Origin: Deltaproteobacteria bacterium
Lineage (GTDB): Bacteria; SZUA-79; Acidulodesulfobacterales; Acidulodesulfobacteraceae
NCBI GenBank assembly: GCA_023489335.1
Contig: JAMDCP010000007.1
Span: 124,001 to 188,000 of the forward strand
DNA length: 64,000 bases
Direction of reading: 5' to 3'
Each line of letters begins with the position of its first letter. Positions within the stretch are counted from its first letter, which is position 1. The translations under genes were made by a program, and so were the position numbers. Below the pieces are notes generated by a model. That model did not search any database. It saw only the letters and a list, made by a program, of their open reading frames with translations, and had not been told where the DNA came from. Shown here in pieces: positions 1 to 64,000 of the stretch.

Positions 1-550
1 TATTTTTGTTTTCCAAAAGATTTTTTATAATATCGCGGTCAAAATGATTTCCGGTAGGATTGTTCGGATAACTGAAAAAATATATATTATTGCCGGAATT
101 TTTATTTATGCCTGTGTTTTTTGGCAGGTCAAAAGATTTTTCGTCGAGTTTTATATGATTAATCTTCAAATCATTGTATCTTGCAATGATATCGTACATG
201 GAAAAAGACGGCGCCGGAATGTTCACGGCAACGTCTTTTTTAAGGCTGAGCAAAATAATAGAGATAAGTTCGTCCGAACCGTTGCCGAAAATGAAATTTT
301 TAGCCGGCGTATTATAAAATGCTTCGAGCAGTTTGAGAAGATTTTTTGAACTTGAATCCGGATAGAGATTTATAAGCGTATCTTTTATAAAATTTGCGTA
401 TCTTCGTCTGGTCTCCTTGCTTAGAATATAGTTAGATTCATTTGCGTCGAGCTTCAAAGCTCCCTGCGGCTCAACAACCTCGCTTACTTTATAGGCGCTA
501 AGCCCAAGGACGCTGTTTTTAATAAAATGCTCTATTTTAAATGAAGACAT
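1..550 (-). CDS. hisC: histidinol-phosphate aminotransferase, 3' end outside window
   Basis: This PLP-dependent aminotransferase converts imidazole acetol phosphate to histidinol phosphate in histidine synthesis. The ORF track misses it because no stop lies in the window. Reading the minus strand from the ATG at 550 gives an open frame to the window edge, about 183 residues. Typical HisC blocks are visible: LDANESN near the N-terminus, NLYPD, FGNGSDELI, and the YPNNPTG motif close to the edge. The catalytic lysine region lies beyond the window. It sits 12 bp after hisD and is the third gene of a hisG-hisD-hisC run. The family call is secure; the gene is partial only because the window ends. 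Confidence 0.93.
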   Translation of the reverse strand, partial: MSSFKIEHFIKNSVLGLSAYKVSEVVEPQGALKLDANESNYILSKETRRRYANFIKDTLINLYPDSSSKNLLKLLEAFYNTPAKNFIFGNGSDELISIILLSLKKDVAVNIPAPSFSMYDIIARYNDLKINHIKLDEKSFDLPKNTGINKNSGNNIYFFSYPNNPTGNHFDRDIIKNLLENKN

Positions 551-562
551 AATTAATTATTA

Positions 563-1864
563 TTAATTGTTTATCTTTTTAACGCGGAAACTTACAGATT
601 CGCCGTGAGCGTTTAATCCCTCGATATTCGAGAAAAATGCCACATCCTTTGCTTTTTTCGCTAAAAACTCCTTGCTTGACGAAATAACGCTCGTTCTTTT
701 AAGGAAAGACAGCGTATCTAAAGGGGAAAAAAATCTTGCGGTGCCGCCCGTAGGTAAAACATGGCTGGGACCGGCAACATAATCCCCTATCGCCTCGGGA
801 GTATTCCCGCCCAGAAAAACAGCTCCGGCATTTTTTATTAAAAATAATTTTTCGAACGGGTCTTTTATATAAAGCTCTAAATGTTCGGGCGCCAATTCAT
901 TGGCAAGCTCTATGGATTCGTTTACGGAAGCCGTCAATACTAAAGAAGCGTTGGAATTTATGGACTTTTCGATTATATCTTTCCTGTCTTCCTTTTTTAT
1001 AAGTCCTGGTAAAACATGCTCGACTTCTTCGATAAGTTTAGCCGAACTGCTTATAAGGGTCGAAACGGCCATTTCGTCATGTTCCGCCTGACTGAGCATA
1101 TCGATTGCGACAAGTTCCGGATCGGCAAATTCATCGCATATTATTGCAATCTCGCTTGGCCCCGCAATCATATCTATATCGACATCGCCGTAAACCATTC
1201 TCTTGGCGGTAGCGACATATATATTGCCCGGTCCGACTATCTTGTCAACCTGAGGGATAGTATTCGTCCCGTAAGCAAGGGCAAATATAGCCTGAGGACC
1301 TCCAACACCGTATATTTTCCCGATGCCGCACAATACGGCTGCGGCAATGACATAATCGTTTAACTTTTCGGTAGGAGGGGTAACCATTATAATTTCTTTT
1401 ACCCCTGCGGCTTTAGCAGGAACGGCATTCATTATAACGGAGGAAGGATAGCTTGCTTTGCCGCCGGGAACATAAACCCCTACCCTGTTTAAAGGTGATA
1501 TTAACTGGCCAGTAATAATAGAATCATCATGACTTAACCAGGTCTGCAATCTTTGTTTCGAATGGTAATCGTAAACCCTTTCGATTGTTTTTTCTATTAT
1601 GGTTCTTTCTTCTTTATTAAGCGAATTAAGCGCTCTATCCCTTTCATTATTTGTAATTAAAAAATCTGCGGGAGAAAGCTTAATTTTATCGAATTTTTCC
1701 GTATAAAACGATAATGCTTCGTCGCCTTTTTCCATAATATCTAAGCGAATAATTTTAAGTTCCTGCTGAATTTTGTCTGTAAAATCTACCTGTTTAAGCC
1801 TTCTTTTTTTTAAAAATTCCTTAAAATCATCCCTTTTTGAATCAAATATCTGCATTTTTTTCAA
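563..1864 (-). CDS. hisD: histidinol dehydrogenase
   Basis: This zinc- and NAD-dependent enzyme oxidises histidinol to histidine in the last two steps of the pathway. At 433 aa it has normal family length. Visible family blocks include VGVYVPGGKASYPSS, GPSEIAIICD, LSQAEHDEMA and DYVAGPSHVLPTGGTARF, which hold the substrate- and zinc-binding His, Asp and Glu residues of known HisD proteins. Its start overlaps the end of hisG by 23 bp, so the two are probably translationally coupled, and hisC follows 12 bp later. Nothing unusual is seen. Confidence 0.97.
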   Translation of the reverse strand: MKKMQIFDSKRDDFKEFLKKRRLKQVDFTDKIQQELKIIRLDIMEKGDEALSFYTEKFDKIKLSPADFLITNNERDRALNSLNKEERTIIEKTIERVYDYHSKQRLQTWLSHDDSIITGQLISPLNRVGVYVPGGKASYPSSVIMNAVPAKAAGVKEIIMVTPPTEKLNDYVIAAAVLCGIGKIYGVGGPQAIFALAYGTNTIPQVDKIVGPGNIYVATAKRMVYGDVDIDMIAGPSEIAIICDEFADPELVAIDMLSQAEHDEMAVSTLISSSAKLIEEVEHVLPGLIKKEDRKDIIEKSINSNASLVLTASVNESIELANELAPEHLELYIKDPFEKLFLIKNAGAVFLGGNTPEAIGDYVAGPSHVLPTGGTARFFSPLDTLSFLKRTSVISSSKEFLAKKAKDVAFFSNIEGLNAHGESVSFRVKKINN

Positions 1865-2645
1865 CCTGCCGCTTTAAATTATCTATCAGGGATGCAATCC
1901 CGCCGGGGTTAATTTTAAGGCTCGCCCTGTTCACTATAAGCCTCGAGGTAACGACGGCGACATCTTCAATCTCCGCCAGATCATTCTGCCTCAGTGTTTC
2001 GCCGGTTGAAACAAGGTCAACGATAAAATCGCAAAGGCCTGAGATAGGGGCAAGCTCGACATTACCGTAAAGCTTTATTATTTGAACATTTGGAACGCCT
2101 TTTTTATTAAAGAAATCCCTTGTTATGCGCACATACTTTGTCGCAACCCGCAGGTTTGCCTTAGAATAATACAATTTTAAATATTGGTTCTTCAAACCGC
2201 CCTCTACCGGAACTACTGACAGGGGGCTGGAGCTAAAACCGCCTGGCTGGGATTGGCCTGTTATTACCATTCTATCAATATTATTAAAACCGGGCATATT
2301 TCTTTTAATTAAATCCCTGCTAACGGCCGCAACAATCCTGCATCTGCCTATTTTTAGATCTAACGGCTCATATACATTTTTCGGTTTTTCAAGTAAAACA
2401 TCCTTTCCCGAAATACCCGCGTCGGCAGCCCCATATTCCACGAATGTAGGAACATCCCACGGCTTTACTATTAACAAACTAATGCCGTCTTCTTCGTAAT
2501 CGAATATAAGCCTTCTTGAATCGTAATCTGAATCGGGATGCCGAATAAAGCCCGATTTTCTTAAAAGGCCAAGGCTGTCCTTTAAAACCCTGCCCTTTGG
2601 AATTGCGATTTTAAGTTTTTTTACCTTTTTTTGCTCATTAGCCAT
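1842..2645 (-). CDS. hisG: ATP phosphoribosyltransferase, short form with an insertion
   Basis: HisG catalyses the committed, feedback-controlled step of histidine synthesis, joining ATP and PRPP. The N-terminal KIAIPKGRVLKDSL block and the C-terminal KLYGNVELAPISGLCDFIVDLVSTGETL block (PRPP-binding region) are clear. The protein ends soon after that domain and lacks the C-terminal regulatory domain of the long form, so by family knowledge it should need a HisZ partner; no hisZ is in the window. Between VAAVSRD and RVATKY it carries roughly 45 extra residues, rich in Gly, Ser and Pro, compared with short HisG proteins I know. It overlaps hisD by 23 bp. Confidence 0.93.
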   Translation of the reverse strand: MANEQKKVKKLKIAIPKGRVLKDSLGLLRKSGFIRHPDSDYDSRRLIFDYEEDGISLLIVKPWDVPTFVEYGAADAGISGKDVLLEKPKNVYEPLDLKIGRCRIVAAVSRDLIKRNMPGFNNIDRMVITGQSQPGGFSSSPLSVVPVEGGLKNQYLKLYYSKANLRVATKYVRITRDFFNKKGVPNVQIIKLYGNVELAPISGLCDFIVDLVSTGETLRQNDLAEIEDVAVVTSRLIVNRASLKINPGGIASLIDNLKRQVEKNADI

Positions 2646-2660
2646 ATTTATGCCTTACTA

Positions 2661-3989
2661 TTACATATTCTTGCCATAGTTTATATCTTTTTCCGCAAAT
2701 TCGTTAATATTAGAAGATTCGGCTTCGCTTACCCTGGATATTATGGCTCCAAGATTTGCCAATTTCTTTTCCATTTTTTCGTAGCCTCTGTCTAAATGAT
2801 AAATTCTTGAAACCGCCGTATAACCGTCAGATGAGGCTAACCCTGCTAAAACAAGCGAAGCGCTTGCCCTTAAATCCGTAGCCATAACTTCCGCTCCCGA
2901 AAGCTTTTCCACGCCTTTTACGATGGCAAAATTATTTCTGACTTTTACATTTGCGCCGAGGCGCATAAGCTCGGCAACATGCATAAATCTATTCTCGAAT
3001 ACATTTTCGGATATAACGCAAAGTCCGCTGGAAATTGTCATTAGCGCCATCATTTGAGCCTGCATATCGGTAGGAAAATCAGGATAAGGGGCAGTGGAAA
3101 TATCGACGCTTTTAATGACCTTAGACCCTTTTATTCTTAAAGAAGACGGAGAATTTATAACAATCTTTGCCCCCGCCTCCGAAAGTTTATCGATAACGGC
3201 CTTAAGATGACTTACATTAATCTCTTTAATTGTAATATCCCCCCTTGTTATAGCGGAAGCTACCATAAATGTTCCGGCTTCTATGCGGTCGGGAAGGACT
3301 CTGTGGCTCAGTTTATTTAATTTTTTAACCCCGTTTACGACAATCACGGACGGCTCTGTCCTTTTTATGTCGGCTCCGCCGTTATTTAACGCAAGAATCA
3401 GGTCGTCAATCTCCGGTTCTCTTGCGGCATTGTTTATCACCGTCGTCCCTTCCGCAAGCGATGCCGCCATAACGACATTTTCGGTTCCGGTAACGGATGG
3501 AATAGGAAAATTGATTGTTGCGCCTCTAAGGCGCTCCGCAAAGGCTTCGACATATCCGTGGTCCACCACTATATTAGCTCCCAAAAGTTTAAGGGCATTT
3601 AAATGAAAATCTATGGGCCTTGCTCCAATTGCGCAACCCCCGGGTAAAGAAACCCGCGCCCTCTTATATTTTGCAAGAAGAGGCCCCAAAACCAGCACGG
3701 ATGCCCTCATTGTTTTGACAAGGTCGTAAGGGGCTTCATAATTATTAATATTAGAGGTATTTATGATGACCTTTCCCGTTTCGCCGGATTCTTTAATTTC
3801 GGCGCCGAGGCTTATTAAAAGCTTTTTTATTGTCTTTATATCTTCGAGATCCGGAACATTAAAAATTTCGTTGCCGGCATCGTCGAACATTATGGAAGAA
3901 GCAATTATGGGGAGGGAGGCATTTTTGGAACCGCTTACCTCCACCTCTCCGATTAATGGGATACCGCCCTCAATTATCATTTTGTCCAT
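2661..3989 (-). CDS. murA: UDP-N-acetylglucosamine 1-carboxyvinyltransferase
   Basis: MurA transfers enolpyruvate from PEP to UDP-GlcNAc, the first committed step of peptidoglycan synthesis in the cytoplasm. The length (442 aa) is near the usual 420. The N-terminal SGSKNASLPI block and the catalytic loop LPGGCAIGARPIDFH are present, with the active cysteine at about residue 119. Because this cysteine is kept rather than replaced by Asp, the enzyme is predicted to be fosfomycin-sensitive by family knowledge. It overlaps the end of prmC by 20 bp and lies 15 bp before hisG. Confidence 0.97.
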   Translation of the reverse strand: MDKMIIEGGIPLIGEVEVSGSKNASLPIIASSIMFDDAGNEIFNVPDLEDIKTIKKLLISLGAEIKESGETGKVIINTSNINNYEAPYDLVKTMRASVLVLGPLLAKYKRARVSLPGGCAIGARPIDFHLNALKLLGANIVVDHGYVEAFAERLRGATINFPIPSVTGTENVVMAASLAEGTTVINNAAREPEIDDLILALNNGGADIKRTEPSVIVVNGVKKLNKLSHRVLPDRIEAGTFMVASAITRGDITIKEINVSHLKAVIDKLSEAGAKIVINSPSSLRIKGSKVIKSVDISTAPYPDFPTDMQAQMMALMTISSGLCVISENVFENRFMHVAELMRLGANVKVRNNFAIVKGVEKLSGAEVMATDLRASASLVLAGLASSDGYTAVSRIYHLDRGYEKMEKKLANLGAIISRVSEAESSNINEFAEKDINYGKNM

Positions 3990-5025
3990 ATACTATTTTA
4001 ACCGCCCTGTCCTTTTTATTTAAATCGTTAATAAAAGTAATTTGCTTAAATATTATATCCTTAAATTTTTCATTATATAAATGTTTTATGGCGGACTTTT
4101 CCCTGTAATCAATTTCTAAGATAAGACTTTTCCTCTTTTTAGGTGCCGAAGAGCAGGGATTTTCGGTTGAGGCGGCTAATTCAAATATTTTTCTATAAAA
4201 TTTAAGCCCGTCTTGTCCGCCGTCTAATGCCCTTAAGGGCTCATAAAGCCTGACATCGTCATCTAAGGTTTTTAATTCCCCCGTTTTAATATAAGGCGGG
4301 TTCGATACGATTATGTCAAAATCGTGCATGGCATTATCAAATAACTTAGTATTTGAGACCGGCTCAGCCGGGCATGCAGACTGCTGAACTTTCGTTGAGC
4401 TCCGCTGAACTTGCGTTTCATTAATCCAGTAAATATCAGGCTTTAGCATATTAAAATATGTCAATATAACCTTATCTTCGACGCCGTTAAAAATAATGTT
4501 TTTTTTTGCTGTTTCCAAACTTTTAAAGCTATTATCCGCAGCATAAATTATAACATTACTTGAATTCTTTGCAATAGAAATCGCTATAGCTCCCGACCCC
4601 GTCCCTAAATCTATAACCGATATTTTTCTTTTTAAGTCTTTTTGAAGCCTTTCAATCTCTTTCAACGTCTCTTCGACTAAGCATTCCGTATCGGGCCTGG
4701 GTATTAAAACAGATTTATCGACAAAAAAGGGAATTGAATAAAACTCTTTTTTCTTTACGATATAAGCGTACGGCTCTCCCCGGCTCCTCTTTATAATCAA
4801 CCTTTTAAACAAATTAATATGATTTTTAGCCGGCTTAATATTATAGGAAGTAATAACCCCGTCTAAGGGTTTTTTGAGAACATATCCCATAATAACGGCT
4901 GATTCGTTAAACGGGTTTGAGATATTTTTACTTTTAAGGCTGAGCTCGCCCCATTTAATTAATTTGTAAACCGACAAATCTTTATCTATGTCTATATTAA
5001 AATTATAACTGTTTTTGAGATTCAA
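3970..5025 (-). CDS. prmC: release factor glutamine methyltransferase with in-frame insertion
   Basis: PrmC methylates the glutamine of the GGQ motif in peptide chain release factors using SAM. The SAM-binding segment VIDLGTGSGAIAISIA and the catalytic NPPY motif (VSNPPYIKTG) are clear. It directly follows prfA, its substrate's gene, with a 23 bp overlap, a standard arrangement. At 351 aa it is longer than the usual 280-300 aa. Most of the excess is a segment before FDIIVSNPPY (QVQRSSTKVQQSACPAEP), whose DNA is repeat-like; see the separate repeat feature. The active-site regions on both sides are intact, so the enzyme is likely functional. Confidence 0.93.
   Translation of the reverse strand: MNLKNSYNFNIDIDKDLSVYKLIKWGELSLKSKNISNPFNESAVIMGYVLKKPLDGVITSYNIKPAKNHINLFKRLIIKRSRGEPYAYIVKKKEFYSIPFFVDKSVLIPRPDTECLVEETLKEIERLQKDLKRKISVIDLGTGSGAIAISIAKNSSNVIIYAADNSFKSLETAKKNIIFNGVEDKVILTYFNMLKPDIYWINETQVQRSSTKVQQSACPAEPVSNTKLFDNAMHDFDIIVSNPPYIKTGELKTLDDDVRLYEPLRALDGGQDGLKFYRKIFELAASTENPCSSAPKKRKSLILEIDYREKSAIKHLYNEKFKDIIFKQITFINDLNKKDRAVKIVYGQNDN
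4362..4421. repeat. repeat-like in-frame insertion inside prmC
   Basis: This stretch adds about 20 codons to prmC at a loop between the SAM domain and the NPPY motif. On the plus strand it contains two similar units, ctgctgaactttcgttgag and ccgctgaacttgcgttt, next to the short inverted pair ggctcagcc and the palindrome gcatgc. Base use is more GC-rich than the surrounding gene. It resembles the small palindromic elements that insert in frame in some genomes. The exact borders are my estimate. Confidence 0.4.
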
Positions 5026-6085
5026 AATAATCTGCCAGAGGCATTAAAAGTTCATCCATATTGCCGTCCATAATAGAGGCTAACTTATGCATGGTTATCC
5101 CTGCCCTGTGATCGGTGATCCTGCCCTGCGGAAAGTTATATGTCCTTATCTTTTCGCTTCTATCGCCGCTCCCAACCATGCTTTTTCTACTTTGAGCCTC
5201 CAGGCTTTTTTTATCCGCTTCTATTTTGCTCAAAAGTCTTGACCTGAGTATCCTTAGCGCTTTTGCCTTATTTTTATGCTGGGATTTTTCGTCCTGGCAG
5301 GTAACGACAAGACCCGTCGGGATGTGGGTAACCCTGACAGCCGAATCGGTTGTGTTCACGCTTTGTCCGCCGTGCCCCGAAGAGCGGTAAACATCTATCC
5401 TTAAATCCTCGGGGTCTATTTTAAGGTCAACCTCTTCCGGTTCCGGCATAACGGCAACGGTAGCGGCGGATGTATGAACGCGCCCCTGGGTTTCCGTGGC
5501 AGGAATCCTCTGTACTCTGTGAACGCCGCTTTCATTCCTTAAAAGGCGGTATGCGCCTTCACCCTTAACCGATGCCACCACCTCTTTTAATCCTCCCGAA
5601 GAAGAAGCGCTCAAAGATATTACTTCAAATTTAAAATTTTTATTTAAAGCATATTTGTTGTACATTTTGAAGAGGTCAAGCGCAAAAAGGGCGGCTTCTT
5701 CCCCGCCCGTTGCAGCCCTTATTTCCAATAAAATATCTTTGTCCTGAATATTTTCTTTCGGGTAAAAAAAGTCCCGCAAATCTTTTGCTATTTTTGACGC
5801 TTTAGTTTTCAGGGAATTTATCTCTTCAAGCTCCATTTCAAGCAATGATTCGCTGGTTTCGGCTTTAATCAATTCCTCGAGGTCTTTTATATCGAAGGTA
5901 ATTTTATTATATTCATCGACTTGTTCAGCGGTTTTTTTAATTAAATTATACCTTTTAAAAAGTTCTTTCGCCTTTTCGCTAAAGCCCTTTGAGCTTTCTT
6001 TTTGTATTTGCTCATATAACTCTTTCGATTCTTTGCTTAGTTCTGCAGCCTTTTTTATTAAAACATCATCTATCATATCTATCAT
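5003..6085 (-). CDS. prfA: peptide chain release factor 1
   Basis: RF1 recognises UAA and UAG stop codons on the ribosome and triggers peptide release. The 360 aa length is typical. The codon-recognition PAT tripeptide lies in RIPATETQGRVHTSA, which separates it from RF2 (SPF), and the peptidyl-transfer GGQ motif lies in SSGHGGQSVNTTDSAVR. The alternative start M4 is possible; no ribosome binding site decides between them. It is followed by prmC with a 23 bp overlap. Confidence 0.97.
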   Translation of the reverse strand: MIDMIDDVLIKKAAELSKESKELYEQIQKESSKGFSEKAKELFKRYNLIKKTAEQVDEYNKITFDIKDLEELIKAETSESLLEMELEEINSLKTKASKIAKDLRDFFYPKENIQDKDILLEIRAATGGEEAALFALDLFKMYNKYALNKNFKFEVISLSASSSGGLKEVVASVKGEGAYRLLRNESGVHRVQRIPATETQGRVHTSAATVAVMPEPEEVDLKIDPEDLRIDVYRSSGHGGQSVNTTDSAVRVTHIPTGLVVTCQDEKSQHKNKAKALRILRSRLLSKIEADKKSLEAQSRKSMVGSGDRSEKIRTYNFPQGRITDHRAGITMHKLASIMDGNMDELLMPLADYFESQKQL

Positions 6086-6127
6086 TAAAATATATACCTT
6101 ACCTTTGGGGGTGTTGCCCTTTAGCCA

Positions 6128-6838
6128 TTAAAAATCAAACTCCGCTTTTAACCATGACGCCCTGACCTCCGAAGGTTTTCCGCAAGAAAACTCGCCCTCC
6201 GAACAGTTTCCCCTGACGCATGCGGGACCTGCGCCATGAAAAACGGACGGCGCAAGGGGGTAAACGAGTTTAAACATCTCTTGCGCAACATGCCTAATTT
6301 CCCATTGAGCCCTTTCACATCCCCTTAATCTGAAAAAATGCAGAAGTTCCCTTGCGTTCATTGTAAATACGAGCTGGGTTTCTGTTGCATTTGGAAGTAT
6401 ATATCTGGCATCTTCTGCGGGCACGCCGTTTTCAAGCAGGTAACCGTATAAGGAGAAAATCTCATCTACCAGTTTATTATATTTTTTCAAAAATTCACTA
6501 TTTTTAACAATGGAATCGGGGATAACATATTGAGGTTTTGTCTCCTTAACATACCTCTGGCTTCTTTGCGAGTATGACGCGATGCGGTGTCTAACTAATT
6601 GATGCGAAGCGCTTCTTGAGAGTTTTTCTACTCCAAAAGTGAAATTTGAGTGCTCCAATACTGATTCATGGCCGGAAGACCTGATTTTTTTAATTAATTT
6701 CCTAGCCTTTTCTAATCCTTTTTCGCCTGCGTTAAAATCCTCTTCTATTTTGGCTATATTGTAAGAGCTATAGCAAAGCCTCGCGGCTATTGCTATCGTA
6801 ATCTCCGGTTTAGAGGTATAATTAATAAGTTTAACCAT
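6128..6838 (-). CDS. thyX: flavin-dependent thymidylate synthase
   Basis: ThyX makes dTMP from dUMP with FAD and methylene-tetrahydrofolate, replacing the classical ThyA. The family signature RHRX7S appears as RHRIASYSQRSQRY. The ORF track starts at a TTG at 6847; I prefer the ATG at 6838 because MVKLINYTSKPE matches the usual N-terminus. It lies 42 bp downstream-facing from the start of prfA on the same strand. ThyX is common in anaerobes and thermophiles, which fits the rest of the window. Confidence 0.95.
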   Translation of the reverse strand: MVKLINYTSKPEITIAIAARLCYSSYNIAKIEEDFNAGEKGLEKARKLIKKIRSSGHESVLEHSNFTFGVEKLSRSASHQLVRHRIASYSQRSQRYVKETKPQYVIPDSIVKNSEFLKKYNKLVDEIFSLYGYLLENGVPAEDARYILPNATETQLVFTMNARELLHFFRLRGCERAQWEIRHVAQEMFKLVYPLAPSVFHGAGPACVRGNCSEGEFSCGKPSEVRASWLKAEFDF

Positions 6839-6929
6839 TGAAGGCAAGTTTATAACCGCGGGCGCGCGGGTTAAGTTTTGTTGCCGTTTTATATTCTTTA
6901 TTAATATCGTTATTACTTTTATATAATTA

Positions 6930-7139
6930 TTACTTCTTATTGGTTTTGCCGTATTTTTTATTAAATTTATCTATCCTTCCAGCGCTATCGACAAATTTTT
7001 GCTTGCCTGTATAAAATGGATGGCACTTCGAGCATATATCCACATGAAGCTCTTCAACCGTGCCGCCGGCAACAAACTCTTCACCGCAAGCGCATTTCAC
7101 CTTTGTCTGGTAAATTTTTGGATGTATTCCTTCTTTCAT
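6930..7139 (-). CDS. rpmE: 50S ribosomal protein L31, zinc-binding type
   Basis: L31 is a small component of the large ribosomal subunit. This 69 aa protein has the N-terminal MKEGIHPKI block and the four zinc-ligand cysteines in CACGE and [13 protein letters not shown], so it is the C+ (zinc) form. It ends with [11 protein letters not shown], as in most L31 proteins. It lies between kdsB and thyX on the same strand. Confidence 0.97.
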
Positions 7140-7227
7140 CTTTAAAAACCCCTTTAAATTTTTATTTTTAAGATTTTAATATACTTTAATATACTAAAAG
7201 GCTATAACGCCATAATAAATAGTTAAG

Positions 7228-7983
7228 TTATTTATTATACGATTTTAAAATAAAATTTTCAACTTTTTTTATGTCGCCCGGAACATCGACCGGTATAGTC
7301 GAAATACTAACGGTGTTTACCTTAATTTTATAGCCGTTTTCTATTGCCCTTAACTGCTCAAGCATCTCCTTTTTCTCTAAATACGACGGGGGCATTTTCC
7401 CAAATTCGATAAGAAAATCCTTTGTGTAGCCGTAAAACCCCAGGTGCTTGAAGCCGAACATGCCTTTAAAATCTTTAAGCCCTTGAGGGTTCTCCCTGTC
7501 ATAAGGGATCGGGCTCCTTGAAAAATAAATTCCAAAATCATTTTTATCTACGACAACCTTTACATTATTGGGGCCGGTAAATTCCTCATAAGAATAAATC
7601 GGGGTTTTCACGCTTGTATATAAAATATCGCTGCCTTCTTTAAAAGGCCTGATTAAAGCATCTATTATCTCCGTGTTTACCAATGGTTCATCCCCCTGAA
7701 TATTTAAGACTATATCGGCATCTATGCCCGATGCCGCTTCTATGACCCTATCTGTCCCGGACTGGTGGGTATCCTTAGTCATAACTACATTTGCCCCAAA
7801 ACCGCGGCATGCGTCATAAACCCGGCTGTCTTCCGTGGCAATCAAAACTTCGGACAGCGCATCCGATTTTATTACGCCCTCATATACATGCCTGACCATC
7901 GGCTTATTAAAAATCAGGGCAAGCGGTTTGCCCTCAAAACGCGTTGATTTATATCTTGCCGGAATTACCGCCGCTACTTTCAT
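7228..7983 (-). CDS. kdsB: CMP-Kdo synthetase
   Basis: KdsB activates 3-deoxy-D-manno-octulosonate with CTP for addition to lipid A, which implies a lipopolysaccharide-bearing outer membrane. The N-terminal VAAVIPARYKSTRFEGKPL is the nucleotide-binding signature of the family, and NIQGDEPLV and FSRSPIPYDR are further family blocks. The length of 251 aa is typical. It sits between rpmE and the RlpA-like lipoprotein on the minus strand. Confidence 0.96.
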   Translation of the reverse strand: MKVAAVIPARYKSTRFEGKPLALIFNKPMVRHVYEGVIKSDALSEVLIATEDSRVYDACRGFGANVVMTKDTHQSGTDRVIEAASGIDADIVLNIQGDEPLVNTEIIDALIRPFKEGSDILYTSVKTPIYSYEEFTGPNNVKVVVDKNDFGIYFSRSPIPYDRENPQGLKDFKGMFGFKHLGFYGYTKDFLIEFGKMPPSYLEKKEMLEQLRAIENGYKIKVNTVSISTIPVDVPGDIKKVENFILKSYNK

Positions 7984-8049
7984 AGTTTTAATCCCATTTA
8001 ATTTAATTTATTTAAAAAATTATAATAAATAAATTTTATTTTTTCCATA

Positions 8050-8802
8050 TTATTCTATCTTTGTAACATAAACATCGTATCCGTATTTTGTAATAATTTT
8101 AGCAAAACTATAAGCATCTTTTAGATTTTTAAATTTGCCGAACACAACCTTGTAATAAAATATCCCGCGCACCGTTTTAGTAATAACATGAACCCCCGGA
8201 ACGACCTTTTTCATCTGCTTAACCTTGTGTAAAGCCAGAGGTTTTTTTGTATATGCCGCAAACTGCAATGTATAACCAAGCATAGGAGGAACATATTTCA
8301 CATTGTAAGAATTAACTATATTTCTGACGATTGGTTTTGGGCCAAGATATTGAACCCTGACTAAAGCCGTGCCGGGTCCGAGCATATTTAAAGCCCTTGC
8401 CGCCGCATAAGACAAGTCCAGGATTCTATCCCCATAATAGGGGCCCCTGTCGTTTACATAGACCTCGACGCTCCGGTGGTTTTCCAAATCGGTAACATAG
8501 GCATAACTGTCGAGCGGAAGGGTTTTTGAAGCCGCCGTTAAATCATACATATTGTATATTTGCCCGCTTGCGGTCGGCCTCCCCTGAAAACCGGGGCCGT
8601 ACCACGATGCAATGCCTTCTTCCACATTATGCGATATTTGCTCCGGCGGGTAGTATTTTGGCGGCTGATGAGACGGCTGATACGGGTACTCCGGATAACT
8701 TCTGCCGATTATGTAGGGAATGCATCCCGTAAGCCCAAAGGACAAAGCAAAAAATAAAGCCATCAATATCGAGAGCTTAAATATTAAACTTGACCTTGAC
8801 AT
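8050..8802 (-). CDS. RlpA-like lipoprotein with DPBB and SPOR-like domains
   Basis: A likely outer-membrane lipoprotein of the RlpA family, which in other bacteria cleaves bare glycan strands of peptidoglycan at the septum. The N-terminus has a hydrophobic signal and a lipobox ending LTGC. A proline-rich linker follows, then the double-psi beta-barrel: GIASWYGPGFQGRPTASGQIYN through VYVNDRGPYYGDRILDLSYAAA, which includes the DRGP block with the catalytic Asp of active RlpA. The C-terminal part (YTLQFAAYTKK to the end) looks like a SPOR peptidoglycan-binding domain. Whether it cleaves glycans or only binds them is not decided by sequence. Confidence 0.9.
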   Translation of the reverse strand: MSRSSLIFKLSILMALFFALSFGLTGCIPYIIGRSYPEYPYQPSHQPPKYYPPEQISHNVEEGIASWYGPGFQGRPTASGQIYNMYDLTAASKTLPLDSYAYVTDLENHRSVEVYVNDRGPYYGDRILDLSYAAARALNMLGPGTALVRVQYLGPKPIVRNIVNSYNVKYVPPMLGYTLQFAAYTKKPLALHKVKQMKKVVPGVHVITKTVRGIFYYKVVFGKFKNLKDAYSFAKIITKYGYDVYVTKIE

Positions 8803-8944
8803 AATGGTTATTAATATAACACAATTACGAAATAAATTTCATCTATAACAAATAACTATCCCGGGGAAACAATATATTAATTTTTATTTATTTTGATTAT
8901 TCACGGCCGATTTATGGAATTACTCAAATTACTCGATTTTTTTG

Positions 8945-8973
8945 TTGACAATATTTAAAGAATATTATATAAA
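8945..8973 (+). promoter_or_regulatory. sigma-70 type promoter for the thrC/sulfur operon
   Basis: A perfect -35 box ttgaca at 8945-8950 and a near-perfect -10 box tataaa at 8968-8973 are separated by 17 nt. Transcription would start near 8980, giving a leader of about 265 nt that contains the SAM riboswitch. The flanking DNA is very AT-rich, so chance matches are possible, but spacing and position fit well. Confidence 0.7.
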
Positions 8974-9041
8974 TAATACAATATTTATTGTTTTAGTTTT
9001 AATTGTTCTTTAAATTTTGCATATTTATATAAGTTTGATAT

Positions 9042-9146
9042 TTCTTATCAAGAGCGGTAGAGGGACGGGCCCGTCGAAACCGCAGCAACCGATAGCAAGT
9101 GGAAGTCGGTGCTAATTCCCGCAGGTTAATTCCTGGAAGATAAGAA
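9042..9146 (+). ncRNA. SAM-I (S-box) riboswitch
   Basis: The aptamer has the S-box core: agagcggtagagggac, the gggccc segment, gaaaccgcagcaacc, and ggtgctaattcccgc. The P1 stem is formed by ttcttatc at the 5' side and gataagaa at the 3' side. It is followed at once by an intrinsic terminator. By established S-box behaviour, bound SAM stabilises P1 and lets the terminator form, switching the operon off when methionine/SAM is plentiful. Its place before a threonine-synthase-like gene argues that the operon serves sulfur amino acid synthesis. Confidence 0.96.
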
Positions 9147-9157
9147 GAAAAGAGTTT

Positions 9158-9202
9158 AAAAAACCCCTTCTTCTGTAATTCATCCGGAAGAAGGGGTTTT
9201 TT
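9158..9202 (+). terminator. riboswitch-controlled intrinsic terminator
   Basis: A long perfect hairpin, with 5' arm aaaaaaccccttcttc and 3' arm gaagaaggggtttttt, ends in a T run. The gaagaa segment at 9144-9149, which includes the 3' strand of aptamer stem P1, could pair with ttcttc of the terminator's 5' arm to form an antiterminator. This is the usual S-box off-switch layout. Confidence 0.93.
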
Positions 9203-9245
9203 AGTTTTATTCGGGTAATTTTAAATAATTAAATAAGGAGAAGAA

Positions 9246-10490
9246 ATGTTCGTTAAGGGTTTAAAATGCAGGGAATGCGGCAAAGAATATCCGGATAGCC
9301 CTCTTTATGTTTGCGATTACTGTTTTGGGCCGCTCGAGGTCGATTACGATTATGACGGGATTAAAAAACAAATAAGCATCGACAAGATAAAATCCAGAGA
9401 GCCAAATATGTGGCGTTATCGGGAATTACTGCCTATAAAAGGGGAAATCAAAATCGGCAAAAATGTCGGATATACCCCTCTTGTAAAGGCTGATAATCTT
9501 GCAAGGGAATTGGGCGTTAAGGAGTTATATGTTAAAAACGATGCCGTAAATTTCCCGACATTATCCTTTAAAGACAGGGTTGTGTCCGTTGCGATAGCCA
9601 AAGCGAAAGAATTTGGCTTTAAGGTTGTGGCATGCGCTTCCACGGGAAATCTTGCCAACGCAGTTGCAGCCTTAGCGGCATCGGCAAGCTACGAAAGTTT
9701 TGTATTTATTCCTTCAAACCTTGAAATCGGAAAAGTTTTGGGGACTTTGATTTACGATACCAATTTAGTTAAAATTAACGGGAGTTATGACAAGGTCAAC
9801 AGGCTTTGCACGGAAATTGCAGGAAAACATAACTGGGGTTTTGTCAATATCAATTTAAGGCCATATTACGCCGAGGGTTCAAAATCGCTTACCTTCGAAA
9901 TGCTTGAGCAGCTTGGATTTAAAGCGCCGGATAATGTAGTTGTTCCTATGGCGGGAGGCTCTTTAATTACAAAGGTAGGAAAGGCAATAGACGAATTCGA
10001 ATATTGCGGCCTGTTAAAGGAGAAGCCGCATACTAAAATTTTTGGCGCTCAGGCTGCGGGATGCAATCCGATAACCGCTACCGTTAAAGAAAAAAGAGAA
10101 TTTATCAGGCCGGTTAAAAACCCGAACACGATAGCAAAATCCCTTGCAATAGGCAACCCTGCCGATGGATATTACGCCTCCGACCTTATGAGTAAAACAG
10201 GCGGATACGGCGAAGATGCAACGGATGACGAAATCGTCGAAGGGATGAAGCTTTTAGCTAAAACGGAAGGTATATTTACCGAAACCGCGGGCGGGGTCAC
10301 CGTTGCCGTGGCAAAAAAACTAATAGATAAGGGTTACATCAATAAAAATGAAACTACGGTTCTTGCCATAACGGGCAACGGCTTAAAGACGCTTGAAGCA
10401 ATTAACGGAAAGTTGAAAGAGCCGGCAACTATCGATGCAAATCTGGAAGAATTCGAAAAGGTGCTTGCTAAAATCAGGGGTAAAAGCTAA
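9246..10490 (+). CDS. thrC: threonine synthase-family PLP enzyme, SAM-riboswitch controlled
   Basis: The 414 aa protein is of threonine synthase type. It has an N-terminal zinc-ribbon-like segment (CRECGKEYP, CDYCFGPLE), the PLP-lysine block FPTLSFKDRVVSVA and the phosphate loop CASTGNLANAVAA. Threonine synthase converts O-phosphohomoserine to threonine. The strong Shine-Dalgarno aaggag sits just before the ATG. Control by a SAM riboswitch and an operon of sulfur-carrier genes are odd for a pure threonine enzyme. It may instead make homocysteine from O-phosphohomoserine with sulfur from the carrier encoded next. From sequence alone I can only say ThrC family; the substrate is open. Confidence 0.85.
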   Translation: MFVKGLKCRECGKEYPDSPLYVCDYCFGPLEVDYDYDGIKKQISIDKIKSREPNMWRYRELLPIKGEIKIGKNVGYTPLVKADNLARELGVKELYVKNDAVNFPTLSFKDRVVSVAIAKAKEFGFKVVACASTGNLANAVAALAASASYESFVFIPSNLEIGKVLGTLIYDTNLVKINGSYDKVNRLCTEIAGKHNWGFVNINLRPYYAEGSKSLTFEMLEQLGFKAPDNVVVPMAGGSLITKVGKAIDEFEYCGLLKEKPHTKIFGAQAAGCNPITATVKEKREFIRPVKNPNTIAKSLAIGNPADGYYASDLMSKTGGYGEDATDDEIVEGMKLLAKTEGIFTETAGGVTVAVAKKLIDKGYINKNETTVLAITGNGLKTLEAINGKLKEPATIDANLEEFEKVLAKIRGKS

Positions 10491-10595
10491 AAGAGCTTAA
10501 ATTATTTAAATTTTAGAAAAAAGTATAAAATAAAAAATTCTTACCATAAATAATAATATAATAATAATTTATAATTATAATAGCAGGAGGATTAA

Positions 10596-11111
10596 ATGCC
10601 AGTAAAAGTCAGAATACCAACACCTTTAAGGTCTTTAACAGACGGAACAGCGGAGGTTGAAGCTAACGGTTCAACTATTATCGAAATAATAAACGACCTT
10701 GAAAAAAATTTTGCGGGTATTAAAGAAAGAATATGTGAACAAAATGACCAGGTCAGGAGATTTGTTAATGTTTATCTTAACGATGAGGATATCAGATTTA
10801 TAGACAGCATAAATTCTAAAGTTAAAGACGGGGACACGGTTTCCATAATTCCTGCAATTGCGGGAGGCGCAGCCGAAAAGAAAAAATTTTATCTTAATTA
10901 TCCTCAGGAAGCTATTAAAGAACCGCTGATATATCTTGTCGGTAAAAATTACAATGTTATTACAAATATAAGAAGCGCAAGTATTTCGAATGATATAGGA
11001 ATAATTGCTATAGAGATAGAAGGCGAACCCCGTGAGATAGAAAAAGCCGTCAAATTTTTGGAATCAAAAGGCGTAACGGTGGAGCCCATTGTTCTTGATG
11101 TAGTAGAATAA
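10596..11111 (+). CDS. MoaD/ThiS-like sulfur carrier fused to a NIL domain
   Basis: Residues 1-91 form a ubiquitin-like sulfur carrier of the MoaD/CysO kind, ending in the diglycine IPAIAGG at residues 90-91. The chain does not stop there: residues about 97-171 (FYLNYPQEAIKEPLIYLVGK to KGVTVEPI) resemble the NIL domain known from the C-terminus of the methionine importer MetN. Carriers of this family need a free C-terminal Gly-Gly for adenylation and thiocarboxylation, so the NIL tail must be removed first. The JAMM peptidase gene at the end of the operon is the obvious processing enzyme, as in CysO/Mec systems. An iaggagg ribosome site precedes the ATG. Confidence 0.88.
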   Translation: MPVKVRIPTPLRSLTDGTAEVEANGSTIIEIINDLEKNFAGIKERICEQNDQVRRFVNVYLNDEDIRFIDSINSKVKDGDTVSIIPAIAGGAAEKKKFYLNYPQEAIKEPLIYLVGKNYNVITNIRSASISNDIGIIAIEIEGEPREIEKAVKFLESKGVTVEPIVLDVVE

Positions 11112-11141
11112 GTAATACAAAATTAACGATTTAAATTTATT

Positions 11142-11227
11142 CTGGATTCCCGCTTTTGCGGGAATGACACCCGAAGGGTAAAACTTCAGACACCCATTGA
11201 GTCATTCCTGCGTAAGCAGGAATCCAG
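11142..11227. repeat. intergenic inverted repeat
   Basis: Near-perfect inverted arms ctggattcccgcttttgcgggaatgac and gtcattcctgcgtaagcaggaatccag bracket a short spacer between the carrier gene and the thiF-like gene. Each arm also folds on itself. Repeats of this sequence type are found between genes in many bacteria. If transcribed it would form a stable stem-loop inside the operon mRNA and could affect RNA stability. Confidence 0.8.
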
Positions 11228-11273
11228 TGTTTGATAAGACATAAATAAGCAAATAAGCGGAGGATATAATATT

Positions 11274-12083
11274 TTGGAATTTACCGAAGAACAGATTAAA
11301 AGATATGCAAGACATATAATATTGCCTGAGGTCGGCGGCGAGGGGCAGACAAAATTGCTGTCCTCAAAGGTGTTATTGATCGGAGCGGGAGGGCTCGGCG
11401 CTCCTTGCGGATATTATCTGGGCGCTGCAGGAATCGGAACGCTCGGTATCGTAGATTTCGATACGGTTGACCTGTCCAATCTTCAAAGGCAAATATGGCA
11501 CGGCACGGCAGATGTGGGAAGGTACAAAGTGGACTCTGCAAAAGATTCTATCGCAAGGATTAACCCCGATGTTAATGTCGTAACTTATAAGGACAAGATT
11601 AGTTCGGAAAACATAAAGGACTTAATAAAAGACTATGATGTAATAATAGATGCTACCGATAACTTTCCGACAAGATATTTAATAAACGATGCCTGCTATT
11701 TTATGAAAAAACCCCTTGTTTACGGCTCGATATTCAGATTCGACGGGCAGGCGACGGTATTTCTTCCGGAGGAAGGACCCTGCTATAGATGCCTTTTCCC
11801 CGCCCCCCCGCCGCCCGGCCTTGTTCCAAGCTGCCAGGAGGCAGGTGTTCTTGGGGTTCTACCAGGGGTAATAGGCGCAATTCAGGCAAACGAGGCTATA
11901 AAAATTATTCTTGGCGTAGGAACTACCTTGAACGGCAGGCTTTTAATCTATGATGCATTGGATATGAAATTTAGCGAGATGAAACTTAAGGCAGACAGAA
12001 CCTGTCCGTTATGCGGGGAATCCCCCAGTGTTTTTGACTTAATCGATTATGAAGATTTTTGTGAATTTAGGAGGGAGGATTAA
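11274..12083 (+). CDS. ThiF/MoeB-type adenylyltransferase for the sulfur carrier
   Basis: An E1-like enzyme that adenylates the C-terminal glycine of a sulfur carrier. The nucleotide loop GAGGLGAP is at about residues 37-44, followed by DFDTVDLSNLQRQ with the conserved arginine, and DATDNFPTRYLIND with the catalytic aspartate. Two CxxC pairs (CYRC, CPLC) make the structural zinc site, and PSCQEAGVLG carries the conserved cysteine region. The start is a TTG with ggagga 8 nt upstream. There is no rhodanese domain, so sulfur must come from elsewhere, perhaps via the TusA-like protein encoded next. The likely partner is the carrier-NIL protein just upstream. Confidence 0.92.
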   Translation: MEFTEEQIKRYARHIILPEVGGEGQTKLLSSKVLLIGAGGLGAPCGYYLGAAGIGTLGIVDFDTVDLSNLQRQIWHGTADVGRYKVDSAKDSIARINPDVNVVTYKDKISSENIKDLIKDYDVIIDATDNFPTRYLINDACYFMKKPLVYGSIFRFDGQATVFLPEEGPCYRCLFPAPPPPGLVPSCQEAGVLGVLPGVIGAIQANEAIKIILGVGTTLNGRLLIYDALDMKFSEMKLKADRTCPLCGESPSVFDLIDYEDFCEFRRED

Positions 12084-12087
12084 TTAA

Positions 12088-12336
12088 ATGCCGGAATATA
12101 AAAGCAATAGCGAATTAAATATAAAAGGGGAAATTTGCCCCTTCACATTCGTAAAATCCAAACTTGCTTTAGAAAAGATGAAAAAGGGTGAAATTTTAAG
12201 GGTTATCGTCGATTATGAGCCTGCCATAAGGAACGTCCCACGCTCTATGGAGGAACAGGGCCATAAAGTCCTGTCCATTAATAAAATTAACGATACCGAT
12301 TATGAAATTATCGTCGAAAAAAATGGAAAAAAATAA
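12088..12336 (+). CDS. TusA-family sulfur-transfer protein
   Basis: An 82 aa protein with the SirA/TusA fold signature: ELNIKGEICPFTFVKSKLALEKMKKGEILRV. The cysteine at residue 17 lies at the place of the persulfide-carrying cysteine of TusA, followed by PFT rather than the classic PxP. It begins 4 bp after the ThiF-like gene. By family knowledge such proteins relay sulfane sulfur; here it may donate sulfur to the adenylated carrier. The direct role is inferred from context. Confidence 0.87.
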   Translation: MPEYKSNSELNIKGEICPFTFVKSKLALEKMKKGEILRVIVDYEPAIRNVPRSMEEQGHKVLSINKINDTDYEIIVEKNGKK

Positions 12337-13279
12337 TCCTTATCTGTTTAGTTCCTTATCGAATATCGGCGGTACAGGTGCGGTTTTGCTGAACAAAATA
12401 ATTAATCCTGGGACGGGTTCTAAATTATACGCAAAATTAGAAGGGCTTAATCCGGGCGGTTCCGTCAAAGACAGGCCCGCATTATATATGCTCAAAAATG
12501 CTCTTGAAAAGGGGCTTTTAAAAGACAAGATGACCATAATAGATTCTTCTTCGGGCAATACCGGAATTTCTTATGCTATGCTCGGCGCATTTTTGGGAAT
12601 TAAGGTTAAAATTTACGCTCCAACGAACATGAGCGAGGAAAGAAAAAAGGTTATGCAGCTTTTTGGAGCGGAATTACTACTCACCCCTGCGGAAGAAAGT
12701 CATGACGGCGCCATAAAAAGGTCGATGGAAGAATATCAGCGGGGCGGCAAAGATTTATACTATATGCCAGACCAGTATAATAACCCGTTTAATCCTATTG
12801 CCCATTACGAAACTACGGCGGTAGAACTGCTCAAACAAACAGGCGGAAATATCGATTATTTCGCTACCGGCATCGGCACGGGCGGAACGATATTAGGCGT
12901 AGGGAAAAGGCTTAAGGAATATAACGATAAAATTAAGGTTATAGCAATAGTTCCAGATAGCGAAATGCACGGTATTGAGGGCTGGAAATATAACTATTCA
13001 TTTAATTTCGGTGGTTTTAACCATAATAAAATTATAGACGATTTTATAAAGGTCGATACGGAAGGCAGTTATGCGATGCTTAAAAGGCTCATTAAAGAGG
13101 AAGGTCTTTTAAGCGGATTTTCTTCGGGAGCCAATGTGTATGGCATCTATAAACTTGCCGGCAAATACAGAGGGAATTTTGCGACGGTATTGCCCGACAC
13201 CGGTTCAAGATACCTTTCTACAAGAGTTTTTGCCGATTTAATTCCCCTTTTTTCAAAAGGGGTGGCAGTCCGCCTTTAG
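12323..13279 (+). CDS. cysteine synthase family PLP enzyme
   Basis: A CysK/CysM-type beta-replacement enzyme. The PLP lysine lies in GLNPGGSVKDRPALY and the substrate loop in DSSSGNTGISYAM; GTGIGTGGTILGVG binds the PLP phosphate. Activated serine (O-acetyl- or O-phosphoserine) is the expected acceptor. With a thiocarboxylate carrier and a JAMM peptidase next to it, the closest known parallel is mycobacterial CysM using CysO. Two starts are possible (ATG at 12302 or 12323), both overlapping the TusA-like gene and neither with a clear ribosome site. The last dozen or so codons fall inside a dispersed repeat, which also supplies the stop. Confidence 0.9.
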   Translation: MEKNNPYLFSSLSNIGGTGAVLLNKIINPGTGSKLYAKLEGLNPGGSVKDRPALYMLKNALEKGLLKDKMTIIDSSSGNTGISYAMLGAFLGIKVKIYAPTNMSEERKKVMQLFGAELLLTPAEESHDGAIKRSMEEYQRGGKDLYYMPDQYNNPFNPIAHYETTAVELLKQTGGNIDYFATGIGTGGTILGVGKRLKEYNDKIKVIAIVPDSEMHGIEGWKYNYSFNFGGFNHNKIIDDFIKVDTEGSYAMLKRLIKEEGLLSGFSSGANVYGIYKLAGKYRGNFATVLPDTGSRYLSTRVFADLIPLFSKGVAVRL

Positions 13280-13342
13280 GCATATCTTTGCCTGCATTTA
13301 TAAAACCAACGGTTTTATGCAGGCAAAGATGGACGGGGTATT
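13242..13342. repeat. dispersed palindromic element, copy 1
   Basis: Starts ttccccttttttcaaaaggggtg and ends gacggggtatt, the same ends as the copies near 30.7 kb and 58.6 kb. The core is a long inverted pair, atctttgcctgcatttataaaacc and ggttttatgcaggcaaagat. The element overlaps the 3' end of the cysteine-synthase-like gene and provides its last codons and stop. Confidence 0.7.
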
Positions 13343-13387
13343 CATAACTCATAATTTTTATATATTATTTTATATTATTTCATTTTT

Positions 13388-13819
13388 ATGGCTATAATAA
13401 TTCCAAAAACCGAACTTGAAATTATAAAAAAACACGTCGCAGAAATTTTTCCGTACGAAGCATGCGGTGGGCTTTTAGGAAGGATCGATAGAGAGGATAA
13501 AGTAATCGTAAGGGTTTATCCAGCCGAAAACCGCTTTGGAAAAATAGCATGGGATAGTTTTGAAATAGAGCCAAAAGATATGCTTGAAATGGATAAAATT
13601 TCAAGAAAGGAAAATCTGGAAATTTTAGGCTTTTATCATTCGCATCCAAACCACCCTGCGATACCGTCAAATTTTGACATAAACGCCTCCTGGCCATATT
13701 ATTCTTATGTGATACTTTCGGTAAAAGGCAACAGCCCCGAAAATGTAGTAGATATTAAAAGCTATCTGATGCCTGATAAAAATTCGGCTCCGGTTTCGGA
13801 AGATGTGGTGATTGACTGA
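13388..13819 (+). CDS. JAMM/MPN+ metallopeptidase for carrier processing
   Basis: A zinc peptidase of the JAMM family. The full motif is present: Glu at residue 24 (FPYEACGGLLG), then HSHPNHPAIPSNFD with His84, His86, Ser94 and Asp97. Such peptidases remove residues after the Gly-Gly of ubiquitin-like carriers (Mec for CysO) or free the amino acid product from it. Here the likely substrates are the carrier-NIL protein, to release the NIL tail, and/or aminoacyl-carrier adducts. It is the last gene of the sulfur operon, separated from the previous gene by a repeat. Confidence 0.92.
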   Translation: MAIIIPKTELEIIKKHVAEIFPYEACGGLLGRIDREDKVIVRVYPAENRFGKIAWDSFEIEPKDMLEMDKISRKENLEILGFYHSHPNHPAIPSNFDINASWPYYSYVILSVKGNSPENVVDIKSYLMPDKNSAPVSEDVVID

Positions 13820-13831
13820 TTGACTTCCAAT

Positions 13832-14752
13832 TTATTCTTGCGCTTCCGCAGTTTTTTCCTTTATTATTACAAGTATAATGCCTCCTAAGATTAAAATAGA
13901 GGAAATTATAAAGGTATATGATATTTTTTCGTTTAAAAATATTATTCCCAAAAGCGCGGCTATAACAGGCGCTAATAATTGAACCGACGACGCTAAAACG
14001 CGGGATAATTGCATTACCACCTTATACCATATTATATAAAAAAGGGCCGAAAATATAGCTCCTGATAAAATGCCGTAAATTATGGGATACAAATAAACAT
14101 ACGGCGTATTAATAAATTTATCGTTGATAAAACCATTTTTTAGAAAAGCAAATATGATGATAAATGGTATAAAATAAATTAATGAATAAATGAAGTTTGA
14201 CGCAGTTCTTAATACATACCGTTTTTCAAATTTGCCTTTTAGCGTATAAATTCCCCATGCTATTCCTGAAATAATCATCATAACGGCTCCAAAATATCCG
14301 ATAATGTTTTTGGGGACATTTAAGCCTTTATATACAAATAGGACAAAGCCAGCCATCGCAATTATCACCCCTGATATTTGCAATATATTAAGTCTTTCTT
14401 TGTGGATAAGCGCCGCATCTCCTATTATCGTAAATTGGACTGCGGAAAACAACAGAAGAGCTCCGACCGCCACGCCGACAAAAACATAACCGACGGAAAA
14501 ACAAAATGCATAAGCAAATAAAGCAAATGCGGATAAATATTTTGGCTTTGGAAGTTGATTTTTTTTATGAAATACCAATAAAAAAAGAATCAGCGCTCCG
14601 CTTCCAAGACGAAGTAGGCTATAAAATACTGGGGTTATTGCATTTTTATCTAATGCTGCCCGCGCAAGCAGGCTATTTACGGCAAATCCAAAAATCGTAA
14701 AAAATGTCAAAAAGCCGAGCCATATATATTGAAATTTGCCTGATTTATTCAT
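13832..14752 (-). CDS. EamA/DMT-family permease
   Basis: A membrane protein with about ten hydrophobic segments arranged as two EamA repeats, the fold of the drug/metabolite transporter superfamily. The substrate cannot be told from sequence; many members export amino acids or metabolites. I place the start at the ATG at 14752 (MNKSGKFQY), 25 residues inside the track ORF, since the first membrane segment follows directly and agga precedes it. It converges with the JAMM gene, 12 bp away. Confidence 0.85.
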   Translation of the reverse strand: MNKSGKFQYIWLGFLTFFTIFGFAVNSLLARAALDKNAITPVFYSLLRLGSGALILFLLVFHKKNQLPKPKYLSAFALFAYAFCFSVGYVFVGVAVGALLLFSAVQFTIIGDAALIHKERLNILQISGVIIAMAGFVLFVYKGLNVPKNIIGYFGAVMMIISGIAWGIYTLKGKFEKRYVLRTASNFIYSLIYFIPFIIIFAFLKNGFINDKFINTPYVYLYPIIYGILSGAIFSALFYIIWYKVVMQLSRVLASSVQLLAPVIAALLGIIFLNEKISYTFIISSILILGGIILVIIKEKTAEAQE

Positions 14753-14897
14753 ATTCCTAACCGAGATCGTAAAATTATTTATACTATAATTTGGAGATTG
14801 ACTACATGCCAATTTATCACAGGTCATTAAAAGATTATGAGAGTATTGGCCTGAAAAAAAATAACTTTACATTTATTATATTATGTTATGTTATGTT

Positions 14898-15083
14898 TTA
14901 AGGATTGGGTATATCTAATTCTTTGCAGATTTTTATTACCAAAAAATCTTCAACTTCTTTGTGTCTTGGGACTGGAGCCTTCTTGGAATTAAGCGGATTA
15001 AGATAAACGCTGTGGTTTGAACCTTCTCTTAAAAGAATACATTCGTGCCTTTCTAAGTGTCTGATTAAGCCTTTTCGCTTCAA
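14898..15083 (-). CDS. hicA: HicA-family mRNA interferase toxin
   Basis: A 61 aa protein with the double-stranded RNA-binding-like HicA fold: KGLIRHLERHECILLREGSNHSVYLNP. The catalytic histidine is in GSNHSVY. HicA toxins cut mRNA and tmRNA when not bound by HicB. It starts with TTG, and the codon overlaps the TGA of the antitoxin gene upstream, so translation is coupled. The pair is intact and probably active. Confidence 0.93.
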   Translation of the reverse strand: MKRKGLIRHLERHECILLREGSNHSVYLNPLNSKKAPVPRHKEVEDFLVIKICKELDIPNP

Positions 15084-15283
15084 GCAAACAGTGCCTGTAT
15101 AATTATTTCTTTTTCTTTTATAACGGAAGATGTATCGGCTTTTCTAAGTTCCATAATGGCATCTATTAAATTTTTTTCCGCTTCTTCTATTGTTTTTCCT
15201 TGAGACATTGCGCCAGGAATATCATCGGTATAAACAACCCAGTATTCTTTACCTTTTACAAATGTTGCTTTAATTTTTTCCAT
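15080..15283 (-). CDS. hicB: HicB-family antitoxin
   Basis: A 67 aa protein with the partial RNase-H-like HicB fold: WVVYTDDIPGAMSQGKTIEEAEKNLIDAIMELR. It precedes hicA, as in about half of HicBA loci. No DNA-binding domain is visible after the fold, so autoregulation may be weak or rely on the complex. It neutralises the HicA toxin. Confidence 0.92.
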   Translation of the reverse strand: MEKIKATFVKGKEYWVVYTDDIPGAMSQGKTIEEAEKNLIDAIMELRKADTSSVIKEKEIIIQALFA

Positions 15284-15429
15284 AAAAAGCCTTCTTTAAT
15301 TTTTTTAAATATTATATTTTATGTTATTATTATTTTATATAAAAGTCAATTTAAACTGACAAGTAGAACACAAAAACCGGTATTTGTGGATAAAAGAAAT
15401 ATAAAATATAAGGGCTTGCCCTTGATTTA

Positions 15430-16611
15430 TTACTTTATTATTTCTGCAAGAAGTTTCCCGGCAAGTTCGGTTTTTAGCTGTCTTCCGAACCTTTTTATTT
15501 TGCCTTCTTTGTTTATTAAAAAACCTTCATTTTCGTCTTCGCCTATAACATTTTTTGAAACATCGTTGATAAAGATATAATCCAATGATTTTTCCATAAG
15601 TTTTTTCCTTCCGTTTTCTATCACGGAATCGGTTTCGGCGGCAAAACCGAAAATTCTCTGTTCCTCTTTTTTTATTCCGGATAGAGCCTTCAATAAATCC
15701 TCATTCTGAACAAGCTCGACATTAAGATTTAAGTCCCCCTTTTTTATCTTATTCGAGCTTTTTTCTTTAAAGCTATAATCCGAAACGGCGGCGGCCATCA
15801 AAAGTATATCGCACTGTTTAAATTCGCCGGGCAATGTATCTTTCAAATCGGTAAAACTTTTACATTTTATTATCCTCATGTTTTTATTGATATATTGACA
15901 GGGGGCATCGATATTTAAGGCTATTAAAAACACATCCGCGCCAAGTTTCACCGCTTCGTTGGCAAGGCTGATACCCATTTTTCCGCTGGAGGCGTTTGAA
16001 AGAAACCTAACGGGGTCGAGATATTCCCTTGTAGCTCCTGCCGTTACCAAAACCCGTTTGCCTTTAAGCGTCTTTTCTTTAAAAACCGACTCAAGCTCAA
16101 ATATAATACCTTCAGCGTCGGGAAACCTTCCCTCTCCAAAATCGCCGCAGGCCATATTTCCTGTTTCAGGCGAAGCAAGATGAAAATTATATTCCTTTAG
16201 TTTATTTAAATTATCTCTTAATATTCCGTTTGCATACATATTCGGATTCATTGCGGGAACCAGGACCTTTGGCTTATCCTGCGAGGCTGAAACGACTAAG
16301 GTTATTAAGGTGTCCGCAATGCCTGCGGCAAGCTTATTTATTGTATTGAACGACGCGGGAGCAATTAATATCAGATCGGCATGTTTGGAAAGCGAGACAT
16401 GGGCAAGAGGACTCTTAAAGGCATCGTCCGTAAAAACCTCTTCCCCGAAGGATTCGAAAATATAAGGCGAGATAAACCTGCCGGCAGACGAACTGACTAT
16501 TATTTTAACGCCGGCGCCGGCTTCTTTAAGCCTTCTATATAAATCGACGCTTTTATAACAGGCGATAGAACCGGTTATGCATAAAAGAATATTTTTACCT
16601 TTTAATGTCAT
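15430..16611 (-). CDS. coaBC: bifunctional phosphopantothenoylcysteine synthetase/decarboxylase
   Basis: Makes 4'-phosphopantetheine for coenzyme A in two steps. The N-terminal half is the flavin decarboxylase CoaC: GSIACYKSVDLYRRL, the active-site histidine in AHVSLSKHADL, and the substrate motif PAMNPNMY. The C-terminal half from about residue 185 is the CoaB ligase: VLVTAGATREYLDPVRFLSNASSGKMG. The length (393 aa) is typical. Together with coaD near 37.7 kb it covers much of the CoA pathway. Confidence 0.96.
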   Translation of the reverse strand: MTLKGKNILLCITGSIACYKSVDLYRRLKEAGAGVKIIVSSSAGRFISPYIFESFGEEVFTDDAFKSPLAHVSLSKHADLILIAPASFNTINKLAAGIADTLITLVVSASQDKPKVLVPAMNPNMYANGILRDNLNKLKEYNFHLASPETGNMACGDFGEGRFPDAEGIIFELESVFKEKTLKGKRVLVTAGATREYLDPVRFLSNASSGKMGISLANEAVKLGADVFLIALNIDAPCQYINKNMRIIKCKSFTDLKDTLPGEFKQCDILLMAAAVSDYSFKEKSSNKIKKGDLNLNVELVQNEDLLKALSGIKKEEQRIFGFAAETDSVIENGRKKLMEKSLDYIFINDVSKNVIGEDENEGFLINKEGKIKRFGRQLKTELAGKLLAEIIK

Positions 16612-16630
16612 AGAAATTAGAAAAATCAGA

Positions 16631-17260
16631 TTAGATTAAATACGCATTATATTTCCTTTCTTCCCCTATGGTGCTGGTTTCGCCGTGTCCCGGCAAAACT
16701 ATTATGTCATCGCCCAGTATTAATAATTTGTTCTTAATAGAACTTATAATCTCGTCAAACGAACCGCCCAGAATATCCGTTCTTCCAATAGTGCTTTTAA
16801 AAAGGGTATCCCCGCTAAAAAGATATTTTTCGTTTACTAAAAATGATGTGCTCCCCGGAGAATGGCCCGGCGTAAAAATCGGCAGAATATTAATATCTCC
16901 TATATTTATAACATTATTTTCGGTTAAATATTCGTCTATCACGACATCTTCGTTAAAATCAAATCCCAGATATTCAGCCTGATTTTTCAAGTTTTTTAAT
17001 ATAAGTTCATCTTTTTTGTTGGCAATAATTTTAATGCCGTATTTTTCTTTAAAATAATTATCCATGCTTACATGGTCTATATGGCAATGCGTATTAAGTA
17101 TAAATTTTAAATCTATATTGTCATCCTTTATGAGCTTGTCTATTCTTTTTGCCTGGCCTCCGGGGTCGATTATAAAACCCTCTTTTTTGTCATTATTATC
17201 GTTAAATACAAGATATGTGTTTACCTCGAAAGGCCCTGCCGGAATAGTATAAAATTTCAT
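16631..17260 (-). CDS. metallo-beta-lactamase-fold hydrolase, glyoxalase II-like
   Basis: A 209 aa cytoplasmic hydrolase with the binuclear metal motif THCHIDHVS, then FTPGHSPGSTSFL, SGDTLF with GRTD, and LPGHGETSTIGEER. This pattern is that of the glyoxalase II-like branch, which hydrolyses thioesters, but exact substrates vary widely. It lies 19 bp upstream of coaBC on the same strand. I call the fold with confidence and leave the substrate open. Confidence 0.9.
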   Translation of the reverse strand: MKFYTIPAGPFEVNTYLVFNDNNDKKEGFIIDPGGQAKRIDKLIKDDNIDLKFILNTHCHIDHVSMDNYFKEKYGIKIIANKKDELILKNLKNQAEYLGFDFNEDVVIDEYLTENNVINIGDINILPIFTPGHSPGSTSFLVNEKYLFSGDTLFKSTIGRTDILGGSFDEIISSIKNKLLILGDDIIVLPGHGETSTIGEERKYNAYLI

Positions 17261-17300
17261 AATTTTCGGAATAAACCCTAAATAAGCCCTATTTTAAATT

Positions 17301-18803
17301 TTAAATTAAATATTTCTGGAATGAATTTATTAAGGTATTAAGATTTTCTATCGTATCCGCTTCGCCGTATATCCTCATTAAATCCTCGGTTCCCGAAAGC
17401 CTTGCCAAAAGCCATGAATCGCCGCCTAAAAATACCTTATATCCATCGGTTGTATTCTTGCCGGTAACTTTCTTGCCCTCAAAAATGTCCGGAAAATTTT
17501 CCATCTTCTCATCTATTTCCGCCTTAAACTTTTCTTTATCGACGGAAACATTTATCCGTTTGCTATAAATGGGCCCAAATTTTTCAAGAAGGTTTTTTAC
17601 AAGCAATTTTAAAGGCTTCCTATAATAGGATAACATTTCAAGAACTAAAAGGCATGTATAAATTCCGTCTTTATCAGGGACATGCCCTATTACCGTTAAT
17701 CCGGAGGATTCTTCCCCCGCCATTACGGCTTTGCCTTCAGATATAAGCTTGCCGAGATATTTAAAGCCGACGGGGGTCTCGATAACTTTAAAACCGTAGT
17801 ATTTTGCAACCCTATCGACTAAGGCGGTTGTAGCCACGCTTCTTGCGACATCACCCTTTATGCCCTTGCCCTCTATGTAATAATTATAAAGAAGCGGAAA
17901 AATGATATTGGGTTCCACAAACTCCCCGTCTTCATCTAATATGCCGTATCTGTCGGCATCCCCGTCCGTTGCAAGTCCTAATGCCAGCTTCTCGGATTTA
18001 TTTCCTGCCGCATTTTTATTATAATCTTTAATTAATTTACCCAAACTTATCAAATTTTTAGCGGAAGGGTCGGGCGCCATACCCGGCAAAAAAAATGCGT
18101 CTCTTTCCTTATCGATTTCTTCAAATTCGAAACCGGCTTCTTTCAGCACATCTCCTATAATACCCTTCCCCGTTCCATGCAAAGAGGTTATAAAAGGGAA
18201 TACATTTTTATTATTTTTCGCTATAAGTTTTAAATCTAATTTAATTTTTATTAGGTTGACATAATAGCCTATAAAATCCTCTTCCTTAAGTAACCCCTGA
18301 GTTTTAGCATCGCCTATGTCAATAAATTTATATTCGGGTAATTTTAAAAGTTCATTAGATTTTCTTGTTATAATTTCCGTATCTTCGGGAAGAGCGGGCC
18401 CTCCCCAATCGGGAGAAAACTTAATCCCGTTGTAATTATAAGGGTTATGGCTTGCCGTTATATTTATTGCCCCTAAGGCCTTTTCTTTCAATATTTTTAT
18501 GGCTATAACCGGCGTCGGGGTAAAGGTGTTTGCAAAAATCACGGAAAACCCGTTGGCGCAAAAAACACAGGCGCTTAATTTTGCAAATTCTTCCGATAAA
18601 AATCTTGTATCAAAGCCTATGACTATCTTTTTTGAAGGAAACGAACCGCTGTATTTTTCCGTTAAAAAATCGCATATAGCCTGAGATACGATTTTAACGG
18701 CATCGAAAGTAAAGTCGTCTGCAATCCTGCCTCTGTAACCCGATGTTCCAAATTCAATCTCAAATCTTTCCCTATTATGACAGAGCGCTGAAATTTCTTT
18801 CAT
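17301..18803 (-). CDS. phosphoglucomutase/phosphomannomutase family protein
   Basis: An alpha-D-phosphohexomutase, moving phosphate between C6 and C1 of a hexose. All four family sites are intact: the phosphoserine loop TASHNPYNYNG, metal loop DGDADRYGI, sugar loop GEESSGLT, and the phosphate-binding RLSGTEDLMRIY near the C-terminus. The start overlaps the end of the fused nucleotidyltransferase gene by 29 bp, so both are likely made together to supply a sugar nucleotide. Glucose or mannose preference cannot be read from the sequence. Confidence 0.93.
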   Translation of the reverse strand: MKEISALCHNRERFEIEFGTSGYRGRIADDFTFDAVKIVSQAICDFLTEKYSGSFPSKKIVIGFDTRFLSEEFAKLSACVFCANGFSVIFANTFTPTPVIAIKILKEKALGAINITASHNPYNYNGIKFSPDWGGPALPEDTEIITRKSNELLKLPEYKFIDIGDAKTQGLLKEEDFIGYYVNLIKIKLDLKLIAKNNKNVFPFITSLHGTGKGIIGDVLKEAGFEFEEIDKERDAFFLPGMAPDPSAKNLISLGKLIKDYNKNAAGNKSEKLALGLATDGDADRYGILDEDGEFVEPNIIFPLLYNYYIEGKGIKGDVARSVATTALVDRVAKYYGFKVIETPVGFKYLGKLISEGKAVMAGEESSGLTVIGHVPDKDGIYTCLLVLEMLSYYRKPLKLLVKNLLEKFGPIYSKRINVSVDKEKFKAEIDEKMENFPDIFEGKKVTGKNTTDGYKVFLGGDSWLLARLSGTEDLMRIYGEADTIENLNTLINSFQKYLI

Positions 18804-21294
18804 TTTTCCACCTATCTATATCGACGCTAAATTGATTTATTAAAGCCAATGCTTCATCTTTTTCCCTGCTTTCGGAAAATACCTCAAAATGAGCGCTTTC
18901 GGAAGCCGGATATGCCAAAACCCATCCGTTTGGCTTTACCAGCTTTATCCCATCGATGAATAACGCATTTTCATCCCTGTATTTTTCTATAAACTTTCTC
19001 ATTATAAACCCCTTTAACTCGGTTGGGCAAGGAATTATTTTATATTCAAAACAGGTCGGCTCGATATAGCGCAGTTCATTTTTAATTGTAGTGTTAAGTT
19101 TGGCAAGCATCTCGAGAAGTTTTACCGCGGAATACATTCCGTCAAAGGCGGGCATAAATTTAGAATAAATGTAACCCCCTTCATTGTCGCCGGCAAAATA
19201 AACCTTGGAATCGGCAGATTTTTCCATAAGGGCATTTGCGGAGTTTTTGGCCAAAATAACCTCGAAGTTATGATCCTTAGCCATTTCTAATATATTAAAC
19301 GACGAGTTAACGGGAACGGTAATAATCTTGTCCGTTTTTTCCGTCTTCATAACGAGAAGGCACATTAACGACAGCGCCGTATTTCCGTCTATATTGTCCC
19401 CGTTTTCATCGCAGATATAAATCTTTTCTCCGCCGTTATCGATAAAAATGCCAATATCTGCGCTAACGGATTTTACAATGCCCGACAAGTCTTTAAGCGA
19501 TTTTTTAAATTCCCTTTCCGTTTTTGTAATCTTCGTCTGGTCTAAATTTGCATTAAGGTGAACGGAATCTATCCCAAGCCTTCCGATTATCGCCGGAAAA
19601 ATCTTACTCGAACTTCCATACGAATAATCGATTACAATCTTAAATTTTTTCTTTATAATTTTATCGATATCGATTTTACTTAAAAATCCGTCGGTATAAT
19701 ATTCGGTTCCATGCGTAGGATAAAATATCTCCCCCGTCTCTTCCGAACCGACCCTTGCATAGTCTTCTCTAAAAAACAATCTTTCGATTTTTTGTTCGCC
19801 TAAAGGGGATAAATCCAGGCCATTCTGGTCAAAGAACTTTATATTTAAAAGTTTTTTATCAAAGGGATGTTTTCTGACATGAATGCCTCCATAACTCTTA
19901 AACTGCTTTGCCTGATACCGGACGATGGATATCGGGGTATCGCTGAAGTCGTTTACATTGACTCCCACGGAAAGAACTCCCGACATCATAGCCCTTGAAA
20001 ATAATCTCGATGTTTTATGGCTGTCCCTTGAAACGGAAATAGTTTTGTTTTTACCAATCGTTGCGCCAAAGGCAGCCCCCAGTTTCGATGCAAATTCAGG
20101 GGTTATTTCCAGATTTGCAAGAGCCGTTATGCCGTATTGCCCAAATATTTTAGCGCTCCATTTATCCGACCAAATCAGGCTTTCCGATAATATTGCTCCG
20201 TCATCCACATTTTTAAAAGGCCAAATCTTAACATTGGGATTTATTACCGCTTCGTTGCCGATGTTGCAAACATCGGATATTACGGCGCCGGAGCCGATAA
20301 AAACATTTCTGCCGATATTTGATTTATAACCTATTATAGCTTCCTGAATCTCGCAATTTGCGCCTATTTTTGAATTTTTTCCGACAACGGAACCGCTTAA
20401 TACCGTATTTTCACCGACGGTGCAGTCATCTCCTATAACGCAATTTTTAATTTTGCAGTTCTGAAATATATGGGTATTCTTTCCGAATATCGAATTTTCG
20501 ACATCGCAGCTTATATCTATAATGCTTTTTTCGCCGATTTTTATGTTGTTCTTTGCAAGCGTTTCCCCCTCTATATTCAAATCTATCTTGCCCGCTATGA
20601 CGTCCAAATGACTTTGCCTGTATTCCGAAAGCGTGCCGACATCCCTCCAATAGCCTGAAGATATATAGCCAAAAAGATTTTTATCTTTTTTTAAAAGCAT
20701 AGGAAACAGGTCTTTTGAAAAATCAAACTCGCTTTTTTCAGGGATTAGCTTCAGCGCATTTCTATTTAAAATATAAATTCCCGTATTGATTGTATCGCTA
20801 AAAACCTCTGACCATGTTGGTTTTTCAAGGAATTTTGTAATCCTGCCTTCGCTGTCAACAATAACTATCCCGTACGGCAATGGATTCTCGACCCTCGTAA
20901 GAACAATAGTAGCATCGCTATTTTTACTGACATGAAAGTCTATGGGTCTTCCAAGGTTAATATCCGTGATTATATCGGCGCTAATTACGAGAAAATTGTC
21001 TTCTTTAATGATTTTCTCTACATTTTTAACCGCTCCCGCGGTTCCGTAGTCTTCTTCGGCCAGTATATATTCGATGTTCACCCCAAAACCCGCTCCATCC
21101 TTAAAATAATTCTTTATTACTTCCGGCTGTACATAAAGCAAAATAATTAAATCGACTATTCCATGCATTTTTAACAGATTGACAACATGTTCCATCATAG
21201 GCTTGTTTGCCACATGTATCATAGGTTTTGGAGTATTATTCGTCAGAGGTTTAAGCCTTGTCCCGAAGCCGCCTGCCATTATAACTGCCTGCAT
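18775..21294 (-). CDS. sugar-1-phosphate nucleotidyltransferase fused to degenerate phosphomutase
   Basis: An 839 aa three-part protein. Residues 1-235 are a nucleotidyltransferase (QAVIMAGGFGTRLKPLTNNTPKPM), residues about 240-370 are left-handed beta-helix hexapeptide repeats (IGDDCTVGENTVL and similar), and the rest is related to phosphomannomutase. In the last part the serine loop is replaced by GGIHVRKHPFD and the metal loop by DNGGEKIYICD, so mutase activity is unlikely. Similar fusions are known as Mpg1/mannose-1-phosphate guanylyltransferase-like proteins. The active mutase is the overlapping downstream gene, suggesting an enzyme pair for GDP-mannose or a related sugar nucleotide. Confidence 0.88.
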   Translation of the reverse strand: MQAVIMAGGFGTRLKPLTNNTPKPMIHVANKPMMEHVVNLLKMHGIVDLIILLYVQPEVIKNYFKDGAGFGVNIEYILAEEDYGTAGAVKNVEKIIKEDNFLVISADIITDINLGRPIDFHVSKNSDATIVLTRVENPLPYGIVIVDSEGRITKFLEKPTWSEVFSDTINTGIYILNRNALKLIPEKSEFDFSKDLFPMLLKKDKNLFGYISSGYWRDVGTLSEYRQSHLDVIAGKIDLNIEGETLAKNNIKIGEKSIIDISCDVENSIFGKNTHIFQNCKIKNCVIGDDCTVGENTVLSGSVVGKNSKIGANCEIQEAIIGYKSNIGRNVFIGSGAVISDVCNIGNEAVINPNVKIWPFKNVDDGAILSESLIWSDKWSAKIFGQYGITALANLEITPEFASKLGAAFGATIGKNKTISVSRDSHKTSRLFSRAMMSGVLSVGVNVNDFSDTPISIVRYQAKQFKSYGGIHVRKHPFDKKLLNIKFFDQNGLDLSPLGEQKIERLFFREDYARVGSEETGEIFYPTHGTEYYTDGFLSKIDIDKIIKKKFKIVIDYSYGSSSKIFPAIIGRLGIDSVHLNANLDQTKITKTEREFKKSLKDLSGIVKSVSADIGIFIDNGGEKIYICDENGDNIDGNTALSLMCLLVMKTEKTDKIITVPVNSSFNILEMAKDHNFEVILAKNSANALMEKSADSKVYFAGDNEGGYIYSKFMPAFDGMYSAVKLLEMLAKLNTTIKNELRYIEPTCFEYKIIPCPTELKGFIMRKFIEKYRDENALFIDGIKLVKPNGWVLAYPASESAHFEVFSESREKDEALALINQFSVDIDRWKNERNFSALS

Positions 21295-21423
21295 ATAAAT
21301 ACTCCTTTTAGAGGTAAGAATCTTATTTTAAGAAATATTGCAAAATCTTGGGTTGCATTATGGGATTAATTCTATTAAAATTATATCTTAATAATTTATA
21401 AAATCAAAATTAAAAATTTATCT

Positions 21424-22008
21424 ATGCTTTCCTATATTCTTCGCTTAGACACAGCCCTTTTTTTATTTATAAACAATAACTTTCATTTTTCTTTCCTTAA
21501 CGATAATATGCGGGCGGTTACATTTCTGGGCAATGGATGGGTGGCATACTGGCTGGTTCTTGTTTATGTTTATATATACAACCGTTCAAAATTTAAACAG
21601 TCGTTCTTTTTGCTCTTTTTGACGCAGCTTGTTCCAGGGATAATAGATATTACTGTAAAAAGGTTCGTGAATAGGCCAAGGCCTATCGTTGCGCTTCATG
21701 AACTTATAAAACACGGCATAGTGCATGTTAATTTGCTCGGAAGGCACCTCACCGAACATTCATTTCCGTCCGGCCACGCCACCACCGCTTTTTCTCTAGC
21801 TGTTGCTCTTGCGTATCTATTCCCGAAGCACTATAAATTGTTTTATGCCCTGGCATTCATAGTTGCCTTTTCCCGCGTTTATGACGGCGAACACTATCCG
21901 TTAGATGTTATAGCGGGAGGAATTTTGGGTTACTCATTTGCAAAAATTACCCTTATTTTATATAAAAAAATAAGAAAAATAAACGGATATAACTTTGAAA
22001 AATTGTAG
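21424..22008 (+). CDS. PAP2-family membrane phosphatase
   Basis: An integral membrane protein of 194 aa with the complete acid phosphatase signature: KRFVNRPRP, PSGHATTAF, and SRVYDGEHYPLDV. Members remove phosphate from lipids such as undecaprenyl pyrophosphate, phosphatidic acid or lipid A. It is a single plus-strand gene divergent from the sugar nucleotide genes. The substrate may be an envelope lipid but is not decided. Confidence 0.9.
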   Translation: MLSYILRLDTALFLFINNNFHFSFLNDNMRAVTFLGNGWVAYWLVLVYVYIYNRSKFKQSFFLLFLTQLVPGIIDITVKRFVNRPRPIVALHELIKHGIVHVNLLGRHLTEHSFPSGHATTAFSLAVALAYLFPKHYKLFYALAFIVAFSRVYDGEHYPLDVIAGGILGYSFAKITLILYKKIRKINGYNFEKL

Positions 22009-22037
22009 TTGAATAAAAGATTTATTTAGCCGCCGTA

Positions 22038-22595
22038 TTATTTCTTAATTAATCTCCTTGATTCGATGAATATCGCAATTTTTCTGGCAACTCTTTTTGA
22101 CACCGTTTTTAACGCCATCTTTTCTTGCTTATGCGCAATAAGGGGATTAATATAATTATAATAAAAGGCACTGGACGAGATATCGACATTTTCGAAAATT
22201 ATTCTTCCGCTTGTCTTATATAGGCTTACCCTCACGGTTGCCGTTATCATATATTCAACCGCGGCGGCAACGCCGGTGTACGACATGACGCTATTTTGAA
22301 TAGAAGTAATCTTTCCAGTTAAATAATATCTTGCGTCTCCCTGGTTTGCGGTAAACATATCCGTAGAGGTATTTAAATAATAAGCGAGATTGTTTGAAAA
22401 GTAAACTCCCACGCCGGATTTATAGGTTAAATTTTTAAAAGGCTTTATAAATATTTGAGAAATATTATTATATTTTTTATATTTGCCGTAAATATTAACG
22501 GAGCCATTTTTTTGATTTAACATCCTAAAACCGCAAGCGGAAGTCAAAAGAGAGGCAAAAGCAATAATAATAACTAATGCAAATTTATTTTTCAT
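22038..22595 (-). CDS. lptE: LptE-like LPS-assembly lipoprotein
   Basis: A 185 aa lipoprotein with signal peptide and cysteine at SACGF, followed by FIKPFKNLTYKSGVGVYFSNNLAYYL and a basic helical end, the pattern of LptE proteins. LptE plugs the LptD barrel that inserts lipopolysaccharide into the outer leaflet. It follows leuS directly, the same gene order as in many proteobacteria (leuS-lptE), which supports the call. Sequence conservation in this family is low. Confidence 0.8.
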   Translation of the reverse strand: MKNKFALVIIIAFASLLTSACGFRMLNQKNGSVNIYGKYKKYNNISQIFIKPFKNLTYKSGVGVYFSNNLAYYLNTSTDMFTANQGDARYYLTGKITSIQNSVMSYTGVAAAVEYMITATVRVSLYKTSGRIIFENVDISSSAFYYNYINPLIAHKQEKMALKTVSKRVARKIAIFIESRRLIKK

Positions 22596-22596
22596 A

Positions 22597-25146
22597 TTAC
22601 GCTATTATATTTAACAGCTTATTTTTAACATATATGGTTTTTTTAATACTGCTTCTATGCGCTACATATTTTCTTATTTTATTACTGCCCAACGCAGCTT
22701 CGATTACCGAATCTTCGCTTGCATTTAAATCCGCAACGACGAGGTCTCTCATTTTCCCGTTTACCTGCACGGCTATATTGCACTTTTCCTGAATGTATCC
22801 CGTGTCTTTAATCTCCGGCCACGACGCCTTTTCTATAGGCGAACCGTTTAAAATTTCGTAAACTTCCGAACAGGTATGCGGAATAAACGGATATAATATT
22901 ATAATAACGGAGTTCAGAAAATACTTTAGCAAATATTTATCTGCCCGATTTAAAACTCCCCCTTTTTGAATCCCGTCCGCCATATAATCGTTAAAATTGT
23001 TAAGTAATTCCATTGAAGAACTTATTATCGTATTGAAATGATAACGCCCGTTCATCTCCGTTTCCGCTTTTTCTATCACCTGGGAAAGCTGATAAACAAT
23101 TTTTTTAACACCCTGATTTATTTCGTCCCCGCTTCCGCCCCCCATTGCAAAATCGTTGCCTGCATTTTTAAAAATATCCGCATAAGCCGTAATCGTTTTG
23201 TAAAACTTATTGATAAACCTGAATGCCCCTTCGACCCCGGAATCGTTCCATTCCAGATCCTTTTCGGGCGGAGCGGCAAAAAGAATGAATAACCTTACCG
23301 TATCGGCTCCGAATTTTTTGATAAGCTCGTCCGGATCTACGACATTGCCTTTAGATTTAGACATCTTGGCGCCGTTTTTTACAACCATTCCCTGCGTTAA
23401 AAGATTTTCGAATGGCTCGTTTAAATCAAAGTAATTTAAATCCCTCAGGACTTTTACAAAAAATCTTGAATATAAAAGGTGCATAACGGCATGCTCAACC
23501 CCGCCTATATACTGGTCAACCGGAAGCCAATAAGCTATATCGTCTTTTTTAAACGGAAACCTTTCGCTCCTGTTTAGAAGAGTATATCTTAAAAAATACC
23601 ATGAAGATTCAACGAATGTATCCATCGTATCGGTCTCACGCCTTGCATCGCCGCCGCATTTAGGGCATTTTGTATTCACAAAAGATTCTAATTTTTCTAA
23701 AGGCGAAGCGCCTTCCCCCGTAAAAGTAATGTTGTCCGGAAGAATCAGCGGTAAATCGCTTTCATTTAAAGGAACCACCCCGCATTTTTCGCAATATACC
23801 ACGGGAATTGGACAGCCCCAATATCTTTGGCGGGATATTCCCCAGTCCTTAAGCCTATAATTAACAACCCTTTTACCTATACCCAGCTTTTCCGCATAAG
23901 CAGAAATCTCTTCCTTTGCCTCACCGGCAAAAAGCCCGTTAAACTTTCCCGAGTTGACAAGTTCCCCCGGCAGAGTATATGGAAGGCTGCCGTCCGGTTC
24001 TTTTTCCAACCCGCTTTCAGGTCTTATTACCCTGATTATTTCGATGTTATATTTTTTTGCAAATTCATAATCCCTTTCGTCATGGGCAGGAACGGACATT
24101 ATCGCGCCTGTTCCATAATCCATTAAGACAAAATTTGCCACATATATCGGGATCTTTTTATCCGTAAACGGATTAATAGCATAAGAGCCCGTGAAAAATC
24201 CCTCTTTTTCCGCAAGGTCTTTTGAAATCAAAGAGTTATGGATAATTTTTTCTAATTCGATTTTTTTTTCGCGGCCCTTAGTTAATTTTTCGGCAAGGGG
24301 ATGAAACGGGGAAACGGCGATAAAGGTTGCCCCAAAAATAGTATCCGCCCTTGTCGTAAATATCTCGATTTTATCGCCGTTGCCCTGTTCTTCGTTAACG
24401 CTGCCGCCGCCTTCCGTAAAACCTGCTATCTTAAAAAAAATGCTTAAGCCGGAACTCTTGCCAATCCAATTTTTTTGCATTGTTCTGACCTTATCCGGCC
24501 AGCCTTTCAAACCGTCCAAATCTTTGAGCAGTTCTTCCGCGTAAGCCGTTATTTTAAAAAACCACTGCTCCATATTTTTTATCGTTACATCCTGTCCGCA
24601 TCTCCAGCACTTGCCGTCTTCAACCTGTTCGTTGGCAAGCGTAGTATGGCAGGACTCGCACCAGTTGACATTTGAAGCCTTCTTATAAGCCAATCCATTC
24701 TTTAACATTTGCAAAAAGAATAACTGCTCCCATTTATAGTATGACGGGTCGGATGTTATTACGATTCTGTCCCAATCATAAGAAAAACCAAGCCTTTTTA
24801 ACTGGCGGGTCATTGAATTTATGTTGCTCTCCGTCCACTCCGCAGGATTGGTTTTATTTTTTATTGCGGCATTTTCGGCAGGAAGCCCGAAGCTATCGAA
24901 ACCGATAGGGTGAAGAACGGAATATCCATTTAACCTTTTAAAGCGGGCAATGGCATCCCCAATTGCATAGTTTCTGACATGCCCCATATGGATTCGACCC
25001 GAAGGATACGGAAACATTTCTAAGCAATAGAATTTTTTCTTATTTACCGAACGCTCGTTATTTAAGCAAAATACCCCTTCCTTCTCCCAGAGGGATTGCC
25101 ATTTGTTTTCGATTTTATTGAAATCGTAGTTTTTATTTTTTTCCAA
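22597..25146 (-). CDS. leuS: leucyl-tRNA synthetase
   Basis: Class I aminoacyl-tRNA synthetase, 849 aa. The HIGH-type motif is PYPSGRIHMGH near residue 50 and the KMSKS motif is KMSKSKGNVVDP near residue 594. The editing domain with its conserved TGAIMSVPAHDERD block is complete. The start codon is TTG at 25146; no better ATG exists upstream of the conserved start. It overlaps nothing, and lptE follows after 1 bp. The tRNA-Leu(GAG) gene near 30.6 kb is one of its substrates. Confidence 0.97.
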   Translation of the reverse strand: MEKNKNYDFNKIENKWQSLWEKEGVFCLNNERSVNKKKFYCLEMFPYPSGRIHMGHVRNYAIGDAIARFKRLNGYSVLHPIGFDSFGLPAENAAIKNKTNPAEWTESNINSMTRQLKRLGFSYDWDRIVITSDPSYYKWEQLFFLQMLKNGLAYKKASNVNWCESCHTTLANEQVEDGKCWRCGQDVTIKNMEQWFFKITAYAEELLKDLDGLKGWPDKVRTMQKNWIGKSSGLSIFFKIAGFTEGGGSVNEEQGNGDKIEIFTTRADTIFGATFIAVSPFHPLAEKLTKGREKKIELEKIIHNSLISKDLAEKEGFFTGSYAINPFTDKKIPIYVANFVLMDYGTGAIMSVPAHDERDYEFAKKYNIEIIRVIRPESGLEKEPDGSLPYTLPGELVNSGKFNGLFAGEAKEEISAYAEKLGIGKRVVNYRLKDWGISRQRYWGCPIPVVYCEKCGVVPLNESDLPLILPDNITFTGEGASPLEKLESFVNTKCPKCGGDARRETDTMDTFVESSWYFLRYTLLNRSERFPFKKDDIAYWLPVDQYIGGVEHAVMHLLYSRFFVKVLRDLNYFDLNEPFENLLTQGMVVKNGAKMSKSKGNVVDPDELIKKFGADTVRLFILFAAPPEKDLEWNDSGVEGAFRFINKFYKTITAYADIFKNAGNDFAMGGGSGDEINQGVKKIVYQLSQVIEKAETEMNGRYHFNTIISSSMELLNNFNDYMADGIQKGGVLNRADKYLLKYFLNSVIIILYPFIPHTCSEVYEILNGSPIEKASWPEIKDTGYIQEKCNIAVQVNGKMRDLVVADLNASEDSVIEAALGSNKIRKYVAHRSSIKKTIYVKNKLLNIIA

Positions 25147-25216
25147 CGGAACCTGAATAATGTATTAACATTAAAGTTAAAGTTTTTAGATTTTTATATT
25201 ATATATTTATATATAT

Positions 25217-25678
25217 TTATATATATTTAACTATAGAAATAAAAAATAGTATCGTTCCAACGACAACGGAGCTATCCGCAAGATTAAAGCTCGGCCAGTG
25301 ATAACCGTAAATATGAAAATCGAGAAAATCAACGACATATCCTTGAAAAATTCTGTTTAGAAGATTTGAGAATGCGCCCGAAATTATTAAAGACGAAGAA
25401 ATTATAAATAAAGCCGAATCAATTTTTAATTTAAACAAAATATATGTTATAATGGCAATAATTAAAGCCGTAAATATTATAATAAGCAAAGACGAGTAAT
25501 TATTCAAAAGCCCGAAAGCAACGCCCGTATTATCGACATGAACTATATTGAAATAATGTTTTATAACGGTTATCTTCCGAAATAACGATATCCGTTTATT
25601 GACTAAATATTTTAAATATTGGTCGAAAATTAAAACGGGAAGGAAAATCGAAATTAATATGATTAGCTTTTTCTTCAT
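25217..25678 (-). CDS. lspA: lipoprotein signal peptidase
   Basis: An inner-membrane aspartic peptidase that removes signal peptides from prolipoproteins. The family blocks DNTGVAFG, GAFSNLLNRIFQGYVVDFLDF and FNLADSSVVVG are present, with the two catalytic aspartates in the last two. Four membrane segments are visible. At 153 aa it is normal. Several lipobox proteins in this window would be its substrates. Confidence 0.95.
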   Translation of the reverse strand: MKKKLIILISIFLPVLIFDQYLKYLVNKRISLFRKITVIKHYFNIVHVDNTGVAFGLLNNYSSLLIIIFTALIIAIITYILFKLKIDSALFIISSSLIISGAFSNLLNRIFQGYVVDFLDFHIYGYHWPSFNLADSSVVVGTILFFISIVKYI

Positions 25679-25714
25679 TTAGTTCATTTAACAGGTCAAA
25701 TTAATAATGGGGAT

Positions 25715-26935
25715 TTACAGCAATTTTTTTAAATTATTCTTTTTGGAGCAGTTTATTAATGCCTCGATTCCAGGCAATTTCTTTCCTTCCAAAAGCTCCA
25801 AAAATGCCCCGCCGCCTGTTGAAACATAAGACATTTTGGCAAACTCTCCCGCTCTGTGCAAAGCAACATCCGTATCGCCGCCGCCTACAATCGTGAGAGC
25901 GTAAGCGTTTGCCACACTGGAAACCAAAGCAAATGTTCCCCTGCTAAAGGCATCGAATTCAAATACGCCCATCGGACCGTTCCATACAATTGTTTTGGCA
26001 TTTTGAATGGCCTCAGTAAAAAGAGTAACCGTTGCAGGACCTATATCTAATGCCATCCAGCCTTTTGGAATTTCCTGAACGGTGGTAACCTTAGTTTCCG
26101 CATCGGGAGTAAATCTGTCGGCAACAACGACATCTACCGGAAGATAAAGTTTTATATTTTTTTCTTTTATTTTTTCAAGGGTTTTTTTTGCATATTCAAT
26201 CATGTCGTCTTCAACTAATGAACTGCCGACATCATACCCCATAGCCTTAAGAAAGGTATTAGACATTGCCCCGCCTATTATAAGTTTGTCCACCTTGTCC
26301 GCAAAATTCGATAATACCTCTATTTTCCCTGAAACCTTTGCCCCTCCGACAATGGCGACAAACGGCTTCATAGGGCTTTCTATCGCCCTTGTAAAGTAAT
26401 TTAACTCTTTTCTAATAAGAAACCCTGCGGCGCATGTTTTTACGAATTTAGTAACCGAGACATTCGAGGCGTGAGACCTGTGCGCCGTTGCAAACGCATC
26501 GTTGACATAAATATCGCATAACGAGGCCAATTTTTTTCCAAATTCTTCGTCATTATTTGTTTCTTCCGAATAAAACCTTAAATTTTCCAGAAGTATAATA
26601 TCTCCATAAGATGCGGACTTAACGGTATTTTCTGCTAACTCTCCGATGCAGTCGTTTACAAATTTAACATCTTTATCTAAAAGCCTGCTTAACCTTTTCG
26701 CAACCACTATGAGCGAAAGTTCGGGAACTTTATTTCCCTTAGGCCTTCCCATATGGGATATTAAAACTATCTTTGCATTCTCGTCTAAACAGTAATTAAC
26801 CGTGGGAAGAACAGCTCTAATTCGGGTATCGTCGGTAATATTCCCGTTTTGGTCGAGGGGAACATTAAAATCCACCCTTATAAGAAGGGTCTTATTCTTT
26901 ATGTCTATTTCATCGATATAAACTATATTTTCCAT
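25715..26935 (-). CDS. pgk: phosphoglycerate kinase
   Basis: Transfers phosphate between 1,3-bisphosphoglycerate and ADP in glycolysis/gluconeogenesis. From the chosen ATG at 26935 the protein is 406 aa and begins MENIVYIDEIDIKNKTLLIRVDFNVPLD. This ATG shares one base with the stop of gap (TAATG), a coupling overlap that favours it over the longer 423 aa track ORF. Conserved blocks ISHMGRP, NDAFATAHRSHAS and GGGDT are clear. Confidence 0.96.
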   Translation of the reverse strand: MENIVYIDEIDIKNKTLLIRVDFNVPLDQNGNITDDTRIRAVLPTVNYCLDENAKIVLISHMGRPKGNKVPELSLIVVAKRLSRLLDKDVKFVNDCIGELAENTVKSASYGDIILLENLRFYSEETNNDEEFGKKLASLCDIYVNDAFATAHRSHASNVSVTKFVKTCAAGFLIRKELNYFTRAIESPMKPFVAIVGGAKVSGKIEVLSNFADKVDKLIIGGAMSNTFLKAMGYDVGSSLVEDDMIEYAKKTLEKIKEKNIKLYLPVDVVVADRFTPDAETKVTTVQEIPKGWMALDIGPATVTLFTEAIQNAKTIVWNGPMGVFEFDAFSRGTFALVSSVANAYALTIVGGGDTDVALHRAGEFAKMSYVSTGGGAFLELLEGKKLPGIEALINCSKKNNLKKLL

Positions 26936-27948
26936 TATTGCATCATCATAACCGCCATTTCGGCAAGCCTTGTGGAATACCCCCATTCATTGTCATACCA
27001 TGCCAGAACCTTGACAAGGTCGTCCCCTATAACCTTTGTGCTTAAAGAATCGACGGTGGAAGAGTGTGAATCTCCGAGATAATCTATCGAAACTAAGGGT
27101 TCTTTGCTAAAAGCAAGAATTCCTTTTAAATAAGTTTCCGAAGCCTCTTCCAATTTTGAATTTACCTCCAAAACCGAGGTTTTTTTAGAAACCTTGCATA
27201 CCAAATCGTTAATAGATACATCGGGCGTAGGCACCCTTAAAGACATCCCGTCAAGTTTGTCTTTAAGTTCGGGCAACACCTCGCAAAGCGCCTTTGCGGC
27301 GCCGGTTGTCGTAGGAATAATCGAAACGGCGGCGGCCCTTGACCTTCTTAAATCTTTATGCGGCAAATCTAAAATCCTCTGGTCATTGGTGTAAGAATGA
27401 ACAGTGGTCATATTGCCCTTTTCTATCTCAAAATTTTCATGTATTATTTTGGCCACCGGGGCAAGGCAGTTTGTGGTGCAGGATGCCATGGAAACGATGA
27501 AATGCCTGTTTTTATCATACATTTTATCGTTTACTCCAAGAACTATAGTGACATCGGGATCGTGGGCAGGCGCCGAAATTAAAACCTTTTTTGCCCCCGC
27601 CTTAAGATGTTTTGCCGCATCGTCTCTTTTCGTAAAAAGGCCGGTCGATTCGATAACGATATCGACATTTAGATGTTTCCAGAGAAGTTCGGAGGGGTCT
27701 TTTATTGCCGTAATTAAAGTTTCCCTGCTATCCGCAATAATATGGTCAACATCATATCCGACATAAAAATTAGCCTTGCCGTGGACGGAATCGTATTTAA
27801 GAAGATGGGATAGCACTTGCGGGTTGGTAATATCGTTAATTGCGACTATTTCAATATCTTTGCCCTTTGCTATCATATTTTGAAATACCCTGAAAACATT
27901 TCTCCCAATTCTGCCAAATCCATTTATCGCAATTCTTAAATTTGCCAT
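26935..27948 (-). CDS. gap: glyceraldehyde-3-phosphate dehydrogenase
   Basis: NAD(P)-dependent enzyme of central carbon flow. The Rossmann start RIAINGFGRIGRNVFR and the catalytic cysteine in SMASCTTNCLAPVAK are present, as are YDNEWGYS and the arginine-rich HKDLRRSRAA segment. A GGAGGGG ribosome site precedes the ATG. It is co-transcribed with pgk, whose start overlaps its stop. Confidence 0.97.
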   Translation of the reverse strand: MANLRIAINGFGRIGRNVFRVFQNMIAKGKDIEIVAINDITNPQVLSHLLKYDSVHGKANFYVGYDVDHIIADSRETLITAIKDPSELLWKHLNVDIVIESTGLFTKRDDAAKHLKAGAKKVLISAPAHDPDVTIVLGVNDKMYDKNRHFIVSMASCTTNCLAPVAKIIHENFEIEKGNMTTVHSYTNDQRILDLPHKDLRRSRAAAVSIIPTTTGAAKALCEVLPELKDKLDGMSLRVPTPDVSINDLVCKVSKKTSVLEVNSKLEEASETYLKGILAFSKEPLVSIDYLGDSHSSTVDSLSTKVIGDDLVKVLAWYDNEWGYSTRLAEMAVMMMQ

Positions 27949-28010
27949 AAACCCCTCCCTTGCCGTTTATTGAATGTCAAAAATTTTAAACCGTATTTCG
28001 ACGAAACTAT

Positions 28011-28646
28011 TTATCTTTCATGCCTAAAAAATGGACCGTGCCCATGCCTAAATCCGGGACCTTCGCGTTCGGGGCCTCTGCGTCCTGGCCCTTCGCGTCT
28101 CGGACCTTCGTGTTCAAAATGCCTCCTCATTCTCCAGTTTTGGTACGGATGATTGCGGTAAAAACGAATTGCATGGAACCGCCATTCACGGTAACTCCTC
28201 AAAAACATTTGATGCCTTGCCCACCAGCCCGGATGATAAGCCCTGTACCACGGCCCCACATGCATCCTCCACCATACAAAATACGGCCTATAAGCAATTA
28301 CCGGGGGCGGCGGACCAAAAGCTAATATTCCCGGAAGAAAAATCCCCGCAGTTACCGGATACCACGGGCCGGAATATACGCTTGCGTAAACCCAGCCGCC
28401 GTTAAGCCACCTGTAATAATAGCCGTTATATCCATAAATATAGGCGCCAAACCCAGGGGCGTAATATGCGTTTACGCCATTGCCGAATGAAAAAGCAAAA
28501 TTGGGCGAGGCAACGCCGATATTGAAATACCCCTGTGAATACGCAGGCGGATTGTAGTATGCCGCGCATCCGCTTAAAATGAAAACAAATATACCTAAGG
28601 ATGCCATAAATACGAACAACTTTTTGATTCTTTTTTTGGTATTCAT
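28011..28646 (-). CDS. exported lipoprotein rich in Tyr, Trp, His and Arg
   Basis: I do not recognise a named family. The protein has a signal peptide and lipobox ending ILSGC. The middle is rich in Gly, Tyr and Trp (YNGYYYRWLNGGWVYASVYSGPWYP), resembling short Tyr/Gly-rich outer-membrane lipoproteins. The C-terminal 60 residues are Arg, His, Gly and Pro rich with a repeating REGPGRRGPEREGP pattern, matched at the DNA level by short direct repeats. The His/Arg tail could bind metal or anionic polymer; that is inference. It is a single gene between gap and the hydrolase. Confidence 0.65.
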   Translation of the reverse strand: MNTKKRIKKLFVFMASLGIFVFILSGCAAYYNPPAYSQGYFNIGVASPNFAFSFGNGVNAYYAPGFGAYIYGYNGYYYRWLNGGWVYASVYSGPWYPVTAGIFLPGILAFGPPPPVIAYRPYFVWWRMHVGPWYRAYHPGWWARHQMFLRSYREWRFHAIRFYRNHPYQNWRMRRHFEHEGPRREGPGRRGPEREGPGFRHGHGPFFRHER

Positions 28647-28914
28647 GATTTTAACCTCGAATAGCCTCGAAATATTAATTAATTTTTAAGATATTTTGCT
28701 CGCCGCAAAACATGTCATACCCGCGGCATTCCCCGACGGGTATCAGGCATTATTATATATTACAACCATATATAATTACAATATATATTTATTCATGCCT
28801 AATTCTTAACAATTCTACAATAATTATGGTAAAATATAATAAAACCTTTTAATGCCTTTATGCTAAGCTAACATTTTAAGATAATAAATAAAATAAATTT
28901 ATAGGGGGTTTTTT

Positions 28915-29580
28915 ATGTTTAACTATAAAGGACTTGAGATAAAAAGATTTTGCCACGACAGTTTTCTGGTAACGAACGGCAAGATAAATTTATACTTTGA
29001 CCCATTTAAATTGCACGACGGCGAATCTAAAGCGGACTACATTTTCGTATCGCATGAACACTTCGACCATTTTTCTATCGATGACATTCGCAAAATAATA
29101 AAAGATTCCACCGTTTTATTCATGAATAAAATGACGCATAAAGAAATGGGGGCGCCCTTTGATAATAAAGTCGTAATTATTGCCCCGGGCGATTCAATCG
29201 ATTTTAAAGATTTACATATAGAAGGCGTCCCTGCCTATAACATAAACAAATTTCGTGAACCGGGCAAGGTTTATCATCCGAAAGAGGACAAAAAGCTTGG
29301 GTTTATCGTTACTTTTAACGGGGTTAAGATTTATCATACGGGCGACACCGACCATATACCCGAAATGGACAATCTGGCTTCGAAAAATATCGATTTGTTA
29401 TTTATCCCGGTTAGCGGCACATATGTGATGACCTCGTCCGAAGCAATAGGCGCGGCCGAAAAAATCAGGGCGGACATATCGATTCCTATGCATTACGGAA
29501 CTATAGTAGGGGACAGAAAACAGGCCGAAGATTTTAAAGAAGGCTGCCAAAAAAAGGGGTTGAACTCTGTAATTATATAA
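28915..29580 (+). CDS. metal-dependent hydrolase of the UlaG-like/UPF0173 beta-lactamase fold
   Basis: A 221 aa protein with SHEHFDHFS as the metal motif, HTGDTDHIPEM, and a C-terminal MHYGTI histidine, typical of the short L-ascorbate-6-phosphate lactonase-like branch. Its reaction here is unknown. A good ribosome site (aggggg) lies before the ATG. It precedes an HD-GYP gene by about 50 bp on the same strand. Confidence 0.88.
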   Translation: MFNYKGLEIKRFCHDSFLVTNGKINLYFDPFKLHDGESKADYIFVSHEHFDHFSIDDIRKIIKDSTVLFMNKMTHKEMGAPFDNKVVIIAPGDSIDFKDLHIEGVPAYNINKFREPGKVYHPKEDKKLGFIVTFNGVKIYHTGDTDHIPEMDNLASKNIDLLFIPVSGTYVMTSSEAIGAAEKIRADISIPMHYGTIVGDRKQAEDFKEGCQKKGLNSVII

Positions 29581-29628
29581 TTTTAACCGCCCAACATGCG
29601 CGACCTTAGAAAAGGAGGATTCCCCTGC

Positions 29629-30579
29629 ATGGAAAAAAAAGAAAATTATCTTCCGATATTAATCGAAAGCCTGATTTTTGGCAAAAACTCCGACTACCCC
29701 CTCTACATAAAATCGGGGGATAACTATATTTTATATAGGGCAAAAGCCCTCATATTTTCTCAAAACGATGCTTTAAGATTAAAAAACAACGGCGTAGGCC
29801 ATCTTTACATTAAAGGAGAGGATAAAGAAAAATATGACGACGATATAATGGAACATATGGAAAGCATCGTAAATTCAACAGATTTGAATTTAGAAGAAAA
29901 GGCTGTAAAAATTTATATTTATTCCAAGGTTTACGCAGAATATCTTATAACAACGGGAAATCTTAAGGATAATCAGGAAAATGTCAAAAAAACCATCGAA
30001 ACCACCATCGATTATCTTTTAATTAGTGAATTTGCTTTTATGAATCTTCTAAATCTTTCGGATTACGATTATAATGAGGTAAGCCACGGGATTAATGTTA
30101 GTATTTATGCCATGTCTTTGGCAAACAGGCTTGGCTTTACCAATAAAATTTCACTTTTTGAAATCGGCTTATCGGGGCTTATACACGATATCGGAAAATT
30201 AAAATTTCCCAGAGCGCTTTTGTCAAAAAGGGATTTAGGGGTTGAGGAACTTAACGAAATCCAAAAACACCCTATATATTCAAAAGAGATTGCGCTGCAA
30301 AACGATATGCGGAATAATGATGTTATTAACGGCATTTTGGACCATCACGAAGCTTCAAACGGCTCTGGTTATCCGTTCGGCAAGATAGAAGAAGATATTT
30401 CGACTTACGGAAAGATTTTAATAATTGCCAACAAATTCGATTCCCTTACAAGAAACAGGCCGTATAGAATAAAATTAAGCATGCCGGATGCCTTAAACCA
30501 GATGAATTTAAATAATGATCTTTATAATAACGCGTTCTTAAGGGAATTTACCCTGCTTATGTCAAAAAAGATTAGCTAA
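29629..30579 (+). CDS. HD-GYP domain protein, probable cyclic-di-GMP phosphodiesterase
   Basis: The C-terminal half carries the HD-GYP signature: HDIGKLKFPRALLSK, then ILDHHEASNGSGYP and ANKFDSLTRNRPYR. These proteins hydrolyse cyclic-di-GMP. The N-terminal 130 residues look like the PilZ-like/DUF3391-type sensing region often seen in such proteins, without a receiver. I chose the ATG at 29629 because aaaggagg sits at proper distance; the track ORF start at 29596 lies upstream of that site. Confidence 0.9.
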   Translation: MEKKENYLPILIESLIFGKNSDYPLYIKSGDNYILYRAKALIFSQNDALRLKNNGVGHLYIKGEDKEKYDDDIMEHMESIVNSTDLNLEEKAVKIYIYSKVYAEYLITTGNLKDNQENVKKTIETTIDYLLISEFAFMNLLNLSDYDYNEVSHGINVSIYAMSLANRLGFTNKISLFEIGLSGLIHDIGKLKFPRALLSKRDLGVEELNEIQKHPIYSKEIALQNDMRNNDVINGILDHHEASNGSGYPFGKIEEDISTYGKILIIANKFDSLTRNRPYRIKLSMPDALNQMNLNNDLYNNAFLREFTLLMSKKIS

Positions 30580-30610
30580 GGAAGAATTCTTTGCGGGAAG
30601 AGGTCAACAA

Positions 30611-30696
30611 TGGTGCCGAAGGCCGGAATCGAACCGGCACGGATATTATCCACCACCCCCTCAAGATGGCGTGTCTACCAATTCCACCACTTCGGC
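30611..30696 (-). tRNA. tRNA-Leu (anticodon GAG)
   Basis: The reverse strand folds as a long-variable-arm tRNA. The acceptor arms are GCCGAAG and CTTCGGC. The anticodon stem CCATC/GGTGG holds the loop TTGAGGG with anticodon GAG, reading CUC and CUU. The T arm is GCCGG-TTCGATT-CCGGC, and CCA is encoded at the 3' end. All parts are intact. Confidence 0.96.
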
Positions 30697-30724
30697 GTTA
30701 AAGATATCTAATTTATTTTTTAAA

Positions 30725-30830
30725 TTCCCCTTTTTTAAAAGGGGTGATATATTCACCTGTACAATTGTCAAGGCATGCCCTTGACGCAGGTGAATATGCC
30801 GCCCGTGGCGGACTGACGGGGTATTTATAA
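30725..30830. repeat. dispersed palindromic element, copy 2
   Basis: Begins ttccccttttttaaaaggggtg and ends gacggggtatttataa, like copies 1 and 3. The core holds nested inverted pairs: tattcacctg with caggtgaata, gtcaagg with ccttgac around catg, and gccgcc with ggcgga. It fills much of the space between tRNA-Leu and secG. Confidence 0.75.
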
Positions 30831-30861
30831 AATAAATCGGATACCTTTTTATTTATTTAAT

Positions 30862-31209
30862 TTATTTAACCGTTTTTAATGGCTTCTTAGCCAGGGCTTT
30901 TGGAGCAGGCTTGGCAACCTTTTTAACTAAAGACGGTTTTTCCGCCTTTTTAATGTAGCTTTTAATTGCGATGGGGCTTACCTGCTTAGCCGAAATGTAA
31001 GATATCAGAAATGCCGAAGCCATAAAAATTACAGCCAAAACGGCGGTAGTTTTGGTTAAAAAATTACCCGCGCCGGAGGCTCCAAATATCGTTTGAGAAC
31101 TCCCACCGAATACGGCGCCCATTTCCTGGCCTTTGCCCTGCTGCATAAGAATAACGATAACTAAAAAAACGGCAGAAACTATTAATATAATCGTCAAAAA
31201 TTCTATCAT
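30862..31209 (-). CDS. secG: preprotein translocase subunit SecG
   Basis: A small inner-membrane part of the SecYEG channel. Two membrane segments are visible, with the typical loop VILMQQGKGQEMGAVFGGSSQTIFGASGAGNFLTK between them. The C-terminus is extended by a lysine/alanine/proline-rich tail (KKVAKPAPKALAKK), common in longer SecG proteins. It stands alone between a repeat and an exported DsrE-like gene. Confidence 0.95.
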   Translation of the reverse strand: MIEFLTIILIVSAVFLVIVILMQQGKGQEMGAVFGGSSQTIFGASGAGNFLTKTTAVLAVIFMASAFLISYISAKQVSPIAIKSYIKKAEKPSLVKKVAKPAPKALAKKPLKTVK

Positions 31210-31266
31210 GATGAAGTTATATTAATAAAATATGGTATAAAAGTCAACCGCAAAATTTAACTTACA

Positions 31267-31860
31267 TTACGGCTTCAAAAAAGCCCACCCCTCGGCTTCC
31301 CTGATAACTATTTCGCCCTGAGCCGATGGAACCATCTTTACGAATGGATAAAGTTTTGACGGTGGAATATGGAGTTCATATAAAGTATTAGCGCATTCGG
31401 CAATTTCGACGCCCTCTTTTTTTAATCCAAGAAGCGCTTTTTTAAAACCGTTTCCCTTAAAGTAAATATGGACTCCAGGACTAAATGCAAGGAGTTCGAC
31501 CCTGATATGCCCTTTTACCCTTGGATCGTTCAGTAAATTTTCAATGTTTTTTATCGTCTTCTTCATTCTACCTTTATTGTTTACATCTATTACATAAAGA
31601 GCTTTATATACCTTGCCTGAAACCGGCATGGCTCCCATAGTAAAAGGTGGTTTAGAAGCGGCATTTGGAAAATATGTTCTTGTTCCGTTTACATTATGCC
31701 AGCCGCGAATCTTACGAATATGGTTCTCATAATAGTGTTTTAAATATAAGGAAACCCCGCTGCCGTTAGCGCCGTTAGCCGAAGCATAGGAACATGCGAT
31801 TAAATTAACCGCAACTGCCGCAACAATTGCATATAAAAAAATGGAAATAGCCTTACTCAT
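31267..31860 (-). CDS. exported DsrE-family protein
   Basis: The N-terminus is a signal peptide with a possible lipobox (LIAC at residues 20-23) or an AxA site soon after. The mature part matches the DsrE/DsrF-like fold: YVIDVNNKGRMKKTIKNIENLL, VELLAFSPGVHIYF, LKKEGVEIAECANTL and the C-terminal VPSAQGEIVIREAEGWAFLKP. Cytoplasmic DsrE proteins carry sulfur on a cysteine; a cysteine is present in AECANTL. An exported copy might handle periplasmic sulfur species, but this is inference. A strong ribosome site (GGGAGG) precedes the ATG. Confidence 0.78.
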   Translation of the reverse strand: MSKAISIFLYAIVAAVAVNLIACSYASANGANGSGVSLYLKHYYENHIRKIRGWHNVNGTRTYFPNAASKPPFTMGAMPVSGKVYKALYVIDVNNKGRMKKTIKNIENLLNDPRVKGHIRVELLAFSPGVHIYFKGNGFKKALLGLKKEGVEIAECANTLYELHIPPSKLYPFVKMVPSAQGEIVIREAEGWAFLKP

Positions 31861-32032
31861 AATTCCTCCCGCTAATTTCTATTTTATTAAGAATATTAAT
31901 TTCATATATATATGAGGAATAATGGCATATATTGCACTCTTTGTCAATACGATTTTTTCACCCCCCCAATCCCGATTCAGGGTTTAAGATTAATCTCTTT
32001 AAAAAATCTACTTTTTATTATAAAATTTAAAT

Positions 32033-33028
32033 ATGGAAAAAGATATTCTCGTCTATTTTTTTTACGGGGAAGACGGCTTTAGAATTACTAAGGAAATAGA
32101 AAAAATAAAATCCGGAATATTAAAAAAAGACCAGATGGATTTTAATTTTGACAGGCTCATATCCCCATCCCCCCTCGACTTTTTAACCATAGCCGACAGT
32201 TATCCCGTGCTTTCGGAAAAAAGGGTTATACAGGTAGAAGATTTTGAAGACTCGTTTCTTAATGATACGGGACTGCTTGATTACTTAAACTCCCCGTCCC
32301 CGGCAACGGTAATCATATTTTATGATAAAAGCGCGAAAATTAACGAGAATATTAAATTTTTTAAGGAATTAAAAGCCAAAAATTATTTTAAACTTCATAA
32401 AATTAGGCTTCTATATGAAAATGAACTTTTACCTTACATTAAAAACTTATCCAAAGAAAAAGGCATAAAAATTTCTGATGAAGCAATATATTACCTCATC
32501 AGATATACGGGTAATAATACTTTAAATATCGACAACGAACTTAACAAAATAGCCTCGGGGATTAAAACCGAAAACGAATCGAAAGAACTTTCCGTTGACG
32601 AATTAAAAAAGGTTCTTGCTTTTTCAAAAACATTCAATATTTTTGATTTTATCGATAAAATATTTGATAAGGATACAAGGGGGGCATTTGGGGTATTTGG
32701 CGTTATTTATAATAACGGGGAAGAACCGGTAAAAATTACATCGGTATTATATAATGAGGTAAGAAAACTTCATAAAGCAAAGGTACAGGAATCTTCGGGT
32801 ATGGATTTCGAAACCATTTTACGGATAAACTCCGTTCTGCCTTTTCTCAAAAAGAAATTTCTAAAAAATCTATCTTTATTTTCTGTTTATGAACTTAAAA
32901 GAATTATGGAGCTGCTGGAAGAAACGGACTTTAGGCTTAAAACAACATCATTTCCCCAAAACCTGATATTCGAAGAATTTATCTTTAAACTTAATTTTTT
33001 AAATAACCCCAAAAACAGGCATATTTGA
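32033..33028 (+). CDS. holA: DNA polymerase III delta subunit
   Basis: The clamp-loader delta subunit opens the sliding clamp. The N-terminal VYFFYGEDGFRITKEIEKIK and the RVIQVEDFEDSF and FYDKSAKINENIKFFKELK segments fit HolA; LIRYTGNNTLNIDNELNKIA is the second-domain block. Length 331 aa is typical. It converges on rpsT with an 7 bp gap, the frequent holA-rpsT pairing. Confidence 0.9.
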   Translation: MEKDILVYFFYGEDGFRITKEIEKIKSGILKKDQMDFNFDRLISPSPLDFLTIADSYPVLSEKRVIQVEDFEDSFLNDTGLLDYLNSPSPATVIIFYDKSAKINENIKFFKELKAKNYFKLHKIRLLYENELLPYIKNLSKEKGIKISDEAIYYLIRYTGNNTLNIDNELNKIASGIKTENESKELSVDELKKVLAFSKTFNIFDFIDKIFDKDTRGAFGVFGVIYNNGEEPVKITSVLYNEVRKLHKAKVQESSGMDFETILRINSVLPFLKKKFLKNLSLFSVYELKRIMELLEETDFRLKTTSFPQNLIFEEFIFKLNFLNNPKNRHI

Positions 33029-33035
33029 TTTATTT

Positions 33036-33299
33036 TTATTTAATCGAGTTATGAATCTTGGCCAGCGCCGAGATTTTCCTTGAGGCATTATTCTTATGAA
33101 TTACCTTTTTGGATGCCAGATTCATGATATAAGACACATTCAGCTTAAAAAGTTCCAGAGCCTTTTCTTTGTCGTTTTGAGAAACAGACTCTTTAAACTT
33201 TTTAATATTAGTCTTCATTCTTGAAAGATCGCTTGTATTGCGCAAAGTCCTTTTTTTCGTTTGCCTTGCCCTTTTCTCAGCCGATTTATGATTTGCCAT
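33036..33299 (-). CDS. rpsT: 30S ribosomal protein S20
   Basis: An 87 aa basic helical protein starting MANHKSAEKRARQTKKRTLRN and ending in the typical KKVIHKNNASRKISALAK. S20 binds 16S rRNA early in assembly. It is a single gene transcribed toward holA. Confidence 0.97.
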   Translation of the reverse strand: MANHKSAEKRARQTKKRTLRNTSDLSRMKTNIKKFKESVSQNDKEKALELFKLNVSYIMNLASKKVIHKNNASRKISALAKIHNSIK

Positions 33300-33407
33300 A
33301 ATTACTCCTACGAATTTATAGATTTAAAATATTTAAATTTAAGCATTAAATTTTAACAAACTTTTTATTTAAAATCAAACAAAAAATAAAGATGCAATAA
33401 CTCCTTC

Positions 33408-33962
33408 TCAGTCGCCCTGTAATTCTATTATAATATCCGCAGCTTCTTTTAAGCCTGAAACATAAAAATCCGGAATTATATTTTCGTCATGTTCGTACAT
33501 CGAATTTTTTATGTAAAACGACCTTAAACCGGAATTTTTTGCAAGAAGAATATCGCTGTCCTTGTCTCCAACCATAAACGATTTATTAATATCGATGCCA
33601 AACTTTTCTACGCCCTTAACCACCATCCCCAAATCGGGCTTTCTGCAAGAGCATTTAATATTATAAGGCTCTACGCTTCCATTTTCATGGTGGGGGCAAA
33701 AATATAAATCGTCTATCGCAATACCGTTAGTTTCATAAACCTTTATTAATCTTTTATTAACTCTTTCCAAATCATCTACAGTGAAAAAACCCTTTGCAAT
33801 ACCCGCCTGATTTGTAACTATTATGAGCAAAAACCCAATTTTCTTTAAATTCTTTAATGCCTCTATCGTGTGCGGCATTAAAATTATATCGTCTGGATTT
33901 TTTAAATAGCCGACATCTTTAATCAGGACGCCGTCCCTGTCTAAGAATACGCATTTTTCCAT
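33408..33962 (-). CDS. gmhB: D-glycero-D-manno-heptose 1,7-bisphosphate 7-phosphatase
   Basis: A HAD-superfamily phosphatase in ADP-heptose synthesis for the LPS inner core. The nucleophile motif FLDRDGVLIKD, VTNQAGIAKG, the zinc loop CPHHENGSVEPYNIKCSCRKP and VGDKDSDILLAKNSG are all present. It follows the acyltransferase gene by 5 bp in an envelope cluster with lpxK. Confidence 0.93.
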   Translation of the reverse strand: MEKCVFLDRDGVLIKDVGYLKNPDDIILMPHTIEALKNLKKIGFLLIIVTNQAGIAKGFFTVDDLERVNKRLIKVYETNGIAIDDLYFCPHHENGSVEPYNIKCSCRKPDLGMVVKGVEKFGIDINKSFMVGDKDSDILLAKNSGLRSFYIKNSMYEHDENIIPDFYVSGLKEAADIIIELQGD

Positions 33963-33967
33963 ATATT

Positions 33968-34876
33968 TTATTTATCGGAACCCGGTCTTGTTTTCCACCT
34001 GTTGTGAATCCAAAACCACTGCTCGGGATAATCTTTAATTATGTTTTCTATCGTTTCATTGAACATTTTTAAGATGTTCATCATATCGGTCTTTCTGTCT
34101 CCGGTATAGGTTATCTCAAGGGGTTTCCCGATTATCAGTTTATGTTTTTTAAAATTGCCGTCCTTAATTCTGACGATAAAAGCCGGAATGACCGGGACTT
34201 TTGTCTTTGCGGCAATATTCGCCATACCAGGCATAGTGCAGGCTTTAACGCCAAAAAAATCTACAAATACGCCTATCCGTTTCGAAGCATTCTCGTCCGG
34301 CAAAAATCCGACCATTTCATTTTTATTTAATGCCGATATTATGCTTTTAATAGCATTTTCTCTGTTATATATTACCTTATTCCCTGAGTTTGTCCTTAAT
34401 CCATAAAGAATTTTTTCTATGTAAAGATTATCTAACGGCCTTGCTAAAACATTACCGGGATAGCCTTTCAGGCTGAAAGTTTTTGCCAAAAGCTCCCAAT
34501 TGCCGAAGTGAGCGGTTAAAAGAAGTATTCCCTGCTTTTTGTAAATATCTTTTAATACGCTTATGTCCGACTCCACAAAATCATCTATGTTTTTACTATT
34601 ATACCTGTTTAACCTAAAAATCTCAACGAAAACCATGCCGAGATTTTTATAAAAATTAATGCAAATATCGTTTAACTCTTCCCCTTTTTTGTCGGGAAAG
34701 GCAATGGTTAAATTATTAATCGTATTCTTTGCATGTTTTTTATCGATTTTATAAAATATTATTCCTAAAATCCTGCCTAATTTTAACGCTAAACCAGAGG
34801 GAATAATGTTTATAAAAAGATAAAACCCGTAAACCGCGATAAATTCGATATATAATAAAACTCTGTTTTTCTTCAT
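33968..34876 (-). CDS. LpxL/HtrB-type lysophospholipid acyltransferase
   Basis: A membrane-associated acyltransferase of the lipid A late acylation family. The catalytic HX4E-type motif appears as TAHFGNWELLAK, with the second block LPDENASKRIGVFVDFFG and the C-terminal PEQWFWIHNRWKTRP. The N-terminus has one membrane segment. It lies between lpxK and gmhB, supporting a role in lipid A. Whether it adds a lauroyl- or other acyl group is not visible. Confidence 0.92.
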   Translation of the reverse strand: MKKNRVLLYIEFIAVYGFYLFINIIPSGLALKLGRILGIIFYKIDKKHAKNTINNLTIAFPDKKGEELNDICINFYKNLGMVFVEIFRLNRYNSKNIDDFVESDISVLKDIYKKQGILLLTAHFGNWELLAKTFSLKGYPGNVLARPLDNLYIEKILYGLRTNSGNKVIYNRENAIKSIISALNKNEMVGFLPDENASKRIGVFVDFFGVKACTMPGMANIAAKTKVPVIPAFIVRIKDGNFKKHKLIIGKPLEITYTGDRKTDMMNILKMFNETIENIIKDYPEQWFWIHNRWKTRPGSDK

Positions 34877-34883
34877 CTTTTGT

Positions 34884-36256
34884 TTAATTTTTAATTATAT
34901 AAGGAATCGATTCCGGATTAGTTTTTTCTACATATTTTTTATAACTATCGTAAATAAACCCAAAAAATAATTTATCTATAACCAGCTCAAAATCCAGATA
35001 ATAAACCTTTTCTATAATATCCTTATAATCTTCTTGTCCGCCAAACTTTTTTAATTTAACATAATCTTTTAAAGTTGTTATAATGATATACGGGTTATTA
35101 AGATTTACGGCGCTCTTTAGCAGGATTAAATCCTGTTCCGCATATCTATGGTGGTCTTCAAATTCAAACTTGCCGCCTATTTTAATCCCGCAACTAATTA
35201 AATTATCGTAAAAGTAATCGGGATTTCCGATTGCGCAGACGGTTAATATCTGCATCTGATTATCCTTGAGGCTGTCAAAACTCAATGGTTTTTGCGCACC
35301 GCCTCCGCCTAAAAGATTGACAGGCTTATAATAAGAATAGAATATGGGGCAGGATTTATTAAATTTTCTAATATCTTTTTCCAAATTTTGAACGGCTATT
35401 TTTGCAATATCGCCGGTTTGTTCGGTATTTTTGGTTATAATTATAATATCGGCATATTTAAGGGCAGCTAAAGGCTCCCTTAAAACCCCCGCAGGAATAA
35501 CATTTTGATTGAAAATATCCTTAGTCCTGTCTATCAGGACTATATTTAAATTCTTTTTGATATTTAAAGCGGTAAACCCGTCATCTAAGACGGCAATCTT
35601 TTTATATTCTTCATATTTGTCGTGAACATCTTTATACAAGCAATGACCCGAAAAATTATGCCCTGCATCAACGGGTAGGTTTGCGCTTAAATCTACCTTT
35701 TCGCCCAAGGGTTTTGCTGGATCTAAATTTGAAAATACATTAAGATTTTCGGCAAGATTATAATATATGTTATCCTCCGCCGAACAAACTTTTGCGGCCG
35801 ATAACCGGTTTTTGGAAACTATGACGGGTATGTGAATCTTTTTTGCCCTAAACCTCTCGACTAAAAGAATTACCTCGTCTGGAAGCTTTTGCCGTGCATC
35901 CTCAAGCTCATATTCCCAGCCGGCAATATAGATTTTTTTTTTAAACGGCCTTTGTAGCCCCTGCTTATGATACAGGGCTTTAAACCCTGTCCGTACAGGT
36001 ATTCGGCAATCGTATAGGAAAAAGGGGTTTTTCCGGCCCCGCCCAAATTAATATTGCCTATGCTAACCGTAAACATACCCGGTTCTTTCGCTTTAAAAAT
36101 AAAAGACCGGTTATATAATGCTCTTTTTGTTTTTGTAAAAAGAATAACCGCATAAGATATTAAAAATAAGGGAAGTTTAAGGAGAAACTTAAAGAAATTA
36201 AAACCGTCCTTGCTATTATTAAGAAAGTTAAGGATGTATTTGTGTGCCTTTTTCAT
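34884..36256 (-). pseudogene. lpxK: tetraacyldisaccharide 4'-kinase split by a frameshift
   Basis: LpxK phosphorylates the lipid A disaccharide and is essential in most LPS-bearing bacteria. The N-terminal frame (from 36256) has the P-loop NINLGGAGKTPF and ISRGYKGRLKKK; the C-terminal frame has VLDDGF, PAGVLREPLAALKYAD and a normal end. Between them is an A10 run (35933-35942) where the frame shifts. Adding one A rejoins them as KKIYIAGWEYELEDARQKLPDE and so on, without any stop, giving about 457 aa. The track ORFs 35870-36256 and 34884-35708 are these two halves. It may be a sequencing error, a true break, or a slippage site. Confidence 0.85.
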
Positions 36257-36269
36257 AAAATTATTTGCC

Positions 36270-37451
36270 TCAAAAGGATACCGCTTCTTTTATTCTATTT
36301 AAACCTTCTTTTATGACATCGAGGCTTGTTGCGAAAGACAGCCTTATAAAATTATCATTCCCAAACTCAATGCCGGGAACGGCGGCAACAAGGTATTTAT
36401 CTAAAAGATAATCGCAAAATTCGGTCGAGGAATTTATTTTATTCCCGCTTTCGTCAAAGACCTTTGAAATATCGGCAAATATATAAAATGCCCCATCCGG
36501 TTTAACGGGGGTAATGCTTTTTATGTTTTTGCCAAAAAAATCCATCATGTAATCCCTTCTTTTTTGAAATTCGTTCCGCATCATAACGGTAAAATCATAA
36601 CCGCCTTTTAGCGCCGCTAAGGCGCCGTATTGAGCGAATGTCGTAGGGTTGGATGTGCTTTGAGACTGGATATTATTCATTGCCGATATTAAATCTTTGG
36701 GGCCTGCCGTGTAGCCTATTCTGAATCCGGTCATAGAATATGTCTTAGAAACCGCATTGACGGCAATGGTATTTTCTTTCATTGATTTGCCAGCCATCAA
36801 CGCATTAAAAAATTTTTTATCGTCAAAGATTATTTTTTCGTAAATATCGTCTGTTATAATATATAAATCGTGCTTCTTGACAAAGTTTGCAATTTCAATA
36901 ATATCTTTCTCGTCCATTAAAACCCCCGTCGGATTGGAAGGGCTGTTTATGATTAATCCCCTTGTCTTTTTCGTCAAATTACTTTCAAGCATTCTCAGGT
37001 TAAATTTAAACCCGTTTCCGGATGTATCGACTACAACGGGGACGCCTCCCGAAAGTTTTATGATTTCGGTATAAGACACCCAATAGGGAGAGGGAACGAT
37101 AATCTCGTCGCCTTCGTTTAAGAGAGCCGAAAAGAGATTGTAAAGGCTATGCTTTCCTCCGCAGGAAACGATTATCTCGCCCTGTTCATACCTGACATTA
37201 TAATCGGATAAAAACTTATCCGCAATTGCCGATTTAAGCTCATCGATTCCCGAAACAGGGGTATATTTGGTATAGCCCTTGTCAAGGGCATCTTTTACGG
37301 CGTCTTTGATATAACCCGGGGTATCGAAATCCGGCTCGCCCGCCCCAAAGCCGATAATATTCTTTCCTTCGGCTTTAAGTTTTTTAGCCTTTGCGGTTAT
37401 GGCAAGGGTGGCTGACGGTTTTATTAAAGATGCCCTACATGAGAGTTTCAT
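36270..37451 (-). CDS. class I aspartate/aromatic aminotransferase
   Basis: A 393 aa fold-type I PLP aminotransferase. Visible blocks are GAGEPDFDTPGYIK, SPSNPTGVLMDEKD, the aspartate-tyrosine pair ITDDIYEK, and the PLP lysine in VSKTYSMTGFRIGY, with FIRLSFATS near the end. This is the family of thermostable aspartate aminotransferases, using aspartate or related amino acids with 2-oxoglutarate. It overlaps coaD by 17 bp and precedes lpxK. Confidence 0.92.
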   Translation of the reverse strand: MKLSCRASLIKPSATLAITAKAKKLKAEGKNIIGFGAGEPDFDTPGYIKDAVKDALDKGYTKYTPVSGIDELKSAIADKFLSDYNVRYEQGEIIVSCGGKHSLYNLFSALLNEGDEIIVPSPYWVSYTEIIKLSGGVPVVVDTSGNGFKFNLRMLESNLTKKTRGLIINSPSNPTGVLMDEKDIIEIANFVKKHDLYIITDDIYEKIIFDDKKFFNALMAGKSMKENTIAVNAVSKTYSMTGFRIGYTAGPKDLISAMNNIQSQSTSNPTTFAQYGALAALKGGYDFTVMMRNEFQKRRDYMMDFFGKNIKSITPVKPDGAFYIFADISKVFDESGNKINSSTEFCDYLLDKYLVAAVPGIEFGNDNFIRLSFATSLDVIKEGLNRIKEAVSF

Positions 37452-37971
37452 CGTTTTCTCCTTTGGAATAAATTTTCACAAGCTCGGAGGCTATTAACTT
37501 TGGAACCATGCTGGAAACATCTCCTCCAAGACGGGAAATCTCCTTAACTATCGTGGAACTTAAAAATGAGTACTTTTCGGCGGTCATCATAAATATAGTC
37601 TCTATGTCGGAATTAAGCGTCCTGTTGGTTATTGCAAGCTGAAGCTCGTATTCAAAATCGGAAACCGCCCTAAGCCCCCTTATGATTACCTTTGCGTTAA
37701 TGCTTTCTACATACTTAACAAGGAGTCCCTTTAAGGCTATTACTTCAACCCTGTTATTGTCTATTTCTTCGTCTTCTTTTAAAATCCTGTCTATAAGGTC
37801 AATCCTCGTGGATTGCTTAAAAAGATAAGGCTTCTTTTTATTGCAGGCAACCGCTACAACCACCTTGTCGAATATGCTGAGGCTTCTTTTTAAAACATCT
37901 AAATGACCATAGGTAATGGGGTCGAATGAACCCGGGTAAACGGCGGTTTTATATTTAGATATATTTGCCAA
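37435..37971 (-). CDS. coaD: phosphopantetheine adenylyltransferase
   Basis: Catalyses the next-to-last step of coenzyme A synthesis. The HxGH-type nucleotide site appears as YPGSFDPITYGHLDVLKRS, and RGLRAVSDFEYELQLA and SSTIVKEISRLGGDV are conserved. The start is TTG at 37971. It overlaps the downstream aminotransferase gene by 17 bp. Confidence 0.96.
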   Translation of the reverse strand: MANISKYKTAVYPGSFDPITYGHLDVLKRSLSIFDKVVVAVACNKKKPYLFKQSTRIDLIDRILKEDEEIDNNRVEVIALKGLLVKYVESINAKVIIRGLRAVSDFEYELQLAITNRTLNSDIETIFMMTAEKYSFLSSTIVKEISRLGGDVSSMVPKLIASELVKIYSKGENDETLM

Positions 37972-38082
37972 TTAATTATCCTCTATTTTATTCATAGATA
38001 TATGAGATATATAAGCAATATATTATAAAACTTAACGATTATTTTTTCAATAAAATTTAGGACAACAAATCCTGAGTTCTAT

Positions 38083-38110
38083 TTGAAAAAGTTTCGGGCA
38101 ATGTTATAAT
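38083..38110 (+). promoter_or_regulatory. probable sigma-70 promoter of the copper ATPase gene
   Basis: A ttgaaa -35 box at 38083-38088 and a perfect tataat -10 box at 38105-38110 are 16 nt apart, about 78 bp before the ATG. There is no clear CueR-type inverted repeat between them that I could identify, so metal control is not shown. Confidence 0.5.
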
Positions 38111-38187
38111 AAATAACAGGATATAATAACGGCACAAAATATGCGAATCTTTTTAATTTTAATATACTAATCAAGTGGGAGCATACT

Positions 38188-40815
38188 ATGAAAAATGAAA
38201 AAATAGCCGTTTACGGAATGACCTGTGAACACTGCGTAAAAACGGTAACAAAAGCTATCTCTTCCGTTAAGGGCGTAAATTCGGTCAATGTAAGCCTTAA
38301 AGGCAGATATGCCGATGTAGCTTACGATGAGACAATGACGGGCACGGGCGATATCAAAAAAGCTATAGAAGATGCGGGCTATAGCACCAAAGACGGGGAA
38401 GACGAGGAAGACGGCGACAGTAAAGAAGACGATGACATTAAAATAAAAAGCCCTCCCGCTGCTGGTGATACGACTCAAACCGCAGCGCCGCAAAAGCAAC
38501 AATATAAATTTAAGATAGAGGGAATGCACTGTGCCAACTGCGCAAGAACCATCGAAAAAGGTGTCGGCAAGATTGAAGGAGTAAATACCGTAACGGTAAA
38601 TTTTGCGGGGGAAAGCGGATATGTATCGTTCGACCCGTCCATAACATCTAAAGAGGCTATATTTAAAGCCGTAACGGAAAGCGGATATACCCCCGAGGAT
38701 GAGGAGGAAAACCCTGGGGAAGCGGAAAAAACTTTACTTGCGATTGCGCCTGTTTCTCCGCTTATTTCCTGGTTCGATAAATGGTTCCGCAAGATTCCCG
38801 ATTGGAAAAAAGACCTTAACTGGCTGATATTCACATTCATTCTTGCAATTCCCGTTGTTGTCCTGACCTATAAAAATATGTTCGGTATGTCGGGAATTCC
38901 GGGTAAAGCAAATATATTTATACTATTTATAATAGCCTCGGTAGTCCAATTTACTGCCGGATTTACATTTTATAAAGGAGCGTATTATTCTTTAAAAAAT
39001 TTTTCTGCCAATATGGATGTGTTGGTTTCGCTGGGTATTTCCGCCGCATATTTTTATTCCGTTGCGGGGGTATTTCTATTTAAAGGAGAACTTTATTTCG
39101 ACACGGCCGTTTTGCTTATACTTTTTATCAGAACGGGAAAACTGCTGGAAAAGATTTCAAAACAGAGGGCGGCTTCCTCATTAAAAGCCTTATTTAAACT
39201 TCAGGCCAACAAAGCGAACCTTATCGAAACCGGCGGGGCGGTGAAGGAGGTGGATACTTCGAGCGTGAAAGCAGGGGATATTCTTTTGGTAAAAAAGGGG
39301 GATAAAATTCCTGTTGACGGCGTAATTATAGAGGGACAAACCCAGATAGACGAGTCCATGCTGACGGGCGAAGCTATTCCTGTAGAAAAAGCGGTTAACA
39401 GCGAAGTGAGCGGAGCAACGATAAACAGCGGACAGGTTATTAAAATGAAAGCTTTGAGGGTCGGCAAAGATACCGTCCTTTCCCAAATAGTCAGGCTTGT
39501 GGAAGATGCACAGGCAGATAAGGCGCCGATTCAGCGAATAGCCGATGAAGTAACCAATTATTTCGTTCCAATCGTCGTTATAATATCTTTAATAACATTC
39601 ATATCATGGAGATTTATTTTTCATTCTAATTTCTTATTCGCCCTATCCGCCGCTATTGCGGTGTTGGTTATAGCCTGCCCATGCGCTATGGGCCTTGCCA
39701 CGCCTATGGCTCTTATGGTTGGAAGCTCGATTGGCCTCGAAAAGGGGATATTAATAAAAAAATCATCCGGCCTCGAAGAAATAGCAAGAATAAACGCCGT
39801 TGTTTTTGATAAAACCGGTACAATTACTTACGGCAAGCCTGATGTAACGGATATAATGCCATTAGGCGGCTTGCCCGCGAATGAAATTTTAAAAATTGCG
39901 GCTTACGGGGAGGGTTTCTCCTCCCACCCTATCGCATCGGCAATCGTTAATAGATATAACGATTACAATAAACAAGCCGATAACCCTGGCGAAACAGCCG
40001 AAAATAACGGCTTGGCTGACGCAGAGGTTAAACCCATGGATTATAAAGAAATAGGCGGCCTCGGCATAACATTTAATTACGCCGGAAAAAAGATTCTTAT
40101 CGGGAAGAGAGGATTATTCGAAACCGAAAATATCGATTTATCTAAATTTAACGAACTCGAGGAAAAATATACAAAAGAAGGCAAAACCGTTATCGGAATT
40201 TCTACCGGCGGTGATTTGGCGGGTATTATTACTTTAGCGGACAAAGTTAAAGAAGATGCAAAAGAGGCGATAACTAAATTAAAATCTATGGGTATAGCTT
40301 CATATCTTTTAACGGGGGATAATTTAAATTCGGCCGTAATGGTCGCATCGCAGGTAGGTATAGATGAAAAAAACGTTATTGCAAATGTTTTACCACAGGA
40401 CAAACTTAATGAGATAAAAAAACTAAAAAATCTCGGTTTAAAAGTCGCTATGGTCGGGGACGGAATTAACGATGCGCCGGCGCTGGCTTATGCCGATGTT
40501 GGAATAGCGATAGGCAGCGGAACGGATGTCGCAAGGGAAACCGGCGACATTATATTAGTAAAAAGCGATATTAAAGATGCTTATAAAAGCGTGGCGCTCG
40601 GCAGAAAAACTTTAAACAAGGTTAAGCAAAATCTTTTTTGGGCTTTTTTCTTTAACGGGCTGGGCATTCCTTTTGCGGCTGGACTTTTTTACCACTTCAC
40701 CGGCTGGCTGCTTCCGCCGGCTTTTGCGGGTGCCGCAATGGCGGTTTCCAGCATAACCGTATCGCTTAATTCGATTATGTTAAGGGGTTATTCAAAGAAA
40801 ATGGATAAATTATAA
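38188..40815 (+). CDS. copA: copper-type heavy-metal P1B ATPase
   Basis: An 875 aa metal exporter. Two heavy-metal-associated domains lie at the N-terminus (GMTCEHC near residue 11 and GMHCANC near residue 111) joined by an acidic linker. The membrane metal site is [11 protein letters not shown], the phosphorylation site DKTGTIT, and the hinge [21 protein letters not shown] plus CxxC domains indicate Cu(I)/Ag(I) export from the cytoplasm by family knowledge. A shadow frame overlaps the linker on the other strand and is not a gene. Confidence 0.94.
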
Positions 40816-40924
40816 AATAACATGCTTAATATAAAAAATAAATTTTAATGATATACTAAAATATAAGTAAATCATAATACCTTTTATCATTCATTTGTTA
40901 ATCTATCCTGCAAGGGGGGTATAA

Positions 40925-43306
40925 ATGAATATCAATCAATCCGATAAATTCCGGAATTATCTTTCGGGAAGCGAACTGGAAACAATTAATCTTTATTTCG
41001 ATGCGGCAAACTATTTAACCATAGGGCAGATTTATTTAATGGACAATCCGCTGCTGAGAACTCCCTTAAAACTCGAAGATATAAAACCGAGGTTATTGGG
41101 ACACTGGGGAACATCGCCCGGGCTTAATTTTATTTATGCCCACTTAAACAGAATAATAAAAAAATATGATTTCAATTCACTTTTTATTACAGGACCGGGG
41201 CATGGCGGTCCCGCAATCATCGCTAATACCTATATTGAGGGAACTTGCAGCGAATATTATCCTGATATTTCCGAAAACTACGACGGGCTTAAAGCGCTTT
41301 TCAGGCAATTTTCCGCGCCGGGCGGAGTCCCAAGCCATGTTTCTCCTTCGACGCCCGGCTCTATTCACGAAGGCGGCGAGCTTGGTTATGCCTTAAGCCA
41401 TGCCTACGGAGCGGCGTTAGACAATCGGGACTTAACGGTATTTTGCGTCGTAGGAGACGGCGAGGCGGAAACGGGTCCTATGGCGGCTTCATGGCATATA
41501 AATAAATTTTTAAACCCGAAAGCCGACGGCATCGTCGTTCCGATTTTACATTTAAACGGCTATAAAATTAATAACCCGACTATACTAGCCCGCATAAGCG
41601 AAGAAGAATTAACAAATCTGTTTAAAGGCTACGGATATAAACCTTATCTTGTTGAAGCGGAGGATGTTAATATAGCTCATAATAAAATGGCATTTACTTT
41701 AGATAAAATCTCAAAAGAAATCAATAAAATTAGAACCGCGGTAAACGATGAAAAAAATTCAAGGCCTGCCTATCCCATGATAATTTTAAAAACCCCCAAA
41801 GGCTGGACATGCCCCAAAGAGATCGACGGGCTTAAACTTGAGGGATACTGGCGCGCCCATCAGGTTCCGATTACTGATTTCAAAGAAAAGCCGGAACACA
41901 TAAAAATATTAGAAAACTGGATGAAATCTTATAAGCCTGAAAAATTATTCGATGAAAAAGGTTCTTTAATAAACAGAATAAAGGAATTTGCGCCCGAAAA
42001 AGAAAAAAGGATGAGCGCCAATATCCATGCTAACGGCGGCTTATTGTCAAAAGATTTAGTTCTCCCCGATTTTTCACAGTACGCCGAAAAGGTCGAAAAA
42101 CCAGCAACAGTTTACGGAAAGGCAACAACCACGCTTGGATATTATCTGAAGGATATCGTTAAATTAAATCCCGATAGTTTTAGAATTTTCAGTCCGGACG
42201 AGCATAATTCGAACAGGCTTAACGCTGTTTTTGACGCAACAAATAGGCAGTGGTGGGGCGATATTTTTAATTATGACGACCATTTAGCGCATCAGGGAAG
42301 AGTCATAGAAATTTTGAGCGAACATACTTGCGAGGGTTTGCTCGAAGGCTATTTATTAACCGGAAGGCACGGCTTTTTTTCATGCTACGAAGCCTTTATT
42401 CATATAATAGATTCTATGTTCAATCAACACGCAAAATGGCTCAAAGAGGCGGATGAGGTGGAATGGAGAAGGCCGATACCATCTTTAAATTATCTTTTGA
42501 CATCCCATGTATGGCGGCAGGACCATAACGGTTTTTCCCATCAGGACCCTGGATTTATCGACCATGTAATAACAAAAAAACCTAAATATATAAGAATATA
42601 TTTGCCGCCGGACACAAATACGCTCCTTGCAATTACCGATAAATGTTTTAGAAGTAAAAACAGGATAAATGTCATAATAGCCGGCAAGCAGGAGGAGCTT
42701 CAGTGGTATGATATGGACTCCGCCGTTAAGATTTGCAAAAAGGGGCTGGGGATAATGGATTTTGCAAGCAACGACAAGGGTGAAGAACCCGACATCGTTA
42801 TGGCATGCGCAGGGGACGTCCCGACATTAGAAACCCTTGCGGCCGTGTCTATTTTAAACAACCTTGTTCCCGAACTTAAAATAAGGGTTATTAATGTGGT
42901 CGATTTAATGACGCTGACGCCGAAGGAAGAACATCCTAACGGCTTATCCGATAAGGAATTCGACACGCTTTTTACGGAGAACAAGCCCGTGGTTTTTGCT
43001 TTTCACGGCTATCCGTGGCTGATACACAGGCTCTGTTACAGACGCAAAAACCACCCGAACCTTCACGTCCGGGGCTATAAGGAAGAAGGCACCACGACCA
43101 CGCCTTTCGATATGGCGGTGAGAAACGACTTAGACAGGTTTCATCTTGTCATGGATGTTGCGGACAGGGTAGAATCCCTTAAATATAAGGCGGCATATAT
43201 CAAAAAAGAAATGGAGGGCAGGCTGATAGACCATAAGGAATACATACTGAAATACGACGACGATATGCCGGAGATTAAAAACTGGAAAGGAAACTGGACG
43301 CTGTAA
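40925..43306 (+). CDS. phosphoketolase (xylulose-5-/fructose-6-phosphate)
   Basis: A thiamine-diphosphate enzyme that splits xylulose 5-phosphate or fructose 6-phosphate with phosphate to give acetyl phosphate. Family signatures are [36 protein letters not shown], and the ThDP motif [25 protein letters not shown]; the C-terminal [15 protein letters not shown] is also typical. At 793 aa it is full length. A strong ribosome site (aagggggg) precedes it. It gives the cell a route from pentose or hexose phosphates to acetyl phosphate; no acetate kinase or phosphotransacetylase gene is beside it. Confidence 0.95.
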
Positions 43307-43344
43307 TGCCTATAATACCGTGAATTTATCCTGTTATGGATTTA

Positions 43345-43535
43345 TCATTCTATAATCTTTTCTGCATATCGAAGGACAAATTTTACATTTTCAATTGCGG
43401 TTACGGCATCATTTTTGTTATAGCTTTCGGTCGGAATAAAATCTATATCGCCGTAAAAAGACAATTCGCGTTCTTTTCTTAAATCCTTTGAAATTTGAGC
43501 TATTTTTTGAGCTTCTGCGAACGAAATATTTTGAG
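43345..43535 (-). pseudogene. C-terminal remnant of a HEPN-domain protein
   Basis: No start codon is present. In this frame the minus strand reads ISFAEAQKIAQISKDLRKER, then FYGDIDFIPTESYN and VKFVLRYAEKIIE before a stop, which resembles the last helices of HEPN toxins paired with minimal nucleotidyltransferases. Stops lie directly upstream. It appears to be decayed DNA left from a toxin-antitoxin pair. Confidence 0.45.
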
Positions 43536-43541
43536 GTCATA

Positions 43542-43655
43542 TTATATTATTATATCCTCATAAGGTTTATAATCCGGCTTTAAGTCCCAGAAAAATGCGT
43601 TACCCCTGAAAATTCTTTTAGATCCTAACTCGTTTAATCTTTTGCGGAATTAGTC
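43542..43655 (-). pseudogene. C-terminal remnant of a minimal nucleotidyltransferase
   Basis: The frame reads KRLNELGSKRIFRGNAFF followed by WDLKPDYKPYEDIII and a stop. The GSKRIFRGNA..WDLKPD pattern is typical of the end of small nucleotidyltransferase-domain proteins. It lies right upstream of the HEPN remnant, as in MNT/HEPN pairs, and its 5' part is missing, apparently replaced by the truncated RhuM-like gene. Exact borders are uncertain. Confidence 0.4.
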
Positions 43656-43930
43656 CTATAGCCTACCGAAAGGATAACGTCTAAATTATAATGTTGCACC
43701 CGATAAGTTTTACCGTCTTCGGCAGTATGTGCAAATTTTGCACATACTGCATTTTCGTCAAGCTCTTTATTCTTCAGGATATTATTGATATGTTTTGTAA
43801 TAACGCTGCGATCGACATCAAAAAGACCGGCAATTTGGGATTGATTCGCCCAGAGCGTTTCTTTTTTAAAATCGCCTCTTAATTCTATTGCCCCAGATTT
43901 ATTTTGATAAATTACAATATCGTTTTTCAT
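43634..43930 (-). pseudogene. truncated RhuM-family protein
   Basis: The 98 aa ORF matches the N-terminal part of RhuM-family proteins: IELRGDFKKETLWANQSQIAGLFDVDRSVITKHINNILKNKELDE, then YRVQHYNLDVILSVGYRTNS. Full members are about 300 aa or longer, so most of the C-terminus is gone and the last residues (AKD) read into other remnant DNA. RhuM genes often accompany restriction-modification or mobile DNA. A deletion joining it to the nucleotidyltransferase fragment is the simplest explanation. Confidence 0.75.
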
Positions 43931-43934
43931 TATT

Positions 43935-44090
43935 TTACAATTCGAACCCCATATTTTTAAGCTGCTTTTTTATTTCCTTATTTAACCTTTTTTCTTCTTG
44001 CTCCGCCTTGAATTTCAAATTTTCCATACAAACCGTGCAAACTATCCAACCGCTAAAAAGTTTTAAATATTTTTCAAAAGCAAAAACCAT
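43935..44090 (-). CDS. small ORF upstream of the RhuM remnant
   Basis: Missed by the ORF track because it has only 51 codons. It reads MVFAFEKYLKLFSGWIVCTVCMENLKFKAEQEEKRLNKEIKKQLKNMGFEL. The C-terminal part is a charged helix ending NMGFEL, a type of ending found in subunits of type I restriction systems, so it may be the stump of one. It ends 4 bp before the RhuM-like ATG. It could also be non-coding. Confidence 0.35.
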   Translation of the reverse strand: MVFAFEKYLKLFSGWIVCTVCMENLKFKAEQEEKRLNKEIKKQLKNMGFEL

Positions 44091-44112
44091 GTTCCTTTTA
44101 TAATGATAATAA

Positions 44113-44514
44113 TTAATAATAAAATTCGGTAATTATATGAGGAATATTAAGATAGCGCTTGTCCGATGTAATAACCTTAAGGCCGTATTCCATGGCCGAA
44201 GCGGCAATCCATATGTCGTTTGTAGGTATGGGCGTCCCGTTTTTTCTAAGGTAATTTATTATAACGGCATATCTTTCGGAAGTTTCATTGTTAACGGCGA
44301 CAGTTTTAACCCTTGGAGATTTTAAAAATTTCAGGAGGATATCTCTATTTCGCTCTTCACGGTTCCCTAATGCGAATCCGGAGAGTAATTCCCCGATTAT
44401 GATAGAATTTATGTATATTTCATCGGAAATTTGTATGACCGATTTAACCTTGTCATGGCCTTTTAAAAAAGCGGAATACGCGCATGAATCCAATATTATT
44501 TTACTGTTTTCCAT
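44113..44514 (-). CDS. vapC: PIN-domain toxin, VapC family
   Basis: A 133 aa PIN-domain RNase. The acidic metal-binding residues are visible in ILDSCAYSAFLKG (Asp), GELLSGFALGNREER (Glu), TNDIWIAASAME and VITSDKRYLNIP (Asp residues). VapC toxins cut tRNA or rRNA. It overlaps the antitoxin gene by 19 bp, so the pair is coupled and seems intact, unlike the decayed genes beside it. Confidence 0.9.
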   Translation of the reverse strand: MENSKIILDSCAYSAFLKGHDKVKSVIQISDEIYINSIIIGELLSGFALGNREERNRDILLKFLKSPRVKTVAVNNETSERYAVIINYLRKNGTPIPTNDIWIAASAMEYGLKVITSDKRYLNIPHIITEFYY

Positions 44515-44768
44515 AACTCTTTATCTATTTTTCTATTGGATGCAAGATTTTTTTCAAATATTTTTGCTTCGTCTTCCGTCCATAAACCCGATAAAGAATC
44601 CAGGTCGTGATATATTGTTTCCTTTTTCTTTTTTTCTTTACTAATTCCTGCGGCTTTCACTACCAATGAAATGAAAGCTTTATTAAGGCTTATGCCTTTT
44701 TCCTCGGCTTCTTTTTTAACAATCGCTTCAATCTCTTCTGGTATGCCTCTTATGGTTAATTGTCTCAT
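44496..44768 (-). CDS. vapB: antitoxin, FitA/VapB-like ribbon-helix-helix
   Basis: From the ATG at 44768 the protein begins MRQLTIRGIPEEIEAIVKKEAEEKGISLNKAFISLV, a ribbon-helix-helix DNA-binding domain. The rest (HDLDSLSGLWTEDEAKIFEKNL) is the toxin-binding tail. This start has an excellent ribosome site (ggaaggagg); the track ORF's longer N-terminus does not look like protein. It should repress its own operon and neutralise the PIN toxin. Confidence 0.88.
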   Translation of the reverse strand: MRQLTIRGIPEEIEAIVKKEAEEKGISLNKAFISLVVKAAGISKEKKKKETIYHDLDSLSGLWTEDEAKIFEKNLASNRKIDKELWKTVK

Positions 44769-44864
44769 GCGCGCCTCCTTCCCTCGATTATTATGATTCA
44801 CTAATAGAATCATTATGAATCTATTTTAGCACTATAAAAAATAAATTCAAGAGGATTTCATACT

Positions 44865-45431
44865 TTATAATATTCCGTAAAACGACAAAACGGATTTGCC
44901 GTGTCTTTTTTCTTTTATTAGTTCGTAAGGCGGATATTTGTCCGGTAAAATTTCCGTTTTATCGTGCTGGACTATGATGTTCGACGGATAAAAACATGCC
45001 GCTTCGGCGCCGGTTACGATTTCATTAATAGTTTTCCCGCAAAGGCTTAAATTATAGGGAGGGTCGATAAAGATATAATCAGGCCTGTATTCTTTTAAAA
45101 ACCCTTTATCTTTATCTAATGCTTTTAAAACATCTTTTTTTATAATTCTGACCCTTTCCTCTATATTGAACTGTTTTGAGAGTTTTATAATTATGGAAAT
45201 TAGTTCGGGTGAAGTTTCTACAAAAACACAGAAAGCCGCCCCCCTTGAAACGGCTTCAAAACCTATATTGCCCGTTCCGGCATATAAATCGCAAAAAACT
45301 TTGCCTTCTATATCGCTTCCTATTACGTTGAACAATACTCCTTTTAGGAAATCCGAGGAAGGAGAAACATTTTTAACATCAAATACGCTGGGTATTTTCC
45401 TGCCTTTTAATGAACCGCTTATGATGCGCAT
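44865..45431 (-). CDS. rsmD: 16S rRNA (guanine966-N2)-methyltransferase
   Basis: RsmD methylates G966 of 16S rRNA with SAM. It begins MRIISGSLKGRKI, a hallmark N-terminus, followed by the SAM site FCDLYAGTGNIGFEAVSRGA and catalytic DPPYN (IFIDPPYNLSLC). The length 188 aa is normal. In many bacteria rsmD precedes coaD; here coaD is 7 kb away. Confidence 0.94.
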   Translation of the reverse strand: MRIISGSLKGRKIPSVFDVKNVSPSSDFLKGVLFNVIGSDIEGKVFCDLYAGTGNIGFEAVSRGAAFCVFVETSPELISIIIKLSKQFNIEERVRIIKKDVLKALDKDKGFLKEYRPDYIFIDPPYNLSLCGKTINEIVTGAEAACFYPSNIIVQHDKTEILPDKYPPYELIKEKRHGKSVLSFYGIL

Positions 45432-45457
45432 GAAATTTGATTAATTTACGAGGCCGA

Positions 45458-46090
45458 TTACTCGCCTAAATCCTCTAACTTTTTCTTATCGAGTATGATA
45501 ATATCTCTTTTGTCTATCTTTATGATGCCATGAGACGCAAAATCCTTCAGCGCCCTTGAAACAACCTCTCTTGCCGTTCCGGCGATGTCGGCAATTATTT
45601 TCTGGCTCAGCTTCTTTCCCTCAAATAAAAGAAGTATCTTTGCAATTCTTTCCTGCGTATGTTTTAATGAAAGGTCTTCTATCCTGCCCGTTAAATACCT
45701 TAATTTCTCCGTCATACTCTTTATTATATTTAAAGATATTTCGGGATGCTTGTATATCAAGCCGATTATATTTTCGCGGGACAATACATATAATTTTACA
45801 TTTGTAACGGCATCTGCCGAGGCAGGGTTTATATCGCTTGTAAATGCCGTAACATCGTTAAAAGAATCCCCTTCGTAAATAAGCTTAAGTATCTGCTCCC
45901 TGCCCTCTTTAGACGACTTATAAACCTTAACGGCTCCCCGCATAACAAAGTATATTCCTTTAGATTTTTCCCCTTCTATAAAAATATTCTCGCCCGCTTC
46001 ATAGTTTTCTTCCTTAAAAAGGGGCATAACATCATTCAAAACGCCGCCGCTTAAGGATTTAAAATAATCTATCGATTTTATATCTTCCAT
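45458..46090 (-). CDS. Crp/Fnr-family transcription regulator
   Basis: Residues 1-120 are a cyclic-nucleotide-binding-like beta barrel (GENIFIEGEKSKGIYFVMRGAVKVYKSSKEGREQILKLIYEGDSF), followed by the dimer helix and a C-terminal winged helix (ISQKIIADIAGTAREVVSRALKDFASHGIIKIDKRDIIILD). No N-terminal cysteine cluster is seen, so it is not an Fe-S Fnr. The effector is unknown. It is a lone gene; its targets are not evident. Confidence 0.92.
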   Translation of the reverse strand: MEDIKSIDYFKSLSGGVLNDVMPLFKEENYEAGENIFIEGEKSKGIYFVMRGAVKVYKSSKEGREQILKLIYEGDSFNDVTAFTSDINPASADAVTNVKLYVLSRENIIGLIYKHPEISLNIIKSMTEKLRYLTGRIEDLSLKHTQERIAKILLLFEGKKLSQKIIADIAGTAREVVSRALKDFASHGIIKIDKRDIIILDKKKLEDLGE

Positions 46091-46149
46091 AATTTAAATA
46101 ATTTAAAGCAAATGCTTCTATATTTAAGAAACCCACAAATTTAGGCGCT

Positions 46150-47259
46150 TTAAGAAGGTAACTTAAAACTATTGCCGTCTTTTGTTGTAACCGTAATTTC
46201 AGGATTGAATAAAATAAAATCCTCATGAAAATTGACCCTTACAATCCCGCCAAACGATGAGTTATCTCCAAGCGCCATATGGATAGTTCCGTAAATTTTT
46301 TCGGCCTCTAATATATTTTGAAAATTTTTTGCCGATCTGTTTGTTCCTATGCCAAGCTCTGCAATATTCGACACAAGAGCATTTTTTTCTATCGCCTTAG
46401 TCAGGTGCTTTTTAAAATCGCCGTCTCCTTCGATATAGCTTAACTTGCCTTTATCTATATAAAGCGTGAGCGGCTTTTTAAGCTTAGAGGTCGGCGCATA
46501 TTCCATAACAAATTTTCCATGCGTTAGATTTTCTAAAGGGGCGGTATAAACCTCGCCTGCGGGAAGATTACTGAAAGAACCTCTGTCGCTAAGTAAACCC
46601 GTGTCAGGCATAAAACCGTTTTCGCGGATATAAAAGGTTATATCCGTTCCATTTTTTGCGCTTATGTTTACTTTGGAAGCATCAATTAACTTTTTATAAA
46701 TATTTAAGGTAAAATCGGCTAATTCGATTGGGTCGATATTTAGCGCGGTTTCGAACATGGAGTCTTCGAACAAAGGCATACTCGCGAATCGCGCACCGCC
46801 GTAATTGGTTATGAGGTCTCTAAATAGGGTATGGCTTGTGGAAAAATTAGAAAGGGCGATAACGGCATTTACATATTCGCCGCTATGATTTTCGATAAAA
46901 TCGGATAATAATTTTTTTTGCCCGCCGCTTACTATTTTTTGGGTAATATTAACTAAAAGTTTATTTTCTTTTATAAATTCAAAAAATGATTTGCCGAAGG
47001 CAGACTTCCAGACTTCTATCGGAGGTTCGTTCCCGTGCTCTTTTAAGGACTCGTATTCGATATATTTAACATTTCCAAAACTTTTCCCTATTTCTACGAA
47101 ATCGGAAGCAATTTTTATAAGTTTTTCTCTTCGCGACCTGTCCTTTTTTGTGATATCTTCATCTTTAGATATTGTATCGGTATAAATTAAAACAGTTTCT
47201 CCCGGTTTCATGCAGAAATTTTTTTTAAATATGTTTTCTATTATAGTTTTTCTGTCCAT
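46150..47259 (-). CDS. M29-type aminopeptidase-like protein
   Basis: A 369 aa protein resembling thermophilic aminopeptidase T/leucyl aminopeptidases of family M29. Supporting segments are ISAKNGTDITFYI, LPAGEVYTAPLENLTHGKFVMEYA, IAELGIGTN and GTIHMALGDNSSFGGIVRVNFHEDFI, which include the likely metal-binding Glu, His and Asp. Members use cobalt or zinc and release N-terminal residues from peptides. Exact specificity is unknown. Confidence 0.85.
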   Translation of the reverse strand: MDRKTIIENIFKKNFCMKPGETVLIYTDTISKDEDITKKDRSRREKLIKIASDFVEIGKSFGNVKYIEYESLKEHGNEPPIEVWKSAFGKSFFEFIKENKLLVNITQKIVSGGQKKLLSDFIENHSGEYVNAVIALSNFSTSHTLFRDLITNYGGARFASMPLFEDSMFETALNIDPIELADFTLNIYKKLIDASKVNISAKNGTDITFYIRENGFMPDTGLLSDRGSFSNLPAGEVYTAPLENLTHGKFVMEYAPTSKLKKPLTLYIDKGKLSYIEGDGDFKKHLTKAIEKNALVSNIAELGIGTNRSAKNFQNILEAEKIYGTIHMALGDNSSFGGIVRVNFHEDFILFNPEITVTTKDGNSFKLPS

Positions 47260-47467
47260 TATAATTTCCCGTAATTTAAATTAACCAATTTTATATAAAA
47301 TAAACAAAAAGATTCCATAATAAATAATCTTATATGTATTATATAATAAAACTGCGCAAAGATGTATAATCATATTTCATGATTTGTAAATTTATGATAT
47401 AATTAATAAAAAAATAATCGAATGCTAATAAAAATTTATCGATAAATATTTTTACGGAGGTCAAAAA

Positions 47468-47743
47468 ATGCCTATCAGGGAATACAAATGCAAAGACTGC
47501 GGCAATTATATGGAAGTAATTCAAGGTATTAACGAAAACCCTTTGGGAACCTGTCCAAAATGCGGCGGAAAATTAGAAAAACTTATATCGAATTCAAGTT
47601 TTGTATTAAAAGGTTCGGGTTGGTATAAGACCGATTACAGCGGCTCTAATCCGGAAAATGCATCTAAAAAAACAAAAACGGAAAATGCGGCAGCCCCTGC
47701 TCCTGCTTGTTCCTGTGCCAATGGAACTTGCGGGCATAATTAA
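47468..47743 (+). CDS. FmdB-type zinc ribbon protein
   Basis: A 91 aa protein beginning MPIREYKCKDCGNYMEV with a zinc ribbon completed by CPKCGGKLEKLIS, then the family segment SSFVLKGSGWYKTDY. The C-terminus adds a low-complexity part and a second cysteine cluster (PACSCANGTC). FmdB-like proteins are widespread putative regulators with no settled function. Confidence 0.88.
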   Translation: MPIREYKCKDCGNYMEVIQGINENPLGTCPKCGGKLEKLISNSSFVLKGSGWYKTDYSGSNPENASKKTKTENAAAPAPACSCANGTCGHN

Positions 47744-47776
47744 AATAAATAAAATAAAAGCTAAAGCCACAAACTA

Positions 47777-48343
47777 TTGTTATATATTTTTGAATTTAAA
47801 ACAAAAATAGCCGATTTGGAAATAAAGTTATCGGAAAATTATATCGAAGAAATAAAAATAAAAAATTCCAAGAGCGAAGCTTTTAAGGAAGTTAACGACA
47901 GGCGGTTAAGTCAAAACGGGAAATCTTTAATATCGCTGGGGCAAAATGATTATAACCGCTTTAATCATTTATACGGCCTGATAACTCTACTGGACGATTA
48001 TTTTTCGAGTAAAATTGCCGACTTCGCAAAAATCCCCGTAAACTTTTCTTACTATGGCGATTTTACAAAAAAGATACTTTTTGCCTCACGCTTTATTGGG
48101 TACGGCGAAAGAATGTCCTACAAGGAACTTGCGCAAAAGGCGGGCTTTGAGGGCGTTTACTCAAGGGCTTGCGCTAACGCTTTATCTATAAACAAAACAC
48201 CTATCGTTATACCGTGCCACAGGGTAATAACCTCCAGCGGAAAGTTGGGCGGCTATTCAGCCGGCGGAGGGGTTGCGTTTAAAGCAGAATTGCTCTCGTT
48301 GGAACGGCAAAGTGAACAAACCGGCAAAAATAAAAATCTGTAA
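47777..48343 (+). CDS. ogt: methylated-DNA--protein-cysteine methyltransferase
   Basis: Suicide repair enzyme removing O6-alkyl groups from guanine. The acceptor-cysteine motif is IPCHRVITSSGKLGGYSAGG, preceded by the recognition helix YSRACANALSINKTP. The N-terminal 90 residues are the variable domain. The start is TTG at 47777 with no obvious ribosome site, so the N-terminus is less sure. Confidence 0.93.
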   Translation: MLYIFEFKTKIADLEIKLSENYIEEIKIKNSKSEAFKEVNDRRLSQNGKSLISLGQNDYNRFNHLYGLITLLDDYFSSKIADFAKIPVNFSYYGDFTKKILFASRFIGYGERMSYKELAQKAGFEGVYSRACANALSINKTPIVIPCHRVITSSGKLGGYSAGGGVAFKAELLSLERQSEQTGKNKNL

Positions 48344-48376
48344 GTTTTATTATTTAATTTTTACAGCTAATGGTAT

Positions 48377-48841
48377 ATGGAGATGGAAAGCTTACTTTTT
48401 TACATTTATGATGCGTGCCTTGCCGTTTATTTCGGTTCAAGTATATTTATGGGGTTTATTGCGGCGCCAAATATATTTAAAACATTAAAAACCAGAAACG
48501 AGGCGGGGAACTTAGTCGGCTTGCTTTTAGAAAAATTTGCGGCATTGACATATGTGCTACAAATTATATTAATTATAAGCGGGGCCGGATTATTGCATTA
48601 CTTCAATTATTCTCCTCTTATCATAGTTCTGCCGTTTCTTATAGTAATTATAAATATTATATCGGGACAAATCATAAGCCGTAAAATGAAAAAATTAAAG
48701 GAAATAATGGGCAACATAGACAATACGCCAAAGGACGATAAAAACAGGATAATGTTTAATTCGCTCCATAAGTGGTCGGTAAGGCTCTTCGTATTAAACC
48801 AGCTTTTAGCCCTGCCTCTTTTTTACTTTATTTCCCGTTGA
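48377..48841 (+). CDS. DUF4149-like membrane protein
   Basis: A 154 aa integral membrane protein with four hydrophobic segments. FYIYDACLAVYFGSSIFMGFIAAPNIFKTL and the late FNSLHKWSVRLFVLNQLLALPLFYF match the TMEM205/DUF4149 pattern. No function is established. It ends 15 bp from nifI2, which is on the opposite strand. Confidence 0.72.
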   Translation: MEMESLLFYIYDACLAVYFGSSIFMGFIAAPNIFKTLKTRNEAGNLVGLLLEKFAALTYVLQIILIISGAGLLHYFNYSPLIIVLPFLIVIINIISGQIISRKMKKLKEIMGNIDNTPKDDKNRIMFNSLHKWSVRLFVLNQLLALPLFYFISR

Positions 48842-48856
48842 TTTTCATACGAGGCT

Positions 48857-49264
48857 TTAACTCACCGCATAAAGCCCTTCCTCCGCCGTCCTTATTCTTT
48901 CGACAAGCCTTACAGGGACAACAAATATCTTACCGTCGCCGTAATGGCCTGTGCTATTTACATCCGCTATTATTTTTACGATTTTATCCGTCTCCTGTGC
49001 AGGCGCCACTAAAGATAACATCCTTTTAGGCAAAAAGCTGTAATCGTTATCCGCAATATCGGTTTTGTTATTAATTAGATTCAATCCTGGATCAAGTTCG
49101 TTTGCAAGTCCTCCGCGCCCCTTTTGCCTACCCCTGCCGTGAACCGAATAAAAGGTCATCTGATTAAAACCTTCTTTATCTAACGCATCTTTTGTTTCTT
49201 GAATCTTATGCCTTCTTATTATTGCAATAATCTCGACAATATTTTCTTCGAATTTTGATTCCAT
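48857..49264 (-). CDS. nifI2: nitrogenase-associated PII protein NifI2
   Basis: A GlnB-family regulator of 135 aa. FYSVHGRGRQKGRGGLANELD and GHYGDGKIFVVPVRLVERIRTAEEG place it in the PII family. The long T-loop without the uridylylated tyrosine and an N-terminal extension fit the NifI2 branch. NifI1 and NifI2 bind dinitrogenase and switch it off when fixed nitrogen rises, sensing 2-oxoglutarate and ATP. It is the last gene of the nif cluster. Confidence 0.92.
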   Translation of the reverse strand: MESKFEENIVEIIAIIRRHKIQETKDALDKEGFNQMTFYSVHGRGRQKGRGGLANELDPGLNLINNKTDIADNDYSFLPKRMLSLVAPAQETDKIVKIIADVNSTGHYGDGKIFVVPVRLVERIRTAEEGLYAVS

Positions 49265-49311
49265 AAAAATCCTCTTAATATAAATTTAATATATAAATAA
49301 TGAAAATGATA

Positions 49312-49629
49312 TTATAAGCCTTCGGCGCCTGTTCTCACCGTATATGCCTTTGAAACCGGCACGACAAATATCTTGCCGTCGCCGATATGCCCAGTAACGG
49401 CATTTTCCTGAATAATATCGCAAACCCTCTCTGCATCCTCTTTCTTAACGACGATCATAAGCTCCAGCTTCGGCAGTTCATCATAAACTACTTCGCCGAC
49501 TTTAATTCCCTTTTGTTTCCCTCTTCCAAAAACATGCATCTTTGTAACCGAGACAAATCCGTTTTCTTCTAATGCCTTAAGCACATCTTTTTCTTTCTCC
49601 GGTCTAATAATCGCCCTTACCATTTCCAT
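49312..49629 (-). CDS. nifI1: nitrogenase-associated PII protein NifI1
   Basis: A 105 aa PII-family protein: MVRAIIRPEKEKDVLKALEENGFVSVTKMHVFGRGKQKGIKVGEVVYDELPK and GHIGDGKIFVVPVSKAYTVRTG. The short T-loop with QKGIKVGE is typical of NifI1. It lies 47 bp upstream of nifI2. In most NifI systems the pair sits between nifH and nifD; here both are at the far end of the cluster. Confidence 0.92.
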   Translation of the reverse strand: MEMVRAIIRPEKEKDVLKALEENGFVSVTKMHVFGRGKQKGIKVGEVVYDELPKLELMIVVKKEDAERVCDIIQENAVTGHIGDGKIFVVPVSKAYTVRTGAEGL

Positions 49630-49689
49630 AAATTACTCCTTATTATTATGTTATATTTAAATTATCTTAAGTCTTTCCGGCAAATATCT

Positions 49690-50298
49690 TTACCTTGAAC
49701 TTGTCAAAATAATAGCGTTTGCAATATCGCTCAATGGACGCCCGCTGCTCATGCTTAATCTTTGCAGTCTTTTGTGCGCTTCTTTTTCAGAGATACCTTC
49801 TTTATCCATAAGAATACTTTTTGCCTTATTAATTAACTTTCTATCCTCGATATACCGCTTCAGGGTTTCATTCTCCTTTTTTATATCCTGAAACCTTTTG
49901 AAATTTTCTATTGCAATGATTGTTTGCGCCAAAACTTCACTCTTTCTGGCGGGTTTCATTATGTAAGAAAATGCCCCCGAGCCTTTTAATTCTTCCATAT
50001 ATTTATCATAATCCTTTATATCGTCTGCGCCAGCCGTTAAAAAAATAATGGGAACGGGGTTTGTCTCCATAATCTTTTTGCAAGCGGTAATTCCATCCAT
50101 TGAAGGCATCTTTATATCCATAAAGATAATGTCGGGATTAAATTCTTCTGCCGCAAGAATAGCCGCGGCTCCGTTATCAGCCTCGTATATTTTGGTTGTA
50201 ACGGAATTTAAGATAGCTTTAAGCTCTTCCCTTCTTTCTCTTAAATCATCGACAACCAGCACTTTTATATTTAAATTTAAACCTTTCTCATCTTTCAT
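49690..50298 (-). CDS. response regulator with ANTAR RNA-binding domain
   Basis: Residues 10-125 form a receiver domain with the acidic pair VVDD at residues 16-17, phospho-acceptor Asp61 (FMDIKMP) and Lys115 (MKPA), so phosphorylation is possible. A helical linker leads to the ANTAR domain (KLINKAKSILMDKEGISEKEAHKRLQRLSMSSGRPLSDIANAI), which by family knowledge binds paired hairpins in leader RNAs and blocks terminators. No histidine kinase is nearby. Its place between nifX and nifI1 and the terminator in the nifH leader make nif antitermination a strong proposal. Geobacter GnfR is a known ANTAR regulator of nif genes, as I recall. Confidence 0.93.
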   Translation of the reverse strand: MKDEKGLNLNIKVLVVDDLRERREELKAILNSVTTKIYEADNGAAAILAAEEFNPDIIFMDIKMPSMDGITACKKIMETNPVPIIFLTAGADDIKDYDKYMEELKGSGAFSYIMKPARKSEVLAQTIIAIENFKRFQDIKKENETLKRYIEDRKLINKAKSILMDKEGISEKEAHKRLQRLSMSSGRPLSDIANAIILTSSR

Positions 50299-50347
50299 AA
50301 TTTATAAACAAGCAAAGTTTATGCCAATCCGTTTGTTAAGTTTAAAA

Positions 50348-50725
50348 CTAAGCGGGAATTACTCCATTTTCTTTAAGAATAATCTTTTTTAGCCATGGAG
50401 GAGGATTGCCCGATAAAACCGTTTTAAGGTCATTCATAACATCTTCTATTTTATCGTTTGGCTTGGATTTAATCGGATGAATGCCCGATTTTACGACACG
50501 GGCGGCCGCAGTCCCGCCGATGCTTTCCACAAAAATAATCTTTAAATCTTTTAAGCCTTCAACCTTCTTATCTATCTTATCAAGCTCTTCAATTTCTTCT
50601 TCAAAATGCCTATTCTCCAAAAATCTGAAACCCTCACGATTTATTTCATATATTGCAAAATTTTTAGCCCATCCAAAGTGGTCGTTGATTAAAATATTAT
50701 CAGTTGTGGCAAAACCTACTTTCAT
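50348..50725 (-). CDS. nifX: NifX/NafY-like cofactor-binding protein
   Basis: A 125 aa dinitrogenase iron-molybdenum cofactor biosynthesis family protein: MKVGFATTDNILINDHFGWAKNFAIYEI, then IIFVESIGGTAAARVVKSGIHPI. NifX and NafY bind NifB-co or FeMo-co during transfer. It directly follows nifN, the usual place of nifX. A closely related name (NafY-type) cannot be excluded. Confidence 0.88.
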   Translation of the reverse strand: MKVGFATTDNILINDHFGWAKNFAIYEINREGFRFLENRHFEEEIEELDKIDKKVEGLKDLKIIFVESIGGTAAARVVKSGIHPIKSKPNDKIEDVMNDLKTVLSGNPPPWLKKIILKENGVIPA

Positions 50726-50767
50726 TACGCCCCCTCCCTAAAAATTTTTAGATTAAATTGAATTATT

Positions 50768-52060
50768 TTATCCTTTATTAAGCAAGTTTGCGCTTTCAAC
50801 GGCAAGATTAACAGCCCCCCTGTAAAGTATATAATGCTTATAGCCGTGCCCTATTTCGTCGATTAGCGGAAAGCCTGCCTTAAGCAAGGGTATTCTAAAA
50901 TCTTTAGCATAAAATCCTGCATTGGAATTGGAAACAATCAAATCAACATTCCTGTAATTATCAAGCAAATCTAAATCGCCTTCGTAGAAATTTAAAAATC
51001 TATATTTAATATCATCGCTGAATTTTGTCGATATCCCAACCTTTAAATTTGCGCCCATTTCCGAATAAATCATAGAAAAAGAGTCTAAAAGATCTATGCC
51101 GAGGGCCAGCGCAATATCCTTTCCTAAAAAATAAAAATGAGTATCTAAATAAGCATCCATAAGCTGTCTTCTCTGCCTTTTATATTTTTCGGGAATTTCT
51201 TTACCCGAGAGTTCCGATAAAAGGTCGAAAAGTTTATCGCTATTTTTAAGCCCGCACACATTCGGAAAGTAATATGTCTTTAAACCTGTTAATTCGCTAA
51301 CGGATTTAACCACGCTTCCCAAACTTAAGCCTATAACTATGTTAAATTCGCTATTATGAATATTTTCCATATCCTTAACTCCAAGCCCGTCTGCGGTTGT
51401 CTGTAAATATCCCCTTTCATCGAGGTGGCCGTCTAAGGATAGGCCCAAATCGGGTATCATAACCGGCTTTAAATCAAAATAACCTATGGCTTCCCGGAGT
51501 TCCAAAAAATCCTGGGGAGTAAAAGATACCGGGCAAAAAACATTTACGCTCATTGTTAATTTCTTTGATTTTTTAAATGTTTTATATGGTTCTTTATCCG
51601 AAAAGTCCTCTAACAGCGCCAACATTGCCTGTATATAACCGTCTTCAAGACTGCCCTTGTAATCCGGAGTGCCTGCATAAATGAGCTTTGAAAACGGCAA
51701 ACCTTGTTTTTCTTTAAAATCCCCGATAATGCCGGCAATATCTTCGCCGCTCGTTTCCGTAAGTCCTGATGACGCAATGCCTATAAAATCCGGCTTCATT
51801 TTTTCATAAATATTTTTAATTCCGGATAATAAAAAATCGGTTCCTCCCAGAATTGCTCCATATTCATTTAAAGCCGTAGTAACTATCGGAATGTTTTCAC
51901 GAAAATGCTTTGTCAGCGTTACTTTGTCAAAGCTTGCGCAACCGACAGCCCCGTGCATAAGAACCACCGCATTTTTCAATCCCAGAAAAAAGATTGCCGC
52001 GCCCAGCGATGGACTTGCCTTTAGCGGATTAATTTCGATATTTTTTATCGGATTCATCAT
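50768..52060 (-). CDS. nifN: nitrogenase cofactor scaffold subunit NifN
   Basis: NifN pairs with NifE to mature the nitrogenase FeMo cofactor. The 430 aa chain begins with the NifK-like block NPLKASPSLGAAIFFLGLKNAVVLMHGAVGCASF and contains GIASSGLTETSGEDI and VSNSNAGFYAKDFRIPLLKAGFPLIDEIGHG. It starts 4 bp after nifE. It lacks a fused NifX domain; nifX is a separate gene after it. Confidence 0.94.
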   Translation of the reverse strand: MMNPIKNIEINPLKASPSLGAAIFFLGLKNAVVLMHGAVGCASFDKVTLTKHFRENIPIVTTALNEYGAILGGTDFLLSGIKNIYEKMKPDFIGIASSGLTETSGEDIAGIIGDFKEKQGLPFSKLIYAGTPDYKGSLEDGYIQAMLALLEDFSDKEPYKTFKKSKKLTMSVNVFCPVSFTPQDFLELREAIGYFDLKPVMIPDLGLSLDGHLDERGYLQTTADGLGVKDMENIHNSEFNIVIGLSLGSVVKSVSELTGLKTYYFPNVCGLKNSDKLFDLLSELSGKEIPEKYKRQRRQLMDAYLDTHFYFLGKDIALALGIDLLDSFSMIYSEMGANLKVGISTKFSDDIKYRFLNFYEGDLDLLDNYRNVDLIVSNSNAGFYAKDFRIPLLKAGFPLIDEIGHGYKHYILYRGAVNLAVESANLLNKG

Positions 52061-52064
52061 AGAT

Positions 52065-53426
52065 TTATAAATTTATATTTGATTCCTTTAGCAATTTAAA
52101 CAAAGGATTTTTGAGCTCGAAATAAATCTGCTTAGCCAAAAATTCCATACCCTCATAGGATGTATAAGGATTAAGCCTTTCTTGATTGACATCTAAAAAG
52201 GGTATAAGCGATTTTATTGCGGTATATTGATTCCTTCCGCCTGCGAGTATAATGTCAACCTGCTCCTCCCGCGCTATTTTAATAAGATTGACGGGGTTGC
52301 CGTTATCGAGCATTATTATATTCCCGTTTTTATCGATTTCTTTTATTCTTAGTTTGTCTTCCTCGGTAGATTTTTTTACCCCTGTGGCAATGACCTTCAT
52401 GCCTAAGTCGTTTAAGGCAGATATTAAAGACCAGCTTTTAACGCCGCCGGTATATAAAAGAGCCTTTTTACCCGTTAAAAATCTTTTATACTCATAAATA
52501 TTTTCTTCGGTATTTCTTGTTCTTATTTTGATATATTTTTTCGCGCTGCAGGTGAGTTCATAATCCCCTATCGAGTTTACTATATCCATTATCGTCTTAT
52601 TGGTGGATGTTAAACCGAAAAAAGACCCTTCTATATAAGGAAGCCCGTATTTTTCTTTCATTTTTCTTGCCAAATATATCAAAGCCTTGGAACATACTAC
52701 GACATTAAGTCCCGCCTTGTGGGAATACATTATTTCTTCTATCGTGGAGTCCCCGGTTATGGTTGAAAGAACATTTATGCCAACCTTTTTTAAAGCCTTT
52801 TTTATTAAAAAAAGCTCTCCTTTGATATTATATTCGCCTATTAAATTTATGTTATAATCCGACAATAAATCTATTTCAGGCTCCTTTCTCCCTATAATGT
52901 GGGTAAAAAGGGCATCTCCCGCAATTTTATTGCCAAGATTCTTATTTCCCGAAAACCCCTGTGAAAAAACCGGAACAACGGGAATTTTAAGTTTAGCCGC
53001 AAGTTCCTTGGAAACCCCTTCTATATCTTCCCCCGTCAGCGCCGGCACGCATGTGTTATAAATAAACACCGCTTTCGGTTTAAATCTGTTAAAAACATAA
53101 ATTATACCCTGTCTTAATTTGTCTTCCGAGCCGAAAATGAGGTCGTTTTCATTTATCGCCGTCGTAAAACCGTACATATAATAGTTTTCTCTTTGAGCAG
53201 TTTCGGATGTTCTTTGATTATAGCTATTTCCGAGACAATTTATCGGAGCATGGACTATGTTCAGGGCATCTTTTATCGGACTTAAAACAATATATGCCCC
53301 GTCAAGCGCGCACCCGCCGGTCGAAGAACCCGGCGTCGCCGTTTTACAGGCTTTTTTATCCTTTGCAACGCCGTTATGTTCGCAGGCAGGCTCGTCAAAA
53401 TATTCTTCCTTGGCTGTAATGCGCAT
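52065..53426 (-). CDS. nifE: nitrogenase cofactor scaffold subunit NifE
   Basis: NifE, alpha-like partner in the NifEN scaffold. Blocks are STGGCALDGAYIVLSPIKDALNIVHAPINCLGNSYNQR and IYNTCVPALTGEDIEGV with the bridging cysteines, and a C-terminal LNPYTSYEGMEFLAKQIYFEL. The N-terminus includes a CEHN...CKTA cysteine pair typical of NifE. It is followed by nifN with a 4 bp gap. Confidence 0.95.
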   Translation of the reverse strand: MRITAKEEYFDEPACEHNGVAKDKKACKTATPGSSTGGCALDGAYIVLSPIKDALNIVHAPINCLGNSYNQRTSETAQRENYYMYGFTTAINENDLIFGSEDKLRQGIIYVFNRFKPKAVFIYNTCVPALTGEDIEGVSKELAAKLKIPVVPVFSQGFSGNKNLGNKIAGDALFTHIIGRKEPEIDLLSDYNINLIGEYNIKGELFLIKKALKKVGINVLSTITGDSTIEEIMYSHKAGLNVVVCSKALIYLARKMKEKYGLPYIEGSFFGLTSTNKTIMDIVNSIGDYELTCSAKKYIKIRTRNTEENIYEYKRFLTGKKALLYTGGVKSWSLISALNDLGMKVIATGVKKSTEEDKLRIKEIDKNGNIIMLDNGNPVNLIKIAREEQVDIILAGGRNQYTAIKSLIPFLDVNQERLNPYTSYEGMEFLAKQIYFELKNPLFKLLKESNINL

Positions 53427-53475
53427 TTTGTACCACTTCCTTTGATTTTTTATATTATTACAAATTTATTATAAT

Positions 53476-54897
53476 TTACCTCAGAAGCTCAAAATGGGCA
53501 TCATCACTGGTATCATCCAAAATATCCAAAAATTTATTAACTATCCATGTGGTCAGGTTGATAACCCCGCTATATCCGTAAAGCGGATAGCGATGAATAT
53601 TGACCCTGTCAAAGATAGGATAGCCGAGCCTGATATGAGGAATTTTAGCGTCTCTTGCGGCAAATTTACCGTGGGACGGTCCCAAAAGCATATCGACCGG
53701 CCCTGTCATAATTAAAGACCTTAAGTGCCATAAATCCTTGTCGATATAAACTTCTCCCCTGCTTTCGGAATACCTGCCGAATAAGTCTTCTATCTCTTGC
53801 TTGAATTCTTCCGTGCCGTTGGAACATAAGACATATTTTGGAATCCCCCCCATTTCAAGGAGATAACTCGTTAATCCCATGAGCATATCCGGGTCGCCGA
53901 ATATGGCAAATTTTTTTCCATGAATATATTGCTGGGCATCCGTCATAGAGTCTATTGCCTTGCCCCTTTCGTCTTCAAGTTCTTTAGGAACTTCCTTGCC
54001 GGAAAGTTCGGAAAGCGTCATTAAAAATTCATCGGTATAATTTATTCCGATAGGACTTTTGACAACCCTAACCTCTTGCCCAAATTTTTCGGATAATGTT
54101 GCCGCCGTCTTTTTTGTCGAAAATTTCTGGAGAGCGACAGTAGTTTTATTGTTCACGCAATTTTTAACATCCTCAAGTTTTGTGGCACCGTCGGGATAGA
54201 GTTTATACTCCCCGTTTAAAGGGCTGTCCAATGTATTAGAATAGTCTGCCAAAACAAGGTGGCTTATTCCGAAAATTTTTAAAATCCTCTTAATCTCGTT
54301 AATATTGCCGATAGTTGTGTCAAAACCGGGAATTATGTTTATCGTATCCGATTTATCTGCTTCGGACTTTTTACCGAGAGTCTCTATTATCGAGTTAAGC
54401 ATACTGTCGTAACCCTCAAGATGAGAGCCTACAAAACTCGGCGTATTTGCATACGGAGCCGCTATATCTTCGGCCAGATACCCCTTTTCTCTGGCGCCGC
54501 CCACTATCGAACCAAGGTCGTCGCCGATAATTTCGGACATACAGGTGGTAGATATCGCAAACATCTTCGGCTTATATAAAGCCGTGGCATTTTTAAACCC
54601 CTCGAACCCGTTCGCCTGTCCTCCGAAAACCGCCCCGTCCTCCGTTAAAGACGTGCAAACCCCTGCAATCGGCTCCCTGAAATGACGGGATAAGTTATTT
54701 CTATAATATGCGACGCATCCGTGGGAACCGTGAACAAACGGCATCGTATTTTCAAAGCCTGCCGCGCATAACACTGCCCCGAGCGGCTGGCAGGCTCTTT
54801 CCGGATTTATTACTATAGCCTTTCTATTAAAGTTTTTTTCTTTATATTCTTCGGTATTCATCCAATCTTTTATCTTTTTAACCTCTTCTTTTTCCAT
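53476..54897 (-). CDS. nifK: nitrogenase molybdenum-iron protein beta chain
   Basis: Beta subunit of MoFe nitrogenase. P-cluster cysteines are visible in ACQPLGAVLCAAGFENTMPFVHGSHGCVAYYRNNLSRHF and TTCMSEIIGDDLG. The C-terminal GYSGVINLTTWIVNKFLD is typical. I use the ATG at 54897 (473 aa), with GGGAGG at proper distance; the track starts at a TTG two codons upstream. It is shorter than Azotobacter NifK at the N-terminus, as in many anaerobes. Confidence 0.96.
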   Translation of the reverse strand: MEKEEVKKIKDWMNTEEYKEKNFNRKAIVINPERACQPLGAVLCAAGFENTMPFVHGSHGCVAYYRNNLSRHFREPIAGVCTSLTEDGAVFGGQANGFEGFKNATALYKPKMFAISTTCMSEIIGDDLGSIVGGAREKGYLAEDIAAPYANTPSFVGSHLEGYDSMLNSIIETLGKKSEADKSDTINIIPGFDTTIGNINEIKRILKIFGISHLVLADYSNTLDSPLNGEYKLYPDGATKLEDVKNCVNNKTTVALQKFSTKKTAATLSEKFGQEVRVVKSPIGINYTDEFLMTLSELSGKEVPKELEDERGKAIDSMTDAQQYIHGKKFAIFGDPDMLMGLTSYLLEMGGIPKYVLCSNGTEEFKQEIEDLFGRYSESRGEVYIDKDLWHLRSLIMTGPVDMLLGPSHGKFAARDAKIPHIRLGYPIFDRVNIHRYPLYGYSGVINLTTWIVNKFLDILDDTSDDAHFELLR

Positions 54898-54948
54898 AAT
54901 CAAACCTCCCTATATTTTAATTTTTCTAATAATCTACCAAAATGCCAT

Positions 54949-54990
54949 TGTCATTCCCGCCTCAGATTGCTTCGCTGCGCTCGCAATGAC
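54949..54990. repeat. intergenic repeat between nifD and nifK
   Basis: The segment gtcattcccgcctcagattgcttcgctgcgctcgcaatgac forms a hairpin with gtcatt/aatgac ends and an inner cgctgcg. Very similar sequences occur between genes in many bacterial genomes. Its place between nifD and nifK could let it tune the ratio of the two subunits in mRNA, but no direct evidence is seen. Confidence 0.6.
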
Positions 54991-54999
54991 GCTGTTCCG

Positions 55000-56436
55000 T
55001 CATTTTTTCCATAACGGCTTAACTAATTTCCATGTCGGGCTGTTTACCGCCAGGTCCATATCCCTTGCAAATATTTCAAAGCCGTCGTAGCCGTGATAAG
55101 GCCCGGAATAATCCCATGAGTGCATCTGCCTGAAAGGTATCCCCATTTTCTGAAAAACATATTTTTCTTTTATGCCGGAGGCGACCAAATCAGGCTTAAG
55201 CCTGTTTGCAAGCTCGACAAATTCGTATTCGTTCATATCGTCGGCAATAATAGCTCCGTCTTCCAGTTCTTTTGTCGTTCTTTCATAATCATCGCTATGG
55301 GCAAATTCATATGCCGCAGATACAACCTTCATCCCTAAATCTTCATATGCTCCTACTATATGACGGGGCCTTAAACCTCCGACTAATATCATTACTTTTT
55401 TGCCTTCCAATCTCGGCCTGTATTTATCGATAACTTCCTGCATTTTAGGTTCGTATGCCTTAATAACCTCTTCGGATTTTGCCTGAATATTTTCGTCGAA
55501 TAATTTTGCGATATTTCTGATGCTTTCTTTTATTTTGGTGGGACCGAAGAAATTATATTCAATCCATGGAATACCGAACTTTTCCTCGAAATGCCTTGCG
55601 ATATAATTCATCGACCTGTAACAATGCAGAAGGTTATAGTTTACTCCGTGGGTTATCTTCATTTCCTCTATGGAACCGTCTCCCGACCAGTGTGCAACGA
55701 CATTTAAACCCATTTCTTTAAATATTTTCATCGACGACCAGACATCCCCGCCTATATTATAATCGCCGAGTACTGCGACATCATACGGCGTTTTTTTGCT
55801 TTCATCTATTTCGCCTTTTCCGACGACAAAATCCCTTATAGTATCGTTTGCTATGTGATGCCCCAAAGACTGGCTTACTCCCCTGAAACCTTCGCATCTC
55901 ACTGGAATTACCGGAATCTTTATTTCGCCTTCCATTTTTTTCGCCACAGCCTCGATATCGTCGCCTATTAAGCCTATCGGGCATTCCGAATCTATAACTA
56001 TGCCTTTTGCCGACGGAAAGAGTTCGTGCAGCTCTTTAATTGCCTGTTCCAATTTTTTATCGCCGCCAAAAACTATATCCCTTTCCTTAAAATCCGTGGT
56101 GAATTGAAAAGACACGAAGTTTTCGACCCCGGGCTCGCCGTTAGCCAGATTTCTTCTTGTGCCCCAGCTGTACATTCCGCATCCTATCGGACCGTGGCTT
56201 ATATTAATAACGTCTTTAACCGGTCCCCAGACGACGCCCTTTGAACCTGCGTAGGCGCATCCTCTCGGAGTCATAACGCCCGGAAGTGATTTAACATTCG
56301 ATTTTGCCACGCAGCTCCCGCAGGTCTCTTTATTATTTACGGCGAAATGTTCTTTTCTGTTTTTCTTCGCCTTTTCGGAATAGACATTAAGAATATCCTC
56401 CACTATTTCTTCGCTCTTTTTAAAGTCAACAGCCAT
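55000..56436 (-). CDS. nifD: nitrogenase molybdenum-iron protein alpha chain
   Basis: Alpha subunit of MoFe nitrogenase, 478 aa. P-cluster ligands lie in [41 protein letters not shown] and [13 protein letters not shown]; the FeMo-co cysteine in [14 protein letters not shown] and the FeMo-co histidine in [17 protein letters not shown]. The residues fit the molybdenum enzyme rather than Vnf or Anf. It does not have the about 50-residue insertion of Clostridium-type NifD, as far as I can judge. A GAGGAGG ribosome site precedes it. Confidence 0.97.
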
Positions 56437-56473
56437 CTTGCCTCCTCAATATTTATTATTTTTTTTGATTGCG

Positions 56474-56770
56474 CTATTTTGTGAGCGGCGCAAATTTATG
56501 TAAATGCATCGTCTTATTTTTAGGGCAGACCTTTTCGCAGGACATATCGCCGATACAATCATCCATGCTTTCTATTCTAACAATCATCTTATCCCCGTCG
56601 TCTTCAAACATATAAACGCCGCCCGGACAAACCTTAATACATCTGCCGCACGATATGCAGTTTTCATGATCGAATTCTACCAAAAAATGCGGGACCCATT
56701 TTCCGCCCGACCGGCGCGGCGCATTGACATAATTATCGATATTGCCGGTAAATCCATCCATGATACTCAT
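56474..56770 (-). CDS. ferredoxin with two 4Fe-4S motifs, nif-linked
   Basis: A 98 aa ferredoxin. The first cluster motif is CISCGRCIKVCPGGVYMF; the second is less regular, CIGDMSCEKVCPKNKTMH. This is the nif-type ferredoxin (FdxB/ferredoxin III-like) often found in nif operons as a donor to nitrogenase or to NifB. It is 37 bp before nifD and follows the methyltransferase gene by 19 bp. Confidence 0.88.
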   Translation of the reverse strand: MSIMDGFTGNIDNYVNAPRRSGGKWVPHFLVEFDHENCISCGRCIKVCPGGVYMFEDDGDKMIVRIESMDDCIGDMSCEKVCPKNKTMHLHKFAPLTK

Positions 56771-56789
56771 TGCTATTTTTCCTCCTTTG

Positions 56790-57647
56790 TCAAAAATTCT
56801 TAGATATTCTTATTCTTAAATCGAGTCCGTCTGTTTTTATATCGGAAAACCTTACTAAGCCGGCTTTTGATAGATATTTATCATAATCTTCCATGTCTAA
56901 AGAGCAATTTAGCTTGCGTTTTAAAGACCTTGCCTTTTGGGGATTCATATGCTTTGTAAGCATGCTAAATTCGCCATCCGGAATTTCTTTTCTAAACTCG
57001 TATATTAAAATCTCGCCGTTATCCGCCAGGACCCTGAACATTTCTTTTAGGGAGTTTAGCTTATCGTCTAAGCATTTAAATGTCCCTTTGAGGATAATTA
57101 AATTAAAACTGTCATTTTCGAAAGGGAGGTTTGCGCTATCCGCAATCATATATTGAAGCCCGCAATTATAATTATAGTAATCTGTATAACCCGCTTCCGG
57201 CCCAGGCATTTTAAACGTTATATCGTTAATTTCATATGCAAAATGTTGGGCATAATCCATTTTCGACAAATTTAGCCGCAGCATATCTCCTCCGCTTGCG
57301 CGTTTTGAAAAGCATGCCTTTTCAGCAAACGGAGATGCGGGAGGGTTTTTTTTAAAAACCTTATTTGCATGATTTATCATCGTAATAGATTTATCCACCC
57401 CAAAAACAAAAGCGCCCGGCAATACCTCGCTGATTCTTCTTGCTATATAACCGGGACCGCAGCCGAGATCTAAAACACTGTATGGAATATATGGAATATT
57501 GTTTAAAATTTTATCGACAAACGGCGCATAGTCCTCCTCCATTTTTATTTTGGTATCGCTTGTCGCAATATAAAGCTCTTCATCCTGAGAAAAACTAAGG
57601 CTTTTCGAGAGCTTGCATCCTAACACGGCATCTTCTTGCGTTTGCAT
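56790..57647 (-). CDS. class I SAM methyltransferase embedded in the nif operon
   Basis: A Rossmann-fold methyltransferase with the SAM-binding motif VLDLGCGPGYIARRISEVL near residue 60 and later IADSANLPFENDSFNLIILKG, RVLADNGEILIYEF. The substrate is not recognised. Its start overlaps the end of nifB by 28 bp, so it is co-translated with nifB, and the nif ferredoxin follows. I know no established nif role for such an enzyme. A stretch of about 25 residues (PPASPFAEKACFSKRASGG) looks like an in-frame palindromic insertion between the first motif and the ADSANL block. Confidence 0.85.
   Translation of the reverse strand: MQTQEDAVLGCKLSKSLSFSQDEELYIATSDTKIKMEEDYAPFVDKILNNIPYIPYSVLDLGCGPGYIARRISEVLPGAFVFGVDKSITMINHANKVFKKNPPASPFAEKACFSKRASGGDMLRLNLSKMDYAQHFAYEINDITFKMPGPEAGYTDYYNYNCGLQYMIADSANLPFENDSFNLIILKGTFKCLDDKLNSLKEMFRVLADNGEILIYEFRKEIPDGEFSMLTKHMNPQKARSLKRKLNCSLDMEDYDKYLSKAGLVRFSDIKTDGLDLRIRISKNF
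57285..57346. repeat. palindromic in-frame insertion in the nif methyltransferase
   Basis: On the plus strand the arms atctcctccgcttgc and gcaaacggagat are inverted copies with a 3-nt gap, and the centre ttgaaaagcatgccttttca is itself a near-perfect palindrome around gcatgc. It adds about 20 codons without a stop. It may be an inserted palindromic element tolerated in a surface loop. Confidence 0.5.
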
Positions 57648-58531
57648 CCTGATTCCCCCTCCTGTTCACTCAGTTTTTTGCTTAAATCTTCGTTTAAAAG
57701 CCCGGCGGCGTCGGACCTGCATTGTCTGCAATGGCTCATTATATTTATACCTTCAAGCCCGTCCGTAATGCCGATGACATCTCTCCTGCTTGCCCCTTTT
57801 ACGCCAATTTTATAAAAATAAGATTTTTCGGCAGGTATCATAGGCATAACATTAAACAGATATACGCCTAATTTTTTAACCGCTTCCGATAGCGCTTTCA
57901 TATGAAAGTCGTTAATGCCGGGTATAAGAACCGAATTTATTTTTATCGTAAATCCCATTTTTACCGCCTTTTCTATTCCCTCTATCTGCCGTTCCAATAA
58001 GAGTCCCGCGGCATCCTTTCCCGTATAGGAGGCGCCGTTATAATTAACATAACTGTAAATCTTTGCGGCGATAGACTCGTCTATTGCGTTAAGCGTTACG
58101 GTTATAAAATTAACGCCCTTATCTTTAAGCTCGTTTAAGTTGTCGGCCAAATTTAAACCGTTTGTGCTCATGCACAGGATAATCTCCGGAAACTCTCTTG
58201 TAATAAGTTCAAATGTTTTCATCGTATTGCGGGGCTCGGCTAAGCTGTCGCCCGGACCTGCGACTGCGGCGACGCTTATATCGTTAAAAAGGCTTTTAAC
58301 CTCATATATTCTTTTAACCGCATCTTCCGGTGTAAGCAAACCCGATGTTACCCCCGGCCTTGATTCATTTGGGCAGTCATAATCCCTGTGGCAATAGTTG
58401 CAGGAGATGTTGCATGATTTTGCAACAGGCAAATGAACCCTGCCAAAGTGTTTAGACGCTTCTTTGCTAAAACAGGGATGTTTCTCTATTGAATTCTTAT
58501 TCTTATTTAATCTAAAACCCTCTGTATTCAT
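57620..58531 (-). CDS. nifB: nitrogenase cofactor maturase NifB, core form
   Basis: NifB is a radical SAM enzyme that fuses two 4Fe-4S clusters and inserts the carbide to make the NifB cofactor. The radical SAM cluster motif is SCNISCNYCHRDYDC, preceded by GRVHLPVAK, and AVAGPGDSLAEPRNT and the C-terminal HCRQCRSDAAG are typical. At 303 aa it is the short form without a NifX-like domain; nifX is separate. It follows nifH, with two repeat copies in the gap. Confidence 0.96.
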   Translation of the reverse strand: MNTEGFRLNKNKNSIEKHPCFSKEASKHFGRVHLPVAKSCNISCNYCHRDYDCPNESRPGVTSGLLTPEDAVKRIYEVKSLFNDISVAAVAGPGDSLAEPRNTMKTFELITREFPEIILCMSTNGLNLADNLNELKDKGVNFITVTLNAIDESIAAKIYSYVNYNGASYTGKDAAGLLLERQIEGIEKAVKMGFTIKINSVLIPGINDFHMKALSEAVKKLGVYLFNVMPMIPAEKSYFYKIGVKGASRRDVIGITDGLEGINIMSHCRQCRSDAAGLLNEDLSKKLSEQEGESGCKRKKMPC

Positions 58532-58576
58532 ATATGATTACCTTTTAGATTGCCTTAAAAAATATTTACCCTGTAA

Positions 58577-58698
58577 CTCCCCTCTTCCAAAAGGGGTGGT
58601 TGTTGTTTCTCCACCGGTTGCGCTAGTAATAACCCGATAATTCCCCTTTTTTCAAAAGGGGTGTCATTTTGCCAAGGCAAAATGACGGGGTATTTATA
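58577..58698. repeat. dispersed palindromic element, copy 3 with partial duplicate
   Basis: The full copy (58641-58698) reads ttccccttttttcaaaaggggtg, then gtcattttgcc/ggcaaaatgac as a short hairpin, then ggggtatttata. A partial copy of the left end (actcccctcttccaaaaggggtgg) precedes it at 58577. The element lies between nifH and nifB, where it could act as an mRNA processing or attenuation structure. Confidence 0.72.
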
Positions 58699-58738
58699 AT
58701 AAATTTCTTTTTTCTATTTCCCCTTCCCTTCCTTAAAA

Positions 58739-59708
<970 letters not shown>

Positions 59709-59714
<6 letters not shown>

Positions 59715-59741
59715 CATCGCCACAAGCGCCCACTTGCGCTT
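59709..59741 (-). promoter_or_regulatory. tandem hairpins, candidate ANTAR antiterminator
   Basis: In RNA sense two short hairpins follow each other with one base between. P1 is AAGCGC-AAGTGG-GCGCTT, a six-base loop on a six-pair stem. P2 is TGGC-GATGAC-GCCA, a six-base loop (or a four-base loop if G and C close it). P2's 3' arm overlaps the terminator's 5' arm. This is the layout of two-hexaloop ANTAR targets. The loops match the A1/G4 rule I recall only partly (P1 has A1, P2 has G4), so the match is not proven. Confidence 0.55.
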
Positions 59742-59858
59742 TTATTTACTTTTAATTTTAAAATTTTAAAGTAAGTTAAATAATAAACTCCTTTTTATTT
59801 TTTTAATTTTGATTTTAAATTTTATTTAATTTAATTAATTTATTTTATTTAAATTAAG

Positions 59859-59874
59859 AGCAATTTTCATGCCA
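59859..59874 (-). promoter_or_regulatory. sigma-54 promoter of the nifH operon
   Basis: On the minus strand the sequence is TGGCATGAAAATTGCT, matching the -24/-12 consensus TGGCACGN4TTGCW with GG and GC ten bases apart. Transcription would start near 59848, leaving a leader of about 245 nt before nifH. No TGT-N10-ACA NifA site was found upstream. Confidence 0.85.
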
Positions 59875-60080
59875 TAACTTTTGTTTAATAGTCATCTATA
59901 ATCATAATGGTTTATCCACCCCTTTTTTAATCTGGTATCGTAATTTAATTTGCTTATTTTTTAGTCATAGTTTGATTAAATATACGGCAACTATGCAAAC
60001 TTTTAATATTATCTATAAAAACTTTAAATGGATATAAGTAAAAAGGCACTTTATAATATGTCGAGTTTTAACAGGTTTTC

Positions 60081-60096
60081 TGGCATAGAATATGCT
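60081..60096 (+). promoter_or_regulatory. sigma-54 promoter of nifV
   Basis: The plus strand reads TGGCATAGAATATGCT, with GG and GC ten bases apart, a good -24/-12 element. The predicted transcription start lies only about 2 nt before the ATG at 60109, so the transcript would be nearly leaderless. It is divergent from the nifH promoter. Confidence 0.7.
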
Positions 60097-60108
60097 TTTT
60101 AATTTAAT

Positions 60109-61248
60109 ATGAAAAAAATTATTATCAACGATACGACATTACGGGACGGGGAACAAACAGCAGGGATTGTTTTTGGGGTAGATGAAAAATTGCTGATTGC
60201 CAAAATGCTTGACGAGATAGGTGTGGATGAGATAGAAGCAGGCATTCCGGTAATGGGTGGAGCCGAAAAATTAGCAATTAAAAAGATAAACGGGCTGGGG
60301 TTGAATGCAAAAATAGTTGGTTGGAACAGGGCTAAGCCGGAAGATATTTACGCATCGTTAGATATTGGGCTTAAATTTATCCATATATCAATTCCCGTTT
60401 CCCAAATTCATATGGAATATAAATTAAAAAAAGATTTTCAATATATTAAAAATCGCCTCATCGATATTCTAAGGATACTGAATAAAGAAGGAGTAAAATA
60501 TTCCGTGGGCGGCGAAGATTCATCAAGGGCCGCGGAAGGCACTATTATCGAGATAATAAAAATCGCTAAAGAGGAGGGGGCTTATAAATATAGATATTCT
60601 GATACCGTAGGGATGCTTAATCCGTTAAAAACCTTCGAAAATATAAAAAAAATAACATCGTTATTTAAAGGCATAATAATAGAAATTCACACCCATAACG
60701 ACTTCGGCATGGCTTCCGCAAATTCGGTTGCCGCTTTAGCGGCAGGGGCTGATTCTTTATCCGGCAGTATATCCGGAATTGGCGAAAGAGCTGGAAATTG
60801 CGCATTGGAAGAGGTAATCGCGTATTTAAATTTTATAGAAAATAAAAAAATTAAATTCGATTTTATAAAGGCAAAAAATTTGGCAAAATTTATATCGAAG
60901 ATAACAAAAAGGCCAATCCCTGTTTATAAGCCAATCTTCGGCAAAAATATCTTTTACCATGAAGCAGGAATTCATACCGATGGAATATTAAAAAACCCTA
61001 TAAATTATGAAGCCTATCCGCCCGAATATGCAGGGACTAAAAGAAAACTCTTAATAGGAAAACATAGCGGTTCCGCAGCAATCAAATATAAGCTGAATAA
61101 AATGGGGCTTCAAATGAATAACGAGGATGCCAAAAATATTCTCGATATTGTGAAAGCAGAGTCGGTTAAATTAAAAAGATGCTTAACGGATAAAGAGATT
61201 GAATCCATTTATAACGATTATAATAATAGGTATATAACAGGTATATAA
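60109..61248 (+). CDS. nifV: homocitrate synthase NifV
   Basis: NifV condenses acetyl-CoA and 2-oxoglutarate to homocitrate, the organic ligand of the FeMo cofactor. It starts KIIINDTTLRDGEQTAGI, the metal and substrate block, with the metal-binding IHTHNDFGMASANS and the GERAGNCALEEV block. The length (379 aa) is typical. Its sigma-54 promoter and place next to nifH support NifV over isopropylmalate or other homologues. No ribosome site lies before the ATG, which fits a leaderless start. Confidence 0.93.
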   Translation: MKKIIINDTTLRDGEQTAGIVFGVDEKLLIAKMLDEIGVDEIEAGIPVMGGAEKLAIKKINGLGLNAKIVGWNRAKPEDIYASLDIGLKFIHISIPVSQIHMEYKLKKDFQYIKNRLIDILRILNKEGVKYSVGGEDSSRAAEGTIIEIIKIAKEEGAYKYRYSDTVGMLNPLKTFENIKKITSLFKGIIIEIHTHNDFGMASANSVAALAAGADSLSGSISGIGERAGNCALEEVIAYLNFIENKKIKFDFIKAKNLAKFISKITKRPIPVYKPIFGKNIFYHEAGIHTDGILKNPINYEAYPPEYAGTKRKLLIGKHSGSAAIKYKLNKMGLQMNNEDAKNILDIVKAESVKLKRCLTDKEIESIYNDYNNRYITGI

Positions 61249-61255
61249 ATAGTTA

Positions 61256-62284
61256 TTACCTATCCTGATTTACCAAACCAGCTTTGTTTATTAAAATATA
61301 CACTCCCCAAATAACTATAAATAAAACCGCAATAGCTGCCCCGATTGCTGAAAAACTAAGATGCAATAAAGCGCCGATAAACCCCTTTTTATAACCCGCT
61401 TCCAAAGCCAAAACCTGAAACCATTCAATGGTTCCTATTAGTAAAGCAAGGACAACCGACAAGGTTGTAAGAGATATATTATACTTAATCTTTCTAATAG
61501 GGTTTATAAATGCCCATTTATATGCAAAAAGCATTATAACGCTATCCGTAGAATCTAAAAACATCATTCCTGAAGCAAACAAAAATGGAAGAATCAAAAC
61601 AACTAATATAGATTTTTCGTTTAAGGCAGCCGAAACAGTTATTCCTAACAGTAAAACCTCCGTTGCGGTATCAAAGCCAAGCCCAAAAAGCACACCCACG
61701 GGATACATTTGATAGCTGGAATTTATTGAATTATAAAATTTTTTAAAAAAACGGTTCATAAAGCCCAACTTAGACATTTCTTCTTCGATTTCTTTATTTG
61801 ACGCTTTTTTGGCTTTAATATCCCTATACGTCTTTATTATGCTTATCAAAACAGTAATATTCATTAATGCAATGATATACAAAAATAAAGCAGAAACAGA
61901 GGCGCCTAAAATTGCGCCAATATGGCCAAGCCAATTAATATTGGCTGAAATAAAAGATGCTGAAATCACAAAAACAATAGCCATTATCAATACTATCGTG
62001 GAATGCCCCAAAGAAAAGAAGAGGCCCACGCCAACCTGTTTTTTTCCATCATTGACAAGTTTTCTGGTAACATTATCGATTGCCGTAATATGGTCTGCGT
62101 CCATGGCATGTTTCAGACCTAAAAGAAAGGCAAGCGAGCCTAAGGCTAAAAACTGCATATCGCTATAAGAAAGGTAAAAAAGAACGGCCCAACAAACAAT
62201 AATAAAAAGAACAAGAAAAGAGTATAAAAAAATAATTTTAAATTTTAAGGGTTTGGAATTAAAAACATCTTTTTTGATAAACAT
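61256..62284 (-). CDS. nickel/cobalt permease, NiCoT family
   Basis: An eight-segment membrane transporter with the signature LGLKHAMDADHITAIDNVTRKL (the HX4DH metal motif) and LGFDTATEVLLLGI. Family members import nickel or cobalt. I use the ATG at 62284, which has CAGGAGG upstream, dropping 25 residues of the track ORF. It begins 4 bp after the oxidoreductase gene and so shares an operon with the CO dehydrogenase gene, whose active site needs nickel. Confidence 0.92.
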   Translation of the reverse strand: MFIKKDVFNSKPLKFKIIFLYSFLVLFIIVCWAVLFYLSYSDMQFLALGSLAFLLGLKHAMDADHITAIDNVTRKLVNDGKKQVGVGLFFSLGHSTIVLIMAIVFVISASFISANINWLGHIGAILGASVSALFLYIIALMNITVLISIIKTYRDIKAKKASNKEIEEEMSKLGFMNRFFKKFYNSINSSYQMYPVGVLFGLGFDTATEVLLLGITVSAALNEKSILVVLILPFLFASGMMFLDSTDSVIMLFAYKWAFINPIRKIKYNISLTTLSVVLALLIGTIEWFQVLALEAGYKKGFIGALLHLSFSAIGAAIAVLFIVIWGVYILINKAGLVNQDR

Positions 62285-62288
62285 TTTA

Positions 62289-63455
62289 TTATCCTCCTGC
62301 CAATGAATAAGGGACGCGCTTATTAATAAGAGAGAGATATAATCCGCCTTTGGCGACATCTTTTATTAATTGTACGCCATTTATACATTCATTTTCATCT
62401 AAGTATATTTTCTTAATTCCTTTTGAATCTTGATGTTTCAGTGTCTTTGAGCCTCTTTGGATACCGGCGGAAAAAACCGGTAATCCAAAGAGGGTTACCA
62501 CATTCATATCGGTAAAAGGGGCTGCGTATCTCTTTTTTAAACCCATCATATTTAATCCTGCAATCCTTCCTCCTTTTGCGGCATAAAACCAGATGGGATT
62601 GATTTTTCTCTCTCCCTGAATTTCCATTTCAGCTATATCGCCGGCAGCGTATATATTGGGTATATTAGTTCTCATGCCGTCATCCACAATAATGCCCTTA
62701 TCGACTTTAATAGAATTATCCCTTATCATCTCAAGGTTAGGCGCTACTCCTACGGCTATAACCACCAATTCACAGGGGATTATTTCTTCTTTCGTATCAA
62801 TCCCTGCAATATTCCCTTTTTTTCTACATATCGCCTTTACTTCTTTTCCCGTCATTATTTTTACGCCGTTTTTTTCCATATGGCTTGTTACTAATTCTGC
62901 CGTTTCGTTGTCCAGCATTCTTGGTAAAACCCTGTTATCTCTTTCTATTACAGTGACACCGACCCCTTTTTTTATAAATGCCTCCGCTACCTCTAATCCT
63001 ATAAAACCTGCCCCCACAATTACAGCCGAATTTATCTTTTTAAGATTTGAAATGATACGGTCGGCATCCGACATGGTCTTGAAGGAAAACACCCCGCCGC
63101 CTTCAATATTAGGTAATTTAGGCATAATAGGATTTGAACCGGCGGCTATCAGGAGCGTATCATAAAATAGTTCACGACCGTCGGAGAGTCTTATGCTTCG
63201 TTCTTCAACTTTAATTTCTGCAACGGCATTGCCAAATATAGTTTCCACCCTTTGTTCATCGTAAAAACGTTCATTCTTTAGATAGAGTCTATCCTTTGCA
63301 ATTTCACCGCTTAAATAGTTTGCGAGAAAACAAGGGGTATAAAAGGATTCATTTTCCTTTGATATTATTGTAATCCCGCAATTTTTATCTATTTCGCGTA
63401 TCGCCTCTACGGCGTTTAAGGCGGCGACACCGTTTCCTATAATAACTATCTTCAT
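62289..63455 (-). CDS. FAD-dependent pyridine nucleotide oxidoreductase
   Basis: A 388 aa flavoprotein with the FAD fold VIIGNGVAALNAVEAIREI, second nucleotide fold AVIVGAGFIGLEVAEAFIKKGVGVTVIE, and the FAD site IYAAGDIAEME. It is of the rubredoxin-reductase/NADH-oxidase type. It lies 4 bp after cooS. Similar genes accompany CO dehydrogenase in other genomes and may pass its electrons to NAD(P); that role is inferred. The 169 aa plus-strand ORF inside it is a shadow. Confidence 0.9.
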   Translation of the reverse strand: MKIVIIGNGVAALNAVEAIREIDKNCGITIISKENESFYTPCFLANYLSGEIAKDRLYLKNERFYDEQRVETIFGNAVAEIKVEERSIRLSDGRELFYDTLLIAAGSNPIMPKLPNIEGGGVFSFKTMSDADRIISNLKKINSAVIVGAGFIGLEVAEAFIKKGVGVTVIERDNRVLPRMLDNETAELVTSHMEKNGVKIMTGKEVKAICRKKGNIAGIDTKEEIIPCELVVIAVGVAPNLEMIRDNSIKVDKGIIVDDGMRTNIPNIYAAGDIAEMEIQGERKINPIWFYAAKGGRIAGLNMMGLKKRYAAPFTDMNVVTLFGLPVFSAGIQRGSKTLKHQDSKGIKKIYLDENECINGVQLIKDVAKGGLYLSLINKRVPYSLAGG

Positions 63456-63459
63456 TTTT

Positions 63460-64000
63460 TTATATACCTAACTCCGTTCTTTTATGTTTTATGTGCGAGA
63501 TAATTCCTGCCGCCGCCTTTACAGGATCCAATTCCACATACACTTTGCCGCCGGTAATACCTTCCAAATCCTTTGTTAACACGTTTGTAGCAACGGGACT
63601 TCCTAAAATTCTGGGGCTTGGCGCTATGTGCACAAAAAGTCCAAGGGCAAGAAACCATGTCCCTATGGAGACAGCTTTCTCTTGAACAAGTTCTGGCGCA
63701 GATCCCGCAACGGGTAATTGACTAATTTTTACACCCATTCTATCCGCCAATGCGCCAAGCAAAGTTCCAATTCTTGCGTTATCTACACATGAGCCCATGT
63801 GCCAAACCGGAGGCAACGGCACATCAGGCCCTGCGGCCTTTCCAAGCGCATGTAAAACAGTTTTTAGTCCTTCCCCGCAATATTTATCGGTGGCGGATGA
63901 GTCCATTAAGCCGGCCTGAATGCAGATTTGAGCCGTACACCCCGTGGTAACGACCAGCACGTTATTTTTTAAAAGTTCTTTTGTCATCTTTTCCGTCATA
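63460..64000 (-). CDS. cooS: Ni-Fe carbon monoxide dehydrogenase, C-terminal part
   Basis: The last about 180 residues of an anaerobic CO dehydrogenase catalytic subunit, which interconverts CO and CO2 at a Ni-Fe-S cluster. Cysteine motifs are VVTTGCTAQ, KYCGEGL and MGSCVDNARIG, the usual C-cluster ligand regions, followed by the conserved end LGSPVATNVLTKDLEGITGGKVYV. The ATG at 63999 given in the track is internal; the gene runs beyond the window. It begins an operon with a flavin oxidoreductase and a nickel permease. Confidence 0.95.
   Translation of the reverse strand, partial: MTEKMTKELLKNNVLVVTTGCTAQICIQAGLMDSSATDKYCGEGLKTVLHALGKAAGPDVPLPPVWHMGSCVDNARIGTLLGALADRMGVKISQLPVAGSAPELVQEKAVSIGTWFLALGLFVHIAPSPRILGSPVATNVLTKDLEGITGGKVYVELDPVKAAAGIISHIKHKRTELGI

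Follow-up and report, generated by a model that had tools for sequence, protein, structure and literature searches.

Gene content of the operon

The window, a 64,000-nucleotide stretch of a genome assigned to a Deltaproteobacteria bacterium, contains an operon of six genes on the plus strand behind a SAM riboswitch. The aptamer (S-box; 9042–9146) forms the operon leader and matches Rfam RF00162 with 88.5 bits (E 1.1e-19). It is followed by a putative riboswitch terminator (9160–9202), which was read from the sequence and comprises a 14-bp stem (AAAACCCCTTCTTC/GAAGAAGGGGTTTT) and a T-run; its loop exceeds the length allowed by the hairpin pattern scan. The first gene (metM-like; 9246–10490) encodes a ThrC-like PLP enzyme (PALP, E 3.2e-67), a threonine-synthase paralogue that is predicted to be an O-phosphohomoserine-dependent homocysteine synthase. 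The second gene, metO-NIL (10596–11111), encodes a 171-residue protein in which a sulfur carrier is joined to a NIL domain. The remaining four genes encode a MoeB/ThiF-like E1 without a rhodanese domain (11274–12083; ThiF, E 1.1e-86, and MoeB-type models), which is predicted to adenylate the carrier; a TusA/YedF-like sulfurtransferase (12088–12336; TusA, E 1e-21), the probable sulfur donor; a CysM-like O-acetyl/phosphoserine sulfhydrylase (12302–13279), which matches TIGR01136 and TIGR01138 below their cut-offs and cysteine synthases of the PDB with E 1e-59, and which may share the MetO carrier; and a JAMM/Prok-JAB metallopeptidase (13388–13819; Prok-JAB, E 3e-20). The JAMM product has 143 residues with an intact HxHx7SxxD metal motif (HSHPNHPAIPSNFD), and it is the predicted cutter of both the carrier–NIL precursor and carrier conjugates. 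The riboswitch and the JAMM peptidase named in the original prediction are thus real, and the riboswitch belongs to the SAM class.

A palindromic element of ~90 bp (CTGGATTCCCGC...GCGGGAATGAC / GTCATTCCTGC...GCAGGAATCCAG) lies at 11140–11231, between metO-NIL and moeB. Its RNA fold has an energy of −51 kcal/mol (z −5.7), and its left arm is absent from all other fetched loci. This element is probably a recent small mobile repeat within the operon. Elsewhere in the window, a prmC-like ORF (3970–5025) bears an odd, insertion-like stretch, NETQVQRSSTKVQQSACPAEPVSNTKLFDNAMHDFD, ahead of its NPPY motif.

Architecture of the carrier–NIL protein

The N-terminal part of the metO-NIL product (residues 1–91; 10596–10868) is a sulfur carrier of the ThiS/MoaD type. 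The Pfam ThiS match extends over residues 5–91 (E 8.7e-15) and covers the complete domain (profile 1–76 of 76), with Gly90-Gly91 (codons 10863–10868) in the final two profile columns. The closest solved structures are CysO of Amycolatopsis and of Mycobacterium, and the carrier Gly-Gly aligns with the C-terminal Gly-Gly of both proteins. No second match to the carrier was found within the window's genome. As translated, the Gly-Gly of this protein is not terminal, and 80 residues lie beyond it.

These 80 residues (92–171; 10869–11108) constitute a NIL domain that resembles the C2 domain of MetN and ends in a tail of the type VEPI..(V/I)(V/I)E. The Pfam NIL match (PF09383) covers residues 100–163 (E 7.7e-13; profile 5–72 of 73). 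Modelled alone, the region adopts a beta-alpha-beta-beta-alpha-beta fold with confidence (pLDDT 89.4), and its best 11 fold matches in the PDB, which include 3tui, 3dhx, 3dhw, 2qsw and 3ced, are all NIL/C2 domains of MetN-type transporters (E 2e-5 to 4e-4; TM 0.70–0.79). The Pfam, model and fold results together confirm the original prediction that the Gly-Gly at residues 90–91 is followed by a full NIL domain. In the full-length model, residues 88–105 have pLDDT values below 50, and the two domains take no fixed arrangement (pTM 0.52), suggesting that the junction, where cleavage after Gly91 is predicted, is most likely flexible and accessible to a protease.

Asn124 of the NIL domain (codon 10965–10967) aligns with the methionine-binding Asn295 of E. 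coli MetN, and the N295A substitution in that protein raises the inhibition constant of L-Met 28-fold (PMC12357092). Binding of methionine or homocysteine by the NIL domain is plausible given this alignment. The Asn does not prove methionine binding, since it belongs to the 'NIL' motif, the signature of the whole NIL family, and is expected in NIL domains with other roles.

Two other accounts of the gene were rejected. No ATG, GTG or TTG lies at a usable distance past the Gly-Gly, which argues against an internal start for the NIL part. An assembly error is ruled out because the same open frame recurs in nearly all relatives of the family and in three unrelated lineages.

The operon and the MetM/MetO route to homocysteine

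Profile models label the first gene of the operon as threonine synthase. This role was rejected because the window's genome has a separate canonical ThrC, which adjoins homoserine dehydrogenase (G000:C3:208527-210449), and because the operon copy groups with MetM. The operon enzyme shares 36% identity with its own canonical ThrC versus 52% with Streptomyces MetM, whose gene lies under a SAM riboswitch and adjoins a 91-residue carrier with a Gly-Gly end. In the tree, the MetM clade, including the operon copy, is separated from canonical ThrC with support of 99/97, and ~19 alignment positions that are invariant across this clade differ in every ThrC compared. Because the first gene groups with Streptomyces MetM, the fused carrier is a MetO. 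A SAM riboswitch precedes metM not only in the window but also in 12 related loci, Streptomyces among them. By sequence, the operon is therefore assigned to the MetM/MetO homocysteine pathway, a point missing from the original prediction. Among the Streptomyces matches, those of the L042 type were rejected as MetO; they sit in a CysO/CysM/Mec cluster, and the true Streptomyces MetM/MetO pair is at L173. MetM reportedly uses O-phosphohomoserine and the MetO thiocarboxylate to form homocysteine (chemistry attributed to the Hasebe study of 2024). In the account given in PMC12172450 of Hasebe et al. (2024), metM and metO of S. albulus, with a SAM riboswitch, form a homocysteine route.

Other homocysteine enzymes were sought in the same genomes. 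No genuine Cys_Met_Meta_PP enzyme (PF01053; MetB/MetY-type) was found in the window's genome or in the well-assembled relatives G002, G004 and G016, where the best partial matches score 17–33 bits, compared with 280–500 bits in genomes that have a true enzyme. HcyBio/DUF39 (PF01837) is absent from all 12 genomes searched. The Mariprofundus genomes G061 and G062, as well as G042 and G048, likewise lack these enzymes. The absence of both enzyme types makes MetM/MetO the only recognised homocysteine route, as judged from gene content, in the window's genome and its three relatives. The Met_synt_B12 domain of MetH reactivation was not found in six genomes (the window's genome, G002, G004, G016, G042 and G048).

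Fused, split and NIL-less forms

The carrier–NIL fusion occurs in at least four lineages: the family of the window, where nearly all relatives have it; G042; the phylum of G048, with eight of nine genomes; and G057 with its sister. Gly-Gly is present in all 31 distinct fused proteins, which were collected without requiring the Gly-Gly motif, and the residues that follow it are variable. The NIL Asn is equally constant (31 of 31 fusions and 9 of 9 other NIL frames), and the distance from Gly-Gly to the first NIL strand is 6–10 residues in every fusion. Within the family of the window, the NIL part and the carrier evolve equally slowly, with median dN/dS values of 0.030 and 0.034, respectively.

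A split form, in which the carrier gene is followed by a NIL gene, was observed in Mariprofundaceae (L009, L016, L022, L032, L034 and L037), in a genome of Chloroflexi UBA10874 (L010) and in G059 (L104). The carriers of the split form end 1–3 residues past the Gly-Gly, so the terminal state of Gly-Gly is a variable trait of the MetM/MetO group. The separate NIL proteins encoded directly downstream of the carrier in Mariprofundaceae and Chloroflexi have 79–80 residues; separate NILs share 41–46% identity with the NIL domain of the window and have the same type of tail, VEPI..(V/I)(V/I)E. In Planctomycetota, Kiritimatiellota, KSB1, G034 and Streptomyces, MetM and MetO occur with no adjacent NIL. 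At least six changes among the fused, split and NIL-less states are required on the MetM tree; several of the comparison loci are short. The separate NIL genes indicate that attachment to the carrier is dispensable, and the NIL-less loci indicate that NIL is not essential to MetM–MetO chemistry. Because all three forms occur, NIL is, by this comparison of sequences, an accessory of the pathway, and it works whether or not it is covalently bound to the carrier.

Predicted cleavage of the precursor by the JAMM peptidase

A free C-terminal Gly-Gly is needed for adenylation, as established for ThiS, MoaD and ubiquitin. Two carriers with a buried Gly-Gly provide precedents: MoaX of M. tuberculosis requires cleavage at the Gly82–Ser83 bond (PMC4326299), and MoaD-MoaE of Deinococcus is cut by a JAMM protein (PMC8832034). 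The buried Gly-Gly of metO-NIL and these precedents support the original claim that the carrier must be cut to work, which we infer by analogy. A single Prok-JAB gene occurs in the window's genome, and it lies within the metO-NIL operon. Each of the four fused lineages has a JAMM gene near the fusion; in most members of the window's family, this gene belongs to the operon. In G042 and G048 it is immediately upstream and overlaps or touches the start of metO-NIL, and it lies ~3 kb away in G057, where the nearby JAMM is diverged, and ~8 kb away in G004. The split and NIL-less loci examined, some of which are short, yielded no JAMM gene, although those genomes have JAMM genes elsewhere. The lone Prok-JAB gene in the operon, the proximity of JAMM to fused loci and the MoaX and MoaD-MoaE precedents make it likely that the operon JAMM cuts metO-NIL.

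The cut could be made differently. Mec+ releases cysteine from CysO-cysteine, and a JAMM of this kind might merely free cysteine or homocysteine bound to the carrier, while some other protease cuts the precursor. The solved relatives of the JAMM (2kcq, 2kks and 5lda) do not separate the two roles, and the protease of MoaX in M. tuberculosis is not identified (PMC4326299). We nevertheless consider this division of labour rather unlikely: the genome's lone Prok-JAB gene sits in the operon, JAMM adjacency tracks the fused form, and the Deinococcus JAMM does cut MoaD-MoaE (PMC8832034). That no cleavage takes place, the fusion being no sulfur carrier and its Gly-Gly a relic, is very improbable. Gly-Gly is retained in all 31 fusions and four lineages although the following residues vary, genes for E1, TusA and JAMM adjoin metO-NIL, and the genome offers neither a second carrier match nor another recognised homocysteine route.

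A proposed role for the freed NIL domain

We consider it fairly likely that a MetO-type carrier is made as a precursor with a C-terminal NIL protein, that JAMM splits the two, and that the carrier then feeds MetM while NIL acts in trans. One gene would thus probably give rise to both a sulfur carrier and a second protein, a possible regulator. The analysis shows the architecture, its conservation, the split-gene orthologues, the identity of MetM by phylogeny, the absence of other homocysteine routes and the riboswitch; the steps from the JAMM cut onward are inferred. When SAM is low, the riboswitch would permit reading of the operon. A cut after Gly91 by the operon JAMM would expose the Gly-Gly as the end of the carrier and set free the 80 residues of NIL as a protein of their own. 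The MoeB-like E1 would adenylate the carrier, and TusA-type sulfur would convert its end into a thiocarboxylate. MetM would then form homocysteine from carrier-COSH and O-phosphohomoserine, and the CysM-like enzyme may use the carrier for cysteine. In the last step, which is the weakest, NIL would act in trans and adjust or assist MetM, most probably as a small ACT-like subunit with methionine or homocysteine as its ligand.

What NIL does can be read in several ways. The original prediction raised the possibility that methionine, once bound to the NIL part of the intact precursor, controls JAMM cleavage by blocking or permitting it, which would place feedback on the supply of active carrier. 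In every fusion, 6–10 residues separate the Gly-Gly from the first NIL strand, the methionine-binding Asn is conserved, and the JAMM gene is coupled to metO-NIL in G042 and G048, all of which would suit such gating. However, NIL is separate in Mariprofundaceae, Chloroflexi and G059, where gating in cis is impossible; the junction is predicted to be flexible with no fixed domain arrangement (pTM 0.52); and a precursor is a one-way store, a poor point for continuous control. Gating of cleavage is therefore improbable, and it is the least economical account, given that other lineages make the orthologous NIL as a protein of its own from the outset. Protein-level methionine feedback in general is possible, given the conserved residue and the fold.

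A NIL protein that acts in trans, either as a sensor or as a partner, fits all lineages. As a sensor, the freed NIL could be a regulatory subunit of MetM that binds methionine or homocysteine, in effect a detached ACT-like domain made 1:1 with the carrier from one JAMM-processed polyprotein, and its control would be added to that of the SAM riboswitch; we put this forward tentatively. The small subunit of acetohydroxyacid synthase is comparable to such a detached regulator. No more probable, in our estimate, is a NIL that senses nothing and serves as a working partner of MetM or of the carrier in docking or in handling substrate or product, with the fusion providing equal amounts. Beyond the Pfam domain, the conserved C-terminal tail VEPIE..V(I/V)EG points to an interaction site; MoaD-MoaE is a precedent for a carrier fused to its partner; and the unrelated DUF39 homocysteine pathway requires NIL-ferredoxin as a partner (PMC5764234). 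MetM–MetO operons without NIL, on the other hand, restrict such a partner to an accessory at most.

Relation to known systems

The operon shares with Streptomyces MetM/MetO an enzyme of the MetM clade beside a carrier, a SAM riboswitch ahead of them and the absence of the canonical homocysteine enzymes. Streptomyces MetO has a free Gly-Gly end and no NIL, whereas the Gly-Gly of the window is buried by NIL, and the operon of the window also holds the E1, TusA, CysM-like and JAMM genes. A carrier fused to NIL is undescribed in the open-access literature searched, and the layout is in that sense new; the primary MetM/MetO paper may mention NIL genes. The carrier pathway itself was already described in 2024.

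Both CysO/CysM/Mec+ of M. tuberculosis and HcyS/HcyD/HcyF of Wolinella combine a carrier, an E1, a PLP enzyme and a JAMM, as the operon does, but neither carrier is known to have a NIL. In Wolinella, the JAMM removes an extra residue after the Gly-Gly, and the PLP enzyme is MetY, which is absent from the window's genome. MoaX and the Deinococcus MoaD-MoaE (DR2607) resemble metO-NIL in having a buried Gly-Gly and a downstream domain, and their activity requires a cut after the Gly-Gly, made by JAMM in Deinococcus. Their downstream domain is MoaE and their product is molybdopterin, in contrast to NIL and homocysteine in the window. The NIL/C2 domain of MetN in E. coli MetNI has the same fold and methionine-binding Asn; unlike it, the NIL of this group has no ABC ATPase and is either fused to a sulfur carrier or encoded next to one. 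NIL-ferredoxin and DUF39 of methanogens and Desulfovibrio (PMC5764234) also tie a NIL protein to homocysteine synthesis, but the NIL of the window has no ferredoxin part and its genome has no DUF39 enzyme. The finding joins the MetM/MetO route of 2024, the NIL domain, which also serves in the DUF39/NIL-ferredoxin pathway, and the maturation of ubiquitin-like carriers by JAMM proteins. With its fused and split forms, the group offers a direct and cheap test system, which consists of the 171-residue protein, the 143-residue JAMM and the 79–80-residue NIL of Mariprofundus.

Further unusual arrangements of carriers and sulfur donors were observed among the comparison loci. The Mariprofundaceae cluster (L022:10702-13062 and L037:10549-12888) continues with a sulfite reductase that bears a C-terminal TusA domain; in L022 the fusion matches Pfam NIR_SIR and TusA, so that the enzyme that makes sulfide and the probable sulfur donor of the carrier form one protein. 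In Kiritimatiellae (L165:1-1432), a ThiS-type carrier and a MoeB-type E1 share one 477-residue frame beside CysM and JAMM, another carrier without a chain of its own. Some Streptomyces CysO-like carriers (L030, L018, L017, L027 and L076) carry ~20 residues past the Gly-Gly, for example GGSAAAKPRPVGVAAGRRAGMA, suggesting that removable tails of greater length may be common.
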